Assembly: GCA_002255905.1 (NCBI GenBank)
Contig: NKIN01000002.1
Coordinates: 62,001-126,000 of the forward strand
DNA from: Burkholderiales bacterium PBB1
GTDB lineage: Bacteria > Pseudomonadota > Gammaproteobacteria > Burkholderiales > Burkholderiaceae_C
Direction of reading: 5' to 3'
Length of the DNA: 64,000 bases
The notes below the pieces were generated by a model. That model made no database searches. It was given only the letters and a program-made list of their open reading frames with translations, and was not told where the DNA came from. Each line of letters begins with the position of its first letter. The stretch's first letter is position 1. The position numbers and the translations under genes were made by a program. This document shows, piece after piece, positions 1 to 64,000 of the stretch.

Positions 1-34
1 GGCCGAGGGGAAGTTGCTGCAGGATGGTGGACAT
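1..34 (-). CDS. argG: Argininosuccinate synthase, N-terminal 11 codons (partial)
   Basis: The complement of the first 34 bases opens with ATG and reads MSTILQQLPLG, which matches the usual N-terminus of bacterial argininosuccinate synthase just before its ATP-binding SGGLDTS region. The enzyme joins citrulline and aspartate in arginine synthesis. Only 11 residues are visible and the rest lies left of the window, so the call depends on recognising this short start. Confidence 0.45.
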   Translation of the reverse strand, partial: MSTILQQLPLG

Positions 35-107
35 GGTCTGAAAAGCGGTGAGTGAAGCGGCTGCGCGGTACGGGCCGTGGGTGAGGGAACGACCCGTGCG
101 CCGGTCG

Positions 108-650
108 CTATTCTCGCCGCTGTCCACCCGGCTCGCCGGTGCGCAGTCGGCGCAACGTCATCTGCAGCAGCCGGGCATCCGAGCTGGCGCGGTGGCGCCG
201 CAGGTTCAACTCACGGGCCACCTGGTCCTTGATCTGGTGCCAGCAGGCGGCGTCACTGTCGCTGAGCAGCGCGCGCAGGTTCTCGATGTGGAATGCGGGG
301 GACAGATCGGCCGCATCGAACAACGCCCCTATCCAGCTGTAGTCGTTCGCCCAGCCATCGGTGTAGACCGTCTGCCCGCGCAGGACCTGGTTCAGGTGTC
401 GCGCGATCTCGAGCGCCGGTCGGCCGTGCAGCAGCACGGCGTCGCGCGAGATGCCATGCAGCCGCTGGGCTTCGGCGTCCCAGTGCGTCCAGGCCGCTTC
501 CGGGCGCACCAGCGTGCAGTAACCGCCACCATCGGGCAGCACGTAGCCGATCTCGATCGGGTAGCTGTCGCGGCCAAAGCCCGAGGCCTCGATGTCGAGC
601 ACCGCCGGCAGTGCCGTCGGGGTGAAGGATGCAGCGAGGGCGGTGACCAT
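108..650 (-). CDS. DnaQ-like 3'-5' exonuclease family protein
   Basis: This 180-residue protein has the three exonuclease motifs of the DEDDh type: DIEASGFG near residues 19-26 (ExoI), DGWANDYSWI near the middle (ExoII) and H-R-A-S-S-D near the end (ExoIII). It is a stand-alone nuclease domain without polymerase or helicase parts. The ATG at 650 is preferred because the open frame upstream runs through the peptidase gene and has no family similarity. Its substrate cannot be told; DNA or RNA end trimming is inferred from the family. Confidence 0.75.
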   Translation of the reverse strand: MVTALAASFTPTALPAVLDIEASGFGRDSYPIEIGYVLPDGGGYCTLVRPEAAWTHWDAEAQRLHGISRDAVLLHGRPALEIARHLNQVLRGQTVYTDGWANDYSWIGALFDAADLSPAFHIENLRALLSDSDAACWHQIKDQVARELNLRRHRASSDARLLQMTLRRLRTGEPGGQRRE

Positions 651-684
651 GGGGTGAGGCCAAGCACGGAACGTGACAGGGGGC

Positions 685-2772
685 TCAGTCTGCCGCACCG
701 AGCTGGCGCCACAGGTAGGCGAATTCCAGTGCCTGCAGGTGCGCGCGCTGGGCGTTGTCAGCCGCGCCGCCGTGACCGCCTTCGATGTTTTCGTAGTAGA
801 GCAGCGCATGCCCCTGCTCGCGCATGCGCGCGGCCATCTTGCGGGCATGGGCCGGGTGCACCCGGTCGTCGCGGGTCGAGGTGGTGAACAGCACCTCGGG
901 ATAGACCTTGTCGGCAGCGACGTTCTGGTACGGGCTGTAGCGCGCGATGTGCGCCCAGTCTTGCGGCAGCTCCGGGTTGCCGAACTCGGCCATCCACGAG
1001 GCGCCGGCCAGCAGCGTGTGGTAGCGCCGCATGTCGAGCAGCGGGACCTGGCAGACCACGGCGTTGAACAGCTCGGGCCGCTGGGTGAAGACTGCACCCA
1101 CCAGCAGCCCGCCATTGCTGCCGCCCATGATGCCCAGGTGTGGGGGGCTGGTGATCCCTGCAGCGATCAGGTCTTCGGCCACCGCGATGAAGTCGTCGTA
1201 GCTGCGCTGCTTGTGCTCGCGGATGGCAGCCTGGTGCCATGCCGGCCCGAACTCGCCGCCGCCGCGGATGTTGGCGACCACCAGCATGCCGCCGCGCTCG
1301 AACCAGGCGCGACCGTGGCCCGCCGGATACCACGGGTTCAGCGCGATCTCGAAGCCGCCGTAGCCGTACAGCAGCGTCGGGTTGCGGCCATCGGCCTTCG
1401 CGCCGCGCGGCCAGACGATGAAGTAAGGCACGCGGGTGCCATCGGGTGACGTCGCGAAGCGCTGCTCGGTGCGCAGACCGGTGGTGTCGAACAGGGCCGG
1501 GCGTGCCTTCAGCCGTTCGAGCGGGGGTGCGGTGGGCGACCCATCTGCTGGGGTCTGGCCGAGGAACAGCGAATCCGGCGTCAGGAAATCGGTGTAGCCC
1601 AACAGATAGCTCTCGGCCAGCGGGTCGTCCGTGCGCATCGGGTCGTGCAGGCTGCGCACGCTCAAGGTGCCGGGGTGGGGCGCATCGATCACGCGCGGCT
1701 CGAAGCCACTGGGCGTGCGCCGCCACAGCGCCAGGCGGCTGGCGACGTTGTCCAGCACGTTGATGATCAGGTGCTCGCGCGTCGGCGTGTAGCCGGCGAG
1801 CGAGCAGGTCGCCGTCGGCGTGAAAAGTACCGTGAAGCGACGCTCCCCTGCCAGGTACGCCTGTGCGTCGGCGGCCAGCAGTGCGCCGCTCGCGCAGGTG
1901 GCGCCTGCCACCGTCCAGTCGCTGCGCAGCTCGATCAGCAGCGTGTCGGCGGCGCTGCCGGCGTGGTTCCAGAAACTGAACGACGCGTCGCTCGGCAGGT
2001 CGATGCGCACGAGCGCCTCGCCTTGCAGCAGGAAGTGCTGCTGGTGATAGAAATCGAGCGAGCGGCTGAAGACCGTGCGCTCGTGGCCAGGCGTCAGGTC
2101 GACCGAGACGCTCACCGACACATCGGTCGCCTCGCCTTCGAAGACCGTGACGGCCGTGGACAGCGGCGTGCCGCGCGTCCAGCGCTGCACGAGGCGCGGG
2201 TAACCGGAGTCGGTCAGGCTGCCGGGGCCGACATCGGTGCCGACGTACAGCGTGTTCTCATCGATCCAGGTGACCGACGATTTCGCCTCGGGCAGCGTGA
2301 AGCCATCCTCGACGAATTGCTTGGTGGCGGTGTCGAACTCGCGCACCACCGCCGCGTCGGCGCCGCCGCGTGACAGCAAAACCAGACAGCGATGCGGCGC
2401 AGTGTCCAGCGCATCGGCACCTGCCCAGACCCAGTTCTCGCCTTCGGCCGCGGCGAGCGCGTCGATGTCGAGCACCGTCTCCCAGCTCGGAGTCGGTTGT
2501 CGGTACTCCGCCAGCGTGGCGCGGCGCCACAGACCGCGCGGGTGGGTGTCGTCGCGCCACAGGTTGTAGAAGTGATCGCCCCGACGCGTGATCTGCGGGA
2601 TGCGCTCCTTCGAATTCAGCACACCCAGCAGTTGCTCGCGGATCGGTGCGTACTCGGGCCGTGCGGTCAGCACGCCCTCGCTCTCGGCATTGCGTTCGCG
2701 CACCCAGGCCAACGCCCGCTCGCCCTGCACCTCTTCCAGCCAGCGGTACGGATCCTCGTCTGTCGAGCTCAT
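685..2772 (-). CDS. Prolyl oligopeptidase family serine peptidase (S9)
   Basis: A 695-residue prolyl oligopeptidase-type enzyme. The N-terminal two thirds is the beta-propeller region (it opens DPYRWLEE, typical of S9A) and the C-terminal third is an alpha/beta hydrolase. The catalytic serine is in GGSNGG (about residue 552), the aspartate in STRDDRVHP (about 635) and the histidine in EGGHGG (about 667). No signal peptide is seen, so it should be cytoplasmic and cut short proline-containing peptides. The ATG at 2772 overlaps the stop of the upstream GNAT gene (ATGA), so the two are probably translationally coupled. Confidence 0.93.
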   Translation of the reverse strand: MSSTDEDPYRWLEEVQGERALAWVRERNAESEGVLTARPEYAPIREQLLGVLNSKERIPQITRRGDHFYNLWRDDTHPRGLWRRATLAEYRQPTPSWETVLDIDALAAAEGENWVWAGADALDTAPHRCLVLLSRGGADAAVVREFDTATKQFVEDGFTLPEAKSSVTWIDENTLYVGTDVGPGSLTDSGYPRLVQRWTRGTPLSTAVTVFEGEATDVSVSVSVDLTPGHERTVFSRSLDFYHQQHFLLQGEALVRIDLPSDASFSFWNHAGSAADTLLIELRSDWTVAGATCASGALLAADAQAYLAGERRFTVLFTPTATCSLAGYTPTREHLIINVLDNVASRLALWRRTPSGFEPRVIDAPHPGTLSVRSLHDPMRTDDPLAESYLLGYTDFLTPDSLFLGQTPADGSPTAPPLERLKARPALFDTTGLRTEQRFATSPDGTRVPYFIVWPRGAKADGRNPTLLYGYGGFEIALNPWYPAGHGRAWFERGGMLVVANIRGGGEFGPAWHQAAIREHKQRSYDDFIAVAEDLIAAGITSPPHLGIMGGSNGGLLVGAVFTQRPELFNAVVCQVPLLDMRRYHTLLAGASWMAEFGNPELPQDWAHIARYSPYQNVAADKVYPEVLFTTSTRDDRVHPAHARKMAARMREQGHALLYYENIEGGHGGAADNAQRAHLQALEFAYLWRQLGAAD

Positions 2773-3083
2773 GCGCGCAGGTCCTGGGTGTCTGCATGCC
2801 GCTGCATGTAGACCCGCACGTAGGAGCACAGGGGGTTGATCTTGAGGCCGTGCTCGCGCGCATGAGCGAGCGCGGCACGCACCAACGCCGCTGCGATGCC
2901 GCGGCCTTCGAGCGCGGGCGGCACCTCGGTGTGGTCGATGTGCATCACGCTGCCGATCAGGCGGTAGTCGATGACGCAGCGCAGGCCGTCCACCAGGCAC
3001 TCGAAGCATGACCTCTCCGGGTCATGGCGGATGTCGAGGTCGGTGGCGCGGAGGTGGGGGCGGGGGGTTGTCATCCAACCCAT
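2769..3083 (-). CDS. Small GNAT-like N-acetyltransferase
   Basis: A 104-residue protein with a compact acetyltransferase core. It contains the acetyl-CoA loop pattern E-G-R-G-I-A-A-A-L-V, followed by NPLCSYVRVYM as in the YjdJ-like single-domain GNAT group. These proteins are about 90-100 residues long, which fits. An in-frame ATG at 3074 is an alternative start. The stop overlaps the peptidase start by four bases. The substrate is unknown. Confidence 0.8.
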   Translation of the reverse strand: MGWMTTPRPHLRATDLDIRHDPERSCFECLVDGLRCVIDYRLIGSVMHIDHTEVPPALEGRGIAAALVRAALAHAREHGLKINPLCSYVRVYMQRHADTQDLRA

Positions 3084-3102
3084 TCTGGCCCCGATCGGTG
3101 GA

Positions 3103-3654
3103 TCAGGGATTCAACCGGATCGGCCGCAGCTCGACCGAGCGCTCGCCCTCGCCGATCCAGACCACGCCGTCTTGCACCGTCACCTGCAACTGCATCGTGC
3201 GTTGCGCCAGTGCGGCAAGCGCCTGGCTTTGGTCGGCCTCGACCTGCCACACCGCGACGTTGCGTGCGCGGGTGATGCGTGTCTCCAGTCCTTTCCACCA
3301 CACCGGCGTGCTGTGGCTGAAGCTGATCACTGTGACCCGCTCGGCACGCGGAGCGGCCTTCATGATGCGTCGCTCGTCGGGCTGGCCGACGTCGATCCAG
3401 TGCACGATCTGGCCAGTCAGGTCCTTGTGCCACAGGTCGGGCTCGTCGGTGTCCCACAGGCTCTTGGCCAGCTCGAGCGTGCCATGGCGCGCATCGGCCG
3501 GCACGTTCAGTGCGTAGGCCAGCACACGAATCATCATCCGCTCGTCGGTTTCCGATGGGTGGCGCGCGATGGTGAGTGCATGTTCGCCATAGACATGGCG
3601 GTCCATGTCACTCAACTGCAGGCTGGCTTTGTGGATGGTGGCCTTCAATGCCAT
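3103..3654 (-). CDS. yaeQ: YaeQ family protein
   Basis: A 183-residue protein starting MALKATIHKASLQLSDMDRHVY, the hallmark of YaeQ, whose usual length is about 180 residues. The ATG at 3654 was chosen over an upstream start at 3735 on family length and N-terminal match. YaeQ folds like a PD-(D/E)XK nuclease and has been linked to suppression of haemolysin/RfaH defects, but its activity is not settled. It is transcribed alone, facing away from the next gene. Confidence 0.9.
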   Translation of the reverse strand: MALKATIHKASLQLSDMDRHVYGEHALTIARHPSETDERMMIRVLAYALNVPADARHGTLELAKSLWDTDEPDLWHKDLTGQIVHWIDVGQPDERRIMKAAPRAERVTVISFSHSTPVWWKGLETRITRARNVAVWQVEADQSQALAALAQRTMQLQVTVQDGVVWIGEGERSVELRPIRLNP

Positions 3655-3761
3655 GGATGCGTCCGGTTCTGGCGCGCAGGATTGCAGCGCAGCCGATGAT
3701 TCTCCGCCACGCATGACAATCCAGGGCTGATGCAACCTTGCAGCGCACAGCGCACGACACC

Positions 3762-4049
3762 ATGAGCATGAAGAAGACCGATCTGGTCAAGCACCTGGCC
3801 AAGAAGATCGACGGACAGATGAAGGTGGCGCCGGTCCCCGGCCGTTTCGGGCAGGCCGCGGCCGCCGTGGTCGATAAGCGCGAGCAGCGCAGGCTCGATG
3901 CGCAGGCGGGGCTGCTGCCGTTTGCCTGCAAGCTGCCGGCTGAACTGGTGAGGCAGCTGCACGACCGCGCGGTCGGTCATGAGGGGGGCCTCAATGCGCT
4001 GATTGCCGAGTTGCTGGGCCAGTCTCTGCAGAAAGACGCCAACAACTAG
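3762..4049 (+). CDS. Conserved hypothetical protein
   Basis: A 95-residue basic protein beginning MSMKKTDLVKHLAKKIDGQMK. There is no signal peptide or membrane segment; the N-terminal quarter is lysine-rich and helical, and the C-terminus ends in a short amphipathic helix (LIAELLGQSL). I do not recognise a characterised family. The ATG at 3762 is preferred to that at 3738 because the upstream residues look non-coding. It converges on the cold-shock gene and shares the terminator between them. Confidence 0.65.
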   Translation: MSMKKTDLVKHLAKKIDGQMKVAPVPGRFGQAAAAVVDKREQRRLDAQAGLLPFACKLPAELVRQLHDRAVGHEGGLNALIAELLGQSLQKDANN

Positions 4050-4063
4050 GGTGGCGCGGGCAT

Positions 4064-4089
4064 AAAAAAACGCGGCCGAAGCCGCGTTT
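4064..4089 (-). terminator. Rho-independent terminator of the cold-shock gene
   Basis: An 8-bp perfect stem (AACGCGGC / GCCGCGTT) with a CGAA tetraloop at 4069-4088 is followed on the minus strand by a run of seven T. It lies 24 bp after the cold-shock stop codon. For the convergent plus-strand gene the T-run on the far side is weaker, so it acts mainly on the minus strand. Confidence 0.85.
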
Positions 4090-4112
4090 CGAAAGCTGAT
4101 GTCGCGGCGCTT

Positions 4113-4322
4113 TTACAGCACGCGAATGTTGGCAGCTTGCAGGCCCTTCTGGCCTTGCTTGACTTCAAATTCGACCTTCTGGTTTTCAACCAGGGTCTTG
4201 AAGCCGGTGCCGGTGATGTCACGGAAGTGGGCGAAGAGGTCAGCACCACCCGCGTCTTGAGCGATGAAGCCGTAGCCCTTGCTCTCGTTGAACCACTTCA
4301 CGGTACCTGTTTGCGTCGTCAT
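4113..4322 (-). CDS. Cold-shock protein, CspA family
   Basis: A 69-residue single cold-shock domain ([20 protein letters not shown]), with the RNP1 motif KGYGFI and an RNP2-like stretch DLFAHF. Such proteins melt RNA secondary structure and act as RNA chaperones or antiterminators. The start codon follows an AGGAAA ribosome site. The long leader upstream (over 100 nt, with a hairpin) suggests post-transcriptional control as in other csp genes. Which csp paralogue it is cannot be told. Confidence 0.95.
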
Positions 4323-4476
4323 GGACGGTTTCCTATCAAATAACAAAATGATGCGACTGCACATGCAACCGCATGCAGAGACACTCAAGATCAACTGGGG
4401 ATTTCTTGCGATCCCGCTTCAGAACAGAAGCAGGTGGATGATCACTAGCAACCACGGTCTTGCGCATACCTGTCAA
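4323..4476 (-). promoter_or_regulatory. Promoter and long 5' leader of the cold-shock gene
   Basis: On the minus strand a perfect -35 hexamer TTGACA lies at 4476-4471. The -10 is poorly defined (TTGCTA with a 19-bp spacer is the best candidate). Transcription from there would give a leader of roughly 110-120 nt. The leader holds an imperfect hairpin at 4357-4378 (CTGCATGC ... GCATGTGCAG). Long structured leaders are typical of cold-inducible csp genes; the function here is inferred. Confidence 0.4.
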
Positions 4477-4604
4477 CCTAATGTACCCCATTGCGAAGAC
4501 GGGCGCATGCGTGTTTTCGGAGGTTGTGCGTCGATGACACAGAATCACGGCCGCTTGATTCCCATCACCTGCGCCACCGCTGCGTGGCTTCAGACTGCCG
4601 CTGG

Positions 4605-4868
4605 ATGAACCTGATCGATTTCGAATTGCGCGGTGAGCACATCACGCTCGATGCCTTGCTCAAGGCCACCGGTGTGTCGCCGAGTGGTGGTGCTGCCAAG
4701 GCCCTGGTGGCCGCCGGTGGGGTGCAGGTCGACGGCCGGGACGAGCTGCGCAAGACCTGCAAGATCAGGGCGGGCCAGGTGGTGGCGGTGACGGGTTGCC
4801 GCATCCGGGTCGCAGCACCTTCGGCGTCTGCGCCGAATGCGGCGGCCGATGCGCAGATGCTGCCGTGA
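4605..4868 (+). CDS. S4 domain RNA-binding protein (YbcJ-like)
   Basis: An 87-residue protein made almost entirely of one S4 RNA-binding fold: FELRGEHITLDALLKATGV, then SGGAAKALVAAGGVQVDG and the closing strand AGQVVAV. It resembles the small YbcJ/RqcP-like proteins, which probably bind structured RNA or ribosomes. An alanine-rich tail follows the domain. Its stop codon overlaps the start of the dioxygenase gene (TGATG at 4866-4870), which suggests co-translation. Confidence 0.85.
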   Translation: MNLIDFELRGEHITLDALLKATGVSPSGGAAKALVAAGGVQVDGRDELRKTCKIRAGQVVAVTGCRIRVAAPSASAPNAAADAQMLP

Positions 4869-5614
4869 TGACCCCCGCGCCGCCGTCGATTGCTGCAGAC
4901 GCACTGCCGCAGGCGCTGGTCGAGCAGGGCCATGCCGTGCTGGCTCCGGCGGCTTTTCGCATGCTCGTCGGCCTTGACGCCGCATCGCTGACCGCGCTGG
5001 TGCCGAGCTGGTCCGACCTGCCGCCTGACGCGTTCTTGCGCGATGGTGGCCGTTACCGGAGGCGACGGCACTCGTGCTTCATCGTCGATGGGGCGACGGT
5101 GCAGCGCGTGGCGCACCGCCCGCATTGGCAACCACTCGAATACAACGCGCTGCACGGCGGCCTGGAACGCAGGTTCGAGCCGATGAGCCTGGACATCACC
5201 GCGCTGCCCGCGTGGGCGGCGGTGCTGCGTGGGCTCGCCGCGGTGTGCTCGCAGATCAAGGGCGCGCAGCCCTGGTTCATCGAAGCGCACCAGTTCCGCA
5301 TCGACACCACCGATGGCATCGGCCGGCCGACGCCCGAAGGCGCGCACCGCGATGGGGTGGATTTCGTCGTCGTCGTGTTGGTCGATCGGCGCGGCGTGAA
5401 AGGTGGCGAGACGCGTGTGTTCGACGCCGACGGACCCACCGGCATCCGCTTCACGATGACCGAGCCGTGGACGCTGCTGATGCTGGACGACGCGCGCGTG
5501 ATCCACGAGACCACGCCGATCCAGCCCCTGGAGCCCGGTCGGCCGGACGGCCACCGCGACACGCTGGTGCTGACTTTCAGGCGCGGTGCGTTCCAAGGGC
5601 CGGGCAACGCCTGA
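4868..5614 (+). CDS. 2-oxoglutarate/Fe(II) dioxygenase family protein
   Basis: A 248-residue protein of the 2OG-Fe dioxygenase family that includes bacterial L-isoleucine 4-dioxygenase. The iron triad is visible as H-R-D in EGAHRDGVDF (about residues 160-168) and the distal histidine in IHETTPIQP, followed by an arginine in the last strand likely to hold 2-oxoglutarate. Related enzymes hydroxylate free amino acids, but the substrate here cannot be read. The ATG overlaps the upstream stop. Confidence 0.82.
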   Translation: MTPAPPSIAADALPQALVEQGHAVLAPAAFRMLVGLDAASLTALVPSWSDLPPDAFLRDGGRYRRRRHSCFIVDGATVQRVAHRPHWQPLEYNALHGGLERRFEPMSLDITALPAWAAVLRGLAAVCSQIKGAQPWFIEAHQFRIDTTDGIGRPTPEGAHRDGVDFVVVVLVDRRGVKGGETRVFDADGPTGIRFTMTEPWTLLMLDDARVIHETTPIQPLEPGRPDGHRDTLVLTFRRGAFQGPGNA

Positions 5615-5633
5615 CGCTGCCACGGCGCTCGGC

Positions 5634-6413
5634 TCAGACGAGCCGGATGTCGGCCACCGGCTGGCTGCCGAAATCGTCTCGCGCCAGATAGGCAAGAACA
5701 CGGCGGGCGGTGTCTGCGGCACTCACCAGCAGGCCTTGCGCATGCTGCTGCTCGAAGTAGGCCCGGCTCGGAAAACCCGCCGTGTCGGCTGTGCGCAACT
5801 GCGCCTGCATGTCGGTGTCGATCACGCCTGGCGCCAGCGACACGATGCGTGCTGCGCGACGTTTGTCGCCTGCCATTTCGGCGCGGTGCGCTTCGTCGAG
5901 CGCCACCACGCGCGAGTAGTGGTCCATGCCGGCCTTCGCAGCGCCGTAGATGGCGCTGCCCGCCATCGCGCGCCGTCCCAGCCCCGAGGACACGTTAAGC
6001 ACGCGGCGGTCGGCGCGCCAGATGCGTGTTGCACGCAGGAACGCAGCGGTCAGCAGGATGGTGGCTTCCAGCCCGACGCGCAGCGCGCTGGAGAGTTCCG
6101 CTGAGGTGCAGCCATCCGAAGGGCCCGGGGTGGCGATCACGCCGGCGTTGTTGATCAGCACTGCGTTGTCGAAGCGCTGTGCGTCGAAGGTGCGCAGCCA
6201 CGCCTCGACCTCGTCGGTCACGGCAACGCTGTGGGCGAGGTCGCGTGGCCATTCCTCGAGTGCTGCCTGGGCGGCCGTCGCGCACGCAGCCAGCGTCGGA
6301 TGTCGGCCGCGCGACAGGCACAGCATCACCGTGTCGGCGTTCAGCAGCTGTTCGGCCATCGCTGCGCCCAGGCCGCGCGAGGCGCCGGTGAGGATGACGA
6401 GGCGTTGGGGCAT
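5634..6413 (-). CDS. Short-chain dehydrogenase/reductase (SDR)
   Basis: A 259-residue classical SDR. It has the nucleotide-binding TGASRGLG at residues 9-16, NNAGV in the middle, a catalytic serine in NVSSGLG and the Y-x-x-x-K pair in YGAAKAG. The tail LAPGVIDTDMQ is also typical. The overall pattern resembles the sepiapterin reductase/YhdF-type branch. The ATG at 6413 places the Rossmann strand at the N-terminus as usual. The substrate is unknown. Confidence 0.9.
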   Translation of the reverse strand: MPQRLVILTGASRGLGAAMAEQLLNADTVMLCLSRGRHPTLAACATAAQAALEEWPRDLAHSVAVTDEVEAWLRTFDAQRFDNAVLINNAGVIATPGPSDGCTSAELSSALRVGLEATILLTAAFLRATRIWRADRRVLNVSSGLGRRAMAGSAIYGAAKAGMDHYSRVVALDEAHRAEMAGDKRRAARIVSLAPGVIDTDMQAQLRTADTAGFPSRAYFEQQHAQGLLVSAADTARRVLAYLARDDFGSQPVADIRLV

Positions 6414-6464
6414 GGTCTGGCTCCGGAGTGGCAATGTCGTCGAATTCTGGCGCCGCCGCGGCCC

Positions 6465-7136
6465 TCAGAACGGCACGGCGCACGTCAACACCAGGGCTTG
6501 CGAGGTCACCGGATGCCGCAGTTCGAGCCGTGTGGCGTGCAGCATCAGCCGTGCGGCGGTGGGTGCATCGCGTGTTGCGTACAGCGTGTCGCCTGCGATC
6601 GGATGTCCGATCGCCAGCAAGTGCACCCGCAACTGGTGCGTCCGTCCGGTCAGCGGCTGCAAGGCCAGCCGTGTGGTGCCGGTGGCCACATCTCGGTGCA
6701 GTACGCGAAAGCGCGTCAGCGACGGTTTGCCCTGCAGCCGGTCCACCTTCTGCCGCGGGCGCTGCGGCCAGTCGGCGAGCAGCGGCAGGTCGATCTCGCC
6801 CGTGTCTTGCGTGACCAGGCCATGCACCACTGCCTCGTAGTGCTTGACCACCTCGCGCGACTCGAACATCACGCTGAGCGCGCGCTGCACCGCCGTGCCA
6901 CGTGCGAACAGCAGCAGGCCCGACGTTGCCATGTCGAGCCGGTGGACGGTCTGCGCATCGGCGAACTGCGCCTGCACCCGCGCCACGGCGCAGTCGGCCT
7001 TGTCGGCCCCGCGGCCAGGCACCGACAGCAGGCTGGCCGGCTTGTCGATGGCGACGAGGGCGTCGTCGGCATGAACGATCGTCACTGGCAGCAATGAAGG
7101 GCAACTCGGGGTGGCGGGCACGCTGCCATGATGCAT
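6465..7136 (-). CDS. RluA family pseudouridine synthase
   Basis: A 223-residue RNA pseudouridine synthase with the RluA signature H-R-L-D-M-A-T-S-G, whose aspartate is catalytic, followed by GRTHQLRVHL and GHPIAGDTLYA. There is no N-terminal S4 domain and the length matches the short RluA-type enzymes, which modify 23S rRNA and some tRNAs. The exact target uridine is inferred at best. It diverges from the ABC exporter gene. Confidence 0.9.
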   Translation of the reverse strand: MHHGSVPATPSCPSLLPVTIVHADDALVAIDKPASLLSVPGRGADKADCAVARVQAQFADAQTVHRLDMATSGLLLFARGTAVQRALSVMFESREVVKHYEAVVHGLVTQDTGEIDLPLLADWPQRPRQKVDRLQGKPSLTRFRVLHRDVATGTTRLALQPLTGRTHQLRVHLLAIGHPIAGDTLYATRDAPTAARLMLHATRLELRHPVTSQALVLTCAVPF

Positions 7137-7153
7137 CGGCTACGCTAGTGCCG

Positions 7154-9037
7154 ATGTTTTCTGCCTTCGAAAAACTCCTCGACCCCTACCCCAACGGGCA
7201 GCCCAGCCCGCCGCCGCGCGGACTGTTCCCGTTCGTCTGGGCCTGCATCGCCGGAGCGCGCGGCCTGGTGCTGGGCATGATCGTGCTGACGGCGTCGATC
7301 GGTGTGTTCGAGGCTTACCTGTTCAGCATGCTCGGCGATGTGGTCGACTGGCTGGGACGCGTGGAGCCATCGCAGCTGTGGGCACAGGAGCGTGGCCACC
7401 TGCTGCTGCTCGCGGCCATCCTGATGGGCAGCCCGCTGCTGATCGCGCTGCAGACATTGATCAAGCACCAGGCGTTGGCGGCCAACCTGCCGATGCGGCT
7501 GCGCTGGAATTTCCACCGACTGATGCTCGGCCAGAGCATGCAGTTCTATCAAGACGAGTTTGCCGGCCGCGTGGCCACCAAGGTGATGCAGACCGCGCTC
7601 GCCACGCGCGATGTGGTCATGATCACCTGCGACATCATGGTGTTCGTGGTGATCTATTTCGTCACCATCATCGCGCTGGTCGGGCGATTCGATGTGTGGC
7701 TGCTGCTGCCGTTTGTGGGTTGGCTCACGCTGTACGCACTGGCGATCTGGTACTTCGTCCCGCGCCTGGGCAAGGTCTCGAAGCTGCAGGCCGATGCACG
7801 CTCGCTGATGACCGGGCGCATCACCGATGCGTACACCAACATCGCCACCGTCAAGCTGTTTTCGCACGCCGGTCGCGAGTCGGGCTATGTGCGCTCGGCG
7901 ATGCAGGAGTTCATCGTCACGGTGCATCGGCAGATGCGACTGGTGAGCGGCTTCGAGGTGGTCAACCACTTGCTCAGCATGTTGCTGATTGCCAGCACCG
8001 CCGGCGCCACGCTGTGGCTGTGGACCCGCGGCGAACTGGGTGTGGGCGCGGTGGCCGCTGCCACCGCGATGGCCTTGCGTTTGAACGGCATCTCGCACTG
8101 GGTGATGTGGGAAATGGCCTCGCTGTTCGAGCACATCGGCACGGTGCAAGACGGCATGAACACCTTGTCGCGACCGCAGCGTGTCACCGACCGTGCGGAA
8201 GCCGTGCCCTTGCGGGTGACACAGGGCGACATCCGCTTCGACAACGTCCGCTTTGCCTACGGCGGCGAGACACCGGTGATCGATGGCTTGTCGCTGCACA
8301 TCCGACCGGGCGAGAAGATCGGACTGGTGGGTCGCTCGGGCGCAGGCAAGAGCACGATCGTCAACCTGCTGCTGCGCTTCTACGATGTGGAGTCGGGCCG
8401 CGTGCTGATCGACGGTCAGGAGGTGTCTGCCGTGACGCAGGACAGCCTGCGCGCGCAGGTCGGCATGGTCACGCAGGACACCTCGCTGCTGCACCGCTCG
8501 GTGCGCGACAACATCCTCTACGGCCGCCCAGAGGCCGGCGATGCCGAGATGGTCTCCGCTGCCCAGCGTGCCGAAGCGCACGACTTCATCGTGTCCCTGG
8601 CCGACCCGGCGGGCCGCACCGGCTACGACGCGCATGTGGGCGAGCGAGGGGTGAAGCTCAGCGGTGGTCAGCGCCAGCGCATCGCGATTGCCCGTGTGAT
8701 GCTCAAAGACGCGCCGATCCTGCTGCTCGATGAAGCCACCAGCGCGCTCGACAGCGAGGTCGAGGCGGCCATCCAGGCCAGCCTGTATCGATTGATGGAA
8801 GGCAAGACGGTGGTGGCCATCGCACACCGCCTGTCGACGATTGCCGCAATGGACCGGCTGATCGTGCTTGAACATGGACGCATCGTCGAGGAGGGCGATC
8901 ACCAGAGCTTGTTGTCGCAGGGCGGGCTGTATGCGCGGCTCTGGGCGCATCAGAGCGGGGGATTTCTCGGGCTGGATTCCGATGACGCCGTCGAGTCTGC
9001 GGAGGACGAGGCTCCGCAGCGCAAGACAGGCACCTGA
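7154..9037 (+). CDS. ABC transporter, fused permease and ATPase (exporter type)
   Basis: A 627-residue half-transporter. The N-terminal part holds about six membrane helices (for example around residues 35-55 and 150-185) and the C-terminal ATPase domain has Walker A GRSGAGKST, Q-loop VTQDTSLL, signature LSGGQRQR, Walker B ILLLDEATS and the switch histidine in AHRLST. This is the layout of MsbA/multidrug-type exporters, which work as homodimers in the inner membrane. The ATG at 7154 was chosen because the frame further upstream is antisense to the pseudouridine synthase. The substrate is not predictable. Confidence 0.93.
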   Translation: MFSAFEKLLDPYPNGQPSPPPRGLFPFVWACIAGARGLVLGMIVLTASIGVFEAYLFSMLGDVVDWLGRVEPSQLWAQERGHLLLLAAILMGSPLLIALQTLIKHQALAANLPMRLRWNFHRLMLGQSMQFYQDEFAGRVATKVMQTALATRDVVMITCDIMVFVVIYFVTIIALVGRFDVWLLLPFVGWLTLYALAIWYFVPRLGKVSKLQADARSLMTGRITDAYTNIATVKLFSHAGRESGYVRSAMQEFIVTVHRQMRLVSGFEVVNHLLSMLLIASTAGATLWLWTRGELGVGAVAAATAMALRLNGISHWVMWEMASLFEHIGTVQDGMNTLSRPQRVTDRAEAVPLRVTQGDIRFDNVRFAYGGETPVIDGLSLHIRPGEKIGLVGRSGAGKSTIVNLLLRFYDVESGRVLIDGQEVSAVTQDSLRAQVGMVTQDTSLLHRSVRDNILYGRPEAGDAEMVSAAQRAEAHDFIVSLADPAGRTGYDAHVGERGVKLSGGQRQRIAIARVMLKDAPILLLDEATSALDSEVEAAIQASLYRLMEGKTVVAIAHRLSTIAAMDRLIVLEHGRIVEEGDHQSLLSQGGLYARLWAHQSGGFLGLDSDDAVESAEDEAPQRKTGT

Positions 9038-9427
9038 TCAGTCGTACTGGATGTACTTGTACTGGGCCTCGTCTGGCGTGCCATCGAGTGCCGAGCCGGG
9101 CTGCTTCGCCGGTTGCCAGAGCACCAGCTCTTCGATCTTCAGCGCCAGCTCGAAGTCCTTGTTGGTGATGCCCTGGGCGCTGTGGTTCATCAGCTTGACG
9201 ACGACCGAGGGGTAGGACACCTCGAGGTCGGGGTGGTGCCAGGCGGCTTCAGCCAGGTGGCCGATCGCGTTGACGACCATCAGCGTGCCTTTCCAGCCGC
9301 CGGTCTTGTACTGGCGCCGCAGGTGGCCGTCGGCATGGGTCCAGGTCGGCAACTCCTGCTTCAGCCGGGTGGCGATCTCGCTGCTGGTGTAGACCTCGTC
9401 GGGGGATTTCTGAGTCCAGGCGCTCAT
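9038..9427 (-). CDS. 4a-hydroxytetrahydrobiopterin dehydratase (pterin carbinolamine dehydratase)
   Basis: A 129-residue pterin-4a-carbinolamine dehydratase-like protein with the core pattern [20 protein letters not shown], holding the paired histidines of the active site. The enzyme regenerates the pterin cofactor of phenylalanine hydroxylase and may have other roles. It carries a C-terminal extension of about 25 residues beyond the usual core. Its stop codon directly abuts that of the ABC exporter: the two share the palindrome TGATCA at 9035-9040. Confidence 0.88.
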
Positions 9428-9557
9428 CAGGGGATCCTTGGTGGCTGTGCGGGCAAGATGTTCGCACGACACCTTGTGCCCGTGCCGATGTCGGCTTTCT
9501 CCGGCATCGCGCCCGGCTACGATCAGCGCCCATCCCGCCGCCCCGAAAGAATTCCCG

Positions 9558-10505
9558 ATGGCCTCCAGCCTGCTCGCCCTGATCGACGACATCGCAACAG
9601 TGCTCGACGATGTCGCGCTGCTGACCAAGGTCGCCGCCAAGAAGACCGCCGGCGTGCTGGGCGACGACCTGGCGCTGAACGCGCAGCAGGTGTCTGGTGT
9701 CAACGCCGACCGCGAGCTGCCGGTGGTCTGGGCCGTGGCCAAGGGCTCGGCGATGAACAAGACGATCCTGGTGCCGGCGGCGCTCGCCATCAGCGCCTTC
9801 GCGCCCTGGGCCGTGACGCCACTGCTGATGGTGGGCGGCCTCTTTCTCTGCTACGAGGGCTTCGAGAAGCTGGCGCACAAGTTTCTGCACAGCGCATCCG
9901 AAGACGAGGCCCACCACGCCCAGGTGTTGCAGGCGCTGGCCGATCCGGCGGTGGACCTGGTCGCCTTCGAGAAAGACAAGATCAAGGGCGCAGTGCGCAC
10001 CGACTTCATCCTGTCGGCGGAAATCATCGCGATCACGCTGGGCACGGTACAGGATTCCCCGTTCATCACCCAGCTGACGGTGCTGGTGGGCATTGCCATT
10101 GCGATGACGATCGGCGTCTACGGTGTGGTGGCCGGCATCGTCAAGCTCGATGACCTGGGGCTGTACCTCACCAAGCGCCCGGGCAGCGGCGCGGGCGTGG
10201 CGCTTCAGCACCGCATCGGCAAGGCCATTCTCAAAGCCGCGCCCCACCTGATGCGCGCACTCACCGTGGTGGGCACTGCAGCCATGTTCCTGGTGGGCGG
10301 TGGCATCCTGACGCACGGCCTCGCCGCACTGCACCACGCGATCGAGGCCGTGGCCGAGCACGTCACCGACACGCTCGGCCACTGGGTCGGCGCGGTGGTC
10401 CCTACGCTGCTCGACGGCCTGGTCGGCGTGGCCGCCGGCGCGCTGGTGCTGCTGGGCATCACCGTGGGCCGCAAGCTGTTTGCCAAGCCCGCGCTGGCCG
10501 GATGA
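9558..10505 (+). CDS. Inner membrane protein, DUF808 / YedI family
   Basis: A 315-residue membrane protein starting [20 protein letters not shown], which is diagnostic for the DUF808 (YedI) family. Several hydrophobic segments are visible around residues 75-100, 155-195 and 230-310. The conserved block [14 protein letters not shown] follows the first of these. The function of the family is unknown. No close operon partner is seen. Confidence 0.92.
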
Positions 10506-10537
10506 ACCATCGGGTCAGAGCGTGGGCGCTTGGCGGC

Positions 10538-10975
10538 TCAGTACAGCGAGATCGAGATCAGCTCGACCTCGAAGGTCAGCGTGGCGTTGGGAGGGATCAC
10601 GTTGCCAGCGCCGCGTGCACCGTAGGCGATCTGCGGCGGGCAGGTCAGGCGCGCCTTGCCGCCCACCTTCATCCGTTGCAAGCCCTCGGTCCAGCAGCGG
10701 ATGACGCCGTTGAGCGGGAAGGTCGCCGGCTGGCCGCGGCTGTAAGAGCTGTCGAACTCCTGGCCATCGGCCAGCGTGCCGCGGTAATGCACCGTCACCC
10801 CGTCGATGGCGCGCGGGCTGGCGCCTGTGCCTGCAACGATCACGTGATAGATCAGCCCGCTGGCAGTGGTGACATCGCCCGGCTCCTTGGGCGCTGCCGG
10901 CGCCGCACCCGATTGGGCCCAGGTGGCACTCATCGCAGAAAGCGCCAGCAGGCTGGCAAGCAGTTTGGTTTTCAA
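10538..10975 (-). CDS. FKBP-type peptidyl-prolyl cis-trans isomerase, exported
   Basis: A 145-residue protein with a signal peptide (MKTKLLASLLALSAMSATWA) and an FKBP domain: VTVHYRGTLADGQEFDSS, VIRCWTEGLQRMKVGGKA, IPPNATLTFEVEL. It should act as a periplasmic proline isomerase or chaperone. The chosen start is a TTG at 10975, because it gives a proper signal peptide and is preceded by AGGAGA at good spacing; upstream codons lack both. A cysteine-tryptophan pair in VIRCWTEG replaces the more usual IPGWTEG. Confidence 0.9.
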   Translation of the reverse strand: MKTKLLASLLALSAMSATWAQSGAAPAAPKEPGDVTTASGLIYHVIVAGTGASPRAIDGVTVHYRGTLADGQEFDSSYSRGQPATFPLNGVIRCWTEGLQRMKVGGKARLTCPPQIAYGARGAGNVIPPNATLTFEVELISISLY

Positions 10976-11067
10976 GACAGGTCTCCTGTTGTACGGCGCG
11001 GCGACGCCGATCGCGCCGCGGCCGCCATCATCGCCGCAATGACGTCCATCGCGTGCGGGGGCTGGCG

Positions 11068-12051
11068 GTGACGATCCTGCTGGCACCCATGGAAGGCCTG
11101 CTCGATCACACGCTGCGCGACATCCTGACGCGGGTGGGCGGCATCGACCGCTGCGTGTCCGAATTCATCCGTGTCTCCGGCACCCTGCTGCCGGAGCGCA
11201 CCTTCTTGCGCGTGGTGCCCGAACTGCGCCAGGGCAGCCGCACCCGGGCCGGCGTGCCGGTGCGCGCACAGCTGCTGGGCTCCGATCCGAACTGCCTGGC
11301 CGAGAACGCCGCGCGGCTGGCCTCGCTCGGGCCGGACGGCATCGATCTGAACTTCGGCTGCCCGGCCAAAATCGTGAACCGCCACGGCGGTGGCGCGGCG
11401 TTGCTCGACGACCCCGAGCTGATCGCCCGCATCGTGAGCGCAGTGCGGCGTGCGGTGCCGCCACGCATTCCTGTCACCGCCAAGATGCGGCTCGGCCACC
11501 ACGATGACCGCCGCGCGGTCGAGTGCGCGCAGGCGATGGCCAGCGCGGGCGCCGACGAACTGGTGGTGCACGCGCGCACCAAGGCCGATGGCTACCGACC
11601 GCCCGCTTACTGGGAGCGCATCGCCGACATCCGCGCCGCGGTGCGGCTGCCGATGGTGGCCAACGGCGAGATCTGGACGGTGGCCGACGCGCTGCGTTGC
11701 CGCGAGGTGTCGGGTTGCCATGCACTGATGCTGGGTCGGGGCATGGTCGCCAACCCGGGGCTGGCGCTGGCCATCGTGGCAGCGACACCATCGCCTCGTG
11801 CACAACAGGAAGGCGAAGGGCCGGTGTACGCCTGGCACCAGTTGCAGCCGCTGGTCGCCGACTTCTGGTCGCTCGTGCTGGCTCGGGCCGACATTGCCGA
11901 TCGCCACCGCGCGGGGCGGCTCAAGCAGTGGCTGCACCAGCTGCGCCGCCACCATCCGCAGGCTGAAGTGCTTTACCAGTCGGTGCGTACCGTCAACGAT
12001 CCGGCGCAGATCACATCACGCCTGAGGGGGGCGATGCCGCTGGCCGCCTGA
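11068..12051 (+). CDS. dusC: tRNA-dihydrouridine synthase, DusC type
   Basis: A 327-residue flavoprotein that reduces uridine in tRNA. It opens ILLAPMEGLLD, has the catalytic cysteine in NFGCPAKIVNRHGGGAALL, the FMN-site VVHARTKADGY and the LMLGRGMVANP loop. The pattern matches the DusC branch, which modifies U16 of tRNA in E. coli. A GTG start at 11068 puts the first strand at the N-terminus; GTG at 11053 is an alternative. It diverges from the FKBP gene, leaving about 90 bp for two promoters. Confidence 0.88.
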   Translation: MTILLAPMEGLLDHTLRDILTRVGGIDRCVSEFIRVSGTLLPERTFLRVVPELRQGSRTRAGVPVRAQLLGSDPNCLAENAARLASLGPDGIDLNFGCPAKIVNRHGGGAALLDDPELIARIVSAVRRAVPPRIPVTAKMRLGHHDDRRAVECAQAMASAGADELVVHARTKADGYRPPAYWERIADIRAAVRLPMVANGEIWTVADALRCREVSGCHALMLGRGMVANPGLALAIVAATPSPRAQQEGEGPVYAWHQLQPLVADFWSLVLARADIADRHRAGRLKQWLHQLRRHHPQAEVLYQSVRTVNDPAQITSRLRGAMPLAA

Positions 12052-12208
12052 CGACCGCCGCGACACGCGCCGTCAGCGGAAGCGGCGCAAGTGCCCAAAA
12101 CCGCACAGTCGATCGGCACTGCAGATACGTCCTGATACGAGTGCTGCACATCGTCGCAGTCGCCAGCGCAACAATGGCGAGTTGTAACTTGTTGGTGCCC
12201 TTTGCCCG

Positions 12209-12904
12209 ATGCCCTCGCCCCGTCCGCCAGCCAAGACGCAGCTCGGAATCGACGAGTTGCGTTCACGCACGCATGGCCTGAACCAGCGCCATCGGACCAT
12301 GCTGTTCCTGGTGGATGGCGTGCGCCCGTTGAGCGAGGTGCTTGCGCTGGGGCTGCAGGCGGGCGCCCGGACCACGCACTTCGCCGACCTGGTGCACCTG
12401 GGCATGGTCGATGTGGCGCTCGACCCGGTGGCACCGGTTGCGGCACCACCTTCGTTGGACGCCGGCGACAGCGGCGGCAACACGCTGTCGGGCGCGCTCG
12501 CGGTGGACCTTGAGGCCCCCCCACGCGCGCCGAAGTTCACCACCGAAGACTCTTCCCGCATGCCATTGAAGCCCGCCGACGGCGGCGAGGCCGTGGCCTA
12601 CGCGCAGCGCCGCGCGCTGGCCAAGTCCGAGCAGGAAGACCTGCACCAGGAGGTGCGCGAGTTGCTGACCGACACCCTGCGCATCGATGCGCCGCTGTTC
12701 GCCGCGGTCACGCTCGTGCGAGTGCGCCGTGCGCAGACCACGCGCGAGCTGATCAATCTGGTGTGGGAGATCGAGCGCCATCTCGCGGCGTCGAAGAAAA
12801 GCCAGGCCGAGATGCACACCCTGTACCGCGCCCGCGAACTGCTGGGCATGGGCAACACCCAGGTCAGCACCGACTCACCGACGGGGTTCGAAGACAGTCA
12901 GTGA
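12209..12904 (+). CDS. Hypothetical protein
   Basis: A 231-residue soluble protein I do not recognise. The N-terminal 70 residues look like a small helical or winged-helix-like domain (HGLNQRHRTMLFLVDGVRP, then LHLGMV-type helix); residues 75-130 form a proline/alanine-rich linker; the C-terminal 100 residues are helical and charged, ending in YRARELLGMGNTQ. No signal peptide is present. Similar architectures occur in other Burkholderiales by my recollection, but no function is known to me. Confidence 0.7.
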   Translation: MPSPRPPAKTQLGIDELRSRTHGLNQRHRTMLFLVDGVRPLSEVLALGLQAGARTTHFADLVHLGMVDVALDPVAPVAAPPSLDAGDSGGNTLSGALAVDLEAPPRAPKFTTEDSSRMPLKPADGGEAVAYAQRRALAKSEQEDLHQEVRELLTDTLRIDAPLFAAVTLVRVRRAQTTRELINLVWEIERHLAASKKSQAEMHTLYRARELLGMGNTQVSTDSPTGFEDSQ

Positions 12905-13021
12905 TTGAGCGCGGTCAGCAGGTGCGGGCCTCGCTACTCATCAGCCGTTGAAACGAACACCTGACCTTGCATGAAAGCTGCCCGATGGTCCTGTCCAGTA
13001 GATGGTCGGGCTTGATCACGT

Positions 13022-13243
13022 TCATGAGGGATTGCGCCACGTCTTGTAGGCCCCTACGCCCAGGCAGATGAGCGCTGGCCACAAGGTGACTGCAAACAGC
13101 AAACCGGGGCCGATGGGGTTCGGGTTCGGATCGGGCCAAAGACCGATGGCGGCCAACAAGATGATGAGCAACAAAGGCCCCCAACCGAGCACGACGAAAG
13201 CAACGCCGATCCGGCTCCAACGGTTGGATAGAAAGCCTTTCAT
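13022..13243 (-). CDS. Small predicted membrane protein
   Basis: A 73-residue protein with two hydrophobic helices (about residues 10-30 and 45-64) separated by a proline/asparagine turn (PDPNPNPIG). The ATG at 13243 follows a GGAG ribosome site at normal spacing. No family is recognised. The flanks (12905-13021 and 13244-13442) hold no other gene I can support, and their base composition is slightly lower in GC than the surroundings. Confidence 0.55.
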   Translation of the reverse strand: MKGFLSNRWSRIGVAFVVLGWGPLLLIILLAAIGLWPDPNPNPIGPGLLFAVTLWPALICLGVGAYKTWRNPS

Positions 13244-13442
13244 CTGGTGCACTCCACTTTCGTTTGAGCATGCAGAAGGCCAGACCTTTCGCACTCGTCT
13301 GTTGATGCGCTGTAGTGTTCTCGTCCGCCGAGCGGGCTGTCCGGGCGCAGGCCCGTCATTGGCAGACAGCGATCCTTCTCGACCCGGTCAATCCGAGATG
13401 CTGCCTCGGGCCCATGCAAGTCGATGATTGGAGTGCCATGCG

Positions 13443-14246
13443 CTAGTGCAGCTGCCGCTCGAAGCTGCGCGTGTTGACGCGCTGAAACTCGCGGCGCTCG
13501 CCGTTGAAGTCCCAACGCTCGATGCCGAAGCGGGTCGCATCGGAGGCCTCGTGGCGGATCACGTTCACCGAGTTCGGAGCGTCGCGCCGCAGCCGGCTCG
13601 ACAGGGCGGTGCCGGCCTGCGCGACGACGATGCGGGCGCCGCCGGCGCCTGGGGGTGTCAGCTCGGCGACATAAGGCAGGTGGATGTGGCCGCCCAGCAC
13701 GACATCGGCCCCTGCCTCGGCCCACGACGATAGCGCGGCGTCGCGGCCGCGCAGCAGGTGCCTGGATTCGGCTTGGCCCTCGACGTGCACCGGCTGGTGC
13801 ACCACCACCACCCGCAGCTGTTCGGCCCGCGCTTTGCGCAGTCGGGCGGCCACGCGTTGCACCTGCGCGGCGTTGACTTCGCCTTCGATGTGGCGCCACC
13901 AGCGTGTCGTCTTCACGCACTGCACCAGCAGCCCGGCGCTCTCGTGCACCGGTTCAAGTTCGTCGCCGAAGGTACCCTGGTAGCCCGTGTAAGGCGTGAG
14001 CAGTCGCTTCAGCGGGTTCAGCACCGTCAGGTCGTGGTTGCCTGGAATGCTGACAAACGGCAGACCCAGGCGGTCGATGAAGCGCCGCGCCGCAGCAAAC
14101 TGCGCGGCCCTCGCGCGCTGCGTGATGTCGCCCGAGACCACCAGCAGCTGTGGCGCAAGCTGCGCTGCCAGCGCCGCCAGCGCCTCGACCACGGGTGGTT
14201 GCTCGGTGCCGAAGTGCGTGTCGGAGATGTGCAGCAGGGTGGTCAC
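13443..14246 (-). CDS. Calcineurin-like metallophosphoesterase
   Basis: A 267-residue metallophosphoesterase with the full motif series: HISDTHFG (D-x-H) at the N-terminus, VSGDITQ, GNHD, and GGHIHLPY near residue 190. These bind two metal ions and hydrolyse phosphodiesters such as cyclic nucleotides. The start is a GTG at 14246, which overlaps the stop of the Tim44-domain gene and puts the first motif at residue 6. Confidence 0.88.
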   Translation of the reverse strand: MTTLLHISDTHFGTEQPPVVEALAALAAQLAPQLLVVSGDITQRARAAQFAAARRFIDRLGLPFVSIPGNHDLTVLNPLKRLLTPYTGYQGTFGDELEPVHESAGLLVQCVKTTRWWRHIEGEVNAAQVQRVAARLRKARAEQLRVVVVHQPVHVEGQAESRHLLRGRDAALSSWAEAGADVVLGGHIHLPYVAELTPPGAGGARIVVAQAGTALSSRLRRDAPNSVNVIRHEASDATRFGIERWDFNGERREFQRVNTRSFERQLH

Positions 14247-15148
14247 TGTGTCTGCTGGATGCCGGCGATGGCCCACTGACCGCCCAGGCTGGGCTTGACC
14301 AGGTGCCAGACTTCGTCGAACGCCGCCACCGGGCCATTGGCCTCTTCGCGGATCGTGCCGTGGTAGCGCACGCTGACCACCTGGCGCTCGGTCTCTTCGA
14401 CCACGTCGATCACTTCCGCGTCGACATGGACCACGTCGGTGCGCTGGTCTTTGTCCACGCGGTCCTGCAGGTCGAGCTTGATCGCGGCGTACATCTCGGG
14501 CGTGGTGAAGTGCCTCAGGTCGTTCAGGTCGGCGGTGTCGTTGGCCGCCTGCATGCGGATGAAGGTCAGCTTCGCGATGCGTTCGAACGCCACCTGATCG
14601 AAGCCGACGGGCAACATCGTCGGACGGGCAAAGGCTGCTGCGCTCGTGGCCGCGGGCGGGCTCGACGCGGCAGCGTTCCAGCCTGAACCTGAAACGCCCG
14701 CCGATGCGGCGCTCTCGCCAGCGAATTGCAGATCGTTGAAGCCCGGCGCGACCTGTGGCGCGGCCGACCCTCGCATGCGGCTCATCACGAAGCGGATGGC
14801 CACGAACGCAACGATGCCCAACAGCACCATCATGATCAGGTTGCCGAATTCAGCACCCATCCCGAGGTGACTCATCAGGGCGGCGATGCCCAGGCCAGCC
14901 GCTAGGCCGGCGATGGGGCCCATCCACGAGCGCCTGGGTGCTGCTGCTGGCGCGGCGCCCGCAGTGGGGGGCGTGGTCGGGTTGGCCTGAGCGGGCGTCG
15001 CTGGGGCCGGGGCAGGTGTGCTGCGCGGCGGCAGCTGGCGCTGCATGCCGGAGTAACCGCCGCTGCCCAGACGCTTGGCTTCCACGATCAGGGGGGTGAA
15101 GCCCGTCGCCAACACTGCCACTGACAAGGCCAGGATCCAGGATTTCAT
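14243..15148 (-). CDS. Tim44-domain inner membrane protein
   Basis: A 301-residue protein with a signal-like N-terminal helix, a glycine/proline/alanine-rich low-complexity stretch (about residues 35-75), a second hydrophobic segment (about 95-125, GNLIMMVLLGIVAFVAIRF) and a C-terminal Tim44-like domain ending in WHLVKPSLGGQWAIAGIQQ. Bacterial Tim44-domain proteins are membrane-anchored and of uncertain role. It overlaps the phosphoesterase gene by four bases, so the two form an operon. Confidence 0.85.
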   Translation of the reverse strand: MKSWILALSVAVLATGFTPLIVEAKRLGSGGYSGMQRQLPPRSTPAPAPATPAQANPTTPPTAGAAPAAAPRRSWMGPIAGLAAGLGIAALMSHLGMGAEFGNLIMMVLLGIVAFVAIRFVMSRMRGSAAPQVAPGFNDLQFAGESAASAGVSGSGWNAAASSPPAATSAAAFARPTMLPVGFDQVAFERIAKLTFIRMQAANDTADLNDLRHFTTPEMYAAIKLDLQDRVDKDQRTDVVHVDAEVIDVVEETERQVVSVRYHGTIREEANGPVAAFDEVWHLVKPSLGGQWAIAGIQQTQ

Positions 15149-15358
15149 CTCGTCGTCCTTTTCAAACACGTGCCGCTGAGATGCGGGCTGGGAGTGTCTG
15201 TACAAGGGGCATTGTGCTTGGCGCCGCTGCTGCTGTTCGAGCGTGGGGTCGGATTGACCGAAATATCGGAAAAAACGCCCGATCGCTCGCACAATGCCCT
15301 CATCGATCCCAGACGCCGCATCCTGCGGTCTCAGGCCTCGCTGGAAGAACTGCGCTCG

Positions 15359-16792
15359 ATGACACACGCCTTGATCGTCGATGACGATGTGGATTCGGCG
15401 TCCACCCTGAAGGCGCTGATCATGGCCGAGCAGTGCACCGTCGCGGTCGCGCACAGCCTGCGCGATGCCCGGCGCCAGATCGCCCTGCAGCAACCCGATC
15501 TGGTGCTGCTCGACCTGCGACTGCCCGACGGCAATGGCATGGACTTGTTCGCCGAGCCGGAGTTGCTGGCCAATTCAGAGGTGGTGCTGGTCACCGGCCA
15601 CGCCTCGCTCGAAACCTCGATCCAGGCTTTGCGCCTGGGTGCCGCAGACTACCTCGTCAAGCCCATCAACCTGCGGCAGTTGCAAGGTGTCCTCTCGCGG
15701 GTGACGAGGCCGGCGCTGCTGAAGGCCGAGGTCGAGACGCTCAACGCGCAGGTGGCGCCCAGCGGCCACTTCGGGGCGCTGTGGGGCCGCGCGCCAGCGA
15801 TGCTGCGGCTTTACGAGCAGATCGCCCGGGTGGCGATGACCAGCGTGACGGTGTTCATCACTGGTGAAAGTGGCAGTGGCAAGGAGGTTGTTGCGCAGAC
15901 GGTGCACGACCTGAGCCGACGCCGCAAGCAGCCGTTTCTGGCCGTCAACTGCGGCGCCATTTCGCCGAACCTGATCGAAAGCGAGATCTTCGGCCACGAG
16001 AAGGGCAGCTTCACCGGGGCTGACCGACAGCACCTGGGCTTCTTCGAGCGCGCCAGCGGTGGCACGTTGTTCCTCGACGAGATCACCGAAATGCCGATGG
16101 AACTGCAGGTCAAGCTGCTGCGGGTGCTCGAGACCGGCTGCTTCATGCGGGTGGGCTCGACGCAGGTGCAGGCGGCCGACGTGCGCGTGCTGGCCGCCAC
16201 CAATCGCCGCCCCGAGCAGGCGGTGGCCATGGGAAAGCTGCGCGAAGACCTGCTCTACCGGCTGAATGTGTTCCCGATCGAGTTGCCGCCGCTGCGAGAG
16301 CGACTGAGCGACGTCGGTCTGCTGGCGCAGCACTTTCTCAACGCCTTCGGCATTCAGGAAGGACAGGCCAAGCACTTCAGCGCGGCCGCGTTCGAGCGGC
16401 TTGTGCAATACCGATGGCCGGGCAATGTGCGCGAACTGCGCAATGCCGTTCAGCGTGCTTATGTGATGGCTGCAGGCGATGTGATCGATGCGCAGTGGCT
16501 GCCGCAGCCGTCGCCGTTGACAGAGCCGTTAGATGGCATTCCAGTACCGGCGATCCCGCAATCCGCGCGACGAAGCGCCTCGGCGCCCGCTGATGCGTTC
16601 GGGCATGAATCGGTGACGCTCGCCATCGGCACCTCGCTGGCCACGGCCGAGCGCACGCTGATCCTGGCCACGCTGCGATACCACCACCACCAGAAAGAGC
16701 GCACCGCCGCGGCGCTCGGCATCAGCCTGAAGACGCTCTACAACCGGCTCAAGGAGTACGCCGCCGACGGTCTGGATCACGCGGCGCATTGA
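15359..16792 (+). CDS. Sigma-54-dependent response regulator (NtrC/AtoC type)
   Basis: A 477-residue activator with three domains. The receiver domain (1-115) has DDD at residues 8-10, the phospho-acceptor in VLLDLRLPDG and the lysine in LVKPIN. The AAA+ domain (about 140-370) has Walker A GESGSGKE, a sigma-54 contact loop GSFTGA (serine in place of the usual alanine) and Walker B GGTLFLDE. A Fis-type helix-turn-helix (RTAAALGISLKTLYNRL) ends the protein. No sensor kinase is adjacent. A sigma-54 gene lies 10 kb away at 26645. Confidence 0.92.
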   Translation: MTHALIVDDDVDSASTLKALIMAEQCTVAVAHSLRDARRQIALQQPDLVLLDLRLPDGNGMDLFAEPELLANSEVVLVTGHASLETSIQALRLGAADYLVKPINLRQLQGVLSRVTRPALLKAEVETLNAQVAPSGHFGALWGRAPAMLRLYEQIARVAMTSVTVFITGESGSGKEVVAQTVHDLSRRRKQPFLAVNCGAISPNLIESEIFGHEKGSFTGADRQHLGFFERASGGTLFLDEITEMPMELQVKLLRVLETGCFMRVGSTQVQAADVRVLAATNRRPEQAVAMGKLREDLLYRLNVFPIELPPLRERLSDVGLLAQHFLNAFGIQEGQAKHFSAAAFERLVQYRWPGNVRELRNAVQRAYVMAAGDVIDAQWLPQPSPLTEPLDGIPVPAIPQSARRSASAPADAFGHESVTLAIGTSLATAERTLILATLRYHHHQKERTAAALGISLKTLYNRLKEYAADGLDHAAH

Positions 16793-16820
16793 CCTCGACG
16801 CCGTGCGCGCGGCTGGGTCT

Positions 16821-17465
16821 TCAGCCGGCCGCGGCCGCGTTGCTCTCGTCCGGCGCACAGAGATCGTTGCCACTGGCAAGAATCAGCGGCGTGACGGCGT
16901 CCCAGTGGGTGCAGCGGGCATGAGGTGTGCGCAGCGGCGAGCGGCGCCACTGGGTTTCTCTACCGGTATTCAGCAGCAGCGTGCGACAACCGGCGCGGCG
17001 GCCAGCCTCGATGTCGTCGAGTGTGTCACCGACCATCCACGATGCCGCCAGATCGATGCGATGGGCCCTGGCCGCGCGGATCAGCAGACCCGGTGCCGGC
17101 GTGCGGCACAGGCAGGCCGGCTGGCCATCGGGCGCTGGCGTGTGCGGGCACACCACGAAATCGGTCAGCGCGATGCCGGCCGCTTCAACCAGCTGACGCT
17201 CCAGCGCCGCTTGCCGCTGAGAGAACTCCCGGCGGGTGACGTGGCCCATCGACAGGCCACTCTGGTTGGTGACCACGATCAATGCCAGACCCTTCGCAGC
17301 CAGCGCAGTCAGACATTCGAGTGCTCCGGGCTGAAATCGCAGTGGCGCGGGTTGGGTGGTGCGAGAACCCTCGTCGAGCAAGGTGCCGTCCTTGTCGATG
17401 AACACTGCTGCCCGCGATGCGACGGTGCTGCGGGCGATGTCAGATGGCGACAAGGGGGCGGTCAT
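16821..17465 (-). CDS. HAD phosphatase, GmhB-like (heptose/histidinol-phosphate type)
   Basis: A 214-residue HAD-superfamily phosphatase. Motif I is FIDKDGTLL, motif II VVTNQSG, and the zinc loop typical of GmhB/HisB-N is visible as CPHTPAPDG ... CLCRTPAP. The final acidic motif is MVGDTLDDIEA. GmhB removes a phosphate from heptose 1,7-bisphosphate in LPS core synthesis; motif I reads DKDGT rather than DRDG, so the substrate is uncertain. It diverges from the L,D-transpeptidase-like gene. Confidence 0.85.
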   Translation of the reverse strand: MTAPLSPSDIARSTVASRAAVFIDKDGTLLDEGSRTTQPAPLRFQPGALECLTALAAKGLALIVVTNQSGLSMGHVTRREFSQRQAALERQLVEAAGIALTDFVVCPHTPAPDGQPACLCRTPAPGLLIRAARAHRIDLAASWMVGDTLDDIEAGRRAGCRTLLLNTGRETQWRRSPLRTPHARCTHWDAVTPLILASGNDLCAPDESNAAAAG

Positions 17466-17610
17466 CGGGTGGACGAGCTTGGTCGTGGTGGGGGTGACAT
17501 GGGGCAGGCGTGGCAAGCGGCATGCCGACCGTCTGGGCTGCCGACACTGGGGGGTGGCAGGCACATGGTTTGCCCGAAGACCAGCCTTGTCCTGCTCCTG
17601 CTTGCCATTG

Positions 17611-18276
17611 ATGACTGTTGCCCACCGCTTCGATCCGTGTCTGCACCGTGTGCTTCATCTGTTGCTCGCTGCTGGACTGGCCTGGTTCACCGCATGGGCC
17701 TCGGCCTCGGCTGCGCCAGTGCCAGCCTTGTCGAACGACGCGAGCGCGCTGGTGGCGCAGGTGAAGCAGTCGAATGACGCGCAAGGGGCACCGTTTCTGG
17801 TGCTCGACAAGCGTCAGGCTCGACTCTGGGTGTTCGACGCGCAGGCCCGCCTGCAGGGGAGCACGCCGGTGCTGTTGGGCCTGGCCGTTGGCGACGACAC
17901 CGTGCCCGGCGTTGCCGAGCTGCCGCTGTCGGAGATCGACGATGCCGCGCGCACCACGCCTGCAGGCCGTTTCGTCATCGAGCCCGGGCGCAACCTGCAT
18001 GGCGACGACATCTTGTGGATCGACTATGCGGCGGCGGTGTCGATGCACCGCGTGCGCTCGGTCAATGCAGGCGAGCGCCGATTGCAGCGGCTGGCCTCGC
18101 CCCGCGCGGCAGACCGGCGCATTTCCTACGGCTGCATCAATGTGCCGGTCGCGTTCTTCAACCGTGTGCTGATTCCGTTCTTCAAAGAGGCGAGGGCCAT
18201 CGCCTACGTGCTGCCCGAAACCCGCCCGATGGCCGCAGTCTTTCCCTTCATGGGTAAGCTCGTGACCGACCGCTGA
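17611..18276 (+). CDS. Exported L,D-transpeptidase (YkuD)-like protein
   Basis: A 221-residue protein with an N-terminal signal segment (about residues 10-33, ending ASASA) and a YkuD-like catalytic core: TPAGRFVIEPG, a histidine in SMHRVRS and the catalytic-cysteine motif R-I-S-Y-G-C-I-N-V. YkuD enzymes cross-link peptidoglycan in the periplasm. The usual S-x-G-C-I-R-M motif is altered (Y-G-C-I-N-V), as in a divergent subgroup. It is transcribed alone. Confidence 0.85.
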   Translation: MTVAHRFDPCLHRVLHLLLAAGLAWFTAWASASAAPVPALSNDASALVAQVKQSNDAQGAPFLVLDKRQARLWVFDAQARLQGSTPVLLGLAVGDDTVPGVAELPLSEIDDAARTTPAGRFVIEPGRNLHGDDILWIDYAAAVSMHRVRSVNAGERRLQRLASPRAADRRISYGCINVPVAFFNRVLIPFFKEARAIAYVLPETRPMAAVFPFMGKLVTDR

Positions 18277-18304
18277 AGAGCCTGGCGGAGCGCTCCTGAC
18301 CCAC

Positions 18305-18667
18305 TCAGCTGCGGTCTCGTCGAGCCGGGCGAGCCATCGGCGCGGGGGCTGCCGCCGGCTCGGTCTTCATGTCGGCTGCAGGCGTCGGGGGCGTGGACGT
18401 TTGACCGCCGACAACCGACTCCACCATGGGGCTCGGAGTGCGCATCGTGCGGCTGGACCCGGTGCCAGTGCCCGGCGTCTGCAGGCCGGTGGCCGAGTTG
18501 GGCGTGCCATCGGCCGGCTTGGTCTGCAACGGGTTCGGACTGGTGGTGGAGTTCATCTTTCCCGGTGTCGAGGGGGTGGTGTCGGGGGCAGTCTGTGCGC
18601 CTGCAAGGCCGGCGGCTACGAGGAGTGCCGCGGCAAGGGCAGCGTTGCGATTGAGGATGGGGTGCAT
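18305..18667 (-). CDS. Exported low-complexity hypothetical protein
   Basis: A 120-residue protein with a signal peptide (residues 1 to about 24, ending LAGAQ) followed by a threonine/proline/serine-rich chain without recognisable domain. It ends MARPARRDRS. The ATG at 18667 gives the signal peptide. It may be a disordered periplasmic protein. The function is unknown. Confidence 0.6.
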   Translation of the reverse strand: MHPILNRNAALAAALLVAAGLAGAQTAPDTTPSTPGKMNSTTSPNPLQTKPADGTPNSATGLQTPGTGTGSSRTMRTPSPMVESVVGGQTSTPPTPAADMKTEPAAAPAPMARPARRDRS

Positions 18668-18885
18668 GAAGGTGTCTCCGTGTGAGTGAACGGGTCGCGA
18701 TGCACCGCCGAAAGTCGGTGGCGTGCGACGTCGCCCCATCGCTCTGGCAATCGACGCTCCTGCAGCTCAGCTCACCTTCCGCCGAGTGCCTGTTCCGCGC
18801 TGGGAACACCGATTGCCATGAAGCCCTCGACGGCGCCATCGCGGCATCGACCTCAACCAGCATCGCAACTGCACGAAAGCTCCCA

Positions 18886-19068
18886 ATGACCACAGTGAAA
18901 CCGCCCCATACCGCCGACGTGGTCCTGTCCACACCTGCATCCTCCGCCAAGGAGGCCATCGCCGGTCGCCACCGTGATGGCCTGTCTGGCACCACACGCG
19001 ACAAGCCGCTGATCGCCGCGGCGGCTGCCGGAATGATCGGTTTGCTGTTGGCGCGCCGGTCGCGCTGA
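18886..19068 (+). CDS. Small protein with DUF883/ElaB-like C-terminal anchor
   Basis: A 60-residue protein whose last 20 residues form a hydrophobic anchor ending in arginines (LIAAAAAGMIGLLLARR). This resembles the C-terminus of DUF883/ElaB-type ribosome-associated membrane proteins, but the long helical part of that family is missing. I treat it as a small tail-anchored protein of unknown function. The 18668-18885 gap upstream holds promoters only. Confidence 0.5.
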   Translation: MTTVKPPHTADVVLSTPASSAKEAIAGRHRDGLSGTTRDKPLIAAAAAGMIGLLLARRSR

Positions 19069-19071
19069 GTC

Positions 19072-19269
19072 ATGGCCAGACCTCGTCGCCCGGTTCACGA
19101 CGCGCCACGGGCCGCGGTTGCGAAGACCACGCCGCATGTCACCGAGACGCCCGTGGATTTCGATCTGGAGCTGAACGCCTGTGACGATCCAGATGCGGGA
19201 TTCGTCTATGTTGAAGCCGAGCCACCTGACGACATGGAAGCCCGCGACGGTTTGCCTCAGCGCAGCTAG
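19072..19269 (+). CDS. Small acidic hypothetical protein
   Basis: A 65-residue protein starting three bases after the stop of the preceding small gene, so probably co-transcribed with it. The middle is acidic (LELNACDDPDAGFVYVEAE). No family, signal or membrane segment is recognised. Support is coding-like composition and context only. Confidence 0.4.
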   Translation: MARPRRPVHDAPRAAVAKTTPHVTETPVDFDLELNACDDPDAGFVYVEAEPPDDMEARDGLPQRS

Positions 19270-19301
19270 AGGCGCGATGCGCACGGCCGCACCACTCGGG
19301 G

Positions 19302-20819
19302 TCAGTGATGCGCAGCAGGGCCCTCGATCGCCTCATGCAGTGCAGCGATCAGTTTGGTGGGCGGGCACGGCTTGTCCAGCATCACGAAGTCGTCGTGGTC
19401 GGCAGGCTGCTCCGCGTAGCCGCTGATCAACACCACCGGCAAGTCCGGACAGAGTTCGCGCAGTACCCGCGCCAGTCCGAGGCCATCCATGCCGCCAGGC
19501 ATCTTGATGTCCGACAGCACCACATCGAAGGCCGGCTCGTCGGCGATCAGGCGCAGCGCCCCCTGCGGGTCGGCCGCGCGTTGTACCTCGCAGCCCAGCC
19601 GGCTCAGCAGCGCCTCGGTCACTTCGGCCAGATCGTCGTTGTCCTCGACCAGCAGCAGCCGTGCGCCGTCGATCGAGTGCTCTGGGGTGCGCGGCGACAT
19701 CGCGGCGAGTGCGGGCGCTTCTTCGCAGGCGGGCAGCAGCAGCGACACCGTGGTGCCCAGCCCCTCGGTGCTGGTCAACCGTGCCGTGCCACCCGCCTGC
19801 ACGCAAAAGCCCATCACCTGGGCCAGGCTGAGCCCGGTGCCCTGGCCGGCTTCCTTGGTAGTGAAGAACGGCTCGAACACTCGCCCCGCTGCGTCGTCGT
19901 CGATTCCCAGGCCGTCATCGCTGACGGTGATCAGCACGAAGTTGCCAGCAGGCAGATCGGGCACCTCGTCGGCGTGCGCACGGCGTGCCTGCAGGCGCAG
20001 ATGCCCGCCCAACGGCATCGCGTCGCGTGCGTTCAGACTCAGGTTGGTCAATGCCAGTTCGAGCTCGTTGGCATCCACCGTGACGCGCGGCGTGCCGGCG
20101 GCCACTGCCACCGTGACTTCGGTACGGGCGCCCATCACCGCTTGCAACAGGTCACGCAACTCATGCAGCGCATCGGCCAGATCGACCGGCCGGGCACAGA
20201 CCGGCTGCTGCGCAGCGAGGCGCAGCAACTGCTGGGTCAGCCGGCTGCCGACGTCCACAGCGCGCAGGGTGGCTGCCAGCGGTGCCTGAAACTCGGCTGC
20301 GGTGGCGTGGCGCTGCATCAGGTATGCGCTGTTGCTGATCACGCCCAGCAGGTTGTTGAATTCGTGAGCCACCCCGCCCGTGAGCCGCCCGAGTGCTTCG
20401 ATGTGCTGGCTGCGCGAAATGCGCTGTTCACTTTCGCGGGTGCGAATCACCGCTGCGGCCACTTCGCGCTCGAGCTCTGCGCGCGAGCGGCGCAGTCCGT
20501 CAGCGGCAGCGGCCAGCGCTGCCGCGACTGCATCGCATTCGACAATGCCGGTGATGTTGCGCGCCACCGGTTCACCCGCCTGCAGGCGGGCTGCCGCGTG
20601 TTTCAGTGCGTGCATCGGTGCGCTGATGCGCCGTGCCATCCACAGGGAACCGAACACCGCCAAGACCACCAGCAGCAGCGCGCCGAGCGCTACCTGCTGC
20701 ACCGCCGGCGTCATGGCGGAGATCGGCGTCTGGCTGATCACCCACAGCGCCGCCGCAATGGCCGGCAACAGAACCGACAGCACGAGCAGCAACAGGCGGG
20801 AACGGATGGAAACGGTCAT
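19302..20819 (-). CDS. Hybrid sensor histidine kinase/response regulator
   Basis: A 505-residue membrane kinase. Two N-terminal helices (about residues 8-28 and 40-62) enclose a very short periplasmic loop; a HAMP-like segment follows (RRISAPMHALKHAAARLQAG). The H-box is GGVAHEFNNLLGVIS, the ATPase domain has NLSLNARDAMP and DDGLGI, and a C-terminal receiver carries the phospho-acceptor in VVLSDIKMPGG and a lysine in MLDKP. The short loop suggests sensing within or near the membrane. No partner regulator is adjacent. Confidence 0.9.
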   Translation of the reverse strand: MTVSIRSRLLLLVLSVLLPAIAAALWVISQTPISAMTPAVQQVALGALLLVVLAVFGSLWMARRISAPMHALKHAAARLQAGEPVARNITGIVECDAVAAALAAAADGLRRSRAELEREVAAAVIRTRESEQRISRSQHIEALGRLTGGVAHEFNNLLGVISNSAYLMQRHATAAEFQAPLAATLRAVDVGSRLTQQLLRLAAQQPVCARPVDLADALHELRDLLQAVMGARTEVTVAVAAGTPRVTVDANELELALTNLSLNARDAMPLGGHLRLQARRAHADEVPDLPAGNFVLITVSDDGLGIDDDAAGRVFEPFFTTKEAGQGTGLSLAQVMGFCVQAGGTARLTSTEGLGTTVSLLLPACEEAPALAAMSPRTPEHSIDGARLLLVEDNDDLAEVTEALLSRLGCEVQRAADPQGALRLIADEPAFDVVLSDIKMPGGMDGLGLARVLRELCPDLPVVLISGYAEQPADHDDFVMLDKPCPPTKLIAALHEAIEGPAAHH

Positions 20820-20966
20820 CGCAATGGTGCCGGATGTAAATCAACGTCTCGCGCGCCCAAGTGGCAGCGCGCGAACCGGCCCGTGCAGGCAGGTCGGTGC
20901 CTGAGCGGGACATTGTCGTTCCCTGCTTGCACTTGAGCGCAGCGCGAGCCGATATTTCTCGCCTGC

Positions 20967-21896
20967 TCAGCGCGTGGCGAGATGGCCCTCGGCGTCGGAG
21001 AACAACACCTCGACCCGGCGATTGCGCTGCCGACCCGCTGCGCTGTCGTTGTCGGCCACCGGATTGGCCTCGCCCCAGGCGCGCACCTCGATGCGATCGG
21101 CCGCGATGCCGCCATTCATCAGCTCGCGCTGGAAGGTCTCAGCCCGCCTTTGCGACAGCTGCATGTTCATCGATTCACTGCCTACGCTGTCGGTGTACCC
21201 CTCGATCAGCACCCGGCGTTCAGGGTGGCGAACCAGCACCTGCACCAGCTGCGCAACGCTGTGTTGAGCGCCGGGCTGCAAGGTGGACTTGCCGGTGTCG
21301 AACAGAACATCGCCCAGCGTCACCACCATGCCGCGATCGGTCTTGCTGGCTTTCAGCTCAGCCAGATCGCGCTCCAGTCCTTCAGCACGACCGGCCTGTT
21401 GCAGCGCAAGCAGGCGCGCCGCGTCGGCTTGGTCCTTCGACACCTGCGCGTCGGTCTGGGCATTGCGGGCATCGGCCTGCGCGTTGCGCGCATCCGCTTG
21501 CGCCGCTCGGGCGTCGGCGGTGGCGACATCCGCTTCGTAGGTTCGGGCCTGCAAGCGCACCTTTTCGCGCTCGGCGGTGAACTGCTGCACCCGTTCGTCG
21601 TACTGCGCCTGCAGACCCACCGCCGTCGCGATCTCAGCGCGCTGGCGTGCGAGGTAGGCCAGGTGTCGGGTCTGATCGACATCGCGATCGGCAGCCCAGG
21701 CGTTTTCGGCGCGGGTCATTGCCTGCTGTGCGCTTTGCAACTCAACGGCGCCACTGCGACCCACGTAGGCGTTGCTGCGGGCCTGGTCCAGCGAGGCACG
21801 CGCAGAGGCCAGATCGGGATTCGGGCCGGGCGTGGTCTGGCAAGCGGCAAGGGCCATCAGCGTGGCGGTGGCGATCAGGGTTCGGGTGGTGTTCAT
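20967..21896 (-). CDS. OmpA-family lipoprotein with coiled-coil
   Basis: A 309-residue protein. A lipoprotein signal (LIATATLMALAAC) is followed by an alanine/glutamine-rich helical region, a striking repeat of ADARNAQ/ADARAAQ heptads around residues 130-165, then a C-terminal OmpA peptidoglycan-binding domain (VLFDTGKSTLQPGA, IEGYTDSVGS, RRAETFQREL). It should tether the envelope to peptidoglycan. The gene follows a DUF4398 lipoprotein gene by 26 bp, a pairing often seen in proteobacteria. ATG at 21899 is an alternative start. Confidence 0.9.
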   Translation of the reverse strand: MNTTRTLIATATLMALAACQTTPGPNPDLASARASLDQARSNAYVGRSGAVELQSAQQAMTRAENAWAADRDVDQTRHLAYLARQRAEIATAVGLQAQYDERVQQFTAEREKVRLQARTYEADVATADARAAQADARNAQADARNAQTDAQVSKDQADAARLLALQQAGRAEGLERDLAELKASKTDRGMVVTLGDVLFDTGKSTLQPGAQHSVAQLVQVLVRHPERRVLIEGYTDSVGSESMNMQLSQRRAETFQRELMNGGIAADRIEVRAWGEANPVADNDSAAGRQRNRRVEVLFSDAEGHLATR

Positions 21897-21922
21897 CATG
21901 TGTTCCGGAAGTTCAAGCAGAT

Positions 21923-22312
21923 TCAACGCATCGGGCGGGTGGCTTGTTTGGCCGCTGCGCGGTTGAGTTCATCGCGCAGCGTCTGCAGGCCGGTTTCCAG
22001 CTCGACCACGGCGAGCCGTGAGCGTTCGGAGCCTGCCTTGGCGCGGGCGAGCTGGGCATCCACATCGGCTTGCTCCGCCATCCGCATCGCGCCGCGGTCG
22101 TCGCCAGCGGTGGCGAGGGCGCGGGCCTTCTCCAGCTTGTTGCGCGCTTCGTTCAGGTCGACGGCGTCCAGTTCCGGCGCGCCGGCGGAACGGGCGGCCT
22201 CCAACGATGCCGCGCCGGCGGCGATCGAGGGTGCGGCCGACGGGGTGCTGCCGCAACCAGTCACGGCAATGGCGCAGGTGGCCAGCGCAACGGTGAGGAT
22301 CATTGTCTTCAT
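21923..22312 (-). CDS. DUF4398 domain lipoprotein
   Basis: A 129-residue lipoprotein: signal peptide with the lipobox cysteine in AIAVTGCGS, then an all-helical DUF4398 domain (VDLNEARNKLEKARALATAGD and following helix). It probably works with the OmpA-family protein downstream in the same operon. The start at 22312 is preceded by a GGAG site. Its precise role is unknown. Confidence 0.87.
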   Translation of the reverse strand: MKTMILTVALATCAIAVTGCGSTPSAAPSIAAGAASLEAARSAGAPELDAVDLNEARNKLEKARALATAGDDRGAMRMAEQADVDAQLARAKAGSERSRLAVVELETGLQTLRDELNRAAAKQATRPMR

Positions 22313-22477
22313 GGGAGGTCTCCAGGGGGATTCAGTAGGGGTCTGCCCTGGCTGTGGCAATCAGCGCGCCCGCAGCGCTGTCAGGCTCGGCAGGAGCGGC
22401 AGTTGCCGTCCACCGGCGTTCGCCCGCCCGCTGCGAAGTTCTGCAGGGCGCCTAGCCATCTCGACCGGAAAACTGAC

Positions 22478-22698
22478 ATGAGCCTCGACCACATTGCCAA
22501 CGACGCGCCATCGACTCAGGACGGGATGCAGGTGCTGCGTAGCGATCACCGGCGCATTGAAGCGGTGTTGACGGACTGCCTGCGTGTGGCGGCTGAAGAG
22601 CGCGACCATGTGCCGTCGGCCGACCGCATGCGCAGCTCGATCACGACGACACGCCGGTGCAGTTGACCGAGTTGCTGGGCGAACAGGGCTCGGACTGA
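22478..22698 (+). pseudogene. Remnant of a hemerythrin-like protein gene
   Basis: A good start at 22478 encodes MSLDHIANDAPSTQDG and then MQVLRSDHRRIEAVL, which resembles the first helix of hemerythrin-type proteins. The frame then closes as R-R-C-S-stop. In another frame the stretch to 22698 reads AQLDHDDTPVQLTELLGE, similar to the EH-x-x-AK-x-L-I helix near the end of the family. The middle part (metal-ligand E-x-x-x-F helices) is missing, so an internal deletion plus frameshift is the simplest reading. Confidence 0.45.
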
Positions 22699-22705
22699 GT
22701 GGCCT

Positions 22706-24316
22706 TCAGCCTGCCACGGCCAGTGGCAGTGTGACCACGAATTCACTGCCCGTTCCGGTGCCGCCGCTGTGGGCGATGACACTGCCGCCGTGCGCCTCGA
22801 CCAGTTCCTTCACCACCGTCAGGCCCAGACCGAGTCCGTGGCCATTGAATGCAGTGGCTTCCTCGTCCTGCATGAAGGGCTCGAAGATGTGTGGCAGCGC
22901 CTTTGCCGAAATGCCGATGCCGTTGTCGCGCACCGTGAGCACCACTGCATCGGCGCTGTGCACCATCGACAGCGTGATTTCGCCTGAGCGTGGCGTGTAC
23001 TTCGACGCGTTGTCCAGCAGGTTGCGCAGAATCTGGGTGAGGCGAACCGGGTCGCCGTAGATCGTCGTCTCGCCGGGCGGCAGCTGGATCAGAAAGCGTT
23101 GCAGGCGGGTGTCCATCGCCGGTCGGCTGGCGTCGACGACATCGTCGATCAGCGCGATGAGGTTCACCGCGCTGTACTCCAGTCGCAGCTTGCCACCTTG
23201 GACGCGAGAGACATCAAGCAGGTCACTGACCAGCCGGGACATCTGCACCACCTGCCGCTCGATCAGCGCGTTCATCCGTGGCAACGGAGGGGGAATGTCT
23301 CCACTGGCGATCAGTGCGGATGCGCTTCGGATCGACATCAAGGGCGAGCGCAACTCGTGCACCGCTTGCGCCATGCGCAGGTGATGCCGCTTCAGCGCCT
23401 TTTCTGCCGCATCCTGCAGCCGCCTTGCATCCAGTGCACTGAGCAGCAACTGCTCATTGGCCGCTTGCAGCAACTGGTGCCGCTCCACCTCTGCGCTGAC
23501 AGCCTCTTGAACAGTCGTCACGGGCAGGCGCAGCGAATCGGGAAAGGCGACTTGCAAGGCCTGGCTGGAAAGATGGCCAGAGGCCTTGGACACCGCATAG
23601 CCCCGGCCCTGCCGCTTGGCCTCGTACATGGCGGCGTCGGCCGCATCGATCAGCGAGGTGACATCTTCGCCATCGTCGGGGTAGACGCTGATACCGATGC
23701 TGGCGCTCATCCGCAGCACATGTTCGGCGATTTGCGTCGGCACCGCCAGCGCCGCATTGATCTTGTCGGCGATCGCACCGGCATCGCTGGCCTGCGTCAC
23801 TTCGTCGAGCAGGATCAGGAACTCATCGCCCCCGTAGCGACAGACAGTGTCCGAGGCGCGCACGACAGACACCATGCAACGAGCGGCGGCTTGCAGAACC
23901 TGATCGCCGAAGTGGTGCCCCAGCGCGTCATTGACCTGTTTGAAATTGTTCAGGTCTACAAACAGCACCGCCATGCGGCGATTGCGGCGGCGCCCCCCGG
24001 TGATGGCCTGGGCGAAGCGATCAAGAAACAACATCCGGTTGGGCAGCTGCGTCAGCGCATCGAGCGCAGCCGCGCGTGACATTTCGTCGGATTCGGCCTT
24101 CGACTGCATCAATGCCAGGACCAGTTGTTCGTTGGCTTCCAGCAGATCTGCGGCATGGCTGGTGCCAGGCGGCTCGGCCTGGATCGTGCGCATGCGCTCG
24201 TGCAGCTCATGCAGCACCGCGCGCGCCTTCGCGGTCTCTGCGTGCAGGTCCAGCAGCTCGCGCCTGGCGCGAGCCACTTCGGGGGATTCGGGATTGCCGG
24301 GTGCCGGATCGCTCAT
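22706..24316 (-). CDS. GGDEF diguanylate cyclase fused to a histidine kinase
   Basis: A 536-residue soluble protein. Residues 1-80 form a coiled coil, 85-245 a GGDEF domain with the intact active site YGGDEF, then a helix region and a HisKA/HATPase kinase: H-box AQAVHELRSPLMS (about residue 320), N-box RNLLDNASKYTP, G-boxes NGIGIS and GLGLGL. No membrane segment is seen. Putting the cyclase before the kinase in one chain is unusual. It ends 24 bp before the KaiC-like gene's stop side, so it may be transcribed from the same minus-strand unit. Confidence 0.88.
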   Translation of the reverse strand: MSDPAPGNPESPEVARARRELLDLHAETAKARAVLHELHERMRTIQAEPPGTSHAADLLEANEQLVLALMQSKAESDEMSRAAALDALTQLPNRMLFLDRFAQAITGGRRRNRRMAVLFVDLNNFKQVNDALGHHFGDQVLQAAARCMVSVVRASDTVCRYGGDEFLILLDEVTQASDAGAIADKINAALAVPTQIAEHVLRMSASIGISVYPDDGEDVTSLIDAADAAMYEAKRQGRGYAVSKASGHLSSQALQVAFPDSLRLPVTTVQEAVSAEVERHQLLQAANEQLLLSALDARRLQDAAEKALKRHHLRMAQAVHELRSPLMSIRSASALIASGDIPPPLPRMNALIERQVVQMSRLVSDLLDVSRVQGGKLRLEYSAVNLIALIDDVVDASRPAMDTRLQRFLIQLPPGETTIYGDPVRLTQILRNLLDNASKYTPRSGEITLSMVHSADAVVLTVRDNGIGISAKALPHIFEPFMQDEEATAFNGHGLGLGLTVVKELVEAHGGSVIAHSGGTGTGSEFVVTLPLAVAG

Positions 24317-24339
24317 GGGTTCACTCCGGCGGCGGTTCG

Positions 24340-25860
24340 TCAGCGACGCTCGAGCTCGGGCCGGTCCGGACCGGGCAGGGTTTTGCGGGTCGGTCGCCCG
24401 CCGAGCAGCCCTTCCTGGTCGACCAGCTTCTCGCCGATGTGCAGGCCGTCGCCTTCGATGTGAAACTCGCGCAACTCGTCGGAATGCGCGCTGGCACGCA
24501 CCTTGACCACCGCCATCACACGGCGCAGGCGGCTGTCGACCTCGATGTAGCGCTGCACGATGATCGCGTCGGTCATGAACGCCGTGCCATACGGGCTGAA
24601 ACGCAGGTCGGTATAGCGATCCTCGAGCTCAGAGGTCATCAGCATCGTCACGCCGGCGCCAGCCATCGCCTTCACCAGGCGCGACATGGACTCGCGGAAG
24701 TCGTCGCGGAACGTGGGTGCCACCGCCAGCTCGAAGCTCGACAGCGAATCGATCACGACGCGTGTGGCCTTGAGACGGCGGATCTCGTCAAGCAGCAGCA
24801 TCACGATCTCGTCAATCGACAGATCCGGGGCCTGGCTGTCGATCACAGCCACTTTCCCGCTGGCAATCAGATCCGTGACCAGCTGGTTGCGCGAGCGGTT
24901 CGGATGCTGCTCGAAGATGGCGATGACGCCCGTTTCACCCTGGCGGGCGCCCTCGGCCAGGAACGCGGCGGCCAGGATGCTCTTGCCCGATCCGGAAGGC
25001 CCGGCGACCAGCAGCGAGTAGCCGCGAGGCAGGCCGCCACCCATCATCTCGTCGAGGTGAGCGACCCCCATCGACACGCGTGCCGGGCCTGTCGATTCAG
25101 TCACTGTGACGGCAGGCGGCGAGCCCGGGGTGCCGTCTTGAATCGGCAGCGACGTCATCGGTGCGAAGACGCACACGCCGCGGTGGTCGATGCGGAAGGT
25201 GTGGAGGCCTGGCAGGGTGGGTTGGCCGCGCATCTTCACCACCTCCATCTTGCGGACCACCGAGTTCCGCAGCACGCTCTGGCGCATCCAGATCAGGCCG
25301 TCGGCCACGGTGAACACCGGGTTCGCGTCGGTTTCGACGAAGTACTCGCCAATCAGGAAGGTGGTGGCCTGCCAACTGGTCATCAGCATGCCGAGCTGCT
25401 GCACGAACGACTGCAGATTGGCATGCGGATGCGACGTCGTCTGCTGGGCGACGCTGGCCAGAACCACCGAGCGGAACGAGTCGACGAACACCAGCGAGGG
25501 GCCGTGCGTGGTCACCTCTTCGACGATGCGGCGCAACACGCGATCGAGGTCGCCCGCCATCGCCTCTTCGGACAAGTTGATGAATCGGATTGACCGGGTG
25601 ACGGCTTCGGTGTCGAAGAAATCGAACTGCTGCTGGTAGCGCAACATCTTCAGAGGCGGTTCACCCAGCACGGTGAAGTACAGCGCCGGGCGCTCGGGTG
25701 TGGCCAGCGCGAACATGATCTGGTGTGCGAGCGTGGTCTTGCCGCAACCGGGCTGACCGGCAATCAGATTGAACGAGAACTCCGGCAGCCCACCGCCGAG
25801 CACCTCGTCCAGCCCCGGCACACCGGTGCACAGGCGGTTGATGGTCACTTTGGTGTTCAT
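24340..25860 (-). CDS. Double-domain KaiC-like ATPase
   Basis: A 506-residue protein made of two RecA/KaiC domains. Domain 1 starts TGVPGLDEVLGGGLPE and has Walker A GQPGCGKT (35-42) and Walker B LVFVDSF. Domain 2 starts VAHLDEMMGGGLPRG with GPSGSGKS (about 290) and VVIDSLSS. Only one glutamate is present at the usual EE catalytic position in each domain (LGEP, FEQH), and residues aligned with KaiC S431/T432 are A and F before TDAII. It is therefore KaiC-like but probably not a clock phosphoprotein. The start overlaps the upstream gene's stop. Confidence 0.9.
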   Translation of the reverse strand: MNTKVTINRLCTGVPGLDEVLGGGLPEFSFNLIAGQPGCGKTTLAHQIMFALATPERPALYFTVLGEPPLKMLRYQQQFDFFDTEAVTRSIRFINLSEEAMAGDLDRVLRRIVEEVTTHGPSLVFVDSFRSVVLASVAQQTTSHPHANLQSFVQQLGMLMTSWQATTFLIGEYFVETDANPVFTVADGLIWMRQSVLRNSVVRKMEVVKMRGQPTLPGLHTFRIDHRGVCVFAPMTSLPIQDGTPGSPPAVTVTESTGPARVSMGVAHLDEMMGGGLPRGYSLLVAGPSGSGKSILAAAFLAEGARQGETGVIAIFEQHPNRSRNQLVTDLIASGKVAVIDSQAPDLSIDEIVMLLLDEIRRLKATRVVIDSLSSFELAVAPTFRDDFRESMSRLVKAMAGAGVTMLMTSELEDRYTDLRFSPYGTAFMTDAIIVQRYIEVDSRLRRVMAVVKVRASAHSDELREFHIEGDGLHIGEKLVDQEGLLGGRPTRKTLPGPDRPELERR

Positions 25861-26291
25861 GGCATGAGATCCTTGGCAGCGGGGTCGCTCGGTGCGGTAG
25901 CCCACACGGAGCGCATGAGTCGCTCGGTCAACGAAGGCCCGACCACGCTGGACAACAGATCGTGGAAGGTGATGAAAAGCGTAGTAGCGCCGGCCATGGC
26001 CACGGCGGCGCCTTGTTGGCGCAGCAGTGGCGTCAGTTCGGAAAAGTCGGCGGCGGCCAGTGCGGCGTCGTGCGCCACGTGCAGCCACGGATGCGTTTGT
26101 GCGGTGATATGAACGCTGCGTCGGTACAGCGCGGCCAGGCCACGCGGGCCGATGATCGGCACCAACGCAGCATCGATCTCGCGCCAAGTGGCGGCGACGG
26201 CGTTTGCAATCTCTGGCGAGTCTGCAGTCGGCGCGACCCTGTGAGCCAGCGGCGCTGCGATCGGACCACCCATTGGGCCTTCCATAGCCAT
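25857..26291 (-). CDS. Hypothetical protein coupled to the KaiC-like ATPase
   Basis: A 144-residue protein whose stop overlaps the KaiC-like start by four bases (ATGA), so the two are translationally coupled and probably act together. It is mostly helical (for example ANAVAATWREIDAALVPIIG and FSELTPLLRQQGAAVAMAG) with no known domain. A TTG start at 26339 would add 16 residues. A role as regulator or adaptor of the ATPase is inference from context. Confidence 0.7.
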   Translation of the reverse strand: MAMEGPMGGPIAAPLAHRVAPTADSPEIANAVAATWREIDAALVPIIGPRGLAALYRRSVHITAQTHPWLHVAHDAALAAADFSELTPLLRQQGAAVAMAGATTLFITFHDLLSSVVGPSLTERLMRSVWATAPSDPAAKDLMP

Positions 26292-26644
26292 CGTCAGCGA
26301 TTGTTCTCTGTACGGAGTTTTGATGGTAAGCGCGTTCAATGGATTGGCGGAAAAGAAGCTCCGCTATTTCATCTGGGGCAAGCGACGTGCCGCGTCGTTG
26401 GCGTTTCGCTGGCGCAATCGGCCATCGCTGTTCGCAGCGCAACATCTCATCGGTAAGATTTACCGCAAGGTGTGCCGGATTCGTAACGGTCCGGCAGCCT
26501 GGTCCTGGGAGTGGATCAGCCTGCGCCCACGTGACGATGCCCGTGGCCGCATGTGGCGCCGCACCCGGCACGGGGGTTGCGATCAGCAGGTTCAAGGGCA
26601 GGCCGAGCGGCAGGCCTCGAAACACCACCGAGAGGATCTGCCCC
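26292..26644. other. Intergenic region between the KaiC operon and rpoN
   Basis: About 350 bp separating divergent genes. It should carry both promoters. I see no tRNA, hairpin terminator or convincing small gene; an open plus-strand frame continues upstream of rpoN but reads as low-complexity, arginine-rich sequence without family similarity. The only distinct signal is the GAGAGGA ribosome site at 26630-26636 for rpoN. Confidence 0.5.
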
Positions 26645-28099
26645 GTGTCATCGCTGAGTTTTCGAGCCGAGCCACGATCTGTGCAGGCCTTGTCGCCTCG
26701 CTTTCAGCATGCCGTTCGGCTGTTGCAGCTGTCGTCGGTGGATTTCGCGGCCACGGTGCGCGATGTGCTGGGGCACAACCCGTTCCTGGAACTCGAGGAG
26801 GACGCAGCTGACGGCGAGCAACACGATGCAGACAGCGTCGATTTGGTCTCGGATGACAACGCTGCCAGCCCGGACGATCGACTGGACACGCTGTATGCCG
26901 ATCCAACAATGTCTGCCGACCGGAGTGACGACCGCGATCAGTGGCCGATGGATGGCACCGTGTCGCCGCGGCCTACCGGGGAAGGCGACTGCTCGGCCCT
27001 GGATCTGCTGGCAGTCGAAACGCCCTTGAACGCGCACCTCCGTGCCCAGCTCGATTTGCAACCCCTGGCCACTCGCGAGCGGTGGATCGCACTCGTGATC
27101 GTTGAATCGCTCGACGACGATGGCTACCTGCGCACGCCGCTGACAGAGCTGGGCGAGTTGTGTGGTCTGACGCCTGATGTGCGACTGGCCGAAATAGACG
27201 CCGCCTTGCAGCGTGTGCAGGCGCTGGACCCGGCTGGTGTGGGTGCCTGCAGCGTCGCCGACTGCCTGCGGCTGCAACTTCCGGCGATCGAGTGCCCGGA
27301 GCTGCGCGCTCTGGCCGCGTGCATCGTGGCGGAGCACCTGCCACTGCTGGCGGCCCGCGATGTCCCTGCACTGGCGCGTGCGCTGGGGGAATCCGTGTTG
27401 CGGATCCAAGAGGTGTGCGATCGCATCCGCCGCTTCGACCCTCGGCCTGGCTGGCGATTCAGCGCCGCCCGCATTGCTTATGTGGTGCCTGATGTGGTGG
27501 CAAAGAAGGTTCGCGGCGAATGGCGGGTGCAGCTGAATCCGGTGGTGATCCCGCGCGTGCGCCTGAATCAGGTGTATGCCGACTTGTTCAAACGCCACCG
27601 CAACGCAGCCCATGTCGACATGGCCGACCAGCTACAGGAAGCCCGCTGGACGGTCAAGAACCTCGAGCAACGCTTCTCCACCATCCTCGACGTGGCCGAG
27701 GCGATCGTCAAGCGGCAGCGGCACTTTCTCGAGTTCGGGCCGATGGCGATGAAGCCCCTCGGTCTGAAGGAGATCGCCGATGAACTCGGCATACACGAGT
27801 CGACCGTTTCGCGGGTGACCAACAACAAGTACATGGCCACCCCGAGCGGCGTGTTCGAGCTGAAGTACTTTTTCTCGCGGGTGATGGTCACAGCGAGCGG
27901 CAGCGCTTGCTCAGGAACCGCGATCCGCGGGCTGCTGAAGGACCTGATCGGCGCCGAGGCGCCGCAGGCGCCACTGTCTGATGCCGAGATCACCCGTCAG
28001 TTGGCACAACAAGGTCTGGTGGTGGCGCGCCGCACCGTGACCAAGTATCGACAGTCCTTGCGCATCGACGCGGTCGAACGCCGGCGCCGCCAGGCCTGA
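26645..28099 (+). CDS. rpoN: RNA polymerase sigma-54 factor
   Basis: A 484-residue sigma-54. Region I is short (LSPRFQHAVRLLQLSS), followed by an acidic linker, the core-binding domain, the helix-turn-helix (LKEIADELGIHESTVSRVTNNKY) and the diagnostic RpoN box ARRTVTKYR near the end. The start is a GTG at 26645 behind a GAGAGGA site. The usual rpoN neighbours (lptB upstream, hpf/ptsN downstream) are absent, and the N-terminus lacks the glutamine-rich SLQLRLSQ opening, so this may be a second rpoN copy in the genome. Confidence 0.92.
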   Translation: MSSLSFRAEPRSVQALSPRFQHAVRLLQLSSVDFAATVRDVLGHNPFLELEEDAADGEQHDADSVDLVSDDNAASPDDRLDTLYADPTMSADRSDDRDQWPMDGTVSPRPTGEGDCSALDLLAVETPLNAHLRAQLDLQPLATRERWIALVIVESLDDDGYLRTPLTELGELCGLTPDVRLAEIDAALQRVQALDPAGVGACSVADCLRLQLPAIECPELRALAACIVAEHLPLLAARDVPALARALGESVLRIQEVCDRIRRFDPRPGWRFSAARIAYVVPDVVAKKVRGEWRVQLNPVVIPRVRLNQVYADLFKRHRNAAHVDMADQLQEARWTVKNLEQRFSTILDVAEAIVKRQRHFLEFGPMAMKPLGLKEIADELGIHESTVSRVTNNKYMATPSGVFELKYFFSRVMVTASGSACSGTAIRGLLKDLIGAEAPQAPLSDAEITRQLAQQGLVVARRTVTKYRQSLRIDAVERRRRQA

Positions 28100-28191
28100 T
28101 CGTGAATCCTGCCTGAGCCTCGGCATGTCGCTTGCCATTGGTTACATCAACGGTTGGACGAGTCTCTGCCCGTGAATCGTGGAGCACCCTG

Positions 28192-28782
28192 ATGAACACC
28201 GACATGGACCTGATCAAGCGCTGGCCGCAGGCGGTCACGCTGGACATGGTCATTCAGTACGAGCGCGGCGCTCCGGATCGGCACACGTATTGCCTGAAAG
28301 CCTCTGAGCGAACCTCGGAGGTTCACGTGCTGATTCCGCAGCACAGCGGTGCCCCGCTCGAATTACAGCGGATCGACTGGCGAGCGCTGCCTGGCCGGAG
28401 CCTCTACCTGCGCAGCCTGAACGTGCTGGCCGTGCACTTCTTCGGCGCCGTCGCCATGCCACCGCGCGCGCGCGGTGCACCGCTGTGGCAGTACATCAGC
28501 GTGAGCATGTCGGACGAATCAGACGAGTTGCCACAGATCCAGTTCGAGCTGGAGACCGTCGATGATCTGCGTGCGGCCTTGCGCTACCGCTGCCACCCGA
28601 CACAGCCGCTGGTGAGTCGCCTGCTGACGCTGGATGTGCTCGACGCCGATCCACTGCGCGCGCTGCTGCGCATCGGCATCGCCCGCGTGCGTCCGCTGTT
28701 GAGCCACAGTTCAGCGCCGGTCCGCTCGGTTCCGAATGCGCCGCGGACTCTCGGGTCGTCGGGGGTGGCACAGCAGGTTTGA
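28192..28782 (+). CDS. Hypothetical protein
   Basis: A 196-residue soluble protein starting MNTDMDLIKRWPQAVTLDMV after a GGAG site. It has mixed alpha/beta character and no signal peptide; a helical stretch LRALLRIGIARVRPLLSHS is near the C-terminus. I recognise no family. It lies between rpoN and a Crp/Fnr regulator on the same strand, with about 90 bp gaps, so shared control is possible but unproven. Confidence 0.65.
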   Translation: MNTDMDLIKRWPQAVTLDMVIQYERGAPDRHTYCLKASERTSEVHVLIPQHSGAPLELQRIDWRALPGRSLYLRSLNVLAVHFFGAVAMPPRARGAPLWQYISVSMSDESDELPQIQFELETVDDLRAALRYRCHPTQPLVSRLLTLDVLDADPLRALLRIGIARVRPLLSHSSAPVRSVPNAPRTLGSSGVAQQV

Positions 28783-28879
28783 GCCGCTGCTGGTGCCGTG
28801 CGTTCTGAGGGCACGCCGATTGCCCAGATGAGGCATGAAGTGCCATTGCGAATCGCCCCCCGTCCGCTTGGCCACCCCG

Positions 28880-29620
28880 ATGGCCGCGCGCCGTGCCGCG
28901 CTGGACATCAGCCAGAGCGCCCACAAGAACGGCTTGCTGGCGCGGCTCCCCGAAGCGTCCTGGCAGCGCTGGCTCCCGCAGCTCGAGTGGGTCGATCTGT
29001 CTCAGGGCCAGGTACTGCATGAGTCCGGCGAATCGCCCCGACACGCATACTTTCCGACCACGGCGATCCTGTCACTTCTCAATGTGACTCAGGATGGTGC
29101 ATCGACCGAGATCGCTGCGGTCGGCAATGAAGGCATGGTGGGGGTGTCCTTGTTCATGGGCGGAGCCTCCACCTGCAGTCGCGCCGTGGTGCAGAGCGCC
29201 GGCTTCGGGCTGCGGCTGAAGGCCCAAGCGATGCGCGCCGAATTCGAAAGCGATGCGCAGGTCATGCAGATGATGCTGCGCTACACCCATGCCCTGATGA
29301 CACAGATGGGTCAGATGGCAGTGTGCAACCGTCACCATTCGATCGACCAGCAGCTGTGTCGATGCCTGTTGTTCAACCTGGACCGGTTGGGTGGCCATGA
29401 GATCGTGATGACCCACGAGCTGATCGCCAGCACCCTGGGTGTGCGCCGCGAGGGCGTGACTGAAACGGCGCTGAAGCTGCAGGCGGCTGGGTTGATCCGG
29501 TACGCGCGTGGTCGCATCACCGTGCTCGACCGCGGCGGGCTGGAGCGCCGCGCCTGCGAGTGCTACGCGGTGGTGCGCAAAGAGTACGACCGCCTGAGGA
29601 CGGAGAAGCTGGCGGCCTGA
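28880..29620 (+). CDS. Crp/Fnr family transcriptional regulator
   Basis: A 246-residue regulator. The cyclic-nucleotide-type sensor fold is visible (YFPTTAILSLLNV, EIAAVGNEGMVGVSLFMGG) and is followed by a dimer helix and a helix-turn-helix (THELIASTLGVRREGVTETALKL). It lacks the cysteine cluster of FNR and the arginine/serine cAMP pocket, matching the large FNR-like group with YFP-T-T and G-N-E-G motifs. ATG at 28835 would add 15 residues. The ligand is unknown. Confidence 0.9.
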   Translation: MAARRAALDISQSAHKNGLLARLPEASWQRWLPQLEWVDLSQGQVLHESGESPRHAYFPTTAILSLLNVTQDGASTEIAAVGNEGMVGVSLFMGGASTCSRAVVQSAGFGLRLKAQAMRAEFESDAQVMQMMLRYTHALMTQMGQMAVCNRHHSIDQQLCRCLLFNLDRLGGHEIVMTHELIASTLGVRREGVTETALKLQAAGLIRYARGRITVLDRGGLERRACECYAVVRKEYDRLRTEKLAA

Positions 29621-29779
29621 CGCCCTGGCTGACGGGGTTCTGCGCACGATCGCGGAACTTCGCTGTATCGAAGTGACTCCCTGGTCGGTGCTCATCGCCC
29701 CACTATCATTGGCGACATTCGCCTGATGCCCGTGCCACTGCGGCTGCCGCCAAGCCTGAGAGCCCGTCTTCCACTGCCC

Positions 29780-31078
29780 ATGCTGCGTCCGATCACTGTT
29801 GTTGCCTCGCGCTTTTTCACCGCCTTCTGGGCTGCCCTGGCGGTCTGCTTGACGGTCATCCCCGCGGCTCAGGCCCAGTTGAGGGTCGAGATGTCGGGAG
29901 TGGGCGCCTCCCAGGTGCCCATTGCGGTGGTGGGTTTTCGCAACGAGCAGTCCGTTCCCCAGCCGCTTTCGCAGATCGTGCGGGCCGATCTGGAGCGCAG
30001 CGGTCTGTTCCGCGGCGTCGATGCGCCCGGGGTGCTCGACGAGACCACCCAACCTGCGATGGCCGATTGGCGCCGCCGTGCGGCCGATGCGCTGGTGGGT
30101 GGTTCGGTGACGCGGCTGGCCGATGGCCGTTATGACGTGAGATTCAAGCTGTGGGATGTCGTCAAGGGCACTGAGCTCGGCGCGCAAAGCACCGTGGTGG
30201 TCGCCGCGGATCTGCGATTGGCAGCGCACCGCATCGCTGACTTCATCCATGAAAAGCTCACCGGCCAGAAGGGCGTGTTCTCGACGCGCATCGCCTACGT
30301 CACGCGCATGGGCAAGCGCTACACGCTCAACATTGCCGATGCCGATGGCGAGGGCGGCCAGATCGCGCTGAACAGCGCCGAGCCGATCATCTCGCCGGCG
30401 TGGTCACCCGACGGCCGCGAACTGGCGTATGTCTCGTTCGAGACCCAGAAGGCGGTGGTCTACGTGCAGGAAGTGGCCAGCGGCAAGCGGCGCGCGGTGG
30501 CGAATTTCCGGGGCTCGAACAGCGCGCCTGCGTGGTCACCCGATGGCCAGACGCTCGCCGTGACACTGTCGCGCGACGGGGGTTCGCAGATCTACCTGAT
30601 GGGGCGCAACGGCGACAACGTGCGTCGCCTCACCCAGAGCATCGGCATCGACACCGAGCCGGTGTACTCGCCCGACGGCCGCAGCATCTATTTCGTGAGC
30701 GATCGCAGTGGCGGCCCGCAGATCTATCGCATTCCGGCGGCTGGTGGGGCAGCCGAGCGCATCACCTTCTCAGGCAGCTACAACATCAGCCCGGCCATCA
30801 GTCCCGACGGGCGCTCGCTGGCCTACGTGTCGCGCGAGGGCAATGCCTTTCGGCTCTACGTGCAAGACCTCGCGGGCGGTGCACCGGTGTCGGTCAGCGA
30901 CACCAGCGACGACGAGAGCCCGAGCTTCGCACCCAACAGCCGCCTGATCATCTACGCGTCGCGCTCGCAGGGGCGCGATGTGCTGCTGACCACCTCGCTG
31001 GACGGCAAGATCAGGTCGCGCCTGGTCTCGTCGTCGGCCGATGTGCGCGAACCCGTGTGGGGTCCGTACGGCCGTTGA
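29780..31078 (+). CDS. tolB: Tol-Pal system protein TolB
   Basis: A 432-residue periplasmic protein (E. coli TolB has 430). It has a signal peptide ending PAAQAQ, an N-terminal alpha/beta domain (VVGFRNEQSVPQPLSQIVRADL), then a six-bladed beta-propeller with repeated PAWSPDG, PVYSPDG and PAISPDG motifs. It binds Pal and the Tol complex during cell division. The ATG at 29780 fits family length; 29726 is also possible. tolQRA are not upstream here. Confidence 0.95.
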   Translation: MLRPITVVASRFFTAFWAALAVCLTVIPAAQAQLRVEMSGVGASQVPIAVVGFRNEQSVPQPLSQIVRADLERSGLFRGVDAPGVLDETTQPAMADWRRRAADALVGGSVTRLADGRYDVRFKLWDVVKGTELGAQSTVVVAADLRLAAHRIADFIHEKLTGQKGVFSTRIAYVTRMGKRYTLNIADADGEGGQIALNSAEPIISPAWSPDGRELAYVSFETQKAVVYVQEVASGKRRAVANFRGSNSAPAWSPDGQTLAVTLSRDGGSQIYLMGRNGDNVRRLTQSIGIDTEPVYSPDGRSIYFVSDRSGGPQIYRIPAAGGAAERITFSGSYNISPAISPDGRSLAYVSREGNAFRLYVQDLAGGAPVSVSDTSDDESPSFAPNSRLIIYASRSQGRDVLLTTSLDGKIRSRLVSSSADVREPVWGPYGR

Positions 31079-31172
31079 TGGCCACCCTGGAACGGCTGCC
31101 GTTCCGCCTGTCACTTTGTTGCAGTAGCGCAGACGTCACGCTGATAATTTCTCATCACCTCAAGGAGCTTCC

Positions 31173-31727
31173 ATGCAATCGAACCCTCTCCACTTCCGTC
31201 CAACCCAGCGGCTGCTGTGGGCTGCGCTGTGCGCTGCGGCGCTGGCAGGCTGCGGCTCCAACGTGAAGCTCGACGACAAGAACGTTCCGGTGGAATCGCG
31301 CACCGGTACCGGTGTCGACACCAGCTCAGCCGGCACCTCGCAATCGCAGGTCACCCCGGTCGACCTGACCAAGAACGGTGGCACAGGCCTGTTCGCCAAT
31401 ACCGGCAAAGTCGTCTACTTCGACTTCGACAGCTACACCGTGCGCGACGACGCCCGTCCGGTGATCGATGCCAACGCCAAGATTCTCGCGGCCAACAAGA
31501 CGGCCAAGCTTGCCGTCGAAGGCCACACCGATGAGCGCGGTGGCCGCGAATACAACCTGTCACTGGGGCAGAAGCGTGCCGAGGCCGTGGTGCGCGCACT
31601 GACGCTCGCCGGCGCCACCGATGGCCAGCTGGAAGCCACCAGCTTCGGCAAGGAGCGACCAGCGGTGGCCGGTAACGACGAGGCGGCCTATGCCAAGAAC
31701 CGTCGCGTCGAACTCGTTGCCCGCTGA
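31173..31727 (+). CDS. pal: Peptidoglycan-associated lipoprotein Pal
   Basis: A 184-residue outer-membrane lipoprotein. The lipobox cysteine is in AALAGCGS (about residue 27) and the OmpA-like domain follows (VYFDFDSYTVRDDA, VEGHTDERGGREYNLSLGQKRA). It anchors the outer membrane to peptidoglycan and partners TolB, encoded 95 bp upstream. An AAGGAG site precedes the ATG. Confidence 0.96.
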   Translation: MQSNPLHFRPTQRLLWAALCAAALAGCGSNVKLDDKNVPVESRTGTGVDTSSAGTSQSQVTPVDLTKNGGTGLFANTGKVVYFDFDSYTVRDDARPVIDANAKILAANKTAKLAVEGHTDERGGREYNLSLGQKRAEAVVRALTLAGATDGQLEATSFGKERPAVAGNDEAAYAKNRRVELVAR

Positions 31728-31734
31728 GGGTTCG

Positions 31735-32523
31735 ATGATGAGCGCGGCGCGCTTCGGGTCTCGTGCGAGGTGGTGGTCCGGGTTGGGCGCCACCTGCTTG
31801 GTGCTGACGCTGTCGGCACCGGCCGCACGGGCAGGCCTGTTCGATGACGACGAGGCGCGCCGCGCCATCCTCGACCTGCGCCAGAAGATCGAACAGAGCA
31901 ATGAGCAGGCGCGCGCGGCGCAGGCCGAACAGATCGGTCAGCTGAGGGCCAATCTGGCCGACCTGAGTCGGCAGATCGACCTGATGCGCACCGAGAACGC
32001 CAGCCTGCGCGACCAGGTCGAGCAAATGGCGCGCGACGTCGGTCTGATGCAGGTCCAGCTCAAGGACATGAAGCAGGACTACGACGAGCGGCTCGCCCGC
32101 ATCGAACCGCAGAAAGCCTCGGTCGATGGCCGCGAGTTCATGGCCGATGCCGAGGAGATCCGCCAGTACGAGGCCGCGATGGCCAAGGTGCGCGGTGGCG
32201 ATTTCGCCGGCGCCGCCACGTCACTGGCGGTCTTCCGCAGCCGCTATCCGAGCAGCGGCTACGCTCAATCGGTGCTGTTCTGGCTGGGTAACGCCCAGTA
32301 CGGCAACCGCAGCTACGCCGAAGCCATCTCGTCGTTTCGCAGTTTTGCCAGCAGCTACCCCGGCGATCTGCGTGCCCCCGAGGCTTTGCTGGCCATCGCG
32401 AACTGCCAGTTCGAGCTGAAAGACACGAAGGCCGCGCGCAAGGTGCTCGACGAGCTGTTCAAGACCTACCCGGACTCCGAGGCCGCGCAAGCCGGCAAGG
32501 CACGGTTGGCTGCGCTGAAGTGA
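31735..32523 (+). CDS. cpoB: Cell division coordinator CpoB (YbgF)
   Basis: A 262-residue periplasmic protein: signal peptide ending AARAG, an N-terminal coiled coil (about residues 35-105) that trimerises, then TPR repeats (ASYPGDLRAPEALLAIANCQ and following). CpoB links peptidoglycan synthesis to Tol-Pal constriction. Start codons at 31735 and 31738 are tandem. It starts eight bases after pal and its end overlaps tcdA. Confidence 0.93.
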   Translation: MMSAARFGSRARWWSGLGATCLVLTLSAPAARAGLFDDDEARRAILDLRQKIEQSNEQARAAQAEQIGQLRANLADLSRQIDLMRTENASLRDQVEQMARDVGLMQVQLKDMKQDYDERLARIEPQKASVDGREFMADAEEIRQYEAAMAKVRGGDFAGAATSLAVFRSRYPSSGYAQSVLFWLGNAQYGNRSYAEAISSFRSFASSYPGDLRAPEALLAIANCQFELKDTKAARKVLDELFKTYPDSEAAQAGKARLAALK

Positions 32524-33293
32524 GCGACTCGCAGGTCATCGACGACGCGTCGGTGGCCGATCTCGAACGCCGCTTCGGCGGTTTGCGCCGGTTGCATGGT
32601 GATGCAGGCTATGCCCGCTTGCGTGCTGCCCGCATCGCCGTGGTCGGGCTCGGTGGCGTGGGTTCCTGGGCCGCCGAGGCGCTGGCACGCAGCGGCGTCG
32701 CCGAGCTGACGCTGATCGATCTGGACCATGTCTCAGAGGGCAACATCAACCGCCAGGTGCAGGCCGTGGGCCGCACGGTCGGGCAGTCCAAGGCATTGGC
32801 CCTGTGCGAGCGCCTGAGTGACATCCATCCCGGCTGCGTACTGCGCCCGGTCGAGGAATTCGTCGAGACGGCCAACTGGCCGGCGCTGCTGCCCCAGCCC
32901 GTCGATGCACTCATCGATGCCTGTGACCAGGTGCGCGCCAAGGCGGTGCTGGCCGCCTGGGCCATCGACACCGGCACCGCATTTGTCAGTGTGGGCGCTG
33001 CCGGTGGCAAGCAACGTGCGCAGGCGGTCGAGGTCAGTGATCTGGCCGAGGCCACCCACGATCCGCTGCTGGCGTCGCTGCGCCAACGCTTGCGCCAGCA
33101 GCATGGCGCGGCGCGGCGTGGCCCCATCGGCATTGCGTGTGTCTATTCCCGTGAGGCTGTCCATCAACCGGACATTGCCTGCGTGCCCGAGAGCAATCTG
33201 AACTGCCATGGCTATGGATCCAGCGTGACCGTCACTGCGACCTTCGGCATGGTCGCGGCCGGCGAGGTCATGCGCGCCTGGCTGAATCGCTGA
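32520..33293 (+). CDS. tcdA: tRNA threonylcarbamoyladenosine dehydratase TcdA
   Basis: A 257-residue E1-like ATP-dependent enzyme that converts t6A37 of tRNA to its cyclic form. It has the nucleotide loop VVGLGGVGSWAAEALARSG, DLDHVSEGNINRQ, and the late cysteine in NLNCHGYGSS. The start is a GTG at 32520 overlapping the cpoB stop, so it is read from the tol-pal operon. tRNA-Lys genes follow within 70 bp. Confidence 0.93.
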   Translation: MSDSQVIDDASVADLERRFGGLRRLHGDAGYARLRAARIAVVGLGGVGSWAAEALARSGVAELTLIDLDHVSEGNINRQVQAVGRTVGQSKALALCERLSDIHPGCVLRPVEEFVETANWPALLPQPVDALIDACDQVRAKAVLAAWAIDTGTAFVSVGAAGGKQRAQAVEVSDLAEATHDPLLASLRQRLRQQHGAARRGPIGIACVYSREAVHQPDIACVPESNLNCHGYGSSVTVTATFGMVAAGEVMRAWLNR

Positions 33294-33318
33294 GTACCGC
33301 CACCGAACTTGCATCGGT

Positions 33319-33355
33319 CGCCAAACAGCGCAGAAGTCGGGATATACTTATGGGC
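33319..33355 (+). promoter_or_regulatory. Promoter of the tRNA-Lys pair
   Basis: A near-consensus -10 box TATACT lies at 33343-33348, 14 bp before the first tRNA, followed by a G/C-rich stretch (GGGCTGCTCGG) of the kind that makes stable-RNA promoters sensitive to ppGpp. The -35 region is weak, with no clear hexamer at 16-18 bp. Stringent control is inference from the discriminator. Confidence 0.45.
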
Positions 33356-33362
33356 TGCTCGG

Positions 33363-33438
33363 GGGTTGTTAGCTCAGTTGGTAGAGCAGCGGACTTTTAA
33401 TCCGTAGGTCGTGGGTTCGAGTCCCGCACAACCCACCA
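33363..33438 (+). tRNA. tRNA-Lys (anticodon UUU)
   Basis: A 76-nt cloverleaf with the CCA encoded. The acceptor arms GGGTTGT/ACAACCC pair fully, the D arm is GCTC...GAGC, the anticodon stem GCGGA/TCCGT carries loop CTTTTAA (anticodon TTT), and the T arm GTGGG/CCCGC has loop TTCGAGT. It reads AAA and AAG codons. Confidence 0.97.
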
Positions 33439-33476
33439 CCAGTACCCATCGTTTTCATCCGAAGACGTCAAGCTTC

Positions 33477-33552
33477 GGGCTCTTAGCTCAGTTGGTAGAG
33501 CAGCGGACTCTTAATCCGTAGGTCGAGTGTTCGAGTCACTCAGGGCCCACCA
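33477..33552 (+). tRNA. tRNA-Lys (anticodon CUU)
   Basis: A second 76-nt lysine tRNA 38 bp downstream. The acceptor arms GGGCTCT/AGGGCCC pair with one G-T wobble, the anticodon loop is CTCTTAA (anticodon CTT), and the T stem is GAGTG/CACTC. The D arm and anticodon stem are identical to the first, indicating an old duplication followed by divergence of the acceptor and T arms. It reads AAG. Confidence 0.96.
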
Positions 33553-33555
33553 GTC

Positions 33556-33596
33556 AAAACAAACGGCTTGCCAGAAATGGCAAGCCGTTTGTTTTT
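33556..33596 (+). terminator. Terminator of the tRNA-Lys operon
   Basis: A long perfect inverted repeat (arms of about 17 bp, core ACGGCTTGCC / GGCAAGCCGT) with loop AGAAAT is followed by a T-run. It begins four bases after the second tRNA. The A-run on the other side means it can also act on the minus strand, where the dsbD operon ends about 75 bp away. Confidence 0.92.
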
Positions 33597-33670
33597 GGAG
33601 CGAGTCCGCTACCGGTCAATGATCGCCACCCGTCAGTGGCCGCCCGCTCCGGCCGACTGGATTTCTGTGG

Positions 33671-35518
33671 TCACAGTCCCACCGCCTTCAGCGATGCGAT
33701 GAATCCCTGCGCCGGCACAAAGCCGATCACGCGGGCGTCGGCCTGCTCTCGGCCTTGCTTGTCGAAGAACAGCACGCCGGGCGGGCCGAACAGGCCGAAG
33801 CGCTTGAGCAGTGCCTTGTCCTCGGCCGAGTTGTCGGTGACGTCGGCCTGCAGCAACAGGGCATGGGCCATCCGTGGCTGCACGGCGGGATCGCTGAAGG
33901 TCAGGTGTTCCATCTCCTTGCACGACACGCACCAGTCCGCGTAGAAGTCGAGCATCACCGGCCGGTCGGCCGTCTTCAGCGCGGCATCCAGCTCTGCGAC
34001 GTTTCGGATGCGACGAAAGCTGCTGGCTGGCGTCTCTGCCTTGGCCACGCCTGGTCCGCGTGCGAAGTGACCCAGCGGTTGCAGCGGGTTGTCGCCGCCC
34101 GAGAGCGCCCCGACCACCTGGGTCGAACCCAGCACGGCCAGCAACAGCGCCACACCTTTGCCCAGTCGCTGGTGACCCGAGGCCGTGTCGGCGAGCCGTT
34201 CGAACAGCCTCAGGTAGATCGCCCCGACCAGCAAGCCGCTGCCGATGATCAGCATCACCACCCACACAGGAAGCACCGGCGACACGATCCACAGCGCCAC
34301 GGCCAGCAGCATCACGCCAAAGAACGTCTTGACGCCTTCCATCCAGACGCCGGCACGCGGCAGCAGCGAGCCTGCCGAGACACCCACCAGCAGCAGGGGC
34401 ACGCTCATGCCCATGGCCAGGCTGAACAGTGCCAGACCGCCGATGACGACGTCGCGCGTCTGGCTGATGAACACCAGCGCGCCGGCCAGCGGCGCGGCCA
34501 CACAGGGGCCAACGATCAGCGCCGACAGCCCACCCATCACGAACACGCCGAAAAAATTGCCCCCGGGCAGGCGGCTGGAGCTTTCGGTGATGCGGCTCTG
34601 GATGAAGCTGGGCATCTGCAACTCGAACACGCCGAACATCGACAGCGACAGCGTCGCGAGCATCAATGCAAATGCGCCGAGCACCCACGGGTTTTGCAGC
34701 GCTGCAGCGAGCCCTTCTCCCAGCAGGCCGGCCACGACGCCGAACACGGTGTAGACCAGTGCCATGCCGAGCGAATAGGACAGGGCCATCGCAAAGCCCG
34801 TCAAGCGCGACACCGGTGCGCCCTGGCCCACGATGATCGACGACAGGATGGGCACCATCGGCAGCACGCACGGCGTGAACGCCAGCAGCAGCCCCGCCAG
34901 CAGGAACACGCCGGCGATGGTGATCAAGCTGCCTGACTTGAGCGCCGATTCGACCTTCGCGCTTTGCGATGGCGAGGCCACGGCAGCCGAAGCGAGCGCT
35001 GGCGCTGGCTCCGATGCCGCCGCCGGCGCTGCGTTGTCGCCCAGCCACTGCGCACGCACCAGTTGTCCGTCGCTGGAAGTCACCGCCACGAAGGCGGTCT
35101 GCGGCGGGTAGCACAACCCCTTGTCGGCGCAGCCCTGGTAGACCACGCGCAGTCGGGCATCGGCTTTCGTCGCCTGGACTGGCACATCGATGCGCAGCGT
35201 GCCCTGCAGCACCTCGACATCTTTCTGGAAATTCGTGTCGAACTCGATCTTGCCGGCTGGGATTGATACCTCGCCCAGCGTGGCACCGGTGCCCTGCGGC
35301 TCGACGCTGATGCGCTCACGGTAGAGGTGGTAGTCCGGTGCGATGTCGATGCGCAACTCGACAGTCCGGGCGTTGCTGACGCGCGCGCTGCCCACGAAGG
35401 CCAGCTCCGGATCCAGGAAGTCAGGTTCGCTGGCGACGGCGAGCGCGCCCCAGCTCACTGCAGCGAGCGCGACCAGGCCGTTCACACCCAGGCGCTTGGC
35501 CCATCTTGAAATCGTCAT
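33671..35518 (-). CDS. dsbD: Thiol:disulfide interchange protein DsbD
   Basis: A 615-residue inner-membrane protein with all three redox parts of DsbD. After a signal peptide, the periplasmic N-domain has the cysteine pair in YQGCADKGLCYPP; the eight-helix core has paired cysteines in AFTPCVLPMVP and IVGPCVAAPLAG; the C-terminal thioredoxin domain has YADWCVSCKEME. It carries electrons from cytoplasmic thioredoxin to periplasmic partners. The ATG overlaps the apbE stop, so here DsbD is the last gene of the unusual redox operon and probably supplies its TlpA protein. Confidence 0.95.
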   Translation of the reverse strand: MTISRWAKRLGVNGLVALAAVSWGALAVASEPDFLDPELAFVGSARVSNARTVELRIDIAPDYHLYRERISVEPQGTGATLGEVSIPAGKIEFDTNFQKDVEVLQGTLRIDVPVQATKADARLRVVYQGCADKGLCYPPQTAFVAVTSSDGQLVRAQWLGDNAAPAAASEPAPALASAAVASPSQSAKVESALKSGSLITIAGVFLLAGLLLAFTPCVLPMVPILSSIIVGQGAPVSRLTGFAMALSYSLGMALVYTVFGVVAGLLGEGLAAALQNPWVLGAFALMLATLSLSMFGVFELQMPSFIQSRITESSSRLPGGNFFGVFVMGGLSALIVGPCVAAPLAGALVFISQTRDVVIGGLALFSLAMGMSVPLLLVGVSAGSLLPRAGVWMEGVKTFFGVMLLAVALWIVSPVLPVWVVMLIIGSGLLVGAIYLRLFERLADTASGHQRLGKGVALLLAVLGSTQVVGALSGGDNPLQPLGHFARGPGVAKAETPASSFRRIRNVAELDAALKTADRPVMLDFYADWCVSCKEMEHLTFSDPAVQPRMAHALLLQADVTDNSAEDKALLKRFGLFGPPGVLFFDKQGREQADARVIGFVPAQGFIASLKAVGL

Positions 35519-36495
35519 TTTTTAACTCCGTGAGTGATGCGCAGATCGTGTTCGGCACCGATGCGTGTGCTGCGCATCGAGGTGTCGACGACGAGGCCCG
35601 TGGTGGCCTGTGCAGCGAGAAAGTCGAGCGCCGAAGCGCCCTTGAGCATGGCGATCGTGCTGAGCGCGCCAGCCGCCACGCAGGCGGGTGCTGTCACGCT
35701 GACACTGGACCAGTGGGTCACTGGCCAGCCGGTGCGAGGATCGAGGATGTGGCAATAGCGGCGCCCGTCCTGCTCGAAGTAGCGTTCGTAGTCACCGCTG
35801 GTGGCCAGCGCCCCCTCGCGCAGTTCGACGCTGGCGATCGTGCCCTCATCCTGCCGTGGATGCTGGACGCCGAAGCGCCAGGCACTGCCGTCTGCGCGCG
35901 GCCCGAGCACCCGGATGTCGCCGCCCAGGTTGACGTAGCCATGGCGCTGGCCGGCAGCGTGCAATGCCGACATGGCGCGGTCGGCGGCGTACTCCTTGCC
36001 GAAGCCACCGAAATCGACCTCCATGCCTGCACGCGGAAGGCGGATTGACCGCCCCGTCCATTCCACCTGCGACCAGCCGATCAGCGGCAGCAGCTGACGC
36101 AATGCCTCGTCGGTCGGAACGCGCCTGGCCTTGAAGTCCCAGGCGCGGCGCAACACGCCGGAGGTGATGTCGAACAGCCCGTCGCTGAGCGTGTGCAGCT
36201 GTGCCGCAAAGCTCAGCAGCGAGGCGGTCTCGTCGTCGACGGGCACGCTGTCGGGTCCGCCAGCTGCTGCATTGATGCGAGACACGATGCTGTCGGCGCG
36301 ATAGCGCGAATACGCCACCTCGATGCGCCGCACCTCGTTGATGGCCTGGCCGGCCGCCAGCGCCAATGCAGCTTCTCCTTCGCCGTGTGCGTCGTCGAGA
36401 CAGATCTCGCAGACGCTGGACATCGCGTCGAACTCGAAGCGATAGGCGGATGTCTTCGCAGGCACCCCCTCAACACGATGTCGCTGCTTGCCCAT
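35515..36495 (-). CDS. apbE: FAD:protein FMN transferase (ApbE family)
   Basis: A 326-residue flavin transferase that cuts FAD and attaches FMN to a threonine of target proteins. Visible motifs are FDAMSSVCEI, VDFGGFGKEYAADRAM, YVNLGGDIRVLG and HILDPRTGWPV. Two oddities: no signal peptide or lipobox, although most ApbE proteins are exported; and the conserved ADALST metal motif reads AAGALST (35656-35676), losing the aspartate. Both may mark a subfamily tied to DUF3570. It lies three bases after the DUF3570 gene and overlaps dsbD. Confidence 0.9.
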   Translation of the reverse strand: MGKQRHRVEGVPAKTSAYRFEFDAMSSVCEICLDDAHGEGEAALALAAGQAINEVRRIEVAYSRYRADSIVSRINAAAGGPDSVPVDDETASLLSFAAQLHTLSDGLFDITSGVLRRAWDFKARRVPTDEALRQLLPLIGWSQVEWTGRSIRLPRAGMEVDFGGFGKEYAADRAMSALHAAGQRHGYVNLGGDIRVLGPRADGSAWRFGVQHPRQDEGTIASVELREGALATSGDYERYFEQDGRRYCHILDPRTGWPVTHWSSVSVTAPACVAAGALSTIAMLKGASALDFLAAQATTGLVVDTSMRSTRIGAEHDLRITHGVKK

Positions 36496-36498
36496 GAA

Positions 36499-37689
36499 TC
36501 AGAAGCGTGTGCTGATGCCGATCTGGACGAACGTCGCCCGAAACGGATCCAGCCCTGGCGACCCCCGGCCGATGCGCCAGCCGGCACGCTGCTCGTAGCG
36601 TTCGACCTTGGCGTCGACCGTCCAGTTCTGTGTCACCTTGAACGCCGCCTTCAGGCCCACGGTGACGGCGCCAAAGGCAGACAGGCGCTGGTCGGCCGAT
36701 GAGTATCGCGGCGTGTTGGTGAAGTAGCCGGGCGGGTAGGGCGCTCCCACGTCGGTGTCGTAGACCGGGTCGAAGTAGAACTTGGCGTGACTCTGCGTGT
36801 AGTACCGCAGCGACGGCGTCACGGTGAACCGGTCGCCGATCGGTTGCACCCAATCAGCGCCCAGCGTGTGTGCCTTGATGCCGAAGTTGTCGCTGTAGAA
36901 GCGGTAGCTGGCCTTGAGCGTCGCACCCGAGTCATTGAAGTAGTGGTTCCAGCGCGTGAGCAGGATCTTCTGGGCACGGTGGTCGGGGCGTGCGTCCACG
37001 TCCTTGTAGGGGTCGGAGTAGTAGCCGTGGCCCCGGTTGAACGACAGGTTGAGCTGCACCAGATCGTTGGCCGTCACGGCCTGTGTCACCCCGGCGATGA
37101 GTTCGACCGTCTGCTTGGTCTTGCGCAAGGTCGGGTCGTTGGTCGAGCCGATCTTGTCGTCGGCGAATCCCGCGCCCACGTTCCACGTGCGGTTGTTGTC
37201 GTCGCTGGAGAACGTGGCGTCGAACGAGACGGCGTTGCTCTTGTAGTCGTGCTCTTTCGAGTGGCTGTAGCCCAACGAGTAGGTCGATCGATCCTCGTAG
37301 CGCGTGACCTTGACGTCCTGCGCATTGCGCTCGTCTTTCATCCGTTTGGTCGCGCCGGAAATCGACGAGTGATAACGAGGCGTTGCGCCGGAGACGCTGT
37401 CGTTGACCAGGGATCCTTCGACGGACCATTTGGGCGACAGCGGGACCATGACGTAGATCGATGGCGCTTCCACCTTGATGCGTTTGAGCCCTGGCTGTGA
37501 ATCCTGGTAGTGCAGGTACTTCACCGCAATCTCGCCCTGCTCGGGGGCAGAAGCGGCACGGGTGACGCCGGGGGTGATCACACCGGGCAACGCCAGTGCG
37601 GCGGCGATGATCGCCCCTGCCTTTTCGCTGCGGGCGCGTGCCACGCGTTTGCGGTCAGTTGCAGCCACAGCCACCTCCGCCAACGCCAT
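36499..37689 (-). CDS. DUF3570 protein with SGAT flavinylation-like motifs
   Basis: A 396-residue protein, probably an outer-membrane beta-barrel: an N-terminal signal-like segment (AIIAAALALPGVI) then many alternating aromatic strands ending in VQIGISTRF with a terminal phenylalanine. It carries two SGAT motifs, DSVSGAT (residues 97-103) and SSISGAT (108-114); D-x-x-S-G-A-T is the FMN attachment site in NqrB/NqrC/RnfG. With apbE next door, covalent FMN on T103 or T114 is a strong inference. A GTG at 37668 behind GGCGGAGG is an alternative start. The gene overlaps the DUF4266 end. Confidence 0.87.
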   Translation of the reverse strand: MALAEVAVAATDRKRVARARSEKAGAIIAAALALPGVITPGVTRAASAPEQGEIAVKYLHYQDSQPGLKRIKVEAPSIYVMVPLSPKWSVEGSLVNDSVSGATPRYHSSISGATKRMKDERNAQDVKVTRYEDRSTYSLGYSHSKEHDYKSNAVSFDATFSSDDNNRTWNVGAGFADDKIGSTNDPTLRKTKQTVELIAGVTQAVTANDLVQLNLSFNRGHGYYSDPYKDVDARPDHRAQKILLTRWNHYFNDSGATLKASYRFYSDNFGIKAHTLGADWVQPIGDRFTVTPSLRYYTQSHAKFYFDPVYDTDVGAPYPPGYFTNTPRYSSADQRLSAFGAVTVGLKAAFKVTQNWTVDAKVERYEQRAGWRIGRGSPGLDPFRATFVQIGISTRF

Positions 37690-37891
37690 AGCCGCCCGAG
37701 GCGTTTTCCTTGCTGCCGTAGATGTGTTGAACGAAGCGCTGATCGAGCGGGTCGCCGCCCATGGTCATCTCCGGGCGCGCCAGGTTGCCACGCTCCCAGG
37801 CCTGCGGGGGTGCATAGGCGCAGCCGCCAAGGCTGGCGAGCGCGAGCAGCGCGCCGATGGCACGCAGCGAACGTTGGTGTAAGTGGGACAT
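37655..37891 (-). CDS. DUF4266 lipoprotein
   Basis: A 78-residue lipoprotein: signal and lipobox (LALASLGGCAYAPP), a conserved core PPQAWERGNLARPEM and QRFVQHIYGSKENASGG, and a glycine tail ending GGGGCGCN. The CxC at the extreme C-terminus could hold a disulfide or metal. The ATG at 37891 follows a strong GAGGAGG site; an in-frame ATG at 37930 overlaps the TlpA stop. DUF4266 genes commonly sit beside DUF3570 and apbE, but the role is unknown. Confidence 0.87.
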   Translation of the reverse strand: MSHLHQRSLRAIGALLALASLGGCAYAPPQAWERGNLARPEMTMGGDPLDQRFVQHIYGSKENASGGYGVGGGGCGCN

Positions 37892-37926
37892 CAGGGCCTC
37901 CTCGGCAGTGGTGGGTGGGGTGGGAT

Positions 37927-38436
37927 TCATGGCGTGCCGAGAACCTTGGCGATGCGCGACTCGAGCTCGGCGCGGTCCTGCTCGTGGAAGCCCTTGTGCG
38001 ACGACGCAATCTTTCCGTCGCGACCGACCAGGTAGGACGACGGCATGCCCTTGACCTCGTAGCGTCTGGCGCTGTCGCCATTCGCATCGAAGGCCACCGT
38101 GAATTGCGCCGGTACCTCGGCGAGGAACTTGTCGGCGTCGCCGCGCTTGGCATCGAGGTTCACCGCCACGACCTCGAAGCCTTTCGCGCCGTACTTGGCC
38201 TTGAGGTCGTTCATGAACGGAAACGACTGCTTGCACGGGCCGCACCACGAAGCCCAGAAGTCCACGTAGACGACCTTGCCCTTGAGCTGCGCGAGCGACA
38301 CCGCTTCCTTGAGTCCCGGTAGGTTCAACTCGGGCGCGGGCACGCCTGCCTCGAGCGACCAGGCGACTGGAGTCGCCAGGGTGGCCAGACACAGTGTGGT
38401 GAGGCGAAGGGCGTGGGAAAGCGATCTGTGCTTCAT
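37927..38436 (-). CDS. TlpA-like periplasmic thioredoxin
   Basis: A 169-residue exported thioredoxin-fold protein. The signal peptide ends near PVAWS; the active site is FWASWCGPCKQSFP; the cis-proline loop is KGMPSSYLV. TlpA/ResA-type proteins reduce apocytochrome or other periplasmic disulfides and take electrons from DsbD or CcdA. Here dsbD is in the same operon, and its likely client, the cytochrome-like protein, is the next gene upstream. Confidence 0.92.
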   Translation of the reverse strand: MKHRSLSHALRLTTLCLATLATPVAWSLEAGVPAPELNLPGLKEAVSLAQLKGKVVYVDFWASWCGPCKQSFPFMNDLKAKYGAKGFEVVAVNLDAKRGDADKFLAEVPAQFTVAFDANGDSARRYEVKGMPSSYLVGRDGKIASSHKGFHEQDRAELESRIAKVLGTP

Positions 38437-38498
38437 GGGGTTCTCCAAAAGTGCTGGGGGTGTCGAAAGTGACGGTCTGGTCGCTTGGGTGGGTCGTT

Positions 38499-41400
38499 TC
38501 AGCGTCGGCGGGCGCGGCGCAGCCACAGCACGCCAGCCGCGCCCAGCGTGAGCAGCCACAGCACCGGGTCCAGGGGCGACTCGCCGCGTGCGATCGAGCA
38601 GCCGCCGGAGCTGCCGCCACTCGGGGCCGGGGGCGTGATCGCGGCTGCTCGTACCGCTTGAATGGACACCTGTGCCGGCGTGGACGATGCGTTGGTGGTG
38701 ATCTCGACCATGCCGGCCTCGGTGCCGTCGGCACTGCTGGACCAGCCGATCGACATGGCGCAGCTCTGGCCTGGCAACAGATCAAAGGGCAGGGCGCTGC
38801 AGCCGTTGCTGAGTGCCGGGTCGAGCGTGAACGAGCCCGATGCGATCTGCATCCCGGTGACCGTCAGCACCGCATTGCCTGTGTTCTGAATTGACAGTGG
38901 TTGCGGCGAGGCCGCCTCGCCGGGGATGGCGCTGAAGTTCAGTGTCGAGGCTGACAGCGTTGCGACGGGCGCCGCCGGGGCGGTGGCCGTGCCGGTGAGG
39001 GTCAGCGTCGGCGGATTGGTGCCGGTCGATGTGACCTGCAGCGTTGCATTGCGCGAACCTGCGGCACCCGGATTGAATGCCAGCGTCAGGAAGCAGCTGG
39101 CCCCTTGAGTGAGCGAGCCGTTCACCGCGCAGGTCCCGCCGCTGACGGCATAGTCGGCCGCGTGGCCACCGGCCAGGGTGAAGCCGGACAGCGTCACCGC
39201 ACCCGGGCCCTGGTTGAGCAGGGTCACGGTCTGGGTGGTGGCCGGGTCGCCCACGGTCAGGCTGCCGAACGACACCGTGCTGGTGGTCGGGTTCCAGGCC
39301 AGCACGGGAGACGCCACCACGCCGGTTCCGCTGAGGCCCACGCTGTGCGGCGATCCGGCGGCATTCGAGGTCAAGCTGACGCTTCCGGACGCCGCCCCCA
39401 GGGCCGTCGGGGAAAACGTCACCGACACGGTGCAGCTGGCGGCCGCCGCCAGACTGGCGCCGCAGGTGGTGCCGCTGATCGCAAAGGGGGCTGAAGCCGT
39501 GATGCTGGAGATGGTCAGCGCGGCGGTGCCGGCGTTGGTCAAGGTGACATTGCGCGCCGTGGAGGTCGTACTCTGCGTCTGGTTGCCGAACGCCAGCGAG
39601 GCTGGGGCGAGTGCGGCTGCGGGCGCAGGAGCCGCCGTGGCCGTGCCGCTCAGGGTGACGGCCGCATTTCCGTTGCTGGCGTTGGAGGCGATCGTCAGCG
39701 TGGCGCTGCGTGTGCCAGTGGCCGTCGGTGCGAAGGCGATGGTGACCGTGCAGGTGCTTGCGGCTGCCAGCGGGGTGCTGGTTGCGCAGGTGCCGCCGCG
39801 AGTGAAGTCGCCTGCAGCAGTGCCGGTGAGCGTGAATCCGGTGAAGCCGAGCGGCGCGGAGCCGCTGTTGGTGACGGTCACCGTCTGGGCCGCGCTGGTC
39901 GTTCCAACGGTCTGCGAGGTAAAGGTCTTGGTGGTTGCGTTCAGCGAAATGGTGGGTTGGGGCGCGGCGGTCCCGGTGCCGTTCAGCGTCACCGTCGAAG
40001 GCGACCCCGTGGCGTTGTGTGCAATGGACAGGTTTGCGTTGCGCGCACCGATGGCCGTCGGCGCGAACGCCAGCCTGACCGTGCACGAGCCCGACACCGC
40101 GACACTGCCGCCTGCGGTACAGGTGCCGCCGGACGAAATCCGGTAGTCGGATGCCTGTGTTCCGCCCAGCGTCAGTGCGCTGATGGCGAGCGGTGCCGTC
40201 CCGGTGTTGCTGACGGTCACCGTCTGGTCCGCTGACGTGGTGTTGACCGTCTGGCTGAACGTGAGTGTGGTGGGCGACACGCCGATCACGGGAGTCAGCG
40301 CCACGCCGGTGCCCGACAGGCTGGTGGTGCTTTGTCCGCCCGTGGCGTTGTGGGTGATGACGAGGTTGGCGCTGCGCGCACCGGCCACTGAAGGCGTGAA
40401 GCCCACGCTGACGGTGCAGCTGGCGCCGGCGGCGATCGAAGCGCCATTGGCGCAGGAGCCGCCACTCAAGATGGAGAACTCGGTGCCACTGCTGATCGAC
40501 ATCGTCCCCAGCACCAATGCCGCGTTGCCGGTGTTCGTCAGTGTGGCCGTCTGCGGTGTCCCTGCGGAACCGACGTTCTGGCTTCCGAACGCCAGCGACG
40601 CGGTCTGCGATGCCACGGGTGCGGGTGCTGCCGTGGCGGCACCGGTGAGGGACACGCTGCCCGGGCTGCCTGCTGCGTTGTGGGTGATGCCGAGCGTGCC
40701 GGTGCGGGTGCCGGTGGTGGCTGGCTTGAAGGCCACCGAGATGGTGCAGTTCGCGCCGGCCGCCACGCTACCGCCCGCCGCGCAGGTGCCGCCGCTGATG
40801 ATGTAGTCGGCCGTGTTCGACAGGGTGAGGGCCGACAGCGTGAGGGCCGCCGTTCCCGTGTTGCTGACCGTGACGCTTTGCGACGCGCTGGTGTTGCCGA
40901 CGGCGGTGGAGGCCAGCGTGAGCGAGGTCGGCGAGATGCTGGCGACCGGGGCGGGCGCCGCTGCCCCGGCACCCGTTCCCGACAGCGCGATGACCACCGG
41001 TGTCAGCGTGTTGTTGTGCGAGATGTTCAGCGTGCCGGTGCGGGTGCCCGAGGCCGTGGGCGTGAAATTGACCAGGATCGTGCAGCTCAGTCCGGTGCCG
41101 ACGGTGGTGGCGCAGGTGCCACCGGCGCGCGCGAAGTCACCGCTGGTCGTCACCGACAACCCACTCAGCGAATAGCCGGTCTTGAGGCTGGCATAGACGG
41201 TGACTTGTTGCGTGGCCGAGCTGCTGCCGACATTGGTCGACGGGTAGGTCAGCGTCGTCGGCGTGTTGCCGAGGTAGGCCGCCACATCGGCGACCTGCTG
41301 CGCGGTCATGCCGCTCAGCCGGCCCATGCCGCTGTTGTTGCTGTTGATGTTGCTCTGGATCCACGCACGGGCATTGCGGGCGTTGTAGATCTTGGACGCG

Positions 41401-41588
41401 TTGCTGGTGAGCGGCGTGGTCGTGTTGTGACAGCCCGATCCCGTGCAATTCGCGCTGTACAGCGTGGCCCCCGTCACCGGCGAGTCAGCCCAGGCGGTCA
41501 GCGACAGGAGGCTCAGTGCGGCTGCAGCCAGCCATCGGTTCACGGTGTTTGAAATCATGGCGGGGTTGGGGTTGTGAGCGTGTTTCAT
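38499..41588 (-). CDS. Cytochrome c-like / choice-of-anchor D surface protein with C-terminal sorting tail
   Basis: A 1029-residue exported protein. After a signal peptide (about 1-34) a cytochrome c-like domain follows (35-107): LYSANC then a C-x4-C-H heme-type motif (C48, C53, H54), a possible axial methionine M88 and AQQVADVAAYLG. Residues about 108-970 are eight Ig-like choice-of-anchor D modules of about 105 residues, each ending S/N-G-T-G or similar. The tail is a Gly/Ser linker, cysteine 997, a hydrophobic helix (1007-1023) and RRARRR, as in Cys-type CTERM sorting signals such as JDVT-CTERM. The processing protease is probably the upstream gene. Confidence 0.85.
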   Translation of the reverse strand: MKHAHNPNPAMISNTVNRWLAAAALSLLSLTAWADSPVTGATLYSANCTGSGCHNTTTPLTSNASKIYNARNARAWIQSNINSNNSGMGRLSGMTAQQVADVAAYLGNTPTTLTYPSTNVGSSSATQQVTVYASLKTGYSLSGLSVTTSGDFARAGGTCATTVGTGLSCTILVNFTPTASGTRTGTLNISHNNTLTPVVIALSGTGAGAAAPAPVASISPTSLTLASTAVGNTSASQSVTVSNTGTAALTLSALTLSNTADYIISGGTCAAGGSVAAGANCTISVAFKPATTGTRTGTLGITHNAAGSPGSVSLTGAATAAPAPVASQTASLAFGSQNVGSAGTPQTATLTNTGNAALVLGTMSISSGTEFSILSGGSCANGASIAAGASCTVSVGFTPSVAGARSANLVITHNATGGQSTTSLSGTGVALTPVIGVSPTTLTFSQTVNTTSADQTVTVSNTGTAPLAISALTLGGTQASDYRISSGGTCTAGGSVAVSGSCTVRLAFAPTAIGARNANLSIAHNATGSPSTVTLNGTGTAAPQPTISLNATTKTFTSQTVGTTSAAQTVTVTNSGSAPLGFTGFTLTGTAAGDFTRGGTCATSTPLAAASTCTVTIAFAPTATGTRSATLTIASNASNGNAAVTLSGTATAAPAPAAALAPASLAFGNQTQSTTSTARNVTLTNAGTAALTISSITASAPFAISGTTCGASLAAAASCTVSVTFSPTALGAASGSVSLTSNAAGSPHSVGLSGTGVVASPVLAWNPTTSTVSFGSLTVGDPATTQTVTLLNQGPGAVTLSGFTLAGGHAADYAVSGGTCAVNGSLTQGASCFLTLAFNPGAAGSRNATLQVTSTGTNPPTLTLTGTATAPAAPVATLSASTLNFSAIPGEAASPQPLSIQNTGNAVLTVTGMQIASGSFTLDPALSNGCSALPFDLLPGQSCAMSIGWSSSADGTEAGMVEITTNASSTPAQVSIQAVRAAAITPPAPSGGSSGGCSIARGESPLDPVLWLLTLGAAGVLWLRRARRR

Positions 41589-41593
41589 CGGGA

Positions 41594-42064
41594 TCAGGGC
41601 GCAAGACCGGGCACCATCAGCCAGGCGGTGTTGAAGGCAGCGTGCAGTGCGACGGCAGGCGCCAGGCGACGCGACCGCTGGTAGATGGCACCGATCGCCA
41701 GCGCCGGCAGCAACGTGAGCAGCGACTGCGGGGTGCCTCGACTCAGGCCATGGGCCGCTGCGAATGCCAGTGCCGTGAAGGCATTGGCCATGGGGGCCGA
41801 GCGCAAGCGGGTCAGGAGTTCCTGATGCAAGCCGAGCCGGAAGATCACTTCTTCGACCACCGGCGCGCCGGCAATCAACCAGATGACCGAACCCGCGGGC
41901 ATGACCGGTGCACGCGGGCCGAGCATCACGACCAGCAGGCCCAGCCCTGCGCACAGCCAGAACAGGCCATCGGTGGGCTCGGGGCCTGCCCGACGTGCTC
42001 TTGCGACAGTGCACTCGCCTTTCGGCTGAAAGACTGTGTTGACGGTGTGGGCAATCAAATGCAT
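41594..42064 (-). CDS. mrtJ: CPBP glutamic intramembrane protease (JDVT-CTERM type)
   Basis: A 156-residue membrane protease of the CPBP (Abi/CAAX) family. All catalytic motifs are present: the glutamate pair in PVVEEVIFR, the histidine in ALAFAAAHGL and HAAFNTAWL. It is shorter than typical CPBP proteins and opens DGLFWLC, as I recall for the small proteases dedicated to JDVT-CTERM tails; the symbol mrtJ rests on that recollection. Its stop is five bases before the start of a protein bearing such a tail, so enzyme and substrate appear to be encoded together. Confidence 0.8.
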   Translation of the reverse strand: MHLIAHTVNTVFQPKGECTVARARRAGPEPTDGLFWLCAGLGLLVVMLGPRAPVMPAGSVIWLIAGAPVVEEVIFRLGLHQELLTRLRSAPMANAFTALAFAAAHGLSRGTPQSLLTLLPALAIGAIYQRSRRLAPAVALHAAFNTAWLMVPGLAP

Positions 42065-42074
42065 GGCGGCATGG

Positions 42075-42095
42075 TAAATGTGCAAAGTGCACATT
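42075..42095. promoter_or_regulatory. Perfect 21-bp inverted repeat, probable operator
   Basis: The repeat is AAATGTGCA-AAG-TGCACATTT, two perfect 9-bp arms and a 3-bp spacer. It lies 11 bp upstream of the protease start in an AT-rich patch within GC-rich surroundings. It is the right size for a dimeric repressor or activator of the redox operon. On the plus strand the following T-rich run could make it a weak terminator instead. Confidence 0.5.
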
Positions 42096-42129
42096 TTTCT
42101 TAAAATTGCGCCGAGTTGTAACTCCGCCA

Positions 42130-42725
42130 CGTGTCTCGGGTGTCTGGGCCCGGTGATCTGTCCTCCCGAACAGGCGCTGGACGGGCTGAGCGCGCGTTGC
42201 TGTCAACCCACGCGCTCGCACAATCGGCGTGTCAGGCCTCCGCGCCGTGGGCGCGCGTGTCCGCCGGTTCGAGCGCGGCGACATCGCCAGCGTGGGCTGC
42301 ATCGTCGACAGCTGCCTGCGCTGCAGTGCCTGCGGCGACGGGCTCGAGCCGTACTGCGACAACGGCTTCAGGCACCTACAACGGTCCTGTCTTCGGTGGC
42401 GAAAAAACCTTTGGCGGCTACTCCACCCGCATCGTGGTGAAACAGCAGTTCGTGCTCAGGATCAGCCACACGGACAACCTGGCCGCCGTGGCGCCGCTGC
42501 TGTGCGCCGGGATCCGCTGCGCCAAGGGGACGTGCAGAAGGGTCAGAAGGTAGGCGTCGGCGGTCTGGGCCACATCGGGGTCAAGATCGCTGCGGCGGTG
42601 GCCGCGCACCAGACTCGTTCGACTTCATTCTCAACACCGTCGCGGCTTCAAGCGCCGCCGGCTGGGCGGATCGCTGATCGGGGGCATCCGCGAAACCCAG
42701 AAGATGCTCGACTTCTGCGCCGTGA
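42130..42725 (+). pseudogene. Degraded zinc alcohol dehydrogenase (YahK/AdhC-like)
   Basis: Pieces of a zinc-dependent NAD(P) alcohol dehydrogenase appear in order but in different frames: ERGDIASVGCIVDSCLRCSA followed by GLEPYCDNGF (structural-zinc cysteines), then TYNG, FGGYSTRIVVKQQFVLRI, VAPLLCAGI, KVGVGGLGHIGVKIA (cofactor fold) and GGSLIGGIRETQKMLDFCA (C-terminus, 42664-42723). Large segments between them are missing. It is a clear non-functional remnant, decayed by deletions and frameshifts. It fills the gap between the redox operon and the YdcF-like gene. Confidence 0.82.
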
Positions 42726-42743
42726 CGCTTTGCCAGGGACGCC

Positions 42744-43592
42744 TCAAGCTCCCAGCTTCCAGCCCAGCCACTCGCGCAGCACCAGCCTCACGCGCTCGAA
42801 GCCGGCAGACGTCGGCAGCCACGACAGCAACGGGGTCTCGACCCGCGCGGCCAGCCCCATGGGCGCCGCTTCGATGCGGATGCCGCTGTTGGCAGCCGCC
42901 TCATTGAACAAGGCGAGTGCGCGCTGCATGTGCCAGCCTCGCGTCACCAGCAGCACGTGGCGCACCCCGGACGCTTTCAGCATCGGCAGGCTGCGCGCCG
43001 CGTTCTCGCGGGTGTCGCGCGACTCGGATTCGATCCAGCGCAGCGGCCGGCCGTACTCCTGGGTGGCAATGCGCGCGGCCACGTCGGCCTCGGCGGCGCC
43101 GGCCCGGTTGGCCCAACCGATGCCGCCGCTGAAGCCCACCGGCCAGCCAGTCTCCCGACCCAGCCACAGACCGTAGCGCAGGCTCTCCAGCGAATAGGAG
43201 CCGAGGTTGCTCATGCCGTACTCCGGCGCGTAGGGCTCGACACCCCCGCCCAGCACCAGGATCGCGACACCGCTGCGGCCGCTGCCGCTGTTTGCGGTGG
43301 CCACACTGGCCGCTGATCTGCCTTCGGCGCGCAACTCCGCGATGCGATCAGCCTGCAGCGCCGGGTACGGTGACAGCAGCAGCGGCTCGATCAACCGCGC
43401 GAAGCCGGTGCACGCCGTCAACCACAGGCCGGCCACGCTCAGCAACACCACCAGCCAGCCCCAGCCGCGGCGCGGCAGCATCAACCGCGCGCCCACCAGC
43501 ACCGCCAGCAGCAGTGGCACCGGGGGCAACAGCAAGGCGGTGAGCACCGGCTTCCAGTTCTCGATGCCGAGCAGGCTGATCAGGCTGTGCAC
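42744..43592 (-). CDS. YdcF/ElyC family protein (DUF218)
   Basis: A 282-residue membrane protein: two or three N-terminal helices (about residues 15-65), then a DUF218 domain with AILVLGGGVEP, SGGIG, E-S-x-S-R-D-T-R-E-N and VLLVTRGWHMQRALALF. ElyC-type members affect peptidoglycan or undecaprenyl carrier metabolism. The start is a GTG at 43592. It diverges from the DUF748 gene. Confidence 0.88.
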   Translation of the reverse strand: MHSLISLLGIENWKPVLTALLLPPVPLLLAVLVGARLMLPRRGWGWLVVLLSVAGLWLTACTGFARLIEPLLLSPYPALQADRIAELRAEGRSAASVATANSGSGRSGVAILVLGGGVEPYAPEYGMSNLGSYSLESLRYGLWLGRETGWPVGFSGGIGWANRAGAAEADVAARIATQEYGRPLRWIESESRDTRENAARSLPMLKASGVRHVLLVTRGWHMQRALALFNEAAANSGIRIEAAPMGLAARVETPLLSWLPTSAGFERVRLVLREWLGWKLGA

Positions 43593-43709
43593 TCCGGGGC
43601 TCCGTTGTTGCAGCGTGGAAAATCAGCGATTGTGAGCGGGCATGCCCGCGTGACACGATAGGCACCTGGGCCCGTGTCGTCGATCGGGCCATAGGGCAGG
43701 AGACAAGCA

Positions 43710-46700
43710 GTGAAGTGGATGCGGCGTTGCGCCTGGGCGGGCCTTGCGTTGGTGGTGTTGTGGGTGCTGGCGTGGGCGATCGTGCCGCCGGTGCTGAAGT
43801 CGCAGGCACAGCAGCGTCTGAGCGCAGCCCTTGGCCGCACCGTCACGCTCGGCGACGTGAGTTTCAGCCCGTGGTCGCTCGAGCTGACCCTGCGCAACAT
43901 CGTGATCGGCGGTGCGCCCGACGATCCGAAGGCGCCCCCGCTGCTGAAGGTGGCGCGGTTGTATGTCAATGCCGACATCAGCTCGCTGCTGCGTGTGGCA
44001 CCGGTGGTCGAGGCGTTCGAGATCGATGCACCCGAGCTGCGCCTGGCCCGCACCGCCCCCGGCCACTACGACATCGACGACCTGATCGCCCGCTTCCAGC
44101 CCGCGTCGCCCGAGCCTGCGCCCTCCGAGCCGCTGAACTTCGCGCTCTACAACCTGAAGATCAGCGATGCGTCGGTGCTCTTCGACGACCGGCCCGTTCA
44201 GCAACAGCATCGGCTCGAAGCGCTGCACCTGGGGTTGCCGTTTCTGGCCAACCTGCCCTCCAAGATCGACGTGAAGGTGGAGCCGAGGCTCGCCTTCCGC
44301 TTCAACGGCACGCCATTCGACACCGGTGCGCAGGCCACGCCGTTCGCGCAGACCCGGCAAGCCACGCTGCAGTTGAAGATGGGCGAGCTCGATCTGCTGC
44401 CCTACATCGGGTACCTGCCCCCATCGCTTCCGGTGCGACTGCGCGGCGGCAGTGTGGCCGCCGACCTGGTGCTCGATTTCGCGATGCCCGTCGATGCACC
44501 CCCCCGTGCCGCCTTGCGCGGAAGCGTCGGCGTCAACCAGCTCGCTGTCGACGATGCTGCCGGCGCGCCGTTGCTGGCGTGGAAGCGCCTGGCGGTGGCG
44601 CTGCGCGATGTCAGGCCGCTCAGCCGTGAGCTGTCGTTCGGTGTCATCGAACTCGATGCCCCCACGGTGCACCTGAGCCGTGATGCGGCGGGTCGCCTGA
44701 ACCTGGCGGCACTGGCCGGCCCGCCTTCGGCCACCGTCACCGCGCCGGCAGCCGCATCGTCAGCCAAGGCGCCGGCTGCCGCTGCCCAGCCCTGGAAGGT
44801 GCAGGTCGAGGCCTTGCAGCTCCACGACCTGGGCGTGCTGTGGGCCGATGCCAGCACCACACCGCACGCGGCGCTGGCGCTGCAGGGCGTCGAGGTGAAG
44901 GCCGGTCCGCTGGCCTATCCCTTCGCAGCCGATGCCGCGATGCCGATCAGCCTGCAGGCCGCCCTGGCTGGCCCGACGGCCGGTGGGCCCGCGCAGGGCA
45001 GCCTGGCGGTGGAGGGCCGTGTCAGCGATCGCCAGGCCCAGCTCGAGCTCAAGCTGAGTGCGCTGGCGCTGGAGGCCTTGGCGCCTTACGTCTCGACAGC
45101 GCTGCAAGCCCGCGTCAGCGGCCAGCTGGCCGCATCGGCACAGGTGAACTGGGCAGCCGGTGACACCCCCCGGCTGGCGGTATCGCGCGGTGAGGTCACG
45201 CTCGACGATCTGCAGGTCGCCGATGCGGCCGCTGCACCCACCAAGGGCAAGGCCGTACCCAAGCCGCCCGCGGTCGCACTGAAGCAGTTCGCCGTACAGG
45301 GGGCTGAGGTCGATGTGCTGGCGCAGCGGGTCACGCTCGCCAGCGTCAAGCTCGCGCAGCCGGCGCTTGCGATCTCGCGCGACGGCGAAGGCGTGTGGAA
45401 TGTGCAGCGCTGGTCCAAGGCGCCCGTCGCAGCGGCCACGCCAGCGCAGCATGCGGCTCCACCAGTCCCGCCCGCCCCACCCGCGGGCAAGCAGGCCTCG
45501 GCACCTGCCGCACCGGGGGGCGCAAAGACAGGCTGGCAGATCGATCTGCGCGACTTCACCCTCGATGGCGGCTCGCTGCGTGTCGACGACGCCTATGTCG
45601 CCGGCCTGCCTGACACGGAGCCGGTGCGCATCGACGTGCGCGCCATCCAGCTGGGTGTGCAGGCACTCACGTTGAACGGTGCCCGCACCACGGCGCCTGC
45701 CAAGGTCCATGTCAGCGCCCGGCTGCTGGGCCCGCGCGAACTCGATCAGACTGCCAGCCAGGCCAGCAACAAATCGACGGCGGTGGCATTGGGTGCGGTG
45801 ACCTCCGGCGTGCTCGACTGGCGCGGCCAGCTCGGGCTGCAGCCGCTGATGGTCAAGGGTGCGCTGAAGCTCGACCGCTTCCCGTTGCAGGCGTTCGAGC
45901 CTTATGTGCGGGATCAACTGCCGGTGCGCCTGCTGCGTGCCGAGACCGGGGTCAAGGCCAACGTGGCTGTCAAGGAGTTGCCGGCGGGGATGGACATCGG
46001 GGTCACCGGCGATGTGCTGCTGGCCGATGTGCTGGTGCACAGCCGGCCGGCGGCAGGGGCCAAGCCCGGCCTGGGCAACACCGACGAGCTGCTGAGCTGG
46101 CAGTCGTTCAAGCTCAGTGGCATCAACGTGGCGATGGCGCCCGGCCGCGGGCCGGTCATCGACATCACCGAGGCCGCACTGGCCGATTTCTATTCCCGGC
46201 TGGTGATCACGGAAGAAGGGCGGTTCAACCTGCAGGATGTCTCGGCCAGCCGGGCGGCTGCGCCCGCCGCAGCAGCCAGTGCGCCTGCTGCCGCGCTGAC
46301 ACCGACACCGGCTGCCAGCCCTTCCGCACCGGGGGCGTCCGCGGCCGTGGCCACGACCGACGCCGCAGCCCCTGCGCTGCAGCTGAGCATCGGCGCCACC
46401 AAGCTCACCAACGGGCGTGTCGATTTCAGCGATCACTTCGTCCGCCCCAACTACAGCGCCGAACTCACCGAACTCAACGGCAGCCTGGGTGCGTTCCGCT
46501 CGGGCTCGCGCGACATGGCCACGCTCGAGTTGCACGGCCGCGCCGCCGGCACTGCGCTGCTCGACATCTCGGGCCAGCTCAACCCGATGGCCAAGCCGCT
46601 GGCGTTGAACATCCGCGCGAAGGCGACCGACCTCGAACTGGCACCGCTCTCGCCTTACGCGGGCAAGTACGCGGGCTACGCGATCGAGCGCGGCAAGCTC

Positions 46701-47585
46701 AGCATGGACGTGTCCTATGCGATCACGCCGGACGGCCGGCTGGAGGCCAAGAACCAGGTGATCCTGAACCAGCTGACCTTCGGCGAACGCATCGACAGCC
46801 CGAGTGCGACCAAGTTGCCGGTGCTGCTGGCAGTCGCCCTGCTGAAGGATCGCCACGGCGTGATCGACATCAACCTGCCGATCAGCGGCTCGCTGAACGA
46901 CCCGCAGTTCAGCGTCGCCGGCATCATCTTCAAGGTCATCTTGAACCTGATCGAGAAGGCGATCACCGCGCCTTTCTCCCTGATGTTTGGCGGTGGCGGC
47001 GAAGACCTGAGCGAGGTGGCCTTCGGTGTGGGGGTGCCGTACTTCACCGAGTCTGGCGCGGCGGCGCTCGACAAGGTGGCCAAGGCGCTGGCCGATCGGC
47101 CCTCGCTGAAGATGACGGTGACCGGTGTGTCCGACCCGGTCATCGAGCGCGACGGCTATGTCCAGGCCGTGCTCGATGCGCGGCTGGCCCAGGAGCGCAA
47201 GAAGGAGGCCGCCCGCGCGGGCGCTGCCGCCGTGGCGGCCAGTGCCCCGGCTGCTGCCCCCACGTTCGCAGCGGGCGAGCGCGAGGAGCTCTTGAAGGCG
47301 GTCTACAAGGACACCGACATTCCCGACAAGCCGCGCAACCTGGTCGGACTGGCCAAGAGCCTTCCGGCCGCCGAGATGGAAGCGCTGCTGAAGTCGACCA
47401 TCGAGGTCACGCCCGATGCGATGCGCCAGCTGGCGCTGCAGCGCGGCCTGGCGGTGCGCGATGCCCTGGTGGCCAGGGGCCTGCCGAGCGAGCGGCTGTT
47501 CGTGGCGGCACCCAAGGTGCGCAGCCCGGCGGGCGATGGCGTGGCCTGGCTGCCCAGTGCCAAGCTGTCGCTGACGAGCGATTGA
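43710..47585 (+). CDS. Very large DUF748 / AsmA-like envelope protein
   Basis: A 1291-residue protein with one N-terminal membrane helix (about 8-28) and a long periplasmic beta-rich body of the AsmA/DUF748 type (typical opening RTVTLGDVSFSPWSLELTLRN). Alanine/proline linkers interrupt it near residues 345-360, 590-615 and 850-880. The tail has an OmpA-like stretch (SGAAALDKVAKALADRP). AsmA-like proteins are thought to bridge the periplasm for lipid transport. The GTG at 43710 follows CAGGAG. Confidence 0.9.
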   Translation: MKWMRRCAWAGLALVVLWVLAWAIVPPVLKSQAQQRLSAALGRTVTLGDVSFSPWSLELTLRNIVIGGAPDDPKAPPLLKVARLYVNADISSLLRVAPVVEAFEIDAPELRLARTAPGHYDIDDLIARFQPASPEPAPSEPLNFALYNLKISDASVLFDDRPVQQQHRLEALHLGLPFLANLPSKIDVKVEPRLAFRFNGTPFDTGAQATPFAQTRQATLQLKMGELDLLPYIGYLPPSLPVRLRGGSVAADLVLDFAMPVDAPPRAALRGSVGVNQLAVDDAAGAPLLAWKRLAVALRDVRPLSRELSFGVIELDAPTVHLSRDAAGRLNLAALAGPPSATVTAPAAASSAKAPAAAAQPWKVQVEALQLHDLGVLWADASTTPHAALALQGVEVKAGPLAYPFAADAAMPISLQAALAGPTAGGPAQGSLAVEGRVSDRQAQLELKLSALALEALAPYVSTALQARVSGQLAASAQVNWAAGDTPRLAVSRGEVTLDDLQVADAAAAPTKGKAVPKPPAVALKQFAVQGAEVDVLAQRVTLASVKLAQPALAISRDGEGVWNVQRWSKAPVAAATPAQHAAPPVPPAPPAGKQASAPAAPGGAKTGWQIDLRDFTLDGGSLRVDDAYVAGLPDTEPVRIDVRAIQLGVQALTLNGARTTAPAKVHVSARLLGPRELDQTASQASNKSTAVALGAVTSGVLDWRGQLGLQPLMVKGALKLDRFPLQAFEPYVRDQLPVRLLRAETGVKANVAVKELPAGMDIGVTGDVLLADVLVHSRPAAGAKPGLGNTDELLSWQSFKLSGINVAMAPGRGPVIDITEAALADFYSRLVITEEGRFNLQDVSASRAAAPAAAASAPAAALTPTPAASPSAPGASAAVATTDAAAPALQLSIGATKLTNGRVDFSDHFVRPNYSAELTELNGSLGAFRSGSRDMATLELHGRAAGTALLDISGQLNPMAKPLALNIRAKATDLELAPLSPYAGKYAGYAIERGKLSMDVSYAITPDGRLEAKNQVILNQLTFGERIDSPSATKLPVLLAVALLKDRHGVIDINLPISGSLNDPQFSVAGIIFKVILNLIEKAITAPFSLMFGGGGEDLSEVAFGVGVPYFTESGAAALDKVAKALADRPSLKMTVTGVSDPVIERDGYVQAVLDARLAQERKKEAARAGAAAVAASAPAAAPTFAAGEREELLKAVYKDTDIPDKPRNLVGLAKSLPAAEMEALLKSTIEVTPDAMRQLALQRGLAVRDALVARGLPSERLFVAAPKVRSPAGDGVAWLPSAKLSLTSD

Positions 47586-47589
47586 CGCC

Positions 47590-49746
47590 TTGCGCGCCTG
47601 CCCCGTCCCTCCACGGCGCCGCCAGACGCTGCTGCTGTGCGCTGCAGCAGCGTTGGGGGGTGTCGCCCATGCGCAGCCGGTCGCGCTCGCGGCGGCTCAA
47701 GCGATGGCGCTCGACACGGTGGTGATCTCGGGTCGGCGCACCCGCGAGCCCTCGTTCGATGTGCCCGCCGCGATTTCGGCCGTGAACCGCGACGCGATCG
47801 AAAGCGCCGGCCCGCAGGTCAGCCTGGCCGAGGTGATGAACCAGGTGCCGGGCATCTCGGTGCTCAATCGCAACAACGACTCGCAGGACCTGCAGCTGTC
47901 GATCCGCGGCTTCGGCGCCCGGTCGACCTTCGGCATCCGCGGCGTCAAGGTGCTGGTCGATGGCATCCCGGCCACGATGCCCGATGGGCAGGGCCAGGTG
48001 TCGAACGTGTCGCTCGGATCGGTGGGGCGCATCGAGGTGTTGCGGGGACCGCTGGCACAGCTGTACGGCAACGCCGCCGGCGGCGTGGTGCGCATCGTCA
48101 CGCAGGACGATGCGCTGGTACCCACGGCCACCGTCACCGCGGCGCGGGGCCGCTTCGGGTTGAGCAAGATCGGTGTCAAGGCCAGCACCAGCACGCCGGA
48201 CTACGGCCTGACCATCGAGGGCGCCGATCTGCGCACCGACGGGTTCCGACCGCACAGCGAGTCCGAGCGGCGCCAGCTCAATGCGCGCTGGCAGGCGCAG
48301 GCGACCGACGACACCCATGTGGCCGTCGTGCTCAATGCGCTGGACCAGCCGCTGTCGAAGGACCCGCTGGGCCTGACCGCCACACAGTTCCGCAGCCGCG
48401 ACCGTGGGAGCCAGCCGGCCTACCTCGCGGCGCTGGCTCAGGATCCGCGCAAGACGGTGCGCCAGCAGCAGCTGGGCGCCACCATCGAGCACCGGCTGAG
48501 CGATGCCACCGAGCTGTCGGCCAGCCTGTACATCGGTTCGCGCCAGCTGGCCAATGCGCTGTCGATCCCCATCGGCGCACAGGGCTCACCCACCTCGAGC
48601 GGCGGCATCGTCGATTTCGATCGCAGCTATGGCGGCGGCACGCTGCAGGGGGCGCATCGGGTGCCGCTGGGCGAGGGTCGATTCCTGAGGTTGAACGCGG
48701 GCGTCGAGGTGGAAACCTACCGCGAAGACCGCCAGGGCTATGTCAACACGCTGGGCGAGCGCGGGGACCTCAAACGCGACGAGGTCAACACCGTGCGCAG
48801 CACCGATGTGTTCGTGCAGGCGGCCTATGACCTCACCACGCAGTGGACGTTGACGGCCGGCGCCCGCCACAGCGATGTCCGCTTCAAGTCCGACGACCGC
48901 TACATCACCGCGAGCAATCCAGACGACAGCGGCCGGCGCCATTTCAACGCCGTCAACCCGGTGCTCGGCGTGGCCTGGAAAGCGACGCCTGCGCTCAACC
49001 TGTACGCCAACGTCGGTCGGGGGTTCGAGACGCCAACCTTCAACGAGCTGTCGTACCGACCCGGCGGCCTGACCGGCCTGAACACCGCGCTGAAGGCCTC
49101 GCGCAGCCGCCATGCCGAGATCGGCGCCAAGTGGAAGCTGGCCGACACCCAACGGCTCGACGTGGCCGTGTTCGACATCGAGACCGACGACGAGATCGTG
49201 GTCGACAGCAACACGGGCGGACGCTCGACGTTCAGAAACGCCGGCCAGACCTCGCGGCGTGGGGTGGAGCTGTCGCACCTTGCGCAGCTGAGCGAGACGT
49301 TGCGCAGTGTCATCAGCCTGACCATGTTGCGCGCCCGCTTCGATGACGCCTTCACCAGCGGCAGCGGCGGCGCTGCCGTTCAGGTGCGCGCCGGCAACCG
49401 CCTGCCGGGCACGCCCGATCGCCATCTGTATGCCGAGCTGGCCTGGTCACCGAGCCACGCCTGGGGCGGCTTCACCGGCGCGGCCGAAGTCGTGCACACC
49501 GGCCGGCTGTATGTGAACGACACCAACACCGACGCCGCGTCGTCCAGCACGGTCTTCAATCTGCGTGCCGGCTGGCGGCAGACTGTGGGCGGCTGGCAGT
49601 TCAGCGAGCTGCTGCGAGTTGACAACGTGGCGAACCGGTACTACGCCGGATCGGTCATCGTCAACGAAGGCAACGGTCGCTTTTTCGAGACCGCACTGCC
49701 GCGCACCTGGACCATCGGCCTCACTGCCCGCTACGCCTGGAAGTGA
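47590..49746 (+). CDS. TonB-dependent outer-membrane receptor
   Basis: A 718-residue receptor starting with a TTG four bases after the DUF748 stop, so co-transcription is likely. The signal peptide ends GVAHAQ, the TonB box region is LDTVVISGRR, the plug has NQVPGISVLNRNN, RGFGARSTFGIRGV and EVLRGPLAQLYGNAAGGV, and the barrel ends in TIGLTARYAWK with a C-terminal aromatic-rich strand. The pattern resembles FecA/siderophore-type receptors; the ligand is unknown. Confidence 0.9.
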   Translation: MRACPVPPRRRQTLLLCAAAALGGVAHAQPVALAAAQAMALDTVVISGRRTREPSFDVPAAISAVNRDAIESAGPQVSLAEVMNQVPGISVLNRNNDSQDLQLSIRGFGARSTFGIRGVKVLVDGIPATMPDGQGQVSNVSLGSVGRIEVLRGPLAQLYGNAAGGVVRIVTQDDALVPTATVTAARGRFGLSKIGVKASTSTPDYGLTIEGADLRTDGFRPHSESERRQLNARWQAQATDDTHVAVVLNALDQPLSKDPLGLTATQFRSRDRGSQPAYLAALAQDPRKTVRQQQLGATIEHRLSDATELSASLYIGSRQLANALSIPIGAQGSPTSSGGIVDFDRSYGGGTLQGAHRVPLGEGRFLRLNAGVEVETYREDRQGYVNTLGERGDLKRDEVNTVRSTDVFVQAAYDLTTQWTLTAGARHSDVRFKSDDRYITASNPDDSGRRHFNAVNPVLGVAWKATPALNLYANVGRGFETPTFNELSYRPGGLTGLNTALKASRSRHAEIGAKWKLADTQRLDVAVFDIETDDEIVVDSNTGGRSTFRNAGQTSRRGVELSHLAQLSETLRSVISLTMLRARFDDAFTSGSGGAAVQVRAGNRLPGTPDRHLYAELAWSPSHAWGGFTGAAEVVHTGRLYVNDTNTDAASSSTVFNLRAGWRQTVGGWQFSELLRVDNVANRYYAGSVIVNEGNGRFFETALPRTWTIGLTARYAWK

Positions 49747-49845
49747 ACGACTGAAAGAGAGGGGCCGAAAGAATCTGCAGCCGCCATCGACCCAGGGCCT
49801 TGGATTGCTGCTGAGCATCCTCATCTGAATACGGGAGAATTCACC

Positions 49846-50382
49846 ATGGCAAAAGAAGTCATCACACTGGGCGGCGGTTGTTTCTGGTGCACCGAGGCGG
49901 TGTTCGAGCTGGTCGATGGCGTCACTGCGGTCGAATCCGGTTACAGCAACGGCCAGGTCGCCCGCCCGACCTACGAGCAGGTCTGCACCGGCCGAACCGG
50001 CTGCGTCGAGGTGATCCGCGTCAGCTTCGACAACGAGCGCATCAGCCTTCGCGAGGTGCTCGAGATCTTCTTCGTGATCCACGACCCGACCACACTGAAT
50101 CGCCAGGGCGCCGACACCGGCACACAGTACCGCTCGGGCATCTATTTCCACCACCCCGACCAGCAAGCCGTGGCGCGCGAGGTGATGGACGAGGTCGACC
50201 GCAAGGTGGCTGGCAAATTGGTCACCGAGCTGCTGCCGGTGACCGATTACTCGCGCGCCGAGGATTACCACCAGCACTACTTTGCCAACCACCCAAACCA
50301 GGGCTACTGCGCGATGGTGGCAGCGCCCAAGGTCGAGAAGTTCCGCAAGACCTTTGCCAGCCGCGTCAAGCAGGCAGCCTGA
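49846..50382 (+). CDS. msrA: Peptide methionine sulfoxide reductase MsrA
   Basis: A 178-residue enzyme that reduces methionine-S-sulfoxide. The catalytic motif GGGCFWCTEAVF is at residues 9-20, and HDPTTLNRQGADTGTQYRSG and EDYHQHYFANHPN complete the family pattern. A GGGAGA site precedes the ATG. It lies about 100 bp after the TonB receptor and is probably independent. Confidence 0.95.
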   Translation: MAKEVITLGGGCFWCTEAVFELVDGVTAVESGYSNGQVARPTYEQVCTGRTGCVEVIRVSFDNERISLREVLEIFFVIHDPTTLNRQGADTGTQYRSGIYFHHPDQQAVAREVMDEVDRKVAGKLVTELLPVTDYSRAEDYHQHYFANHPNQGYCAMVAAPKVEKFRKTFASRVKQAA

Positions 50383-50409
50383 TACCGCGCACCTGAATCC
50401 CACCGCCCG

Positions 50410-50823
50410 ATGAAGACCCCTTGGCCGCGCGCAGCCTTCGCCCTGGCGCTGTGGTTCAGCGCCCTGACGATGCAGTCGATCGGGTTGCTGCACGGCATCG
50501 TGCACGTGCATCACGGGCACGCGCACCTGGCCACGCCGGTGTCGGTGGGTGAGGGCGCTCGCGTCGACGCCGACGCTCCGGTGGCGTCTTTGTCTGCGCA
50601 CCACGCGCATGGCTGGCTGCAGTCGCTGTTCGCCGACCATTTCGAAGGCAGCGCGGGCTGTACGCTGTTCGATCAGCTGACGCACGCCGATCTGCTGCAC
50701 GAGTTGCCGATGCTGGCGCTGACCTTCGAAGCGCCGTTTCACCCGGATGCCGTTCACGCAGCGTGGCACCACGCCACGCAAGTCACGGGCTTCCTCGCCC
50801 GCGCACCGCCCACCCTTAGCTGA
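50410..50823 (+). CDS. His-rich exported protein upstream of a ZnuD-like receptor
   Basis: A 137-residue protein with an N-terminal hydrophobic export segment and two histidine clusters, HGIVHVHHGHAHL (about residues 28-40) and AHHAHGW, then a cysteine in GCTLFDQLTHADLL. Similar short proteins (DUF2946-like) occur near metal receptors. It probably binds zinc or a like metal in the periplasm; that is inference from composition and from the ZnuD-like gene 170 bp downstream. Confidence 0.65.
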   Translation: MKTPWPRAAFALALWFSALTMQSIGLLHGIVHVHHGHAHLATPVSVGEGARVDADAPVASLSAHHAHGWLQSLFADHFEGSAGCTLFDQLTHADLLHELPMLALTFEAPFHPDAVHAAWHHATQVTGFLARAPPTLS

Positions 50824-50995
50824 GCGGTGCGGGGCTGGCCACCGGCCAGGCGCCCCCGCGTCCTTCCCCCCTTCCGTTTTTTCGATGCACGACGCTGTCC
50901 GCGAGGGGCAGCGCCGTCACTCCTTTTCAGCGCCATCGGTGCGGCGGACCTCCGGGTCGTGCGCCGGTGCTCGCCTGTCCAGAGTCGATCTACCC

Positions 50996-53113
50996 ATGCA
51001 ATCACGTCTTCATACCCCGCGCCACGCCCTGGCGCTGTCCCTGAGCCTGGCCTTCGGGGCTGGAATGCCGCAGATCAGTCAGGCGCAAACCGCGCCCGAT
51101 GCGCCTGCGCCCGCTTCAGCCGCTGCCCCGCTGCCCACCCGCACGCTCGACACCGTCGTGGTCACCGGCAACCCGCTGGGCAGCCCGCAGATCGCCGCAC
51201 CGGTGTCGGTGCTGTCCGGCGATGGTCTGGTGCTGCGGCGAGGCAGCTCACTGGGTGACACCCTCAACAGCCTGCCGGGCGTGTCATCCACCTACTTCGG
51301 CCCGAATGCCAACCGCCCTGTGATCCGCGGGCTCGATGGCGACCGCGTGCGCATTCTCAGCAACGGCGGCGCCTCGATGGACGCGTCGTCGTTGAGCTAC
51401 GACCACGCGGTGCCGATCGAGCCCTTGATCGCCGACCGCATCGAGGTGCTGCGCGGACCCGGTGCGCTGTTCTATGGTGGCAGTGCGGTGGGCGGTGTCG
51501 TCAACACGCTCGACAACCGGATTCCGCGTGCCCCGATGGAGGGCTTTTCAGGTGCGGCCGAGGTGCGGTTTGGCGGGGCTGCGCGCACGCGTGGCGGTGC
51601 GGCGCTGATCGAGTCCGGCAATGACCGTTTCGCGGTACACGCCGACGTGTTCGGCCGCGACACCTCCGATCAGCTCGTGCCCCGCTACACGCCGGTGGAA
51701 GACGGCGAGCCGCTCGCGCGCAGCAGCCATGTGCGCAATTCCGCCGCTGAAACCCGAGGCGGTGCGCTCGGCGGATCGCTGTTCTTCGGCAGTGGTGCTG
51801 ATCCGGCACAAGGCCGCGTGGGCCTGTCGGTGGACACATACCACAGCGACTACGGGATCACGGCCGAGCCTGGAGTGATGATTCAGCTCAAGCGCGACCA
51901 TGTCGGCTTTGCCGGCGAGATCAAGCTCACCGACGGCCCGCTGCGGGCCGTGAGGCTGAACGCCAATTACACCGACTACCAGCACAGGGAGGTCGAGGGC
52001 GATGGCGCCGTGGGCACGGTGTTCAGCAGCCAGGGCCATGACGTGCGCCTGGAGGTCGAGCATGCGCCGATCGGCCCGCTGCGCGGCGTGCTGGGTCTGC
52101 AGCACGAGGACTTCGACTTCTCGGCGCTCGGTGAAGAAGCGTTCGTGCCGGAGACCCGCACCCGCAAGACCGGTCTGTTCGCGCTGGAAGAACTGGCCTG
52201 GGTCGGGGGCACCTTGTCGGTGGGTGCCCGACTGGAACGTGCCGAGGTCGATTCCGACGGCGATGCGGATCCGCTGTCGCCAAAGTTCGGCGCCCCGGTG
52301 CGCCGCAATTTCTGGCTGCAGAGCTATTCGCTGGCCAACGTGGTGCCGCTGGCGCCCGCGTGGTCGCTGTCCGCCTCGCTGAGTGCGACCGAGCGCGCGC
52401 CGACCTACTTCGAGTTGTATGCCAATGGGGTGCACGCGGCGACTGGCTCCTACGAGCAAGGCAACACCCGTTTGCCGACCGAGCGCGGCACCAACGTGGA
52501 CCTGGCCGTGCAATGGAAGACCGACACCGACCGGCTGCGGGTGGGAACGTTCTACACCCGGTTCTCGCGGTTCATCTCGCTCGATGCCTCCGGCGATCAG
52601 GTGGACGAATCCGGTGCGGTGGTGGCTGCCGGCACGCCCGAAAGCGTGCCGCTGTACCGGTTCAACGCGGTGCGTGCTCGTCTGTATGGTGTCGAGATCG
52701 AAGGCCGCAAGCGCCTGGCCGAGCTGCCATGGCAACTCGATGGAACGACCCAGTTCGACATGACGCGTGGCACCAACCTGAGCACCGGCGAGCCCTTGCC
52801 GCGCATCGCCCCGTGGCGCCTGAAGCTCGGGCTCGATGCCGCACGCGGCCCGTGGACGGCGCGCATCGAGGCCGACCATGCGGCACGCCAGAACCGGGTG
52901 CCCGACACCGATCGACCGACGGCGAGCTACACGCTGGTGAACCTGTCGCTGTCGCAGCGGATCAACGTGAACCAGGCCGATGCGATCTGGTTCGTCAAGC
53001 TCACCAACCTGGGCAACGAGCGGGCCTACAGCGCGTCGACGATCCAGACCATCCGCGGCCTGTCGCCATTGCCGGGGCGGGCCGTGGAGGTCGGCATGCG
53101 TGTGACCTTCTGA
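50996..53113 (+). CDS. TonB-dependent receptor, ZnuD-like
   Basis: A 705-residue outer-membrane receptor. Signal peptide to about residue 31, TonB box LDTVVVTGNPLG, plug with SLGDTLNSLPGVSSTYFGPN, RPVIRGLDGDRVRILSNG, SYDHAVPIEPLIADRIEVLR, and a beta-barrel ending VEVGMRVTF. The plug motifs match the zinc receptor ZnuD group. No clear Zur operator was found by eye upstream. The gene with the histidine-rich product just before it fits metal uptake. Confidence 0.9.
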   Translation: MQSRLHTPRHALALSLSLAFGAGMPQISQAQTAPDAPAPASAAAPLPTRTLDTVVVTGNPLGSPQIAAPVSVLSGDGLVLRRGSSLGDTLNSLPGVSSTYFGPNANRPVIRGLDGDRVRILSNGGASMDASSLSYDHAVPIEPLIADRIEVLRGPGALFYGGSAVGGVVNTLDNRIPRAPMEGFSGAAEVRFGGAARTRGGAALIESGNDRFAVHADVFGRDTSDQLVPRYTPVEDGEPLARSSHVRNSAAETRGGALGGSLFFGSGADPAQGRVGLSVDTYHSDYGITAEPGVMIQLKRDHVGFAGEIKLTDGPLRAVRLNANYTDYQHREVEGDGAVGTVFSSQGHDVRLEVEHAPIGPLRGVLGLQHEDFDFSALGEEAFVPETRTRKTGLFALEELAWVGGTLSVGARLERAEVDSDGDADPLSPKFGAPVRRNFWLQSYSLANVVPLAPAWSLSASLSATERAPTYFELYANGVHAATGSYEQGNTRLPTERGTNVDLAVQWKTDTDRLRVGTFYTRFSRFISLDASGDQVDESGAVVAAGTPESVPLYRFNAVRARLYGVEIEGRKRLAELPWQLDGTTQFDMTRGTNLSTGEPLPRIAPWRLKLGLDAARGPWTARIEADHAARQNRVPDTDRPTASYTLVNLSLSQRINVNQADAIWFVKLTNLGNERAYSASTIQTIRGLSPLPGRAVEVGMRVTF

Positions 53114-53144
53114 TGCCCTGACTGGCGTGCCAGGAACCGCCGGA

Positions 53145-53780
53145 TCAGGGGGCCAGCCGCTCCCTGATCCACTGCTGCGCCTGCAGGCGGTATTGCAGCC
53201 GGTCGTGCAGTCGCGACCGGCGGCCCTGCCAGAACTCCCAACGGTCGGGCACCAGTCGGTAGCCACCCCAGTGCGGCGGTCGGGGCGGGTTCAGCAGGTA
53301 CTGCGCGCCGTATTTCGCGGCATTGGTGACCAGCACGCTGCGCGAGGGAATCACCTCGCTTTGCGGTGAGGCCCAGGCGCCGATGCGCGAATCGAGCGGC
53401 CGCGAGGCGAAATAGGCATCGGACTCGGCCGGATCGACCTTCTCGACCCGGCCTTCGATGCGCACGACCCGCTCGAGCTCGACCCAATGGAACTGCAGCG
53501 CCGCCTGCGGATGCGCCGCCAGCTCGCGGCCCTTGCGGCTTTGGTAGTTCGTGTACCAGACGATGCCGCGCGCGTCGCAGCCCTTGATCAGCACCACCCG
53601 TGTCGAGGGCCGGCCATCGGCGCCGACGGTGGCGAGCGTCATCGCGTTGGGCTCGGGCAGCTCGCCGCTGATCGCCTGCTGCAGCCACAGCTCGAACTGC
53701 GCGAGCGGGTCGGGCAGCGAGGCGCTTTCATCGAGCTCGGCGCGTTCATAGCTCTTGCGGAGATCAGCGAGTTGACTCAT
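53145..53780 (-). CDS. pdxH: Pyridoxamine/pyridoxine 5'-phosphate oxidase
   Basis: A 211-residue FMN enzyme that makes pyridoxal phosphate. It has [38 protein letters not shown] and the C-terminal [11 protein letters not shown], all standard for PdxH, and the usual length. A TATACT box lies only six bases before the ATG, so the transcript may be leaderless or nearly so. Confidence 0.95.
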
Positions 53781-53891
53781 CGACCTAGTATAAAAAGCGG
53801 CCTCGCACCAGCTCAGTGATGCCCCTCTGGTGGCGTGGCCGTGTTGCCTGCATCCTTGACGGATGTATCGAAGAAAGACAGGACACCCACG

Positions 53892-54539
53892 ATGACCTCC
53901 GGGCCCGCCATCATCGTGCTGGCCGCTGGGCTGGGCTCGCGTTTCCAGGATGCTGGGCACAAGCTCAGCCAGCCGCTGGGCGCCACCAACGTGCTCGGTG
54001 CCACGCTGTCCCATGCGATGGCCAGCGGCTTGCCGCTGGTGGTGATCACGACCGAGGCCCTGGTGGCGGAGGCCGCGCGCCACGTCGCCCGGCAAGACAT
54101 CGTGGTGCTCGAAGCGGCGTCACGGGCGGTGGCGGGCCGGAGTGATCTGCGCGCAGTCAATGCCCGGCTGGGCATGGGGGCATCGATCGCCGCCGGCGTG
54201 TCAGCTCGCTCGAAAGCCGATGGCTGGCTGGTGCTGCCGGCCGACATGCCCCTGGTGCAGTCGTCCACGCTGCTGCAGGTGGCTGCGGCGCTGCGCGATC
54301 ACACCATCGCCTATGCCCAGTTGCACGGTCAGCGCGGCCACCCGGTCGGCTTCAACGCCGAGTTGTATTCCGAACTGGTCACGCTGCAAGGCGATGAGGG
54401 CGCGCGTCGGGTGGTGTCACGCTACCCGGCCCACCCGGTCGAGGTCGACGATCCGGGCGTGCTGGTCGATGTGGACACCGTGTCCGACCTCGAGCGGGTT
54501 CGTTCGCTGTGGGCGCGCCTGGAGGCGGTTTCCCAGTAG
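53892..54539 (+). CDS. MobA-like nucleotidyltransferase
   Basis: A 215-residue NTP-transferase-fold protein with the N-terminal loop [13 protein letters not shown] (nucleotide binding) and [13 protein letters not shown] (metal site), then [13 protein letters not shown]. This is the MobA/MocA group, which adds GMP or CMP to molybdopterin. No molybdenum enzyme is adjacent, so the role is inferred only from the family. The start at 53892 puts the first strand at the N-terminus. Confidence 0.87.
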
Positions 54540-54682
54540 GGCGATGGCGTCTTCGCCTTGGGCATCGTGCTTGCTAAGCAGGTGGGTACCCCGTCACCCA
54601 GGTGACCTCGGCGCACCGAAGCGAACGCGGCCTGCGACACTGTGAACCACGGGGTGCATCACCGCCCCGTCGAAAGCAGACC

Positions 54683-56515
54683 ATGCCGATGAATTCCACC
54701 GTCGATCAGGTGACCCAGCGCATCCGCGAGCGCAGCGCGCCGCTGCGCGAGCCTTACCTGGCGCGCGTGGCCGCGGCGGCGCAGCGCGCCCGCGGCAGCG
54801 ACCGCATGGGTTGCGCCAACGTGGCCCATGCCTTTGCCGCATTGGCCTCCAACGACAAGCTGCGTGTGGTGGCCGAGCGCGCGCCGCACATCGGTGTGGT
54901 CACGGCCTACAACGACATGCTCTCGGCGCACCAGCCCTACGAGGGTTTTCCGGCGCTGATCCGCGACGAGGCCCGCCAGCGGGGTGCCACGGCGCAGGTA
55001 GCCGGTGGCGTGCCCGCCATGTGCGACGGCGTGACGCAAGGCCTGCCCGGCATGGAGCTGAGCCTCTTCTCGCGCGACACCATCGCGATGGGCACCGCGG
55101 TGGCACTGACGCACGATGTGTTCGACGCCGCGCTGCTGCTGGGCGTGTGCGACAAGATCGTGCCCGGCCTGTTGATCGGGGCCTTGCACTTCGGCCACCT
55201 GCCGTGCGTGTTCGTGCCGGCCGGACCGATGAGCACTGGCCTCAGCAACAACGCCAAGGCCAAGGTGCGCGAGCAGTATGCGCAAGGGCTGGTCGGCCGC
55301 GAGGAGTTGCTGCGCTCCGAGTCGGCCTCGTACCACGGCCCGGGCACCTGCACCTTCTACGGCACGGCCAACAGCAACCAGATGCTGCTCGAGGCGATGG
55401 GCCTGCATGTGCCCGGTGCCGCCTTCGTGCATCCGCACGCCGAACTGCGCGAGGCGCTCACCCGCGACGCGGTGCGCACGGTGCTCGGCATCACGAAAAC
55501 ACAGCGTTACACCCCGATCGGCCAACTTGTCGACGAGCGGGTGATCGTCAACGCGATGGTCGCGCTGCTGGCCACGGGCGGCTCGACCAACCACCTGATT
55601 CACTGGGTCGCGGTGGCGCGCGCGGCCGGCATCCTGATCAACTGGACCGACTTCGCCGATCTGTCGCACGCCACGCCGCTGCTGGCACGTGTGTACCCCA
55701 ACGGCAGCGCCGACGTGAACCAGTTCCAGGCGGCTGGCGGGCCAGGCTACGTGATCCGCGAATTGATCGATGCCGGCCTGATGCATGCGGACGTGGCCAC
55801 CGTGTCCGGCGGCGGGCTGCGCGACTACACCCGGCTGCCGCAGCGCGATGCCGCCGGGGCGCTCGGCTGGGTCGATCTGCCGCCGGCCACCACCGTCCAG
55901 CGCGACGACGACATCGTGCGCCCGGCTGCCGCACCGTTCAGCGACCACGGCGGCCTCACGCTGCTGATCGGCAACCTCGGTCGCGCGGTCATCAAGACCT
56001 CGGCGGTGCCGGCCGACCGGCATGTCGTCGAGGCACCGGCGATCGTGTTCGACACGCAGGAGGCGTTGCAGGCTGCCTTCAAGGCCGGCGAACTGGAGCG
56101 CGATTTCGTGGCCGTGGTGCGCTTCCAGGGCCCGCACGCCAACGGCATGCCCGAGCTGCACAAGCTGACCCCACCGCTCGCGGTGCTGCAGGGCAAAGGG
56201 TTCAAGGTCGCGCTGGTGACCGATGGCCGCATGAGCGGCGCCTCGGGCAAGGTGCCCGCAGCCATCCATGTCAGCCCCGAGGCGCTGGCCGGCGGCCCGC
56301 TCGCCAAGGTGCGCACCGGCGATGTGATCCGCATCGATTCGAACGCCGGCACCTTGCAGGCGCTGGTCGATGAGCCCACCTGGGCGGCGCGCGAGAGCGC
56401 CGTGTTGTCCGACGAACAGCGCGACATCAACGCCCACGGTCTCGGCCGTGAACTGTTCGGCGGCATGCGCCGCAACGTCCTCACCGCCGAAGAAGGCGCG
56501 GTGACGTGGTTATGA
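54683..56515 (+). CDS. edd: Phosphogluconate dehydratase (Entner-Doudoroff)
   Basis: A 610-residue IlvD/Edd-type dehydratase that turns 6-phosphogluconate into KDPG. Iron-sulfur cysteines are in [18 protein letters not shown] and [15 protein letters not shown]; later blocks [11 protein letters not shown] and [16 protein letters not shown] are typical. It overlaps eda by four bases, so the two steps of the pathway are made together. ATG at 54689 is also possible. Confidence 0.95.
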
Positions 56516-57153
56516 GCACCCCACCCATGAACCCCATTGATCTCGCCGCGGCAGGCCCCGTGATACCGGTCATCGTGCTGGATCGTGTCGACGACGCGGT
56601 GCCGATGGCCAAGGCGCTGGTCGCCGGCGGCGTCCGGGTGCTGGAAGTGACACTGCGCACGCCGGTGGCACTGCAGTGCATGGAAGCCATCGCCCGCGCG
56701 GTGCCCGAGGCCATCGTCGGTGCGGGCACGGTGCGCAGTGCGGCCGATGCGCAGGCGGCCCGAGATGCCGGGTGTCGCTTTGCGGTCAGCCCTGGTTACA
56801 GCGCGTCGATCGGCGAGGCCTGCCACCGACTCGGGCTTCCGCTGTTGCCGGGTGTGGCCACAGCCAGCGAGGTGATGGCCGCGAATGCCGGCGGGTACTA
56901 CTTCCTGAAGTTCTTTCCGGCCACTGCGGCCGGGGGCGTTGCGATGCTGAAGGCCTTTGCCGGCCCGTTTGGCGATGTGTCGTTCTGTCCGACCGGTGGG
57001 ATATCGCTCGCCACGGCGCCGCAGTTCCTGGCGCTGCCCAATGTCAAGGTGTGCGGCGGTTCGTGGTTGACGCCGCCCGAGGCAGTGGCCGCGGGCGACT
57101 GGGGGCAAATCACCGCGCTGGCGCGCGAAGCCTCGGCCTTGCGTCCGGCCTGA
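56512..57153 (+). CDS. eda: KDPG aldolase (Entner-Doudoroff)
   Basis: A 213-residue class I aldolase that splits KDPG into pyruvate and glyceraldehyde-3-phosphate. The catalytic glutamate is in VLEVTLRTP, the Schiff-base lysine in [12 protein letters not shown], and [11 protein letters not shown] and CPTGGISL complete the barrel. The ATG at 56512 overlaps the edd stop (ATGA). Confidence 0.95.
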
Positions 57154-57176
57154 GTCCTCGCACTCGCTGCCTTGGG

Positions 57177-57557
57177 TCAGCGCTGGATCAACTCGACCTT
57201 GTAGCCATCGGGGTCGGTGATGAACGCGATGACCGTCGTGCCGCCGGCCACCGGCCCAGCTTCGCGGGTCACGTTGCCGCCAGCGGCCTTGATCGCGGCG
57301 CAGGTCGCGTAGGCGTCTTCCACTTCAATCGCGATGTGGCCGTAGGCCGTGCCCAGCTCGTAGCGGTCGACGCCGTGGTTGTAGGTCAGCTCGAGCTCGG
57401 CGTGATCGGGGTTGGTGCCGTAGCCGACGAACGCCAGGCTGTACTTGTGCTCGGGCCGGTCGGTGGTGCGCAGCAGCTTCATGCCCATCACGCGGGTGTA
57501 GAAATCGACCGAGCGCTGCAGGTCGCCGACGCGCAGCATGGTGTGTAGCAATCTCAT
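57177..57557 (-). CDS. gloA: Lactoylglutathione lyase (glyoxalase I)
   Basis: A 126-residue glyoxalase I that detoxifies methylglyoxal with glutathione. Metal ligands are H5 (RLLHTMLRV), E56 (AELELTYN), H74 (AYGHIAIEV) and E122 (KVELIQR). Length and motifs match the nickel-type bacterial enzyme. It converges on eda with a 23-bp gap. Confidence 0.95.
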
Positions 57558-57634
57558 CTCAGGGGCCCCTTGGGGGAAGTGGAAACACCCGATAGCCTAA
57601 CGATGATTCGGGCGCCGTGGGTGGCGCCGCTGCA

Positions 57635-58711
57635 TCAATCGGCCCGTGTCACCGAGAGATAGCCCGCCTGCACACCCGGTGGCAGGCTCATCAGCGGGCC
57701 GTCCATGCCGCTGGGCAGTCGGCCATCGCAAGCCAGCGCGTGCAGCGAGGCCAGCGCATGCGCACGTTGCAGTGCCACGGCCAGCGGCAGGCGCGCGCCG
57801 GCCAGACCGTGGGTTTCGATGTCGTCGGCCATGGCCACCAGCGGCATGCTGAGCTGCCACGGCCGCAACAACTTGCAGAAGAGCCTGTCGCGCCGCTCGG
57901 CGAGCGCATGCGAGAAGGCCGGATCCACCAGCTTAGGCAGCGCAGGCACCTGCTGCGGGCCGAGCCCGTCGAGGGCGCGCAGCAGCGCCGTCCAGCCCGA
58001 GTCGTGCAACATGCCGGCCAGGTAGCCGTCGAGCGGATCGAGTCCTTCGGCGGCGGCCAGCGCCGAGCACAGGCGCGCCTTGAATTCGGCGTTGACCCAG
58101 ATTTGCGGCGCTGCCATCGCCGACAGCCTGGCGCCGCGCACATCGAAGATGGGCCTCAGCACCGACTTGGCAATCACCCGGCGCAGGTGATCGGCGCCAA
58201 TCGACAGCACCGCTTGCGACAGATCGACGATGGGTTCGCGGCTGCCTCGGTGCGAGCCGTTGGCCGCGCGGATCACCTCGGCGGCCAGCACCGCATCTTT
58301 GCCGATGCGTGCGGCCACCTCGACCGACACATAGTGATCGTCTCGCAGGCTGCGCATCAGCTGTGGCAGCACCTGCGGCGCGCGCGGCAGCAGGGCGCTG
58401 CGTTGGGGATCGGACTGGATCACCTCGTCGAGCTTGGCCAGTACCGCGCGCGAGGGCTCGTCGAGTGCGGTGTCGCTGCCTGCGGCCTCGGGGCCGATGG
58501 CGGGCACCGCTTCGGTGTTCGGCTGCGACAGCAGCCACGCAAAAAACGAGGCCGTCACTTCAGGCAGCGCCGATGCGGGCGCGGTGGCCTCAGGTGCCGG
58601 CGCAGGCGCCGCCGGCACGGCCACGAGCGCAGGGCGCGGCGGTGTCGCGCGCTCAGCGACGCGAAGGCGCCGCCATGGGCTCAACGCAAGAGGCCATCGA
58701 AACATCGACAT
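57635..58711 (-). CDS. HDOD domain signalling protein
   Basis: A 358-residue protein. Residues 1-75 are alanine/proline-rich; an HDOD domain follows (about 100-300) with LPQLMRSLRDDHYVSVEVAARIG, VIRAANGSHRG, QAVLSIGADHLRRVI and GMLHDSGWTALL. HDOD proteins are degenerate relatives of HD phosphodiesterases and act in signalling. No output domain is attached. ATG at 58711 was chosen; 58738 is possible. Confidence 0.85.
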   Translation of the reverse strand: MSMFRWPLALSPWRRLRVAERATPPRPALVAVPAAPAPAPEATAPASALPEVTASFFAWLLSQPNTEAVPAIGPEAAGSDTALDEPSRAVLAKLDEVIQSDPQRSALLPRAPQVLPQLMRSLRDDHYVSVEVAARIGKDAVLAAEVIRAANGSHRGSREPIVDLSQAVLSIGADHLRRVIAKSVLRPIFDVRGARLSAMAAPQIWVNAEFKARLCSALAAAEGLDPLDGYLAGMLHDSGWTALLRALDGLGPQQVPALPKLVDPAFSHALAERRDRLFCKLLRPWQLSMPLVAMADDIETHGLAGARLPLAVALQRAHALASLHALACDGRLPSGMDGPLMSLPPGVQAGYLSVTRAD

Positions 58712-58883
58712 GAAAAGGCTCGCACGGTAATGGATCACTGCAGTGTGGCGAGCGCGCAGCCAGGCAATCTGCGGTGTTGCGGCGGATTCACCCGCCAGAT
58801 CCGCGCTTGGCGCGGTGTGCGCTCACGGTCGAGCGGGATCAGCCTGCTAAGGTGCGCGCGCGTCAACCACCGTGGAGGGGACC

Positions 58884-60446
58884 ATGCCGAACTCGCCGTA
58901 CCACCCGATCATCTATGTCCGCGGCTACGCCATGACGACGGGCGAGCAGGACGACACCACCGCCGACCCGTTCTGCGGCTTCAACCTGGGCTCCACGGTG
59001 CTTCGCGCCACGCCCGATAAGAACAAACCCGCCAAGAAGTTCATCTTCGAGTCGCCGGTGCTGCGCCTGATTTCCGACCACGGCTACGCCGACGTGTTCG
59101 AGAACGGCCTGGACATCCTGGACCCGGACTGGGACGGCACGATCGCGCCCAAGTCCATCGTGATCTACCGCTACTACGAGCAGGCTTCCGCACTGTTGGG
59201 CACCGGCAAGACACCGCAGATCGAGGACTTTGCGCGCGGCCTCTCCAACCTGGTGCTCAGGGTGCGCGACCTGGTGTGCGCGCACCCCGACAGCGGGGTC
59301 GATGCCCAGAGCTTTCGCTGCTACCTGGTGGCCCACTCGATGGGCGGGCTGGTGTGCCGGGCCTTCCTGCAGAACCCCGATCTCGGTGATGCTGCCGCGC
59401 GCGCTGCGATCGACAAGGTCTACACCTACGCCACGCCGCACAACGGCATCGAGGTGATGGGGCTCAACGTGCCGTCGTGGCTGTCGGCCAACGACATGAA
59501 CAACTTCAACCGCGACCGCATGGCGCATTACCTGAAGCTGGAGGCGGCGTACAAGAAGACCGGGCGCGTCGACTGGCTGCCCGAAGCGGCGTTTCCGTCC
59601 GAGCGGTTTTTCTGCATGGTGGGCACCAACCGCGCCGATTACGGCGTGGCGGCGGGCCTGTCGCGCGCCTTTGCCGGACACGGCAGCGATGGCTTGGTGA
59701 AGATCGAGAACGCCTCGGTGTGGGGCCTGGATGCCAAGGGTCGCTACACCCAGCCCGCGGCAACGGCTTACGCCTACCGCTCGCACTCGGGGATCTTCGG
59801 CATCGTCAACAGCGAAGAGGCCTACCAGAACCTCTCGCGCTTTCTGTTCGGCGACATCCGTGTCGACATCTGGGTCGACGTCGAATCGGTGCGCGTGCCG
59901 GTTGCGCTCGACGGCAAGGAGGTGGGCGGGCTGTACCAGTTCGAGCTGACCGCCGCGCCGCGCGGCAAGCGCTGGCTGCTCACGCGCCGCGTCGCCGAAG
60001 AAGATTCGGTGGCGTGCCGCACCCACGCGCAACTGACGGGGGCGGATGCGCAGGCGAAGTCGCTGTACCTCTCCACGGTCTTTCTCGCCAACCGCGCGCG
60101 AGTGAACCCGCAGCGCGCCACGCTGGCCTACGGCATGTCCTTCGGGGTGCGTGTGCCCGATTACGAGGTCGAGAAGCGCTTCTGGGCCGATTCGCACTAC
60201 GAGGGCGGCTACCTGTTTCGGGATGCGCTGGTGGTCGAGATGAGCCCACCCAAGGACGAAAGCGGCGAGTGGAGCGCGAAGTTCAGTTGGCAATCCGACC
60301 GCGTCGGCCAGGCCACCCGGCCGCTGGCCTACAAGACCCTGAAGTCGGGCAAGCAGGAAATGACCGTGCCGTTCTCGGCCAAGGGCGCGCCCGGGATCAC
60401 GGGGCAGTTGCGCTTCGTCCTGTCGGCGTGGAATGCGGAGGGGTGA
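58884..60446 (+). CDS. Alpha/beta hydrolase (lipase/PGAP1-like)
   Basis: A 520-residue hydrolase. The N-terminus starts HPIIYVRGYAM (oxyanion loop H-G-like), the nucleophile serine is in VAHSMGGLVCR (about residue 154) and a histidine in AYRSHSGIFG may complete the triad. The C-terminal 190 residues form a beta-rich domain (GGLYQFELTAAP, SAKFSWQSDR). There is no signal peptide. It may act on lipids or esters; the substrate is unknown. A GGAGGGG site precedes the ATG. Confidence 0.85.
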   Translation: MPNSPYHPIIYVRGYAMTTGEQDDTTADPFCGFNLGSTVLRATPDKNKPAKKFIFESPVLRLISDHGYADVFENGLDILDPDWDGTIAPKSIVIYRYYEQASALLGTGKTPQIEDFARGLSNLVLRVRDLVCAHPDSGVDAQSFRCYLVAHSMGGLVCRAFLQNPDLGDAAARAAIDKVYTYATPHNGIEVMGLNVPSWLSANDMNNFNRDRMAHYLKLEAAYKKTGRVDWLPEAAFPSERFFCMVGTNRADYGVAAGLSRAFAGHGSDGLVKIENASVWGLDAKGRYTQPAATAYAYRSHSGIFGIVNSEEAYQNLSRFLFGDIRVDIWVDVESVRVPVALDGKEVGGLYQFELTAAPRGKRWLLTRRVAEEDSVACRTHAQLTGADAQAKSLYLSTVFLANRARVNPQRATLAYGMSFGVRVPDYEVEKRFWADSHYEGGYLFRDALVVEMSPPKDESGEWSAKFSWQSDRVGQATRPLAYKTLKSGKQEMTVPFSAKGAPGITGQLRFVLSAWNAEG

Positions 60447-60556
60447 CCCCAACGTCGGCCAGCAGTGTTACGCCCGAGAGCTTGGCAATCTGCTCAGGCA
60501 CGCGCCTGCTACACACACGACGAGATTCGCTTGCCGGTGCAGAGGTGTGCAACATG

Positions 60557-61135
60557 TCAGGCACTGGTTCCCAGCCTCACGCTGAGTTCGAACACCAGGC
60601 GCTCAACGCGAGCGACATCGGTGGGCTCATAAACGCGTACAAGTCCCGAGTCGAGGAGCAGACCTCGGGCGATTGCAAAGGAGTCCCTTGAGCGACGATC
60701 TATAAGAGCTTTTTCAATGGCCCAGGCCTTCGTGTTGAAGTGGAGAAAGCCGTCGCGTAACTCATCGAAGCCAGAAAGTGCATCCTCTTCCGGCGATGTG
60801 TCGGCTTCCGCAACCCCACTGTGACCTGAATTGACCATCGCTCGCACCTTTCGATACAAGCGGAGGAAGTTGTCCATGTGGGGCTCTGGAAGGTCTGATT
60901 CAGTGTCGATTGCTGCGATCGTCCTTGCAGTCACGCCTGGCTTCTGGACCATTAGTCCGTTACCTTGTTCCAGGACGAGTGCGAACGTCCCCTGAACCCC
61001 AGCGTGAAGCGCAATCACAAACCACTTCCAGAATCTAGGATCTGACCTTGCACGGTCGTGGAATTCAGCTGCAAGCTCCAGAGACGCAAGCGCGTCATCG
61101 AGAGTGTTTGTTTCGATGTAGGTCGACGAGTGCAT
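60557..61135 (-). CDS. Hypothetical protein of lower GC, accessory
   Basis: A 192-residue helical protein with the pattern FWKWFVIALHAGVQGTFALV at residues 35-54. I believe this pattern occurs in a widespread uncharacterised family of short helical proteins, possibly HEPN-like, but cannot confirm it. Its base composition is visibly poorer in G+C than the genes on both sides, which suggests recent acquisition. The 110 bp beyond its stop contain no gene. Confidence 0.65.
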   Translation of the reverse strand: MHSSTYIETNTLDDALASLELAAEFHDRARSDPRFWKWFVIALHAGVQGTFALVLEQGNGLMVQKPGVTARTIAAIDTESDLPEPHMDNFLRLYRKVRAMVNSGHSGVAEADTSPEEDALSGFDELRDGFLHFNTKAWAIEKALIDRRSRDSFAIARGLLLDSGLVRVYEPTDVARVERLVFELSVRLGTSA

Positions 61136-61147
61136 CTTGACGCTTGA

Positions 61148-62125
61148 CTAAGCCTTTGCAGGCTGCACCGCATCCAGCCAACCCGCCATCCCCTGGGCGT
61201 TGAGCTCGATGTCCATGGCCAGCAAGGCCAGTGCGCGGTCGCGCGGCATCGGGCTGTGCAGGCGCTGCAACTGTTCCAGGTACAGCGCGGTCAGGCCGTC
61301 GGCCAGCGCGGCGTGGCGTGACTCGGTGGCGAGCGCTTGTGATCGCACACGTTCGCCCAGCGCCACCACCGCATCCAACTGATCGAGCAACTCTCGGCCC
61401 CGCGCCGCGACGTGGCCGATGCAGCCGTAGTGCGTCAGGTACATGCGCTGCGGCTGTTGGGCCAGCATGCGCTCGATCGATGCGCGCAGCGCCACCGGGT
61501 CGAACTGTGTGGGGGTGGTGGTGGGCAGCAACCACTCGCCGTGCGCCGTGTCGAATTCGCGGTACGACAAACCGAAGGTGTCGCCGGTGAAGAAGCCCTG
61601 GCTGCGTTCGTCCCAAATGCAATGGTGGTGGCGGGCGTGGCCCGGCGTGTCGAGCAGCACCAGCGGCCGGCCGGCCAGTTCCACCGCCATGCCGTCGGTG
61701 CTGCTGACGACACGGCTCGCCTCCACCGGCAGCACCGTGCCATAGGCGCGCTGCACCGCCTCGTCGCCGTACACAGCGCGCGCGCTGCCCAGCAGCACGG
61801 TGGGGTTGATCAGGTGCCTGGCGCCCCGTGGGTGCACCAGCAGCCGGGCGGCAGGCAACTCGGCCATCAGCGCACCGGCGCCACCGGCGTGGTCGAGGTG
61901 CACATGCGTGGGGATCACCCAATCGACCGCGTCGCGCGCCACGCCTGCAGCATTCAGCGCGTCCAGCAGCCGCGGCACCGACAGGCTGGTGCCGGTGTCG
62001 ACGAAGGCGGCACGCCCTTGCTCGACGATCAGGTAGGCCGCGTCGAACATCGGTCGCTGGTAGCCGGTGTCGATCAGCCAGATGCCGTGGTCGAGCGGGG
62101 TGGCGTGTTCAGAGCGGAAAGCCAT
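61148..62125 (-). CDS. MBL-fold metallo-hydrolase
   Basis: A 325-residue metallo-beta-lactamase-fold enzyme. The metal motif is THVHLDHAGG (about residue 72), with later ligands in DTPGHARHHH, GDTFG and LTHYG. It resembles flavodoxin-less glyoxalase II-like hydrolases with a C-terminal helical extension. The start at 62125 is close to the N-terminal strand WLIDTGYQRP. The substrate is unknown. Confidence 0.88.
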   Translation of the reverse strand: MAFRSEHATPLDHGIWLIDTGYQRPMFDAAYLIVEQGRAAFVDTGTSLSVPRLLDALNAAGVARDAVDWVIPTHVHLDHAGGAGALMAELPAARLLVHPRGARHLINPTVLLGSARAVYGDEAVQRAYGTVLPVEASRVVSSTDGMAVELAGRPLVLLDTPGHARHHHCIWDERSQGFFTGDTFGLSYREFDTAHGEWLLPTTTPTQFDPVALRASIERMLAQQPQRMYLTHYGCIGHVAARGRELLDQLDAVVALGERVRSQALATESRHAALADGLTALYLEQLQRLHSPMPRDRALALLAMDIELNAQGMAGWLDAVQPAKA

Positions 62126-62202
62126 GGAGGTGATCGGGAATCAGGGCGTGGCAGTGTAGGGCGTGGGCTATCGTCTCGACGACGTTCCGAACCTGGCTTC
62201 CC

Positions 62203-62553
62203 ATGACCACCACCGTTTACGGCATCCCGAACTGCGACACCGTCAAGAAGGCGCGTGCCTGGCTGCAACAGCAGGGCGTGCCCCATGATTTTCATGATTA
62301 CAAGAAGCTGGGCGTGCCGCTGCCCCGGCTCGATGCGTGGATGCACACGCTGGGCTGGGAGGCGCTGCTCAATCGCAAGGGCACCACCTGGCGCAAGCTG
62401 GATGCTGAGCAGCAGGCCGCTGTGACCGATGCGGCCAGCGCTCGCGCCTTGATGCTGGCCCAGCCCAGCGTGATCAAGCGCCCGGTGGTCGAGCACCCGG
62501 GCGGCGTGCTGGTGGGGTTCGATGCCGAGGCGTGGGGCAGGGCGCTGGCCTGA
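62203..62553 (+). CDS. ArsC/Spx family protein (YffB-like)
   Basis: A 116-residue thioredoxin-fold protein with a single N-terminal cysteine in YGIPNCDTVKKA (residue 11) and the block FHDYKKLGVP, LLNRKGTTWRKL, KRPVVEH. This is the YffB branch of the ArsC/Spx family, with one active cysteine rather than arsenate reductase's set. The function is unproven, perhaps glutathione-dependent thiol reduction. Confidence 0.9.
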   Translation: MTTTVYGIPNCDTVKKARAWLQQQGVPHDFHDYKKLGVPLPRLDAWMHTLGWEALLNRKGTTWRKLDAEQQAAVTDAASARALMLAQPSVIKRPVVEHPGGVLVGFDAEAWGRALA

Positions 62554-62586
62554 GCCGCCCCTCGCCTCCTCGCCTGCTGCGGGCGG

Positions 62587-64000
<1,414 letters not shown>

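Follow-up and report, generated by a model that had tools for sequence, protein, structure and literature searches.

Which protein is modified by the FAD:protein FMN transferase ApbE when its gene directly follows that of a DUF3570 protein, and where in the cell would the flavin be attached and finally reside? This question is raised by an operon in a stretch of 64,000 nucleotides from Burkholderiales bacterium PBB1, called the window below. Transcription runs on the minus strand from a choice-of-anchor D gene through the thioredoxin, DUF4266, DUF3570 and apbE genes to dsbD (Table 1), and the cluster thus holds the full DsbD-type flavinylation set of DsbD, a thioredoxin-like protein, DUF4266, DUF3570 and ApbE. 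The open reading frames of DUF4266 and DUF3570 overlap by 35 bases and those of apbE and dsbD by 4 bases. The ATG of apbE, at 36495, lies 3 bases after the DUF3570 stop, as the original prediction had it. The DUF3570 frame stays open across the stop codon of DUF4266 in 132 of 136 loci (in the window at 37655–37689, minus strand), so the DUF3570 start may be inside DUF4266 and translation of the two genes may be coupled. The conserved K, D, G, S and H core columns of ApbE are present in the aligned window protein. Among the profile matches listed, PF13899 appears only for the C-terminus of DsbD, and the separate thioredoxin matches Redoxin and AhpC-TSA.

Table 1. Genes of the operon and candidate flavin attachment sites, with the profile matches or sequence on which each assignment rests
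Feature	Position	Strand	Evidence
Choice-of-anchor D protein, JDVT-CTERM sorting tail	38499-41591	-	NF012200 485 bits; NF033191 36.3 bits (cutoff 27); start uncertain
TlpA/ResA-like thioredoxin, WCGPC	37927-38436	-	Redoxin 88.5 bits; AhpC-TSA 75.3 bits
DUF4266, small, lipoprotein-like, C-terminal GGGGCGCN	37655-37891	-	PF14086 76 bits
DUF3570, 396 aa from listed ATG	36499-37689	-	PF12094 217 bits (cutoff 25)
Flavinylation motif 1 of DUF3570, DSVSGAT, residues 97-103, acceptor T103	37381-37401	-	Sequence
Flavinylation motif 2 of DUF3570, SSISGAT, residues 108-114, acceptor T114	37348-37368	-	Sequence
apbE, FAD:protein FMN transferase	35515-36495	-	PF02424 264 bits (cutoff 25.6)
DsbD, transmembrane thiol reductase	33671-35518	-	NF001419 580 bits (cutoff 330)

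Upstream of the operon, a MrtJ-like CPBP protease (41594–42130, minus strand; 73.4 bits, narrowly missing the cutoff of 75) lies immediately before the JDVT-CTERM protein, its likely substrate. The two are probably a sorting pair that adjoins the flavin operon. The choice-of-anchor D protein also has a C-x4-CH motif near its N-terminus.

The window DUF3570 has two [ST]GA[ST] motifs, a trait of the DUF3570 ApbE substrates described by Meheust et al. in 2021 (eLife; PMC8238504). Both motifs had been placed correctly by the original prediction, and their acceptor threonines are 11 residues apart. In 20,000 shuffles of the protein, D..[ST]GA[ST] arose in 0.56% and two [ST]GA[ST] motifs within 15 residues in 0.015%. 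A third SGAT (residues 254–257) has no Asp at the right place; the same sequence recurs in none of the compared loci, a few of which have unrelated extras. In the accessible part of the 2021 paper, two conserved [S/T]GA[S/T] motifs are reported for ApbE-associated DUF3570 proteins, and the Chlorobium luteolum homologue is flavinylated by its cognate ApbE, with modification abolished only when both sites are changed. These experiments, together with the conservation described below, support the proposal that ApbE attaches FMN to DUF3570 at two sites, and the window protein very probably carries covalent FMN. The further claim of a new flavinylated class was wrong, since the class has been in print since that paper.

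To place the window among its relatives, PF12094 was searched in two genome samples that share some genomes; the phylum sample (398 genomes) gave matches in 29 and the family sample (399 genomes) in at least 85. From the matches listed, each gene taken once and G727 (E 6e-4) excluded, 137 loci from 108 other genomes were fetched together with both flanks of about 5 kb, shorter where a contig ended, and adding the window gives 138 loci; a scan of close relatives (9 loci) was kept out of the counts. Alignment A1 comprises 98 of the 137 fetched loci and the window, and alignment A2 52 loci, including 7 ordinary members. A locus was scored as having apbE when the gene fell anywhere in these flanks, whether or not it was the next gene; in 4 of the 68 such loci it is more than 800 bases from DUF3570.

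All 68 of these loci have Gly in motif 1, and in 63 the motif is exactly [ST]GA[ST] (SGAS 30, SGAT 22, TGAS 11, SGGT 3, TGSS 1, GGAS 1). Among the 70 loci without apbE in reach, 51 have SNAS, 5 SSAS and 1 TAAS, and 13 keep a Gly motif, three of them (L099, L101, L102) in the sister operon described below. The expectation that the motif occurs only beside apbE thus held within 5 kb, where none of the 57 Gly-less loci has the gene. It failed farther out: whole-genome searches found an apbE on the same strand 5.9–11.8 kb upstream (measured between profile matches, not gene ends) in 45 of the 57, and ten Gly-motif loci outside the sister operon have no apbE in the flank, some of them ending at a contig end. 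Fewer than half of the Gly-motif loci outside the sister operon (37 of 78) carry motif 2, and double flavinylation is therefore not general.

Sequence search returned no solved structure for the window DUF3570 up to E 1. The AlphaFold2 model, built from 99 aligned sequences, is a 16-strand barrel (pLDDT 87.1, pTM 0.85), and the 50 solved structures among the Foldseek matches listed are outer-membrane proteins, including OmpG, FadL, BcsC, PelB and CymA. The C-terminal residue is Phe, and an h-region was found in 78 of 81 Gly-motif relatives. Judged from this model, DUF3570 is almost certainly an outer-membrane beta-barrel. Residues 102–116, with T103 and T114, form the predicted loop between strands 3 and 4. 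The loops on this side are 2, 15, 2, 9, 14, 4, 39 and 14 residues long, and the turns on the opposite side 3–5; long loops on one side and short turns on the other are the usual pattern of outer-membrane barrels. In known barrels both chain ends are periplasmic. If this also applies to DUF3570, the strand 3–4 loop lies on the cell-surface side, a probable orientation with which the loop lengths agree. The loop is the part of the barrel predicted with the lowest confidence (block means 73 and 70).

The position of ApbE relative to the inner membrane was approached through its leader. The open frame before the ApbE core, from an M, V or L start and limited to the last 60 residues, was examined for an h-region with a home-made hydrophobicity rule (threshold 1.6), not with SignalP. 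The 108 aligned ApbEs comprised 68 encoded at most 5 kb from DUF3570, 19 taken from sister operons and 21 others. By this rule an h-region is present in none of the 68 DUF3570-linked ApbEs, 7 of the 19 and 12 of the 21, and in 52 of 57 Gly-less DUF3570s alongside the Gly-motif proteins counted above. In 32 of the 68 linked ApbEs the open frame before the core is at most 30 residues long. In the window it begins 26 residues before the core and holds no hydrophobic segment and no recognisable lipobox or signal peptide. The 68 proteins, including that of the window, form one group in the ApbE tree (support 97), the 19 sister-operon ApbEs form another (support 99), and the 21 others do not form one group. 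Since the ApbE and DUF3570 trees come from a quick search with SH-aLRT support only and a midpoint root, a group here means the set of proteins to one side of a branch, which need not be a clade. A leaderless ApbE with an exported barrel as substrate suggests flavinylation before export, which on these sequences appears slightly favoured. We know of no precedent for an FMN-bearing chain passing SecYEG.

The 57 Gly-less loci, which depart from the D..[ST]GA[ST] consensus, belong almost entirely to a separate branch. In a DUF3570 tree calculated with the motif columns omitted, 59 proteins stand apart with support 100, namely the 56 SNAS or SSAS proteins and the Gly-keeping L099, L101 and L102; the sole TAAS protein, L089, falls with the rest. 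Related sequences count many times in the tallies of this branch. An initial view that the SNAS branch is without apbE had rested on the 5-kb flanks and was overturned by the whole-genome searches, in which 107 of 108 genomes gave an ApbE match. Among the Gly-less loci without an apbE at the distance given above, the one in G186 has its closest on-contig copy 100 kb off. The other 11 have none on the contig; in 10 of these the contig, judged by its length, stops too early, and the exception is the genome of L089. In two genomes (G509: L113, L128, L147, L161; G668: L115, L123, L144, L187), there are four DUF3570 paralogues each, three with Gly and one with SNAS, so both branches can coexist in one genome.

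In 15 of 20 sister operons fetched, the gene order is apbE, a hydrazine-synthase-alpha-like gene, a stretch of 1.0–1.3 kb with an unnamed HGGG-type gene, an SH3/barrel protein, a small barrel, thioredoxin, DUF4266, DUF3570, C9 (an unnamed family whose listed open frames span 169–245 aa) and TPR proteins; in L226 one of the TPR genes went undetected. The haem-like proteins encoded nearby are not the same in the two branches: the hydrazine-synthase-alpha-like protein has two CxxCH motifs in the four sister loci examined, compared with C-x4-CH in the choice-of-anchor D protein of the window. Sister operons from other families of the class (L213–L216, L229) have further genes on the opposite strand, whose products are a laminin-G-like protein with two CxxCH motifs, another protein with one, and a third of 545 aa that matches no family.

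The variant motif itself is well conserved. In alignment A2 (D-x-V-S-N-A-S), D and A never vary, and each of V, S and the acceptor S reaches at least 90%; motif 2 reads xTAS, with Thr replacing Gly, in 50 of 60. A six-frame scan of the whole span of the 20 operons found D..[ST]GA[ST] on the operon strand only in the DUF3570 of the Gly-keeping L213, L214 and L216, and nowhere on that strand in the 17 Gly-less operons; the other match was an antisense frame of 90 codons in L221. The idea that particular ApbE residues track Gly versus Asn was rejected: residues specific to one class do exist, but those that are fully fixed also occur in Gly-keeping members of the group and so follow descent. The SNAS motif lies at the end of the third long strand and in the next loop of the barrel-like L182 model (52 sequences; pLDDT 89.5, block mean there 53). 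The simplest reading of these sequences is that the sister motif is a variant still served by a dedicated ApbE.

The partner lipoprotein may have changed along with the barrel. DUF4266 is lipoprotein-like by its LGGC sequence and ends in a CxC tail in 136 of 138 loci. Of the 59 tails that accompany a Gly-less or sister DUF3570, 57 have Arg as the residue 14 from the end; the exceptions are L176, with Gln, and L089, which falls outside the branch, with Ala. In the 77 other tails this residue is never Arg and is Ser in 57, relatives being counted repeatedly in both tallies. The glycine-rich tail of DUF4266 might extend into the barrel.

These observations can be combined into a mechanism. ApbE would load FMN onto T103 and T114 of DUF3570, presumably in the cytosol, while the chain is still unfolded and has yet to undergo Sec export and delivery to the outer-membrane assembly machinery. 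The mature barrel would then bear two FMNs in the strand 3–4 loop, which would either lie on the cell-surface side or fold into the lumen. Electrons might pass from DsbD to the periplasmic thioredoxin, the CxC tail of DUF4266 and the FMNs, and would leave the latter for an acceptor located at the outer membrane or beyond it. This order of electron transfer is an even call; within about 5 kb of DUF3570, members of the main DsbD sequence cluster turned up at 19 of the 138 loci, a count that leaves more divergent DsbDs out. The explanation as a whole, with an ApbE-loaded barrel, loading before export, flavins at the surface and a thiol-to-flavin electron path, seems to us fairly probable. The fullest version is unlikely to hold in every part. 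It joins the surface flavin on a barrel, cytosolic loading by a leaderless ApbE and the thiol-to-flavin path with a glycine-less branch whose D-x-V-S-N-A-S and T-T-A-S motifs are still recognised by their own ApbE group, with the Ser-to-Arg change in DUF4266, and with a barrel, lipoprotein and thioredoxin acting as a path through the outer membrane.

Several other explanations have to be weighed. That the SGAT motifs are chance matches finds some encouragement in the third SGAT without Asp in the same protein, but it is practically negligible given the motif conservation, the rarity among shuffles and the mutagenesis of the C. luteolum homologue (PMC8238504). The same substrate could receive the same two FMNs in the periplasm, between Sec and outer-membrane insertion, if ApbE is exported without a classical signal or if its true start lies upstream; we regard these two variants together as clearly less likely than not. 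Most ApbEs seem to be secreted, typically as lipoproteins, according to the part of a review consulted (PMC12052999), a strong hydrophobic segment is present in 8 of 8 non-DUF3570 ApbEs from other families of the class (L230–L237), and signal-peptide truncation is mentioned for the C. luteolum work in the accessible methods of PMC8238504, where truncated constructs are described for a DUF2271 protein with its ApbE, and a similar strategy for C. luteolum. The last point means that a leaderless ApbE may not hold outside the sampled genomes. Within them, the short frames without a hydrophobic segment in nearly half of the linked ApbEs, and the late opening of the window frame, argue for cytosolic loading.

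A different objection concerns the purpose of the flavin, which might be structural or local, for example holding the barrel–lipoprotein complex together, with DUF3570 no electron conduit. In the sister branch the motif glycines change while the barrel and its partners persist, and a canonical flavin may therefore be dispensable for the core function. The redox thiol partners (thioredoxin and CxC tail) are nevertheless kept in nearly all loci, and we consider a merely structural or local role unlikely. Loss of flavinylation at the sister SNAS site, with the sister-operon ApbE modifying a target encoded elsewhere, has somewhat less than an even chance in our judgement. The published motif has Gly, and a G-to-A change in a fumarate reductase lowered flavinylation to about 50%, according to the part of a review consulted. 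Against a dead site stand the conserved D, A, V, S and S of alignment A2, the single group formed by the 19 ApbEs, the near-fixed distance of apbE in most Gly-less loci and the restriction of canonical motifs on the operon strand to Gly-keeping DUF3570s. The Gly position also varies in DUF2271, where flavinylation is itself putative: six such proteins in ApbE loci have Gly in 2, Ser in 3 and Ala in 1.

The genome of the window has no FMN_bind match, and its sole other ApbE match adjoins DUF2271 (L001, 38–475 and 1360–2445, contig C15), with the motif DGVTSAT and Ser in place of Gly. The relatives of the window protein make several ideas testable: that a covalent flavin is carried on a protein before Sec export, that a flavin reaches the cell surface on a beta-barrel, and how far ApbE recognition strays from D-x-x-[ST]-G-A-[ST]. 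The sister branch would escape searches that require Gly or an apbE no more than five genes away, the latter because its apbE is about seven genes from DUF3570.

Among known electron conduits, MtrCAB-like porin–cytochrome systems also lead electrons through an outer-membrane barrel, possibly as DUF3570 does. They use multi-haem cytochromes, whereas the conduit predicted here would use FMN and thiols. Some cytosolic ApbEs are noted in the part of the review consulted (PMC12052999), among them one of Klebsiella pneumoniae that, like the window ApbE, has no recognisable signal peptide; its substrate is a soluble cytosolic fumarate reductase, whereas that in the window is a predicted exported barrel. 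The DUF2271/PepSY systems in the available text of PMC8238504 likewise have a non-FMN_bind substrate with its own ApbE, but belong to another family with other partners, and the motif Gly is Ser or Ala in 4 of the 6 DUF2271 proteins that we examined.

In the open-licence full texts searched, DUF3570 and DUF4266 were each found only in Meheust et al. (PMC8238504). In the text available, the words barrel and porin are absent and outer membrane occurs once, for siderophore transporters; the barrel fold, a leaderless ApbE in the DUF3570 system and the SNAS branch are not mentioned. Term searches of a 2024 paper (PMC11334425), and one of its sections, did not show DUF3570 named. The parts of the open-licence literature covered gave no description of the leaderless ApbE, the surface-side loop or the glycine-less sister branch, and no open-licence paper was found that combines hydrazine synthase alpha, thioredoxin, outer membrane and operon. 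The accessible text of the 2021 paper describes clusters of DsbD with DUF3570, thioredoxin, DUF4266 and ApbE, and proposes electron flow from DsbD. The window has the same components, including the CxC end of DUF4266 and the two-motif DUF3570. It differs in its Redoxin/AhpC-TSA type of thioredoxin, in place of the PF13899 type found in 183 of those clusters but not all, and in the JDVT-CTERM choice-of-anchor D protein that precedes the operon. The window locus is one more member of this published system, and the original prediction was sound in its reasoning and already known in kind.
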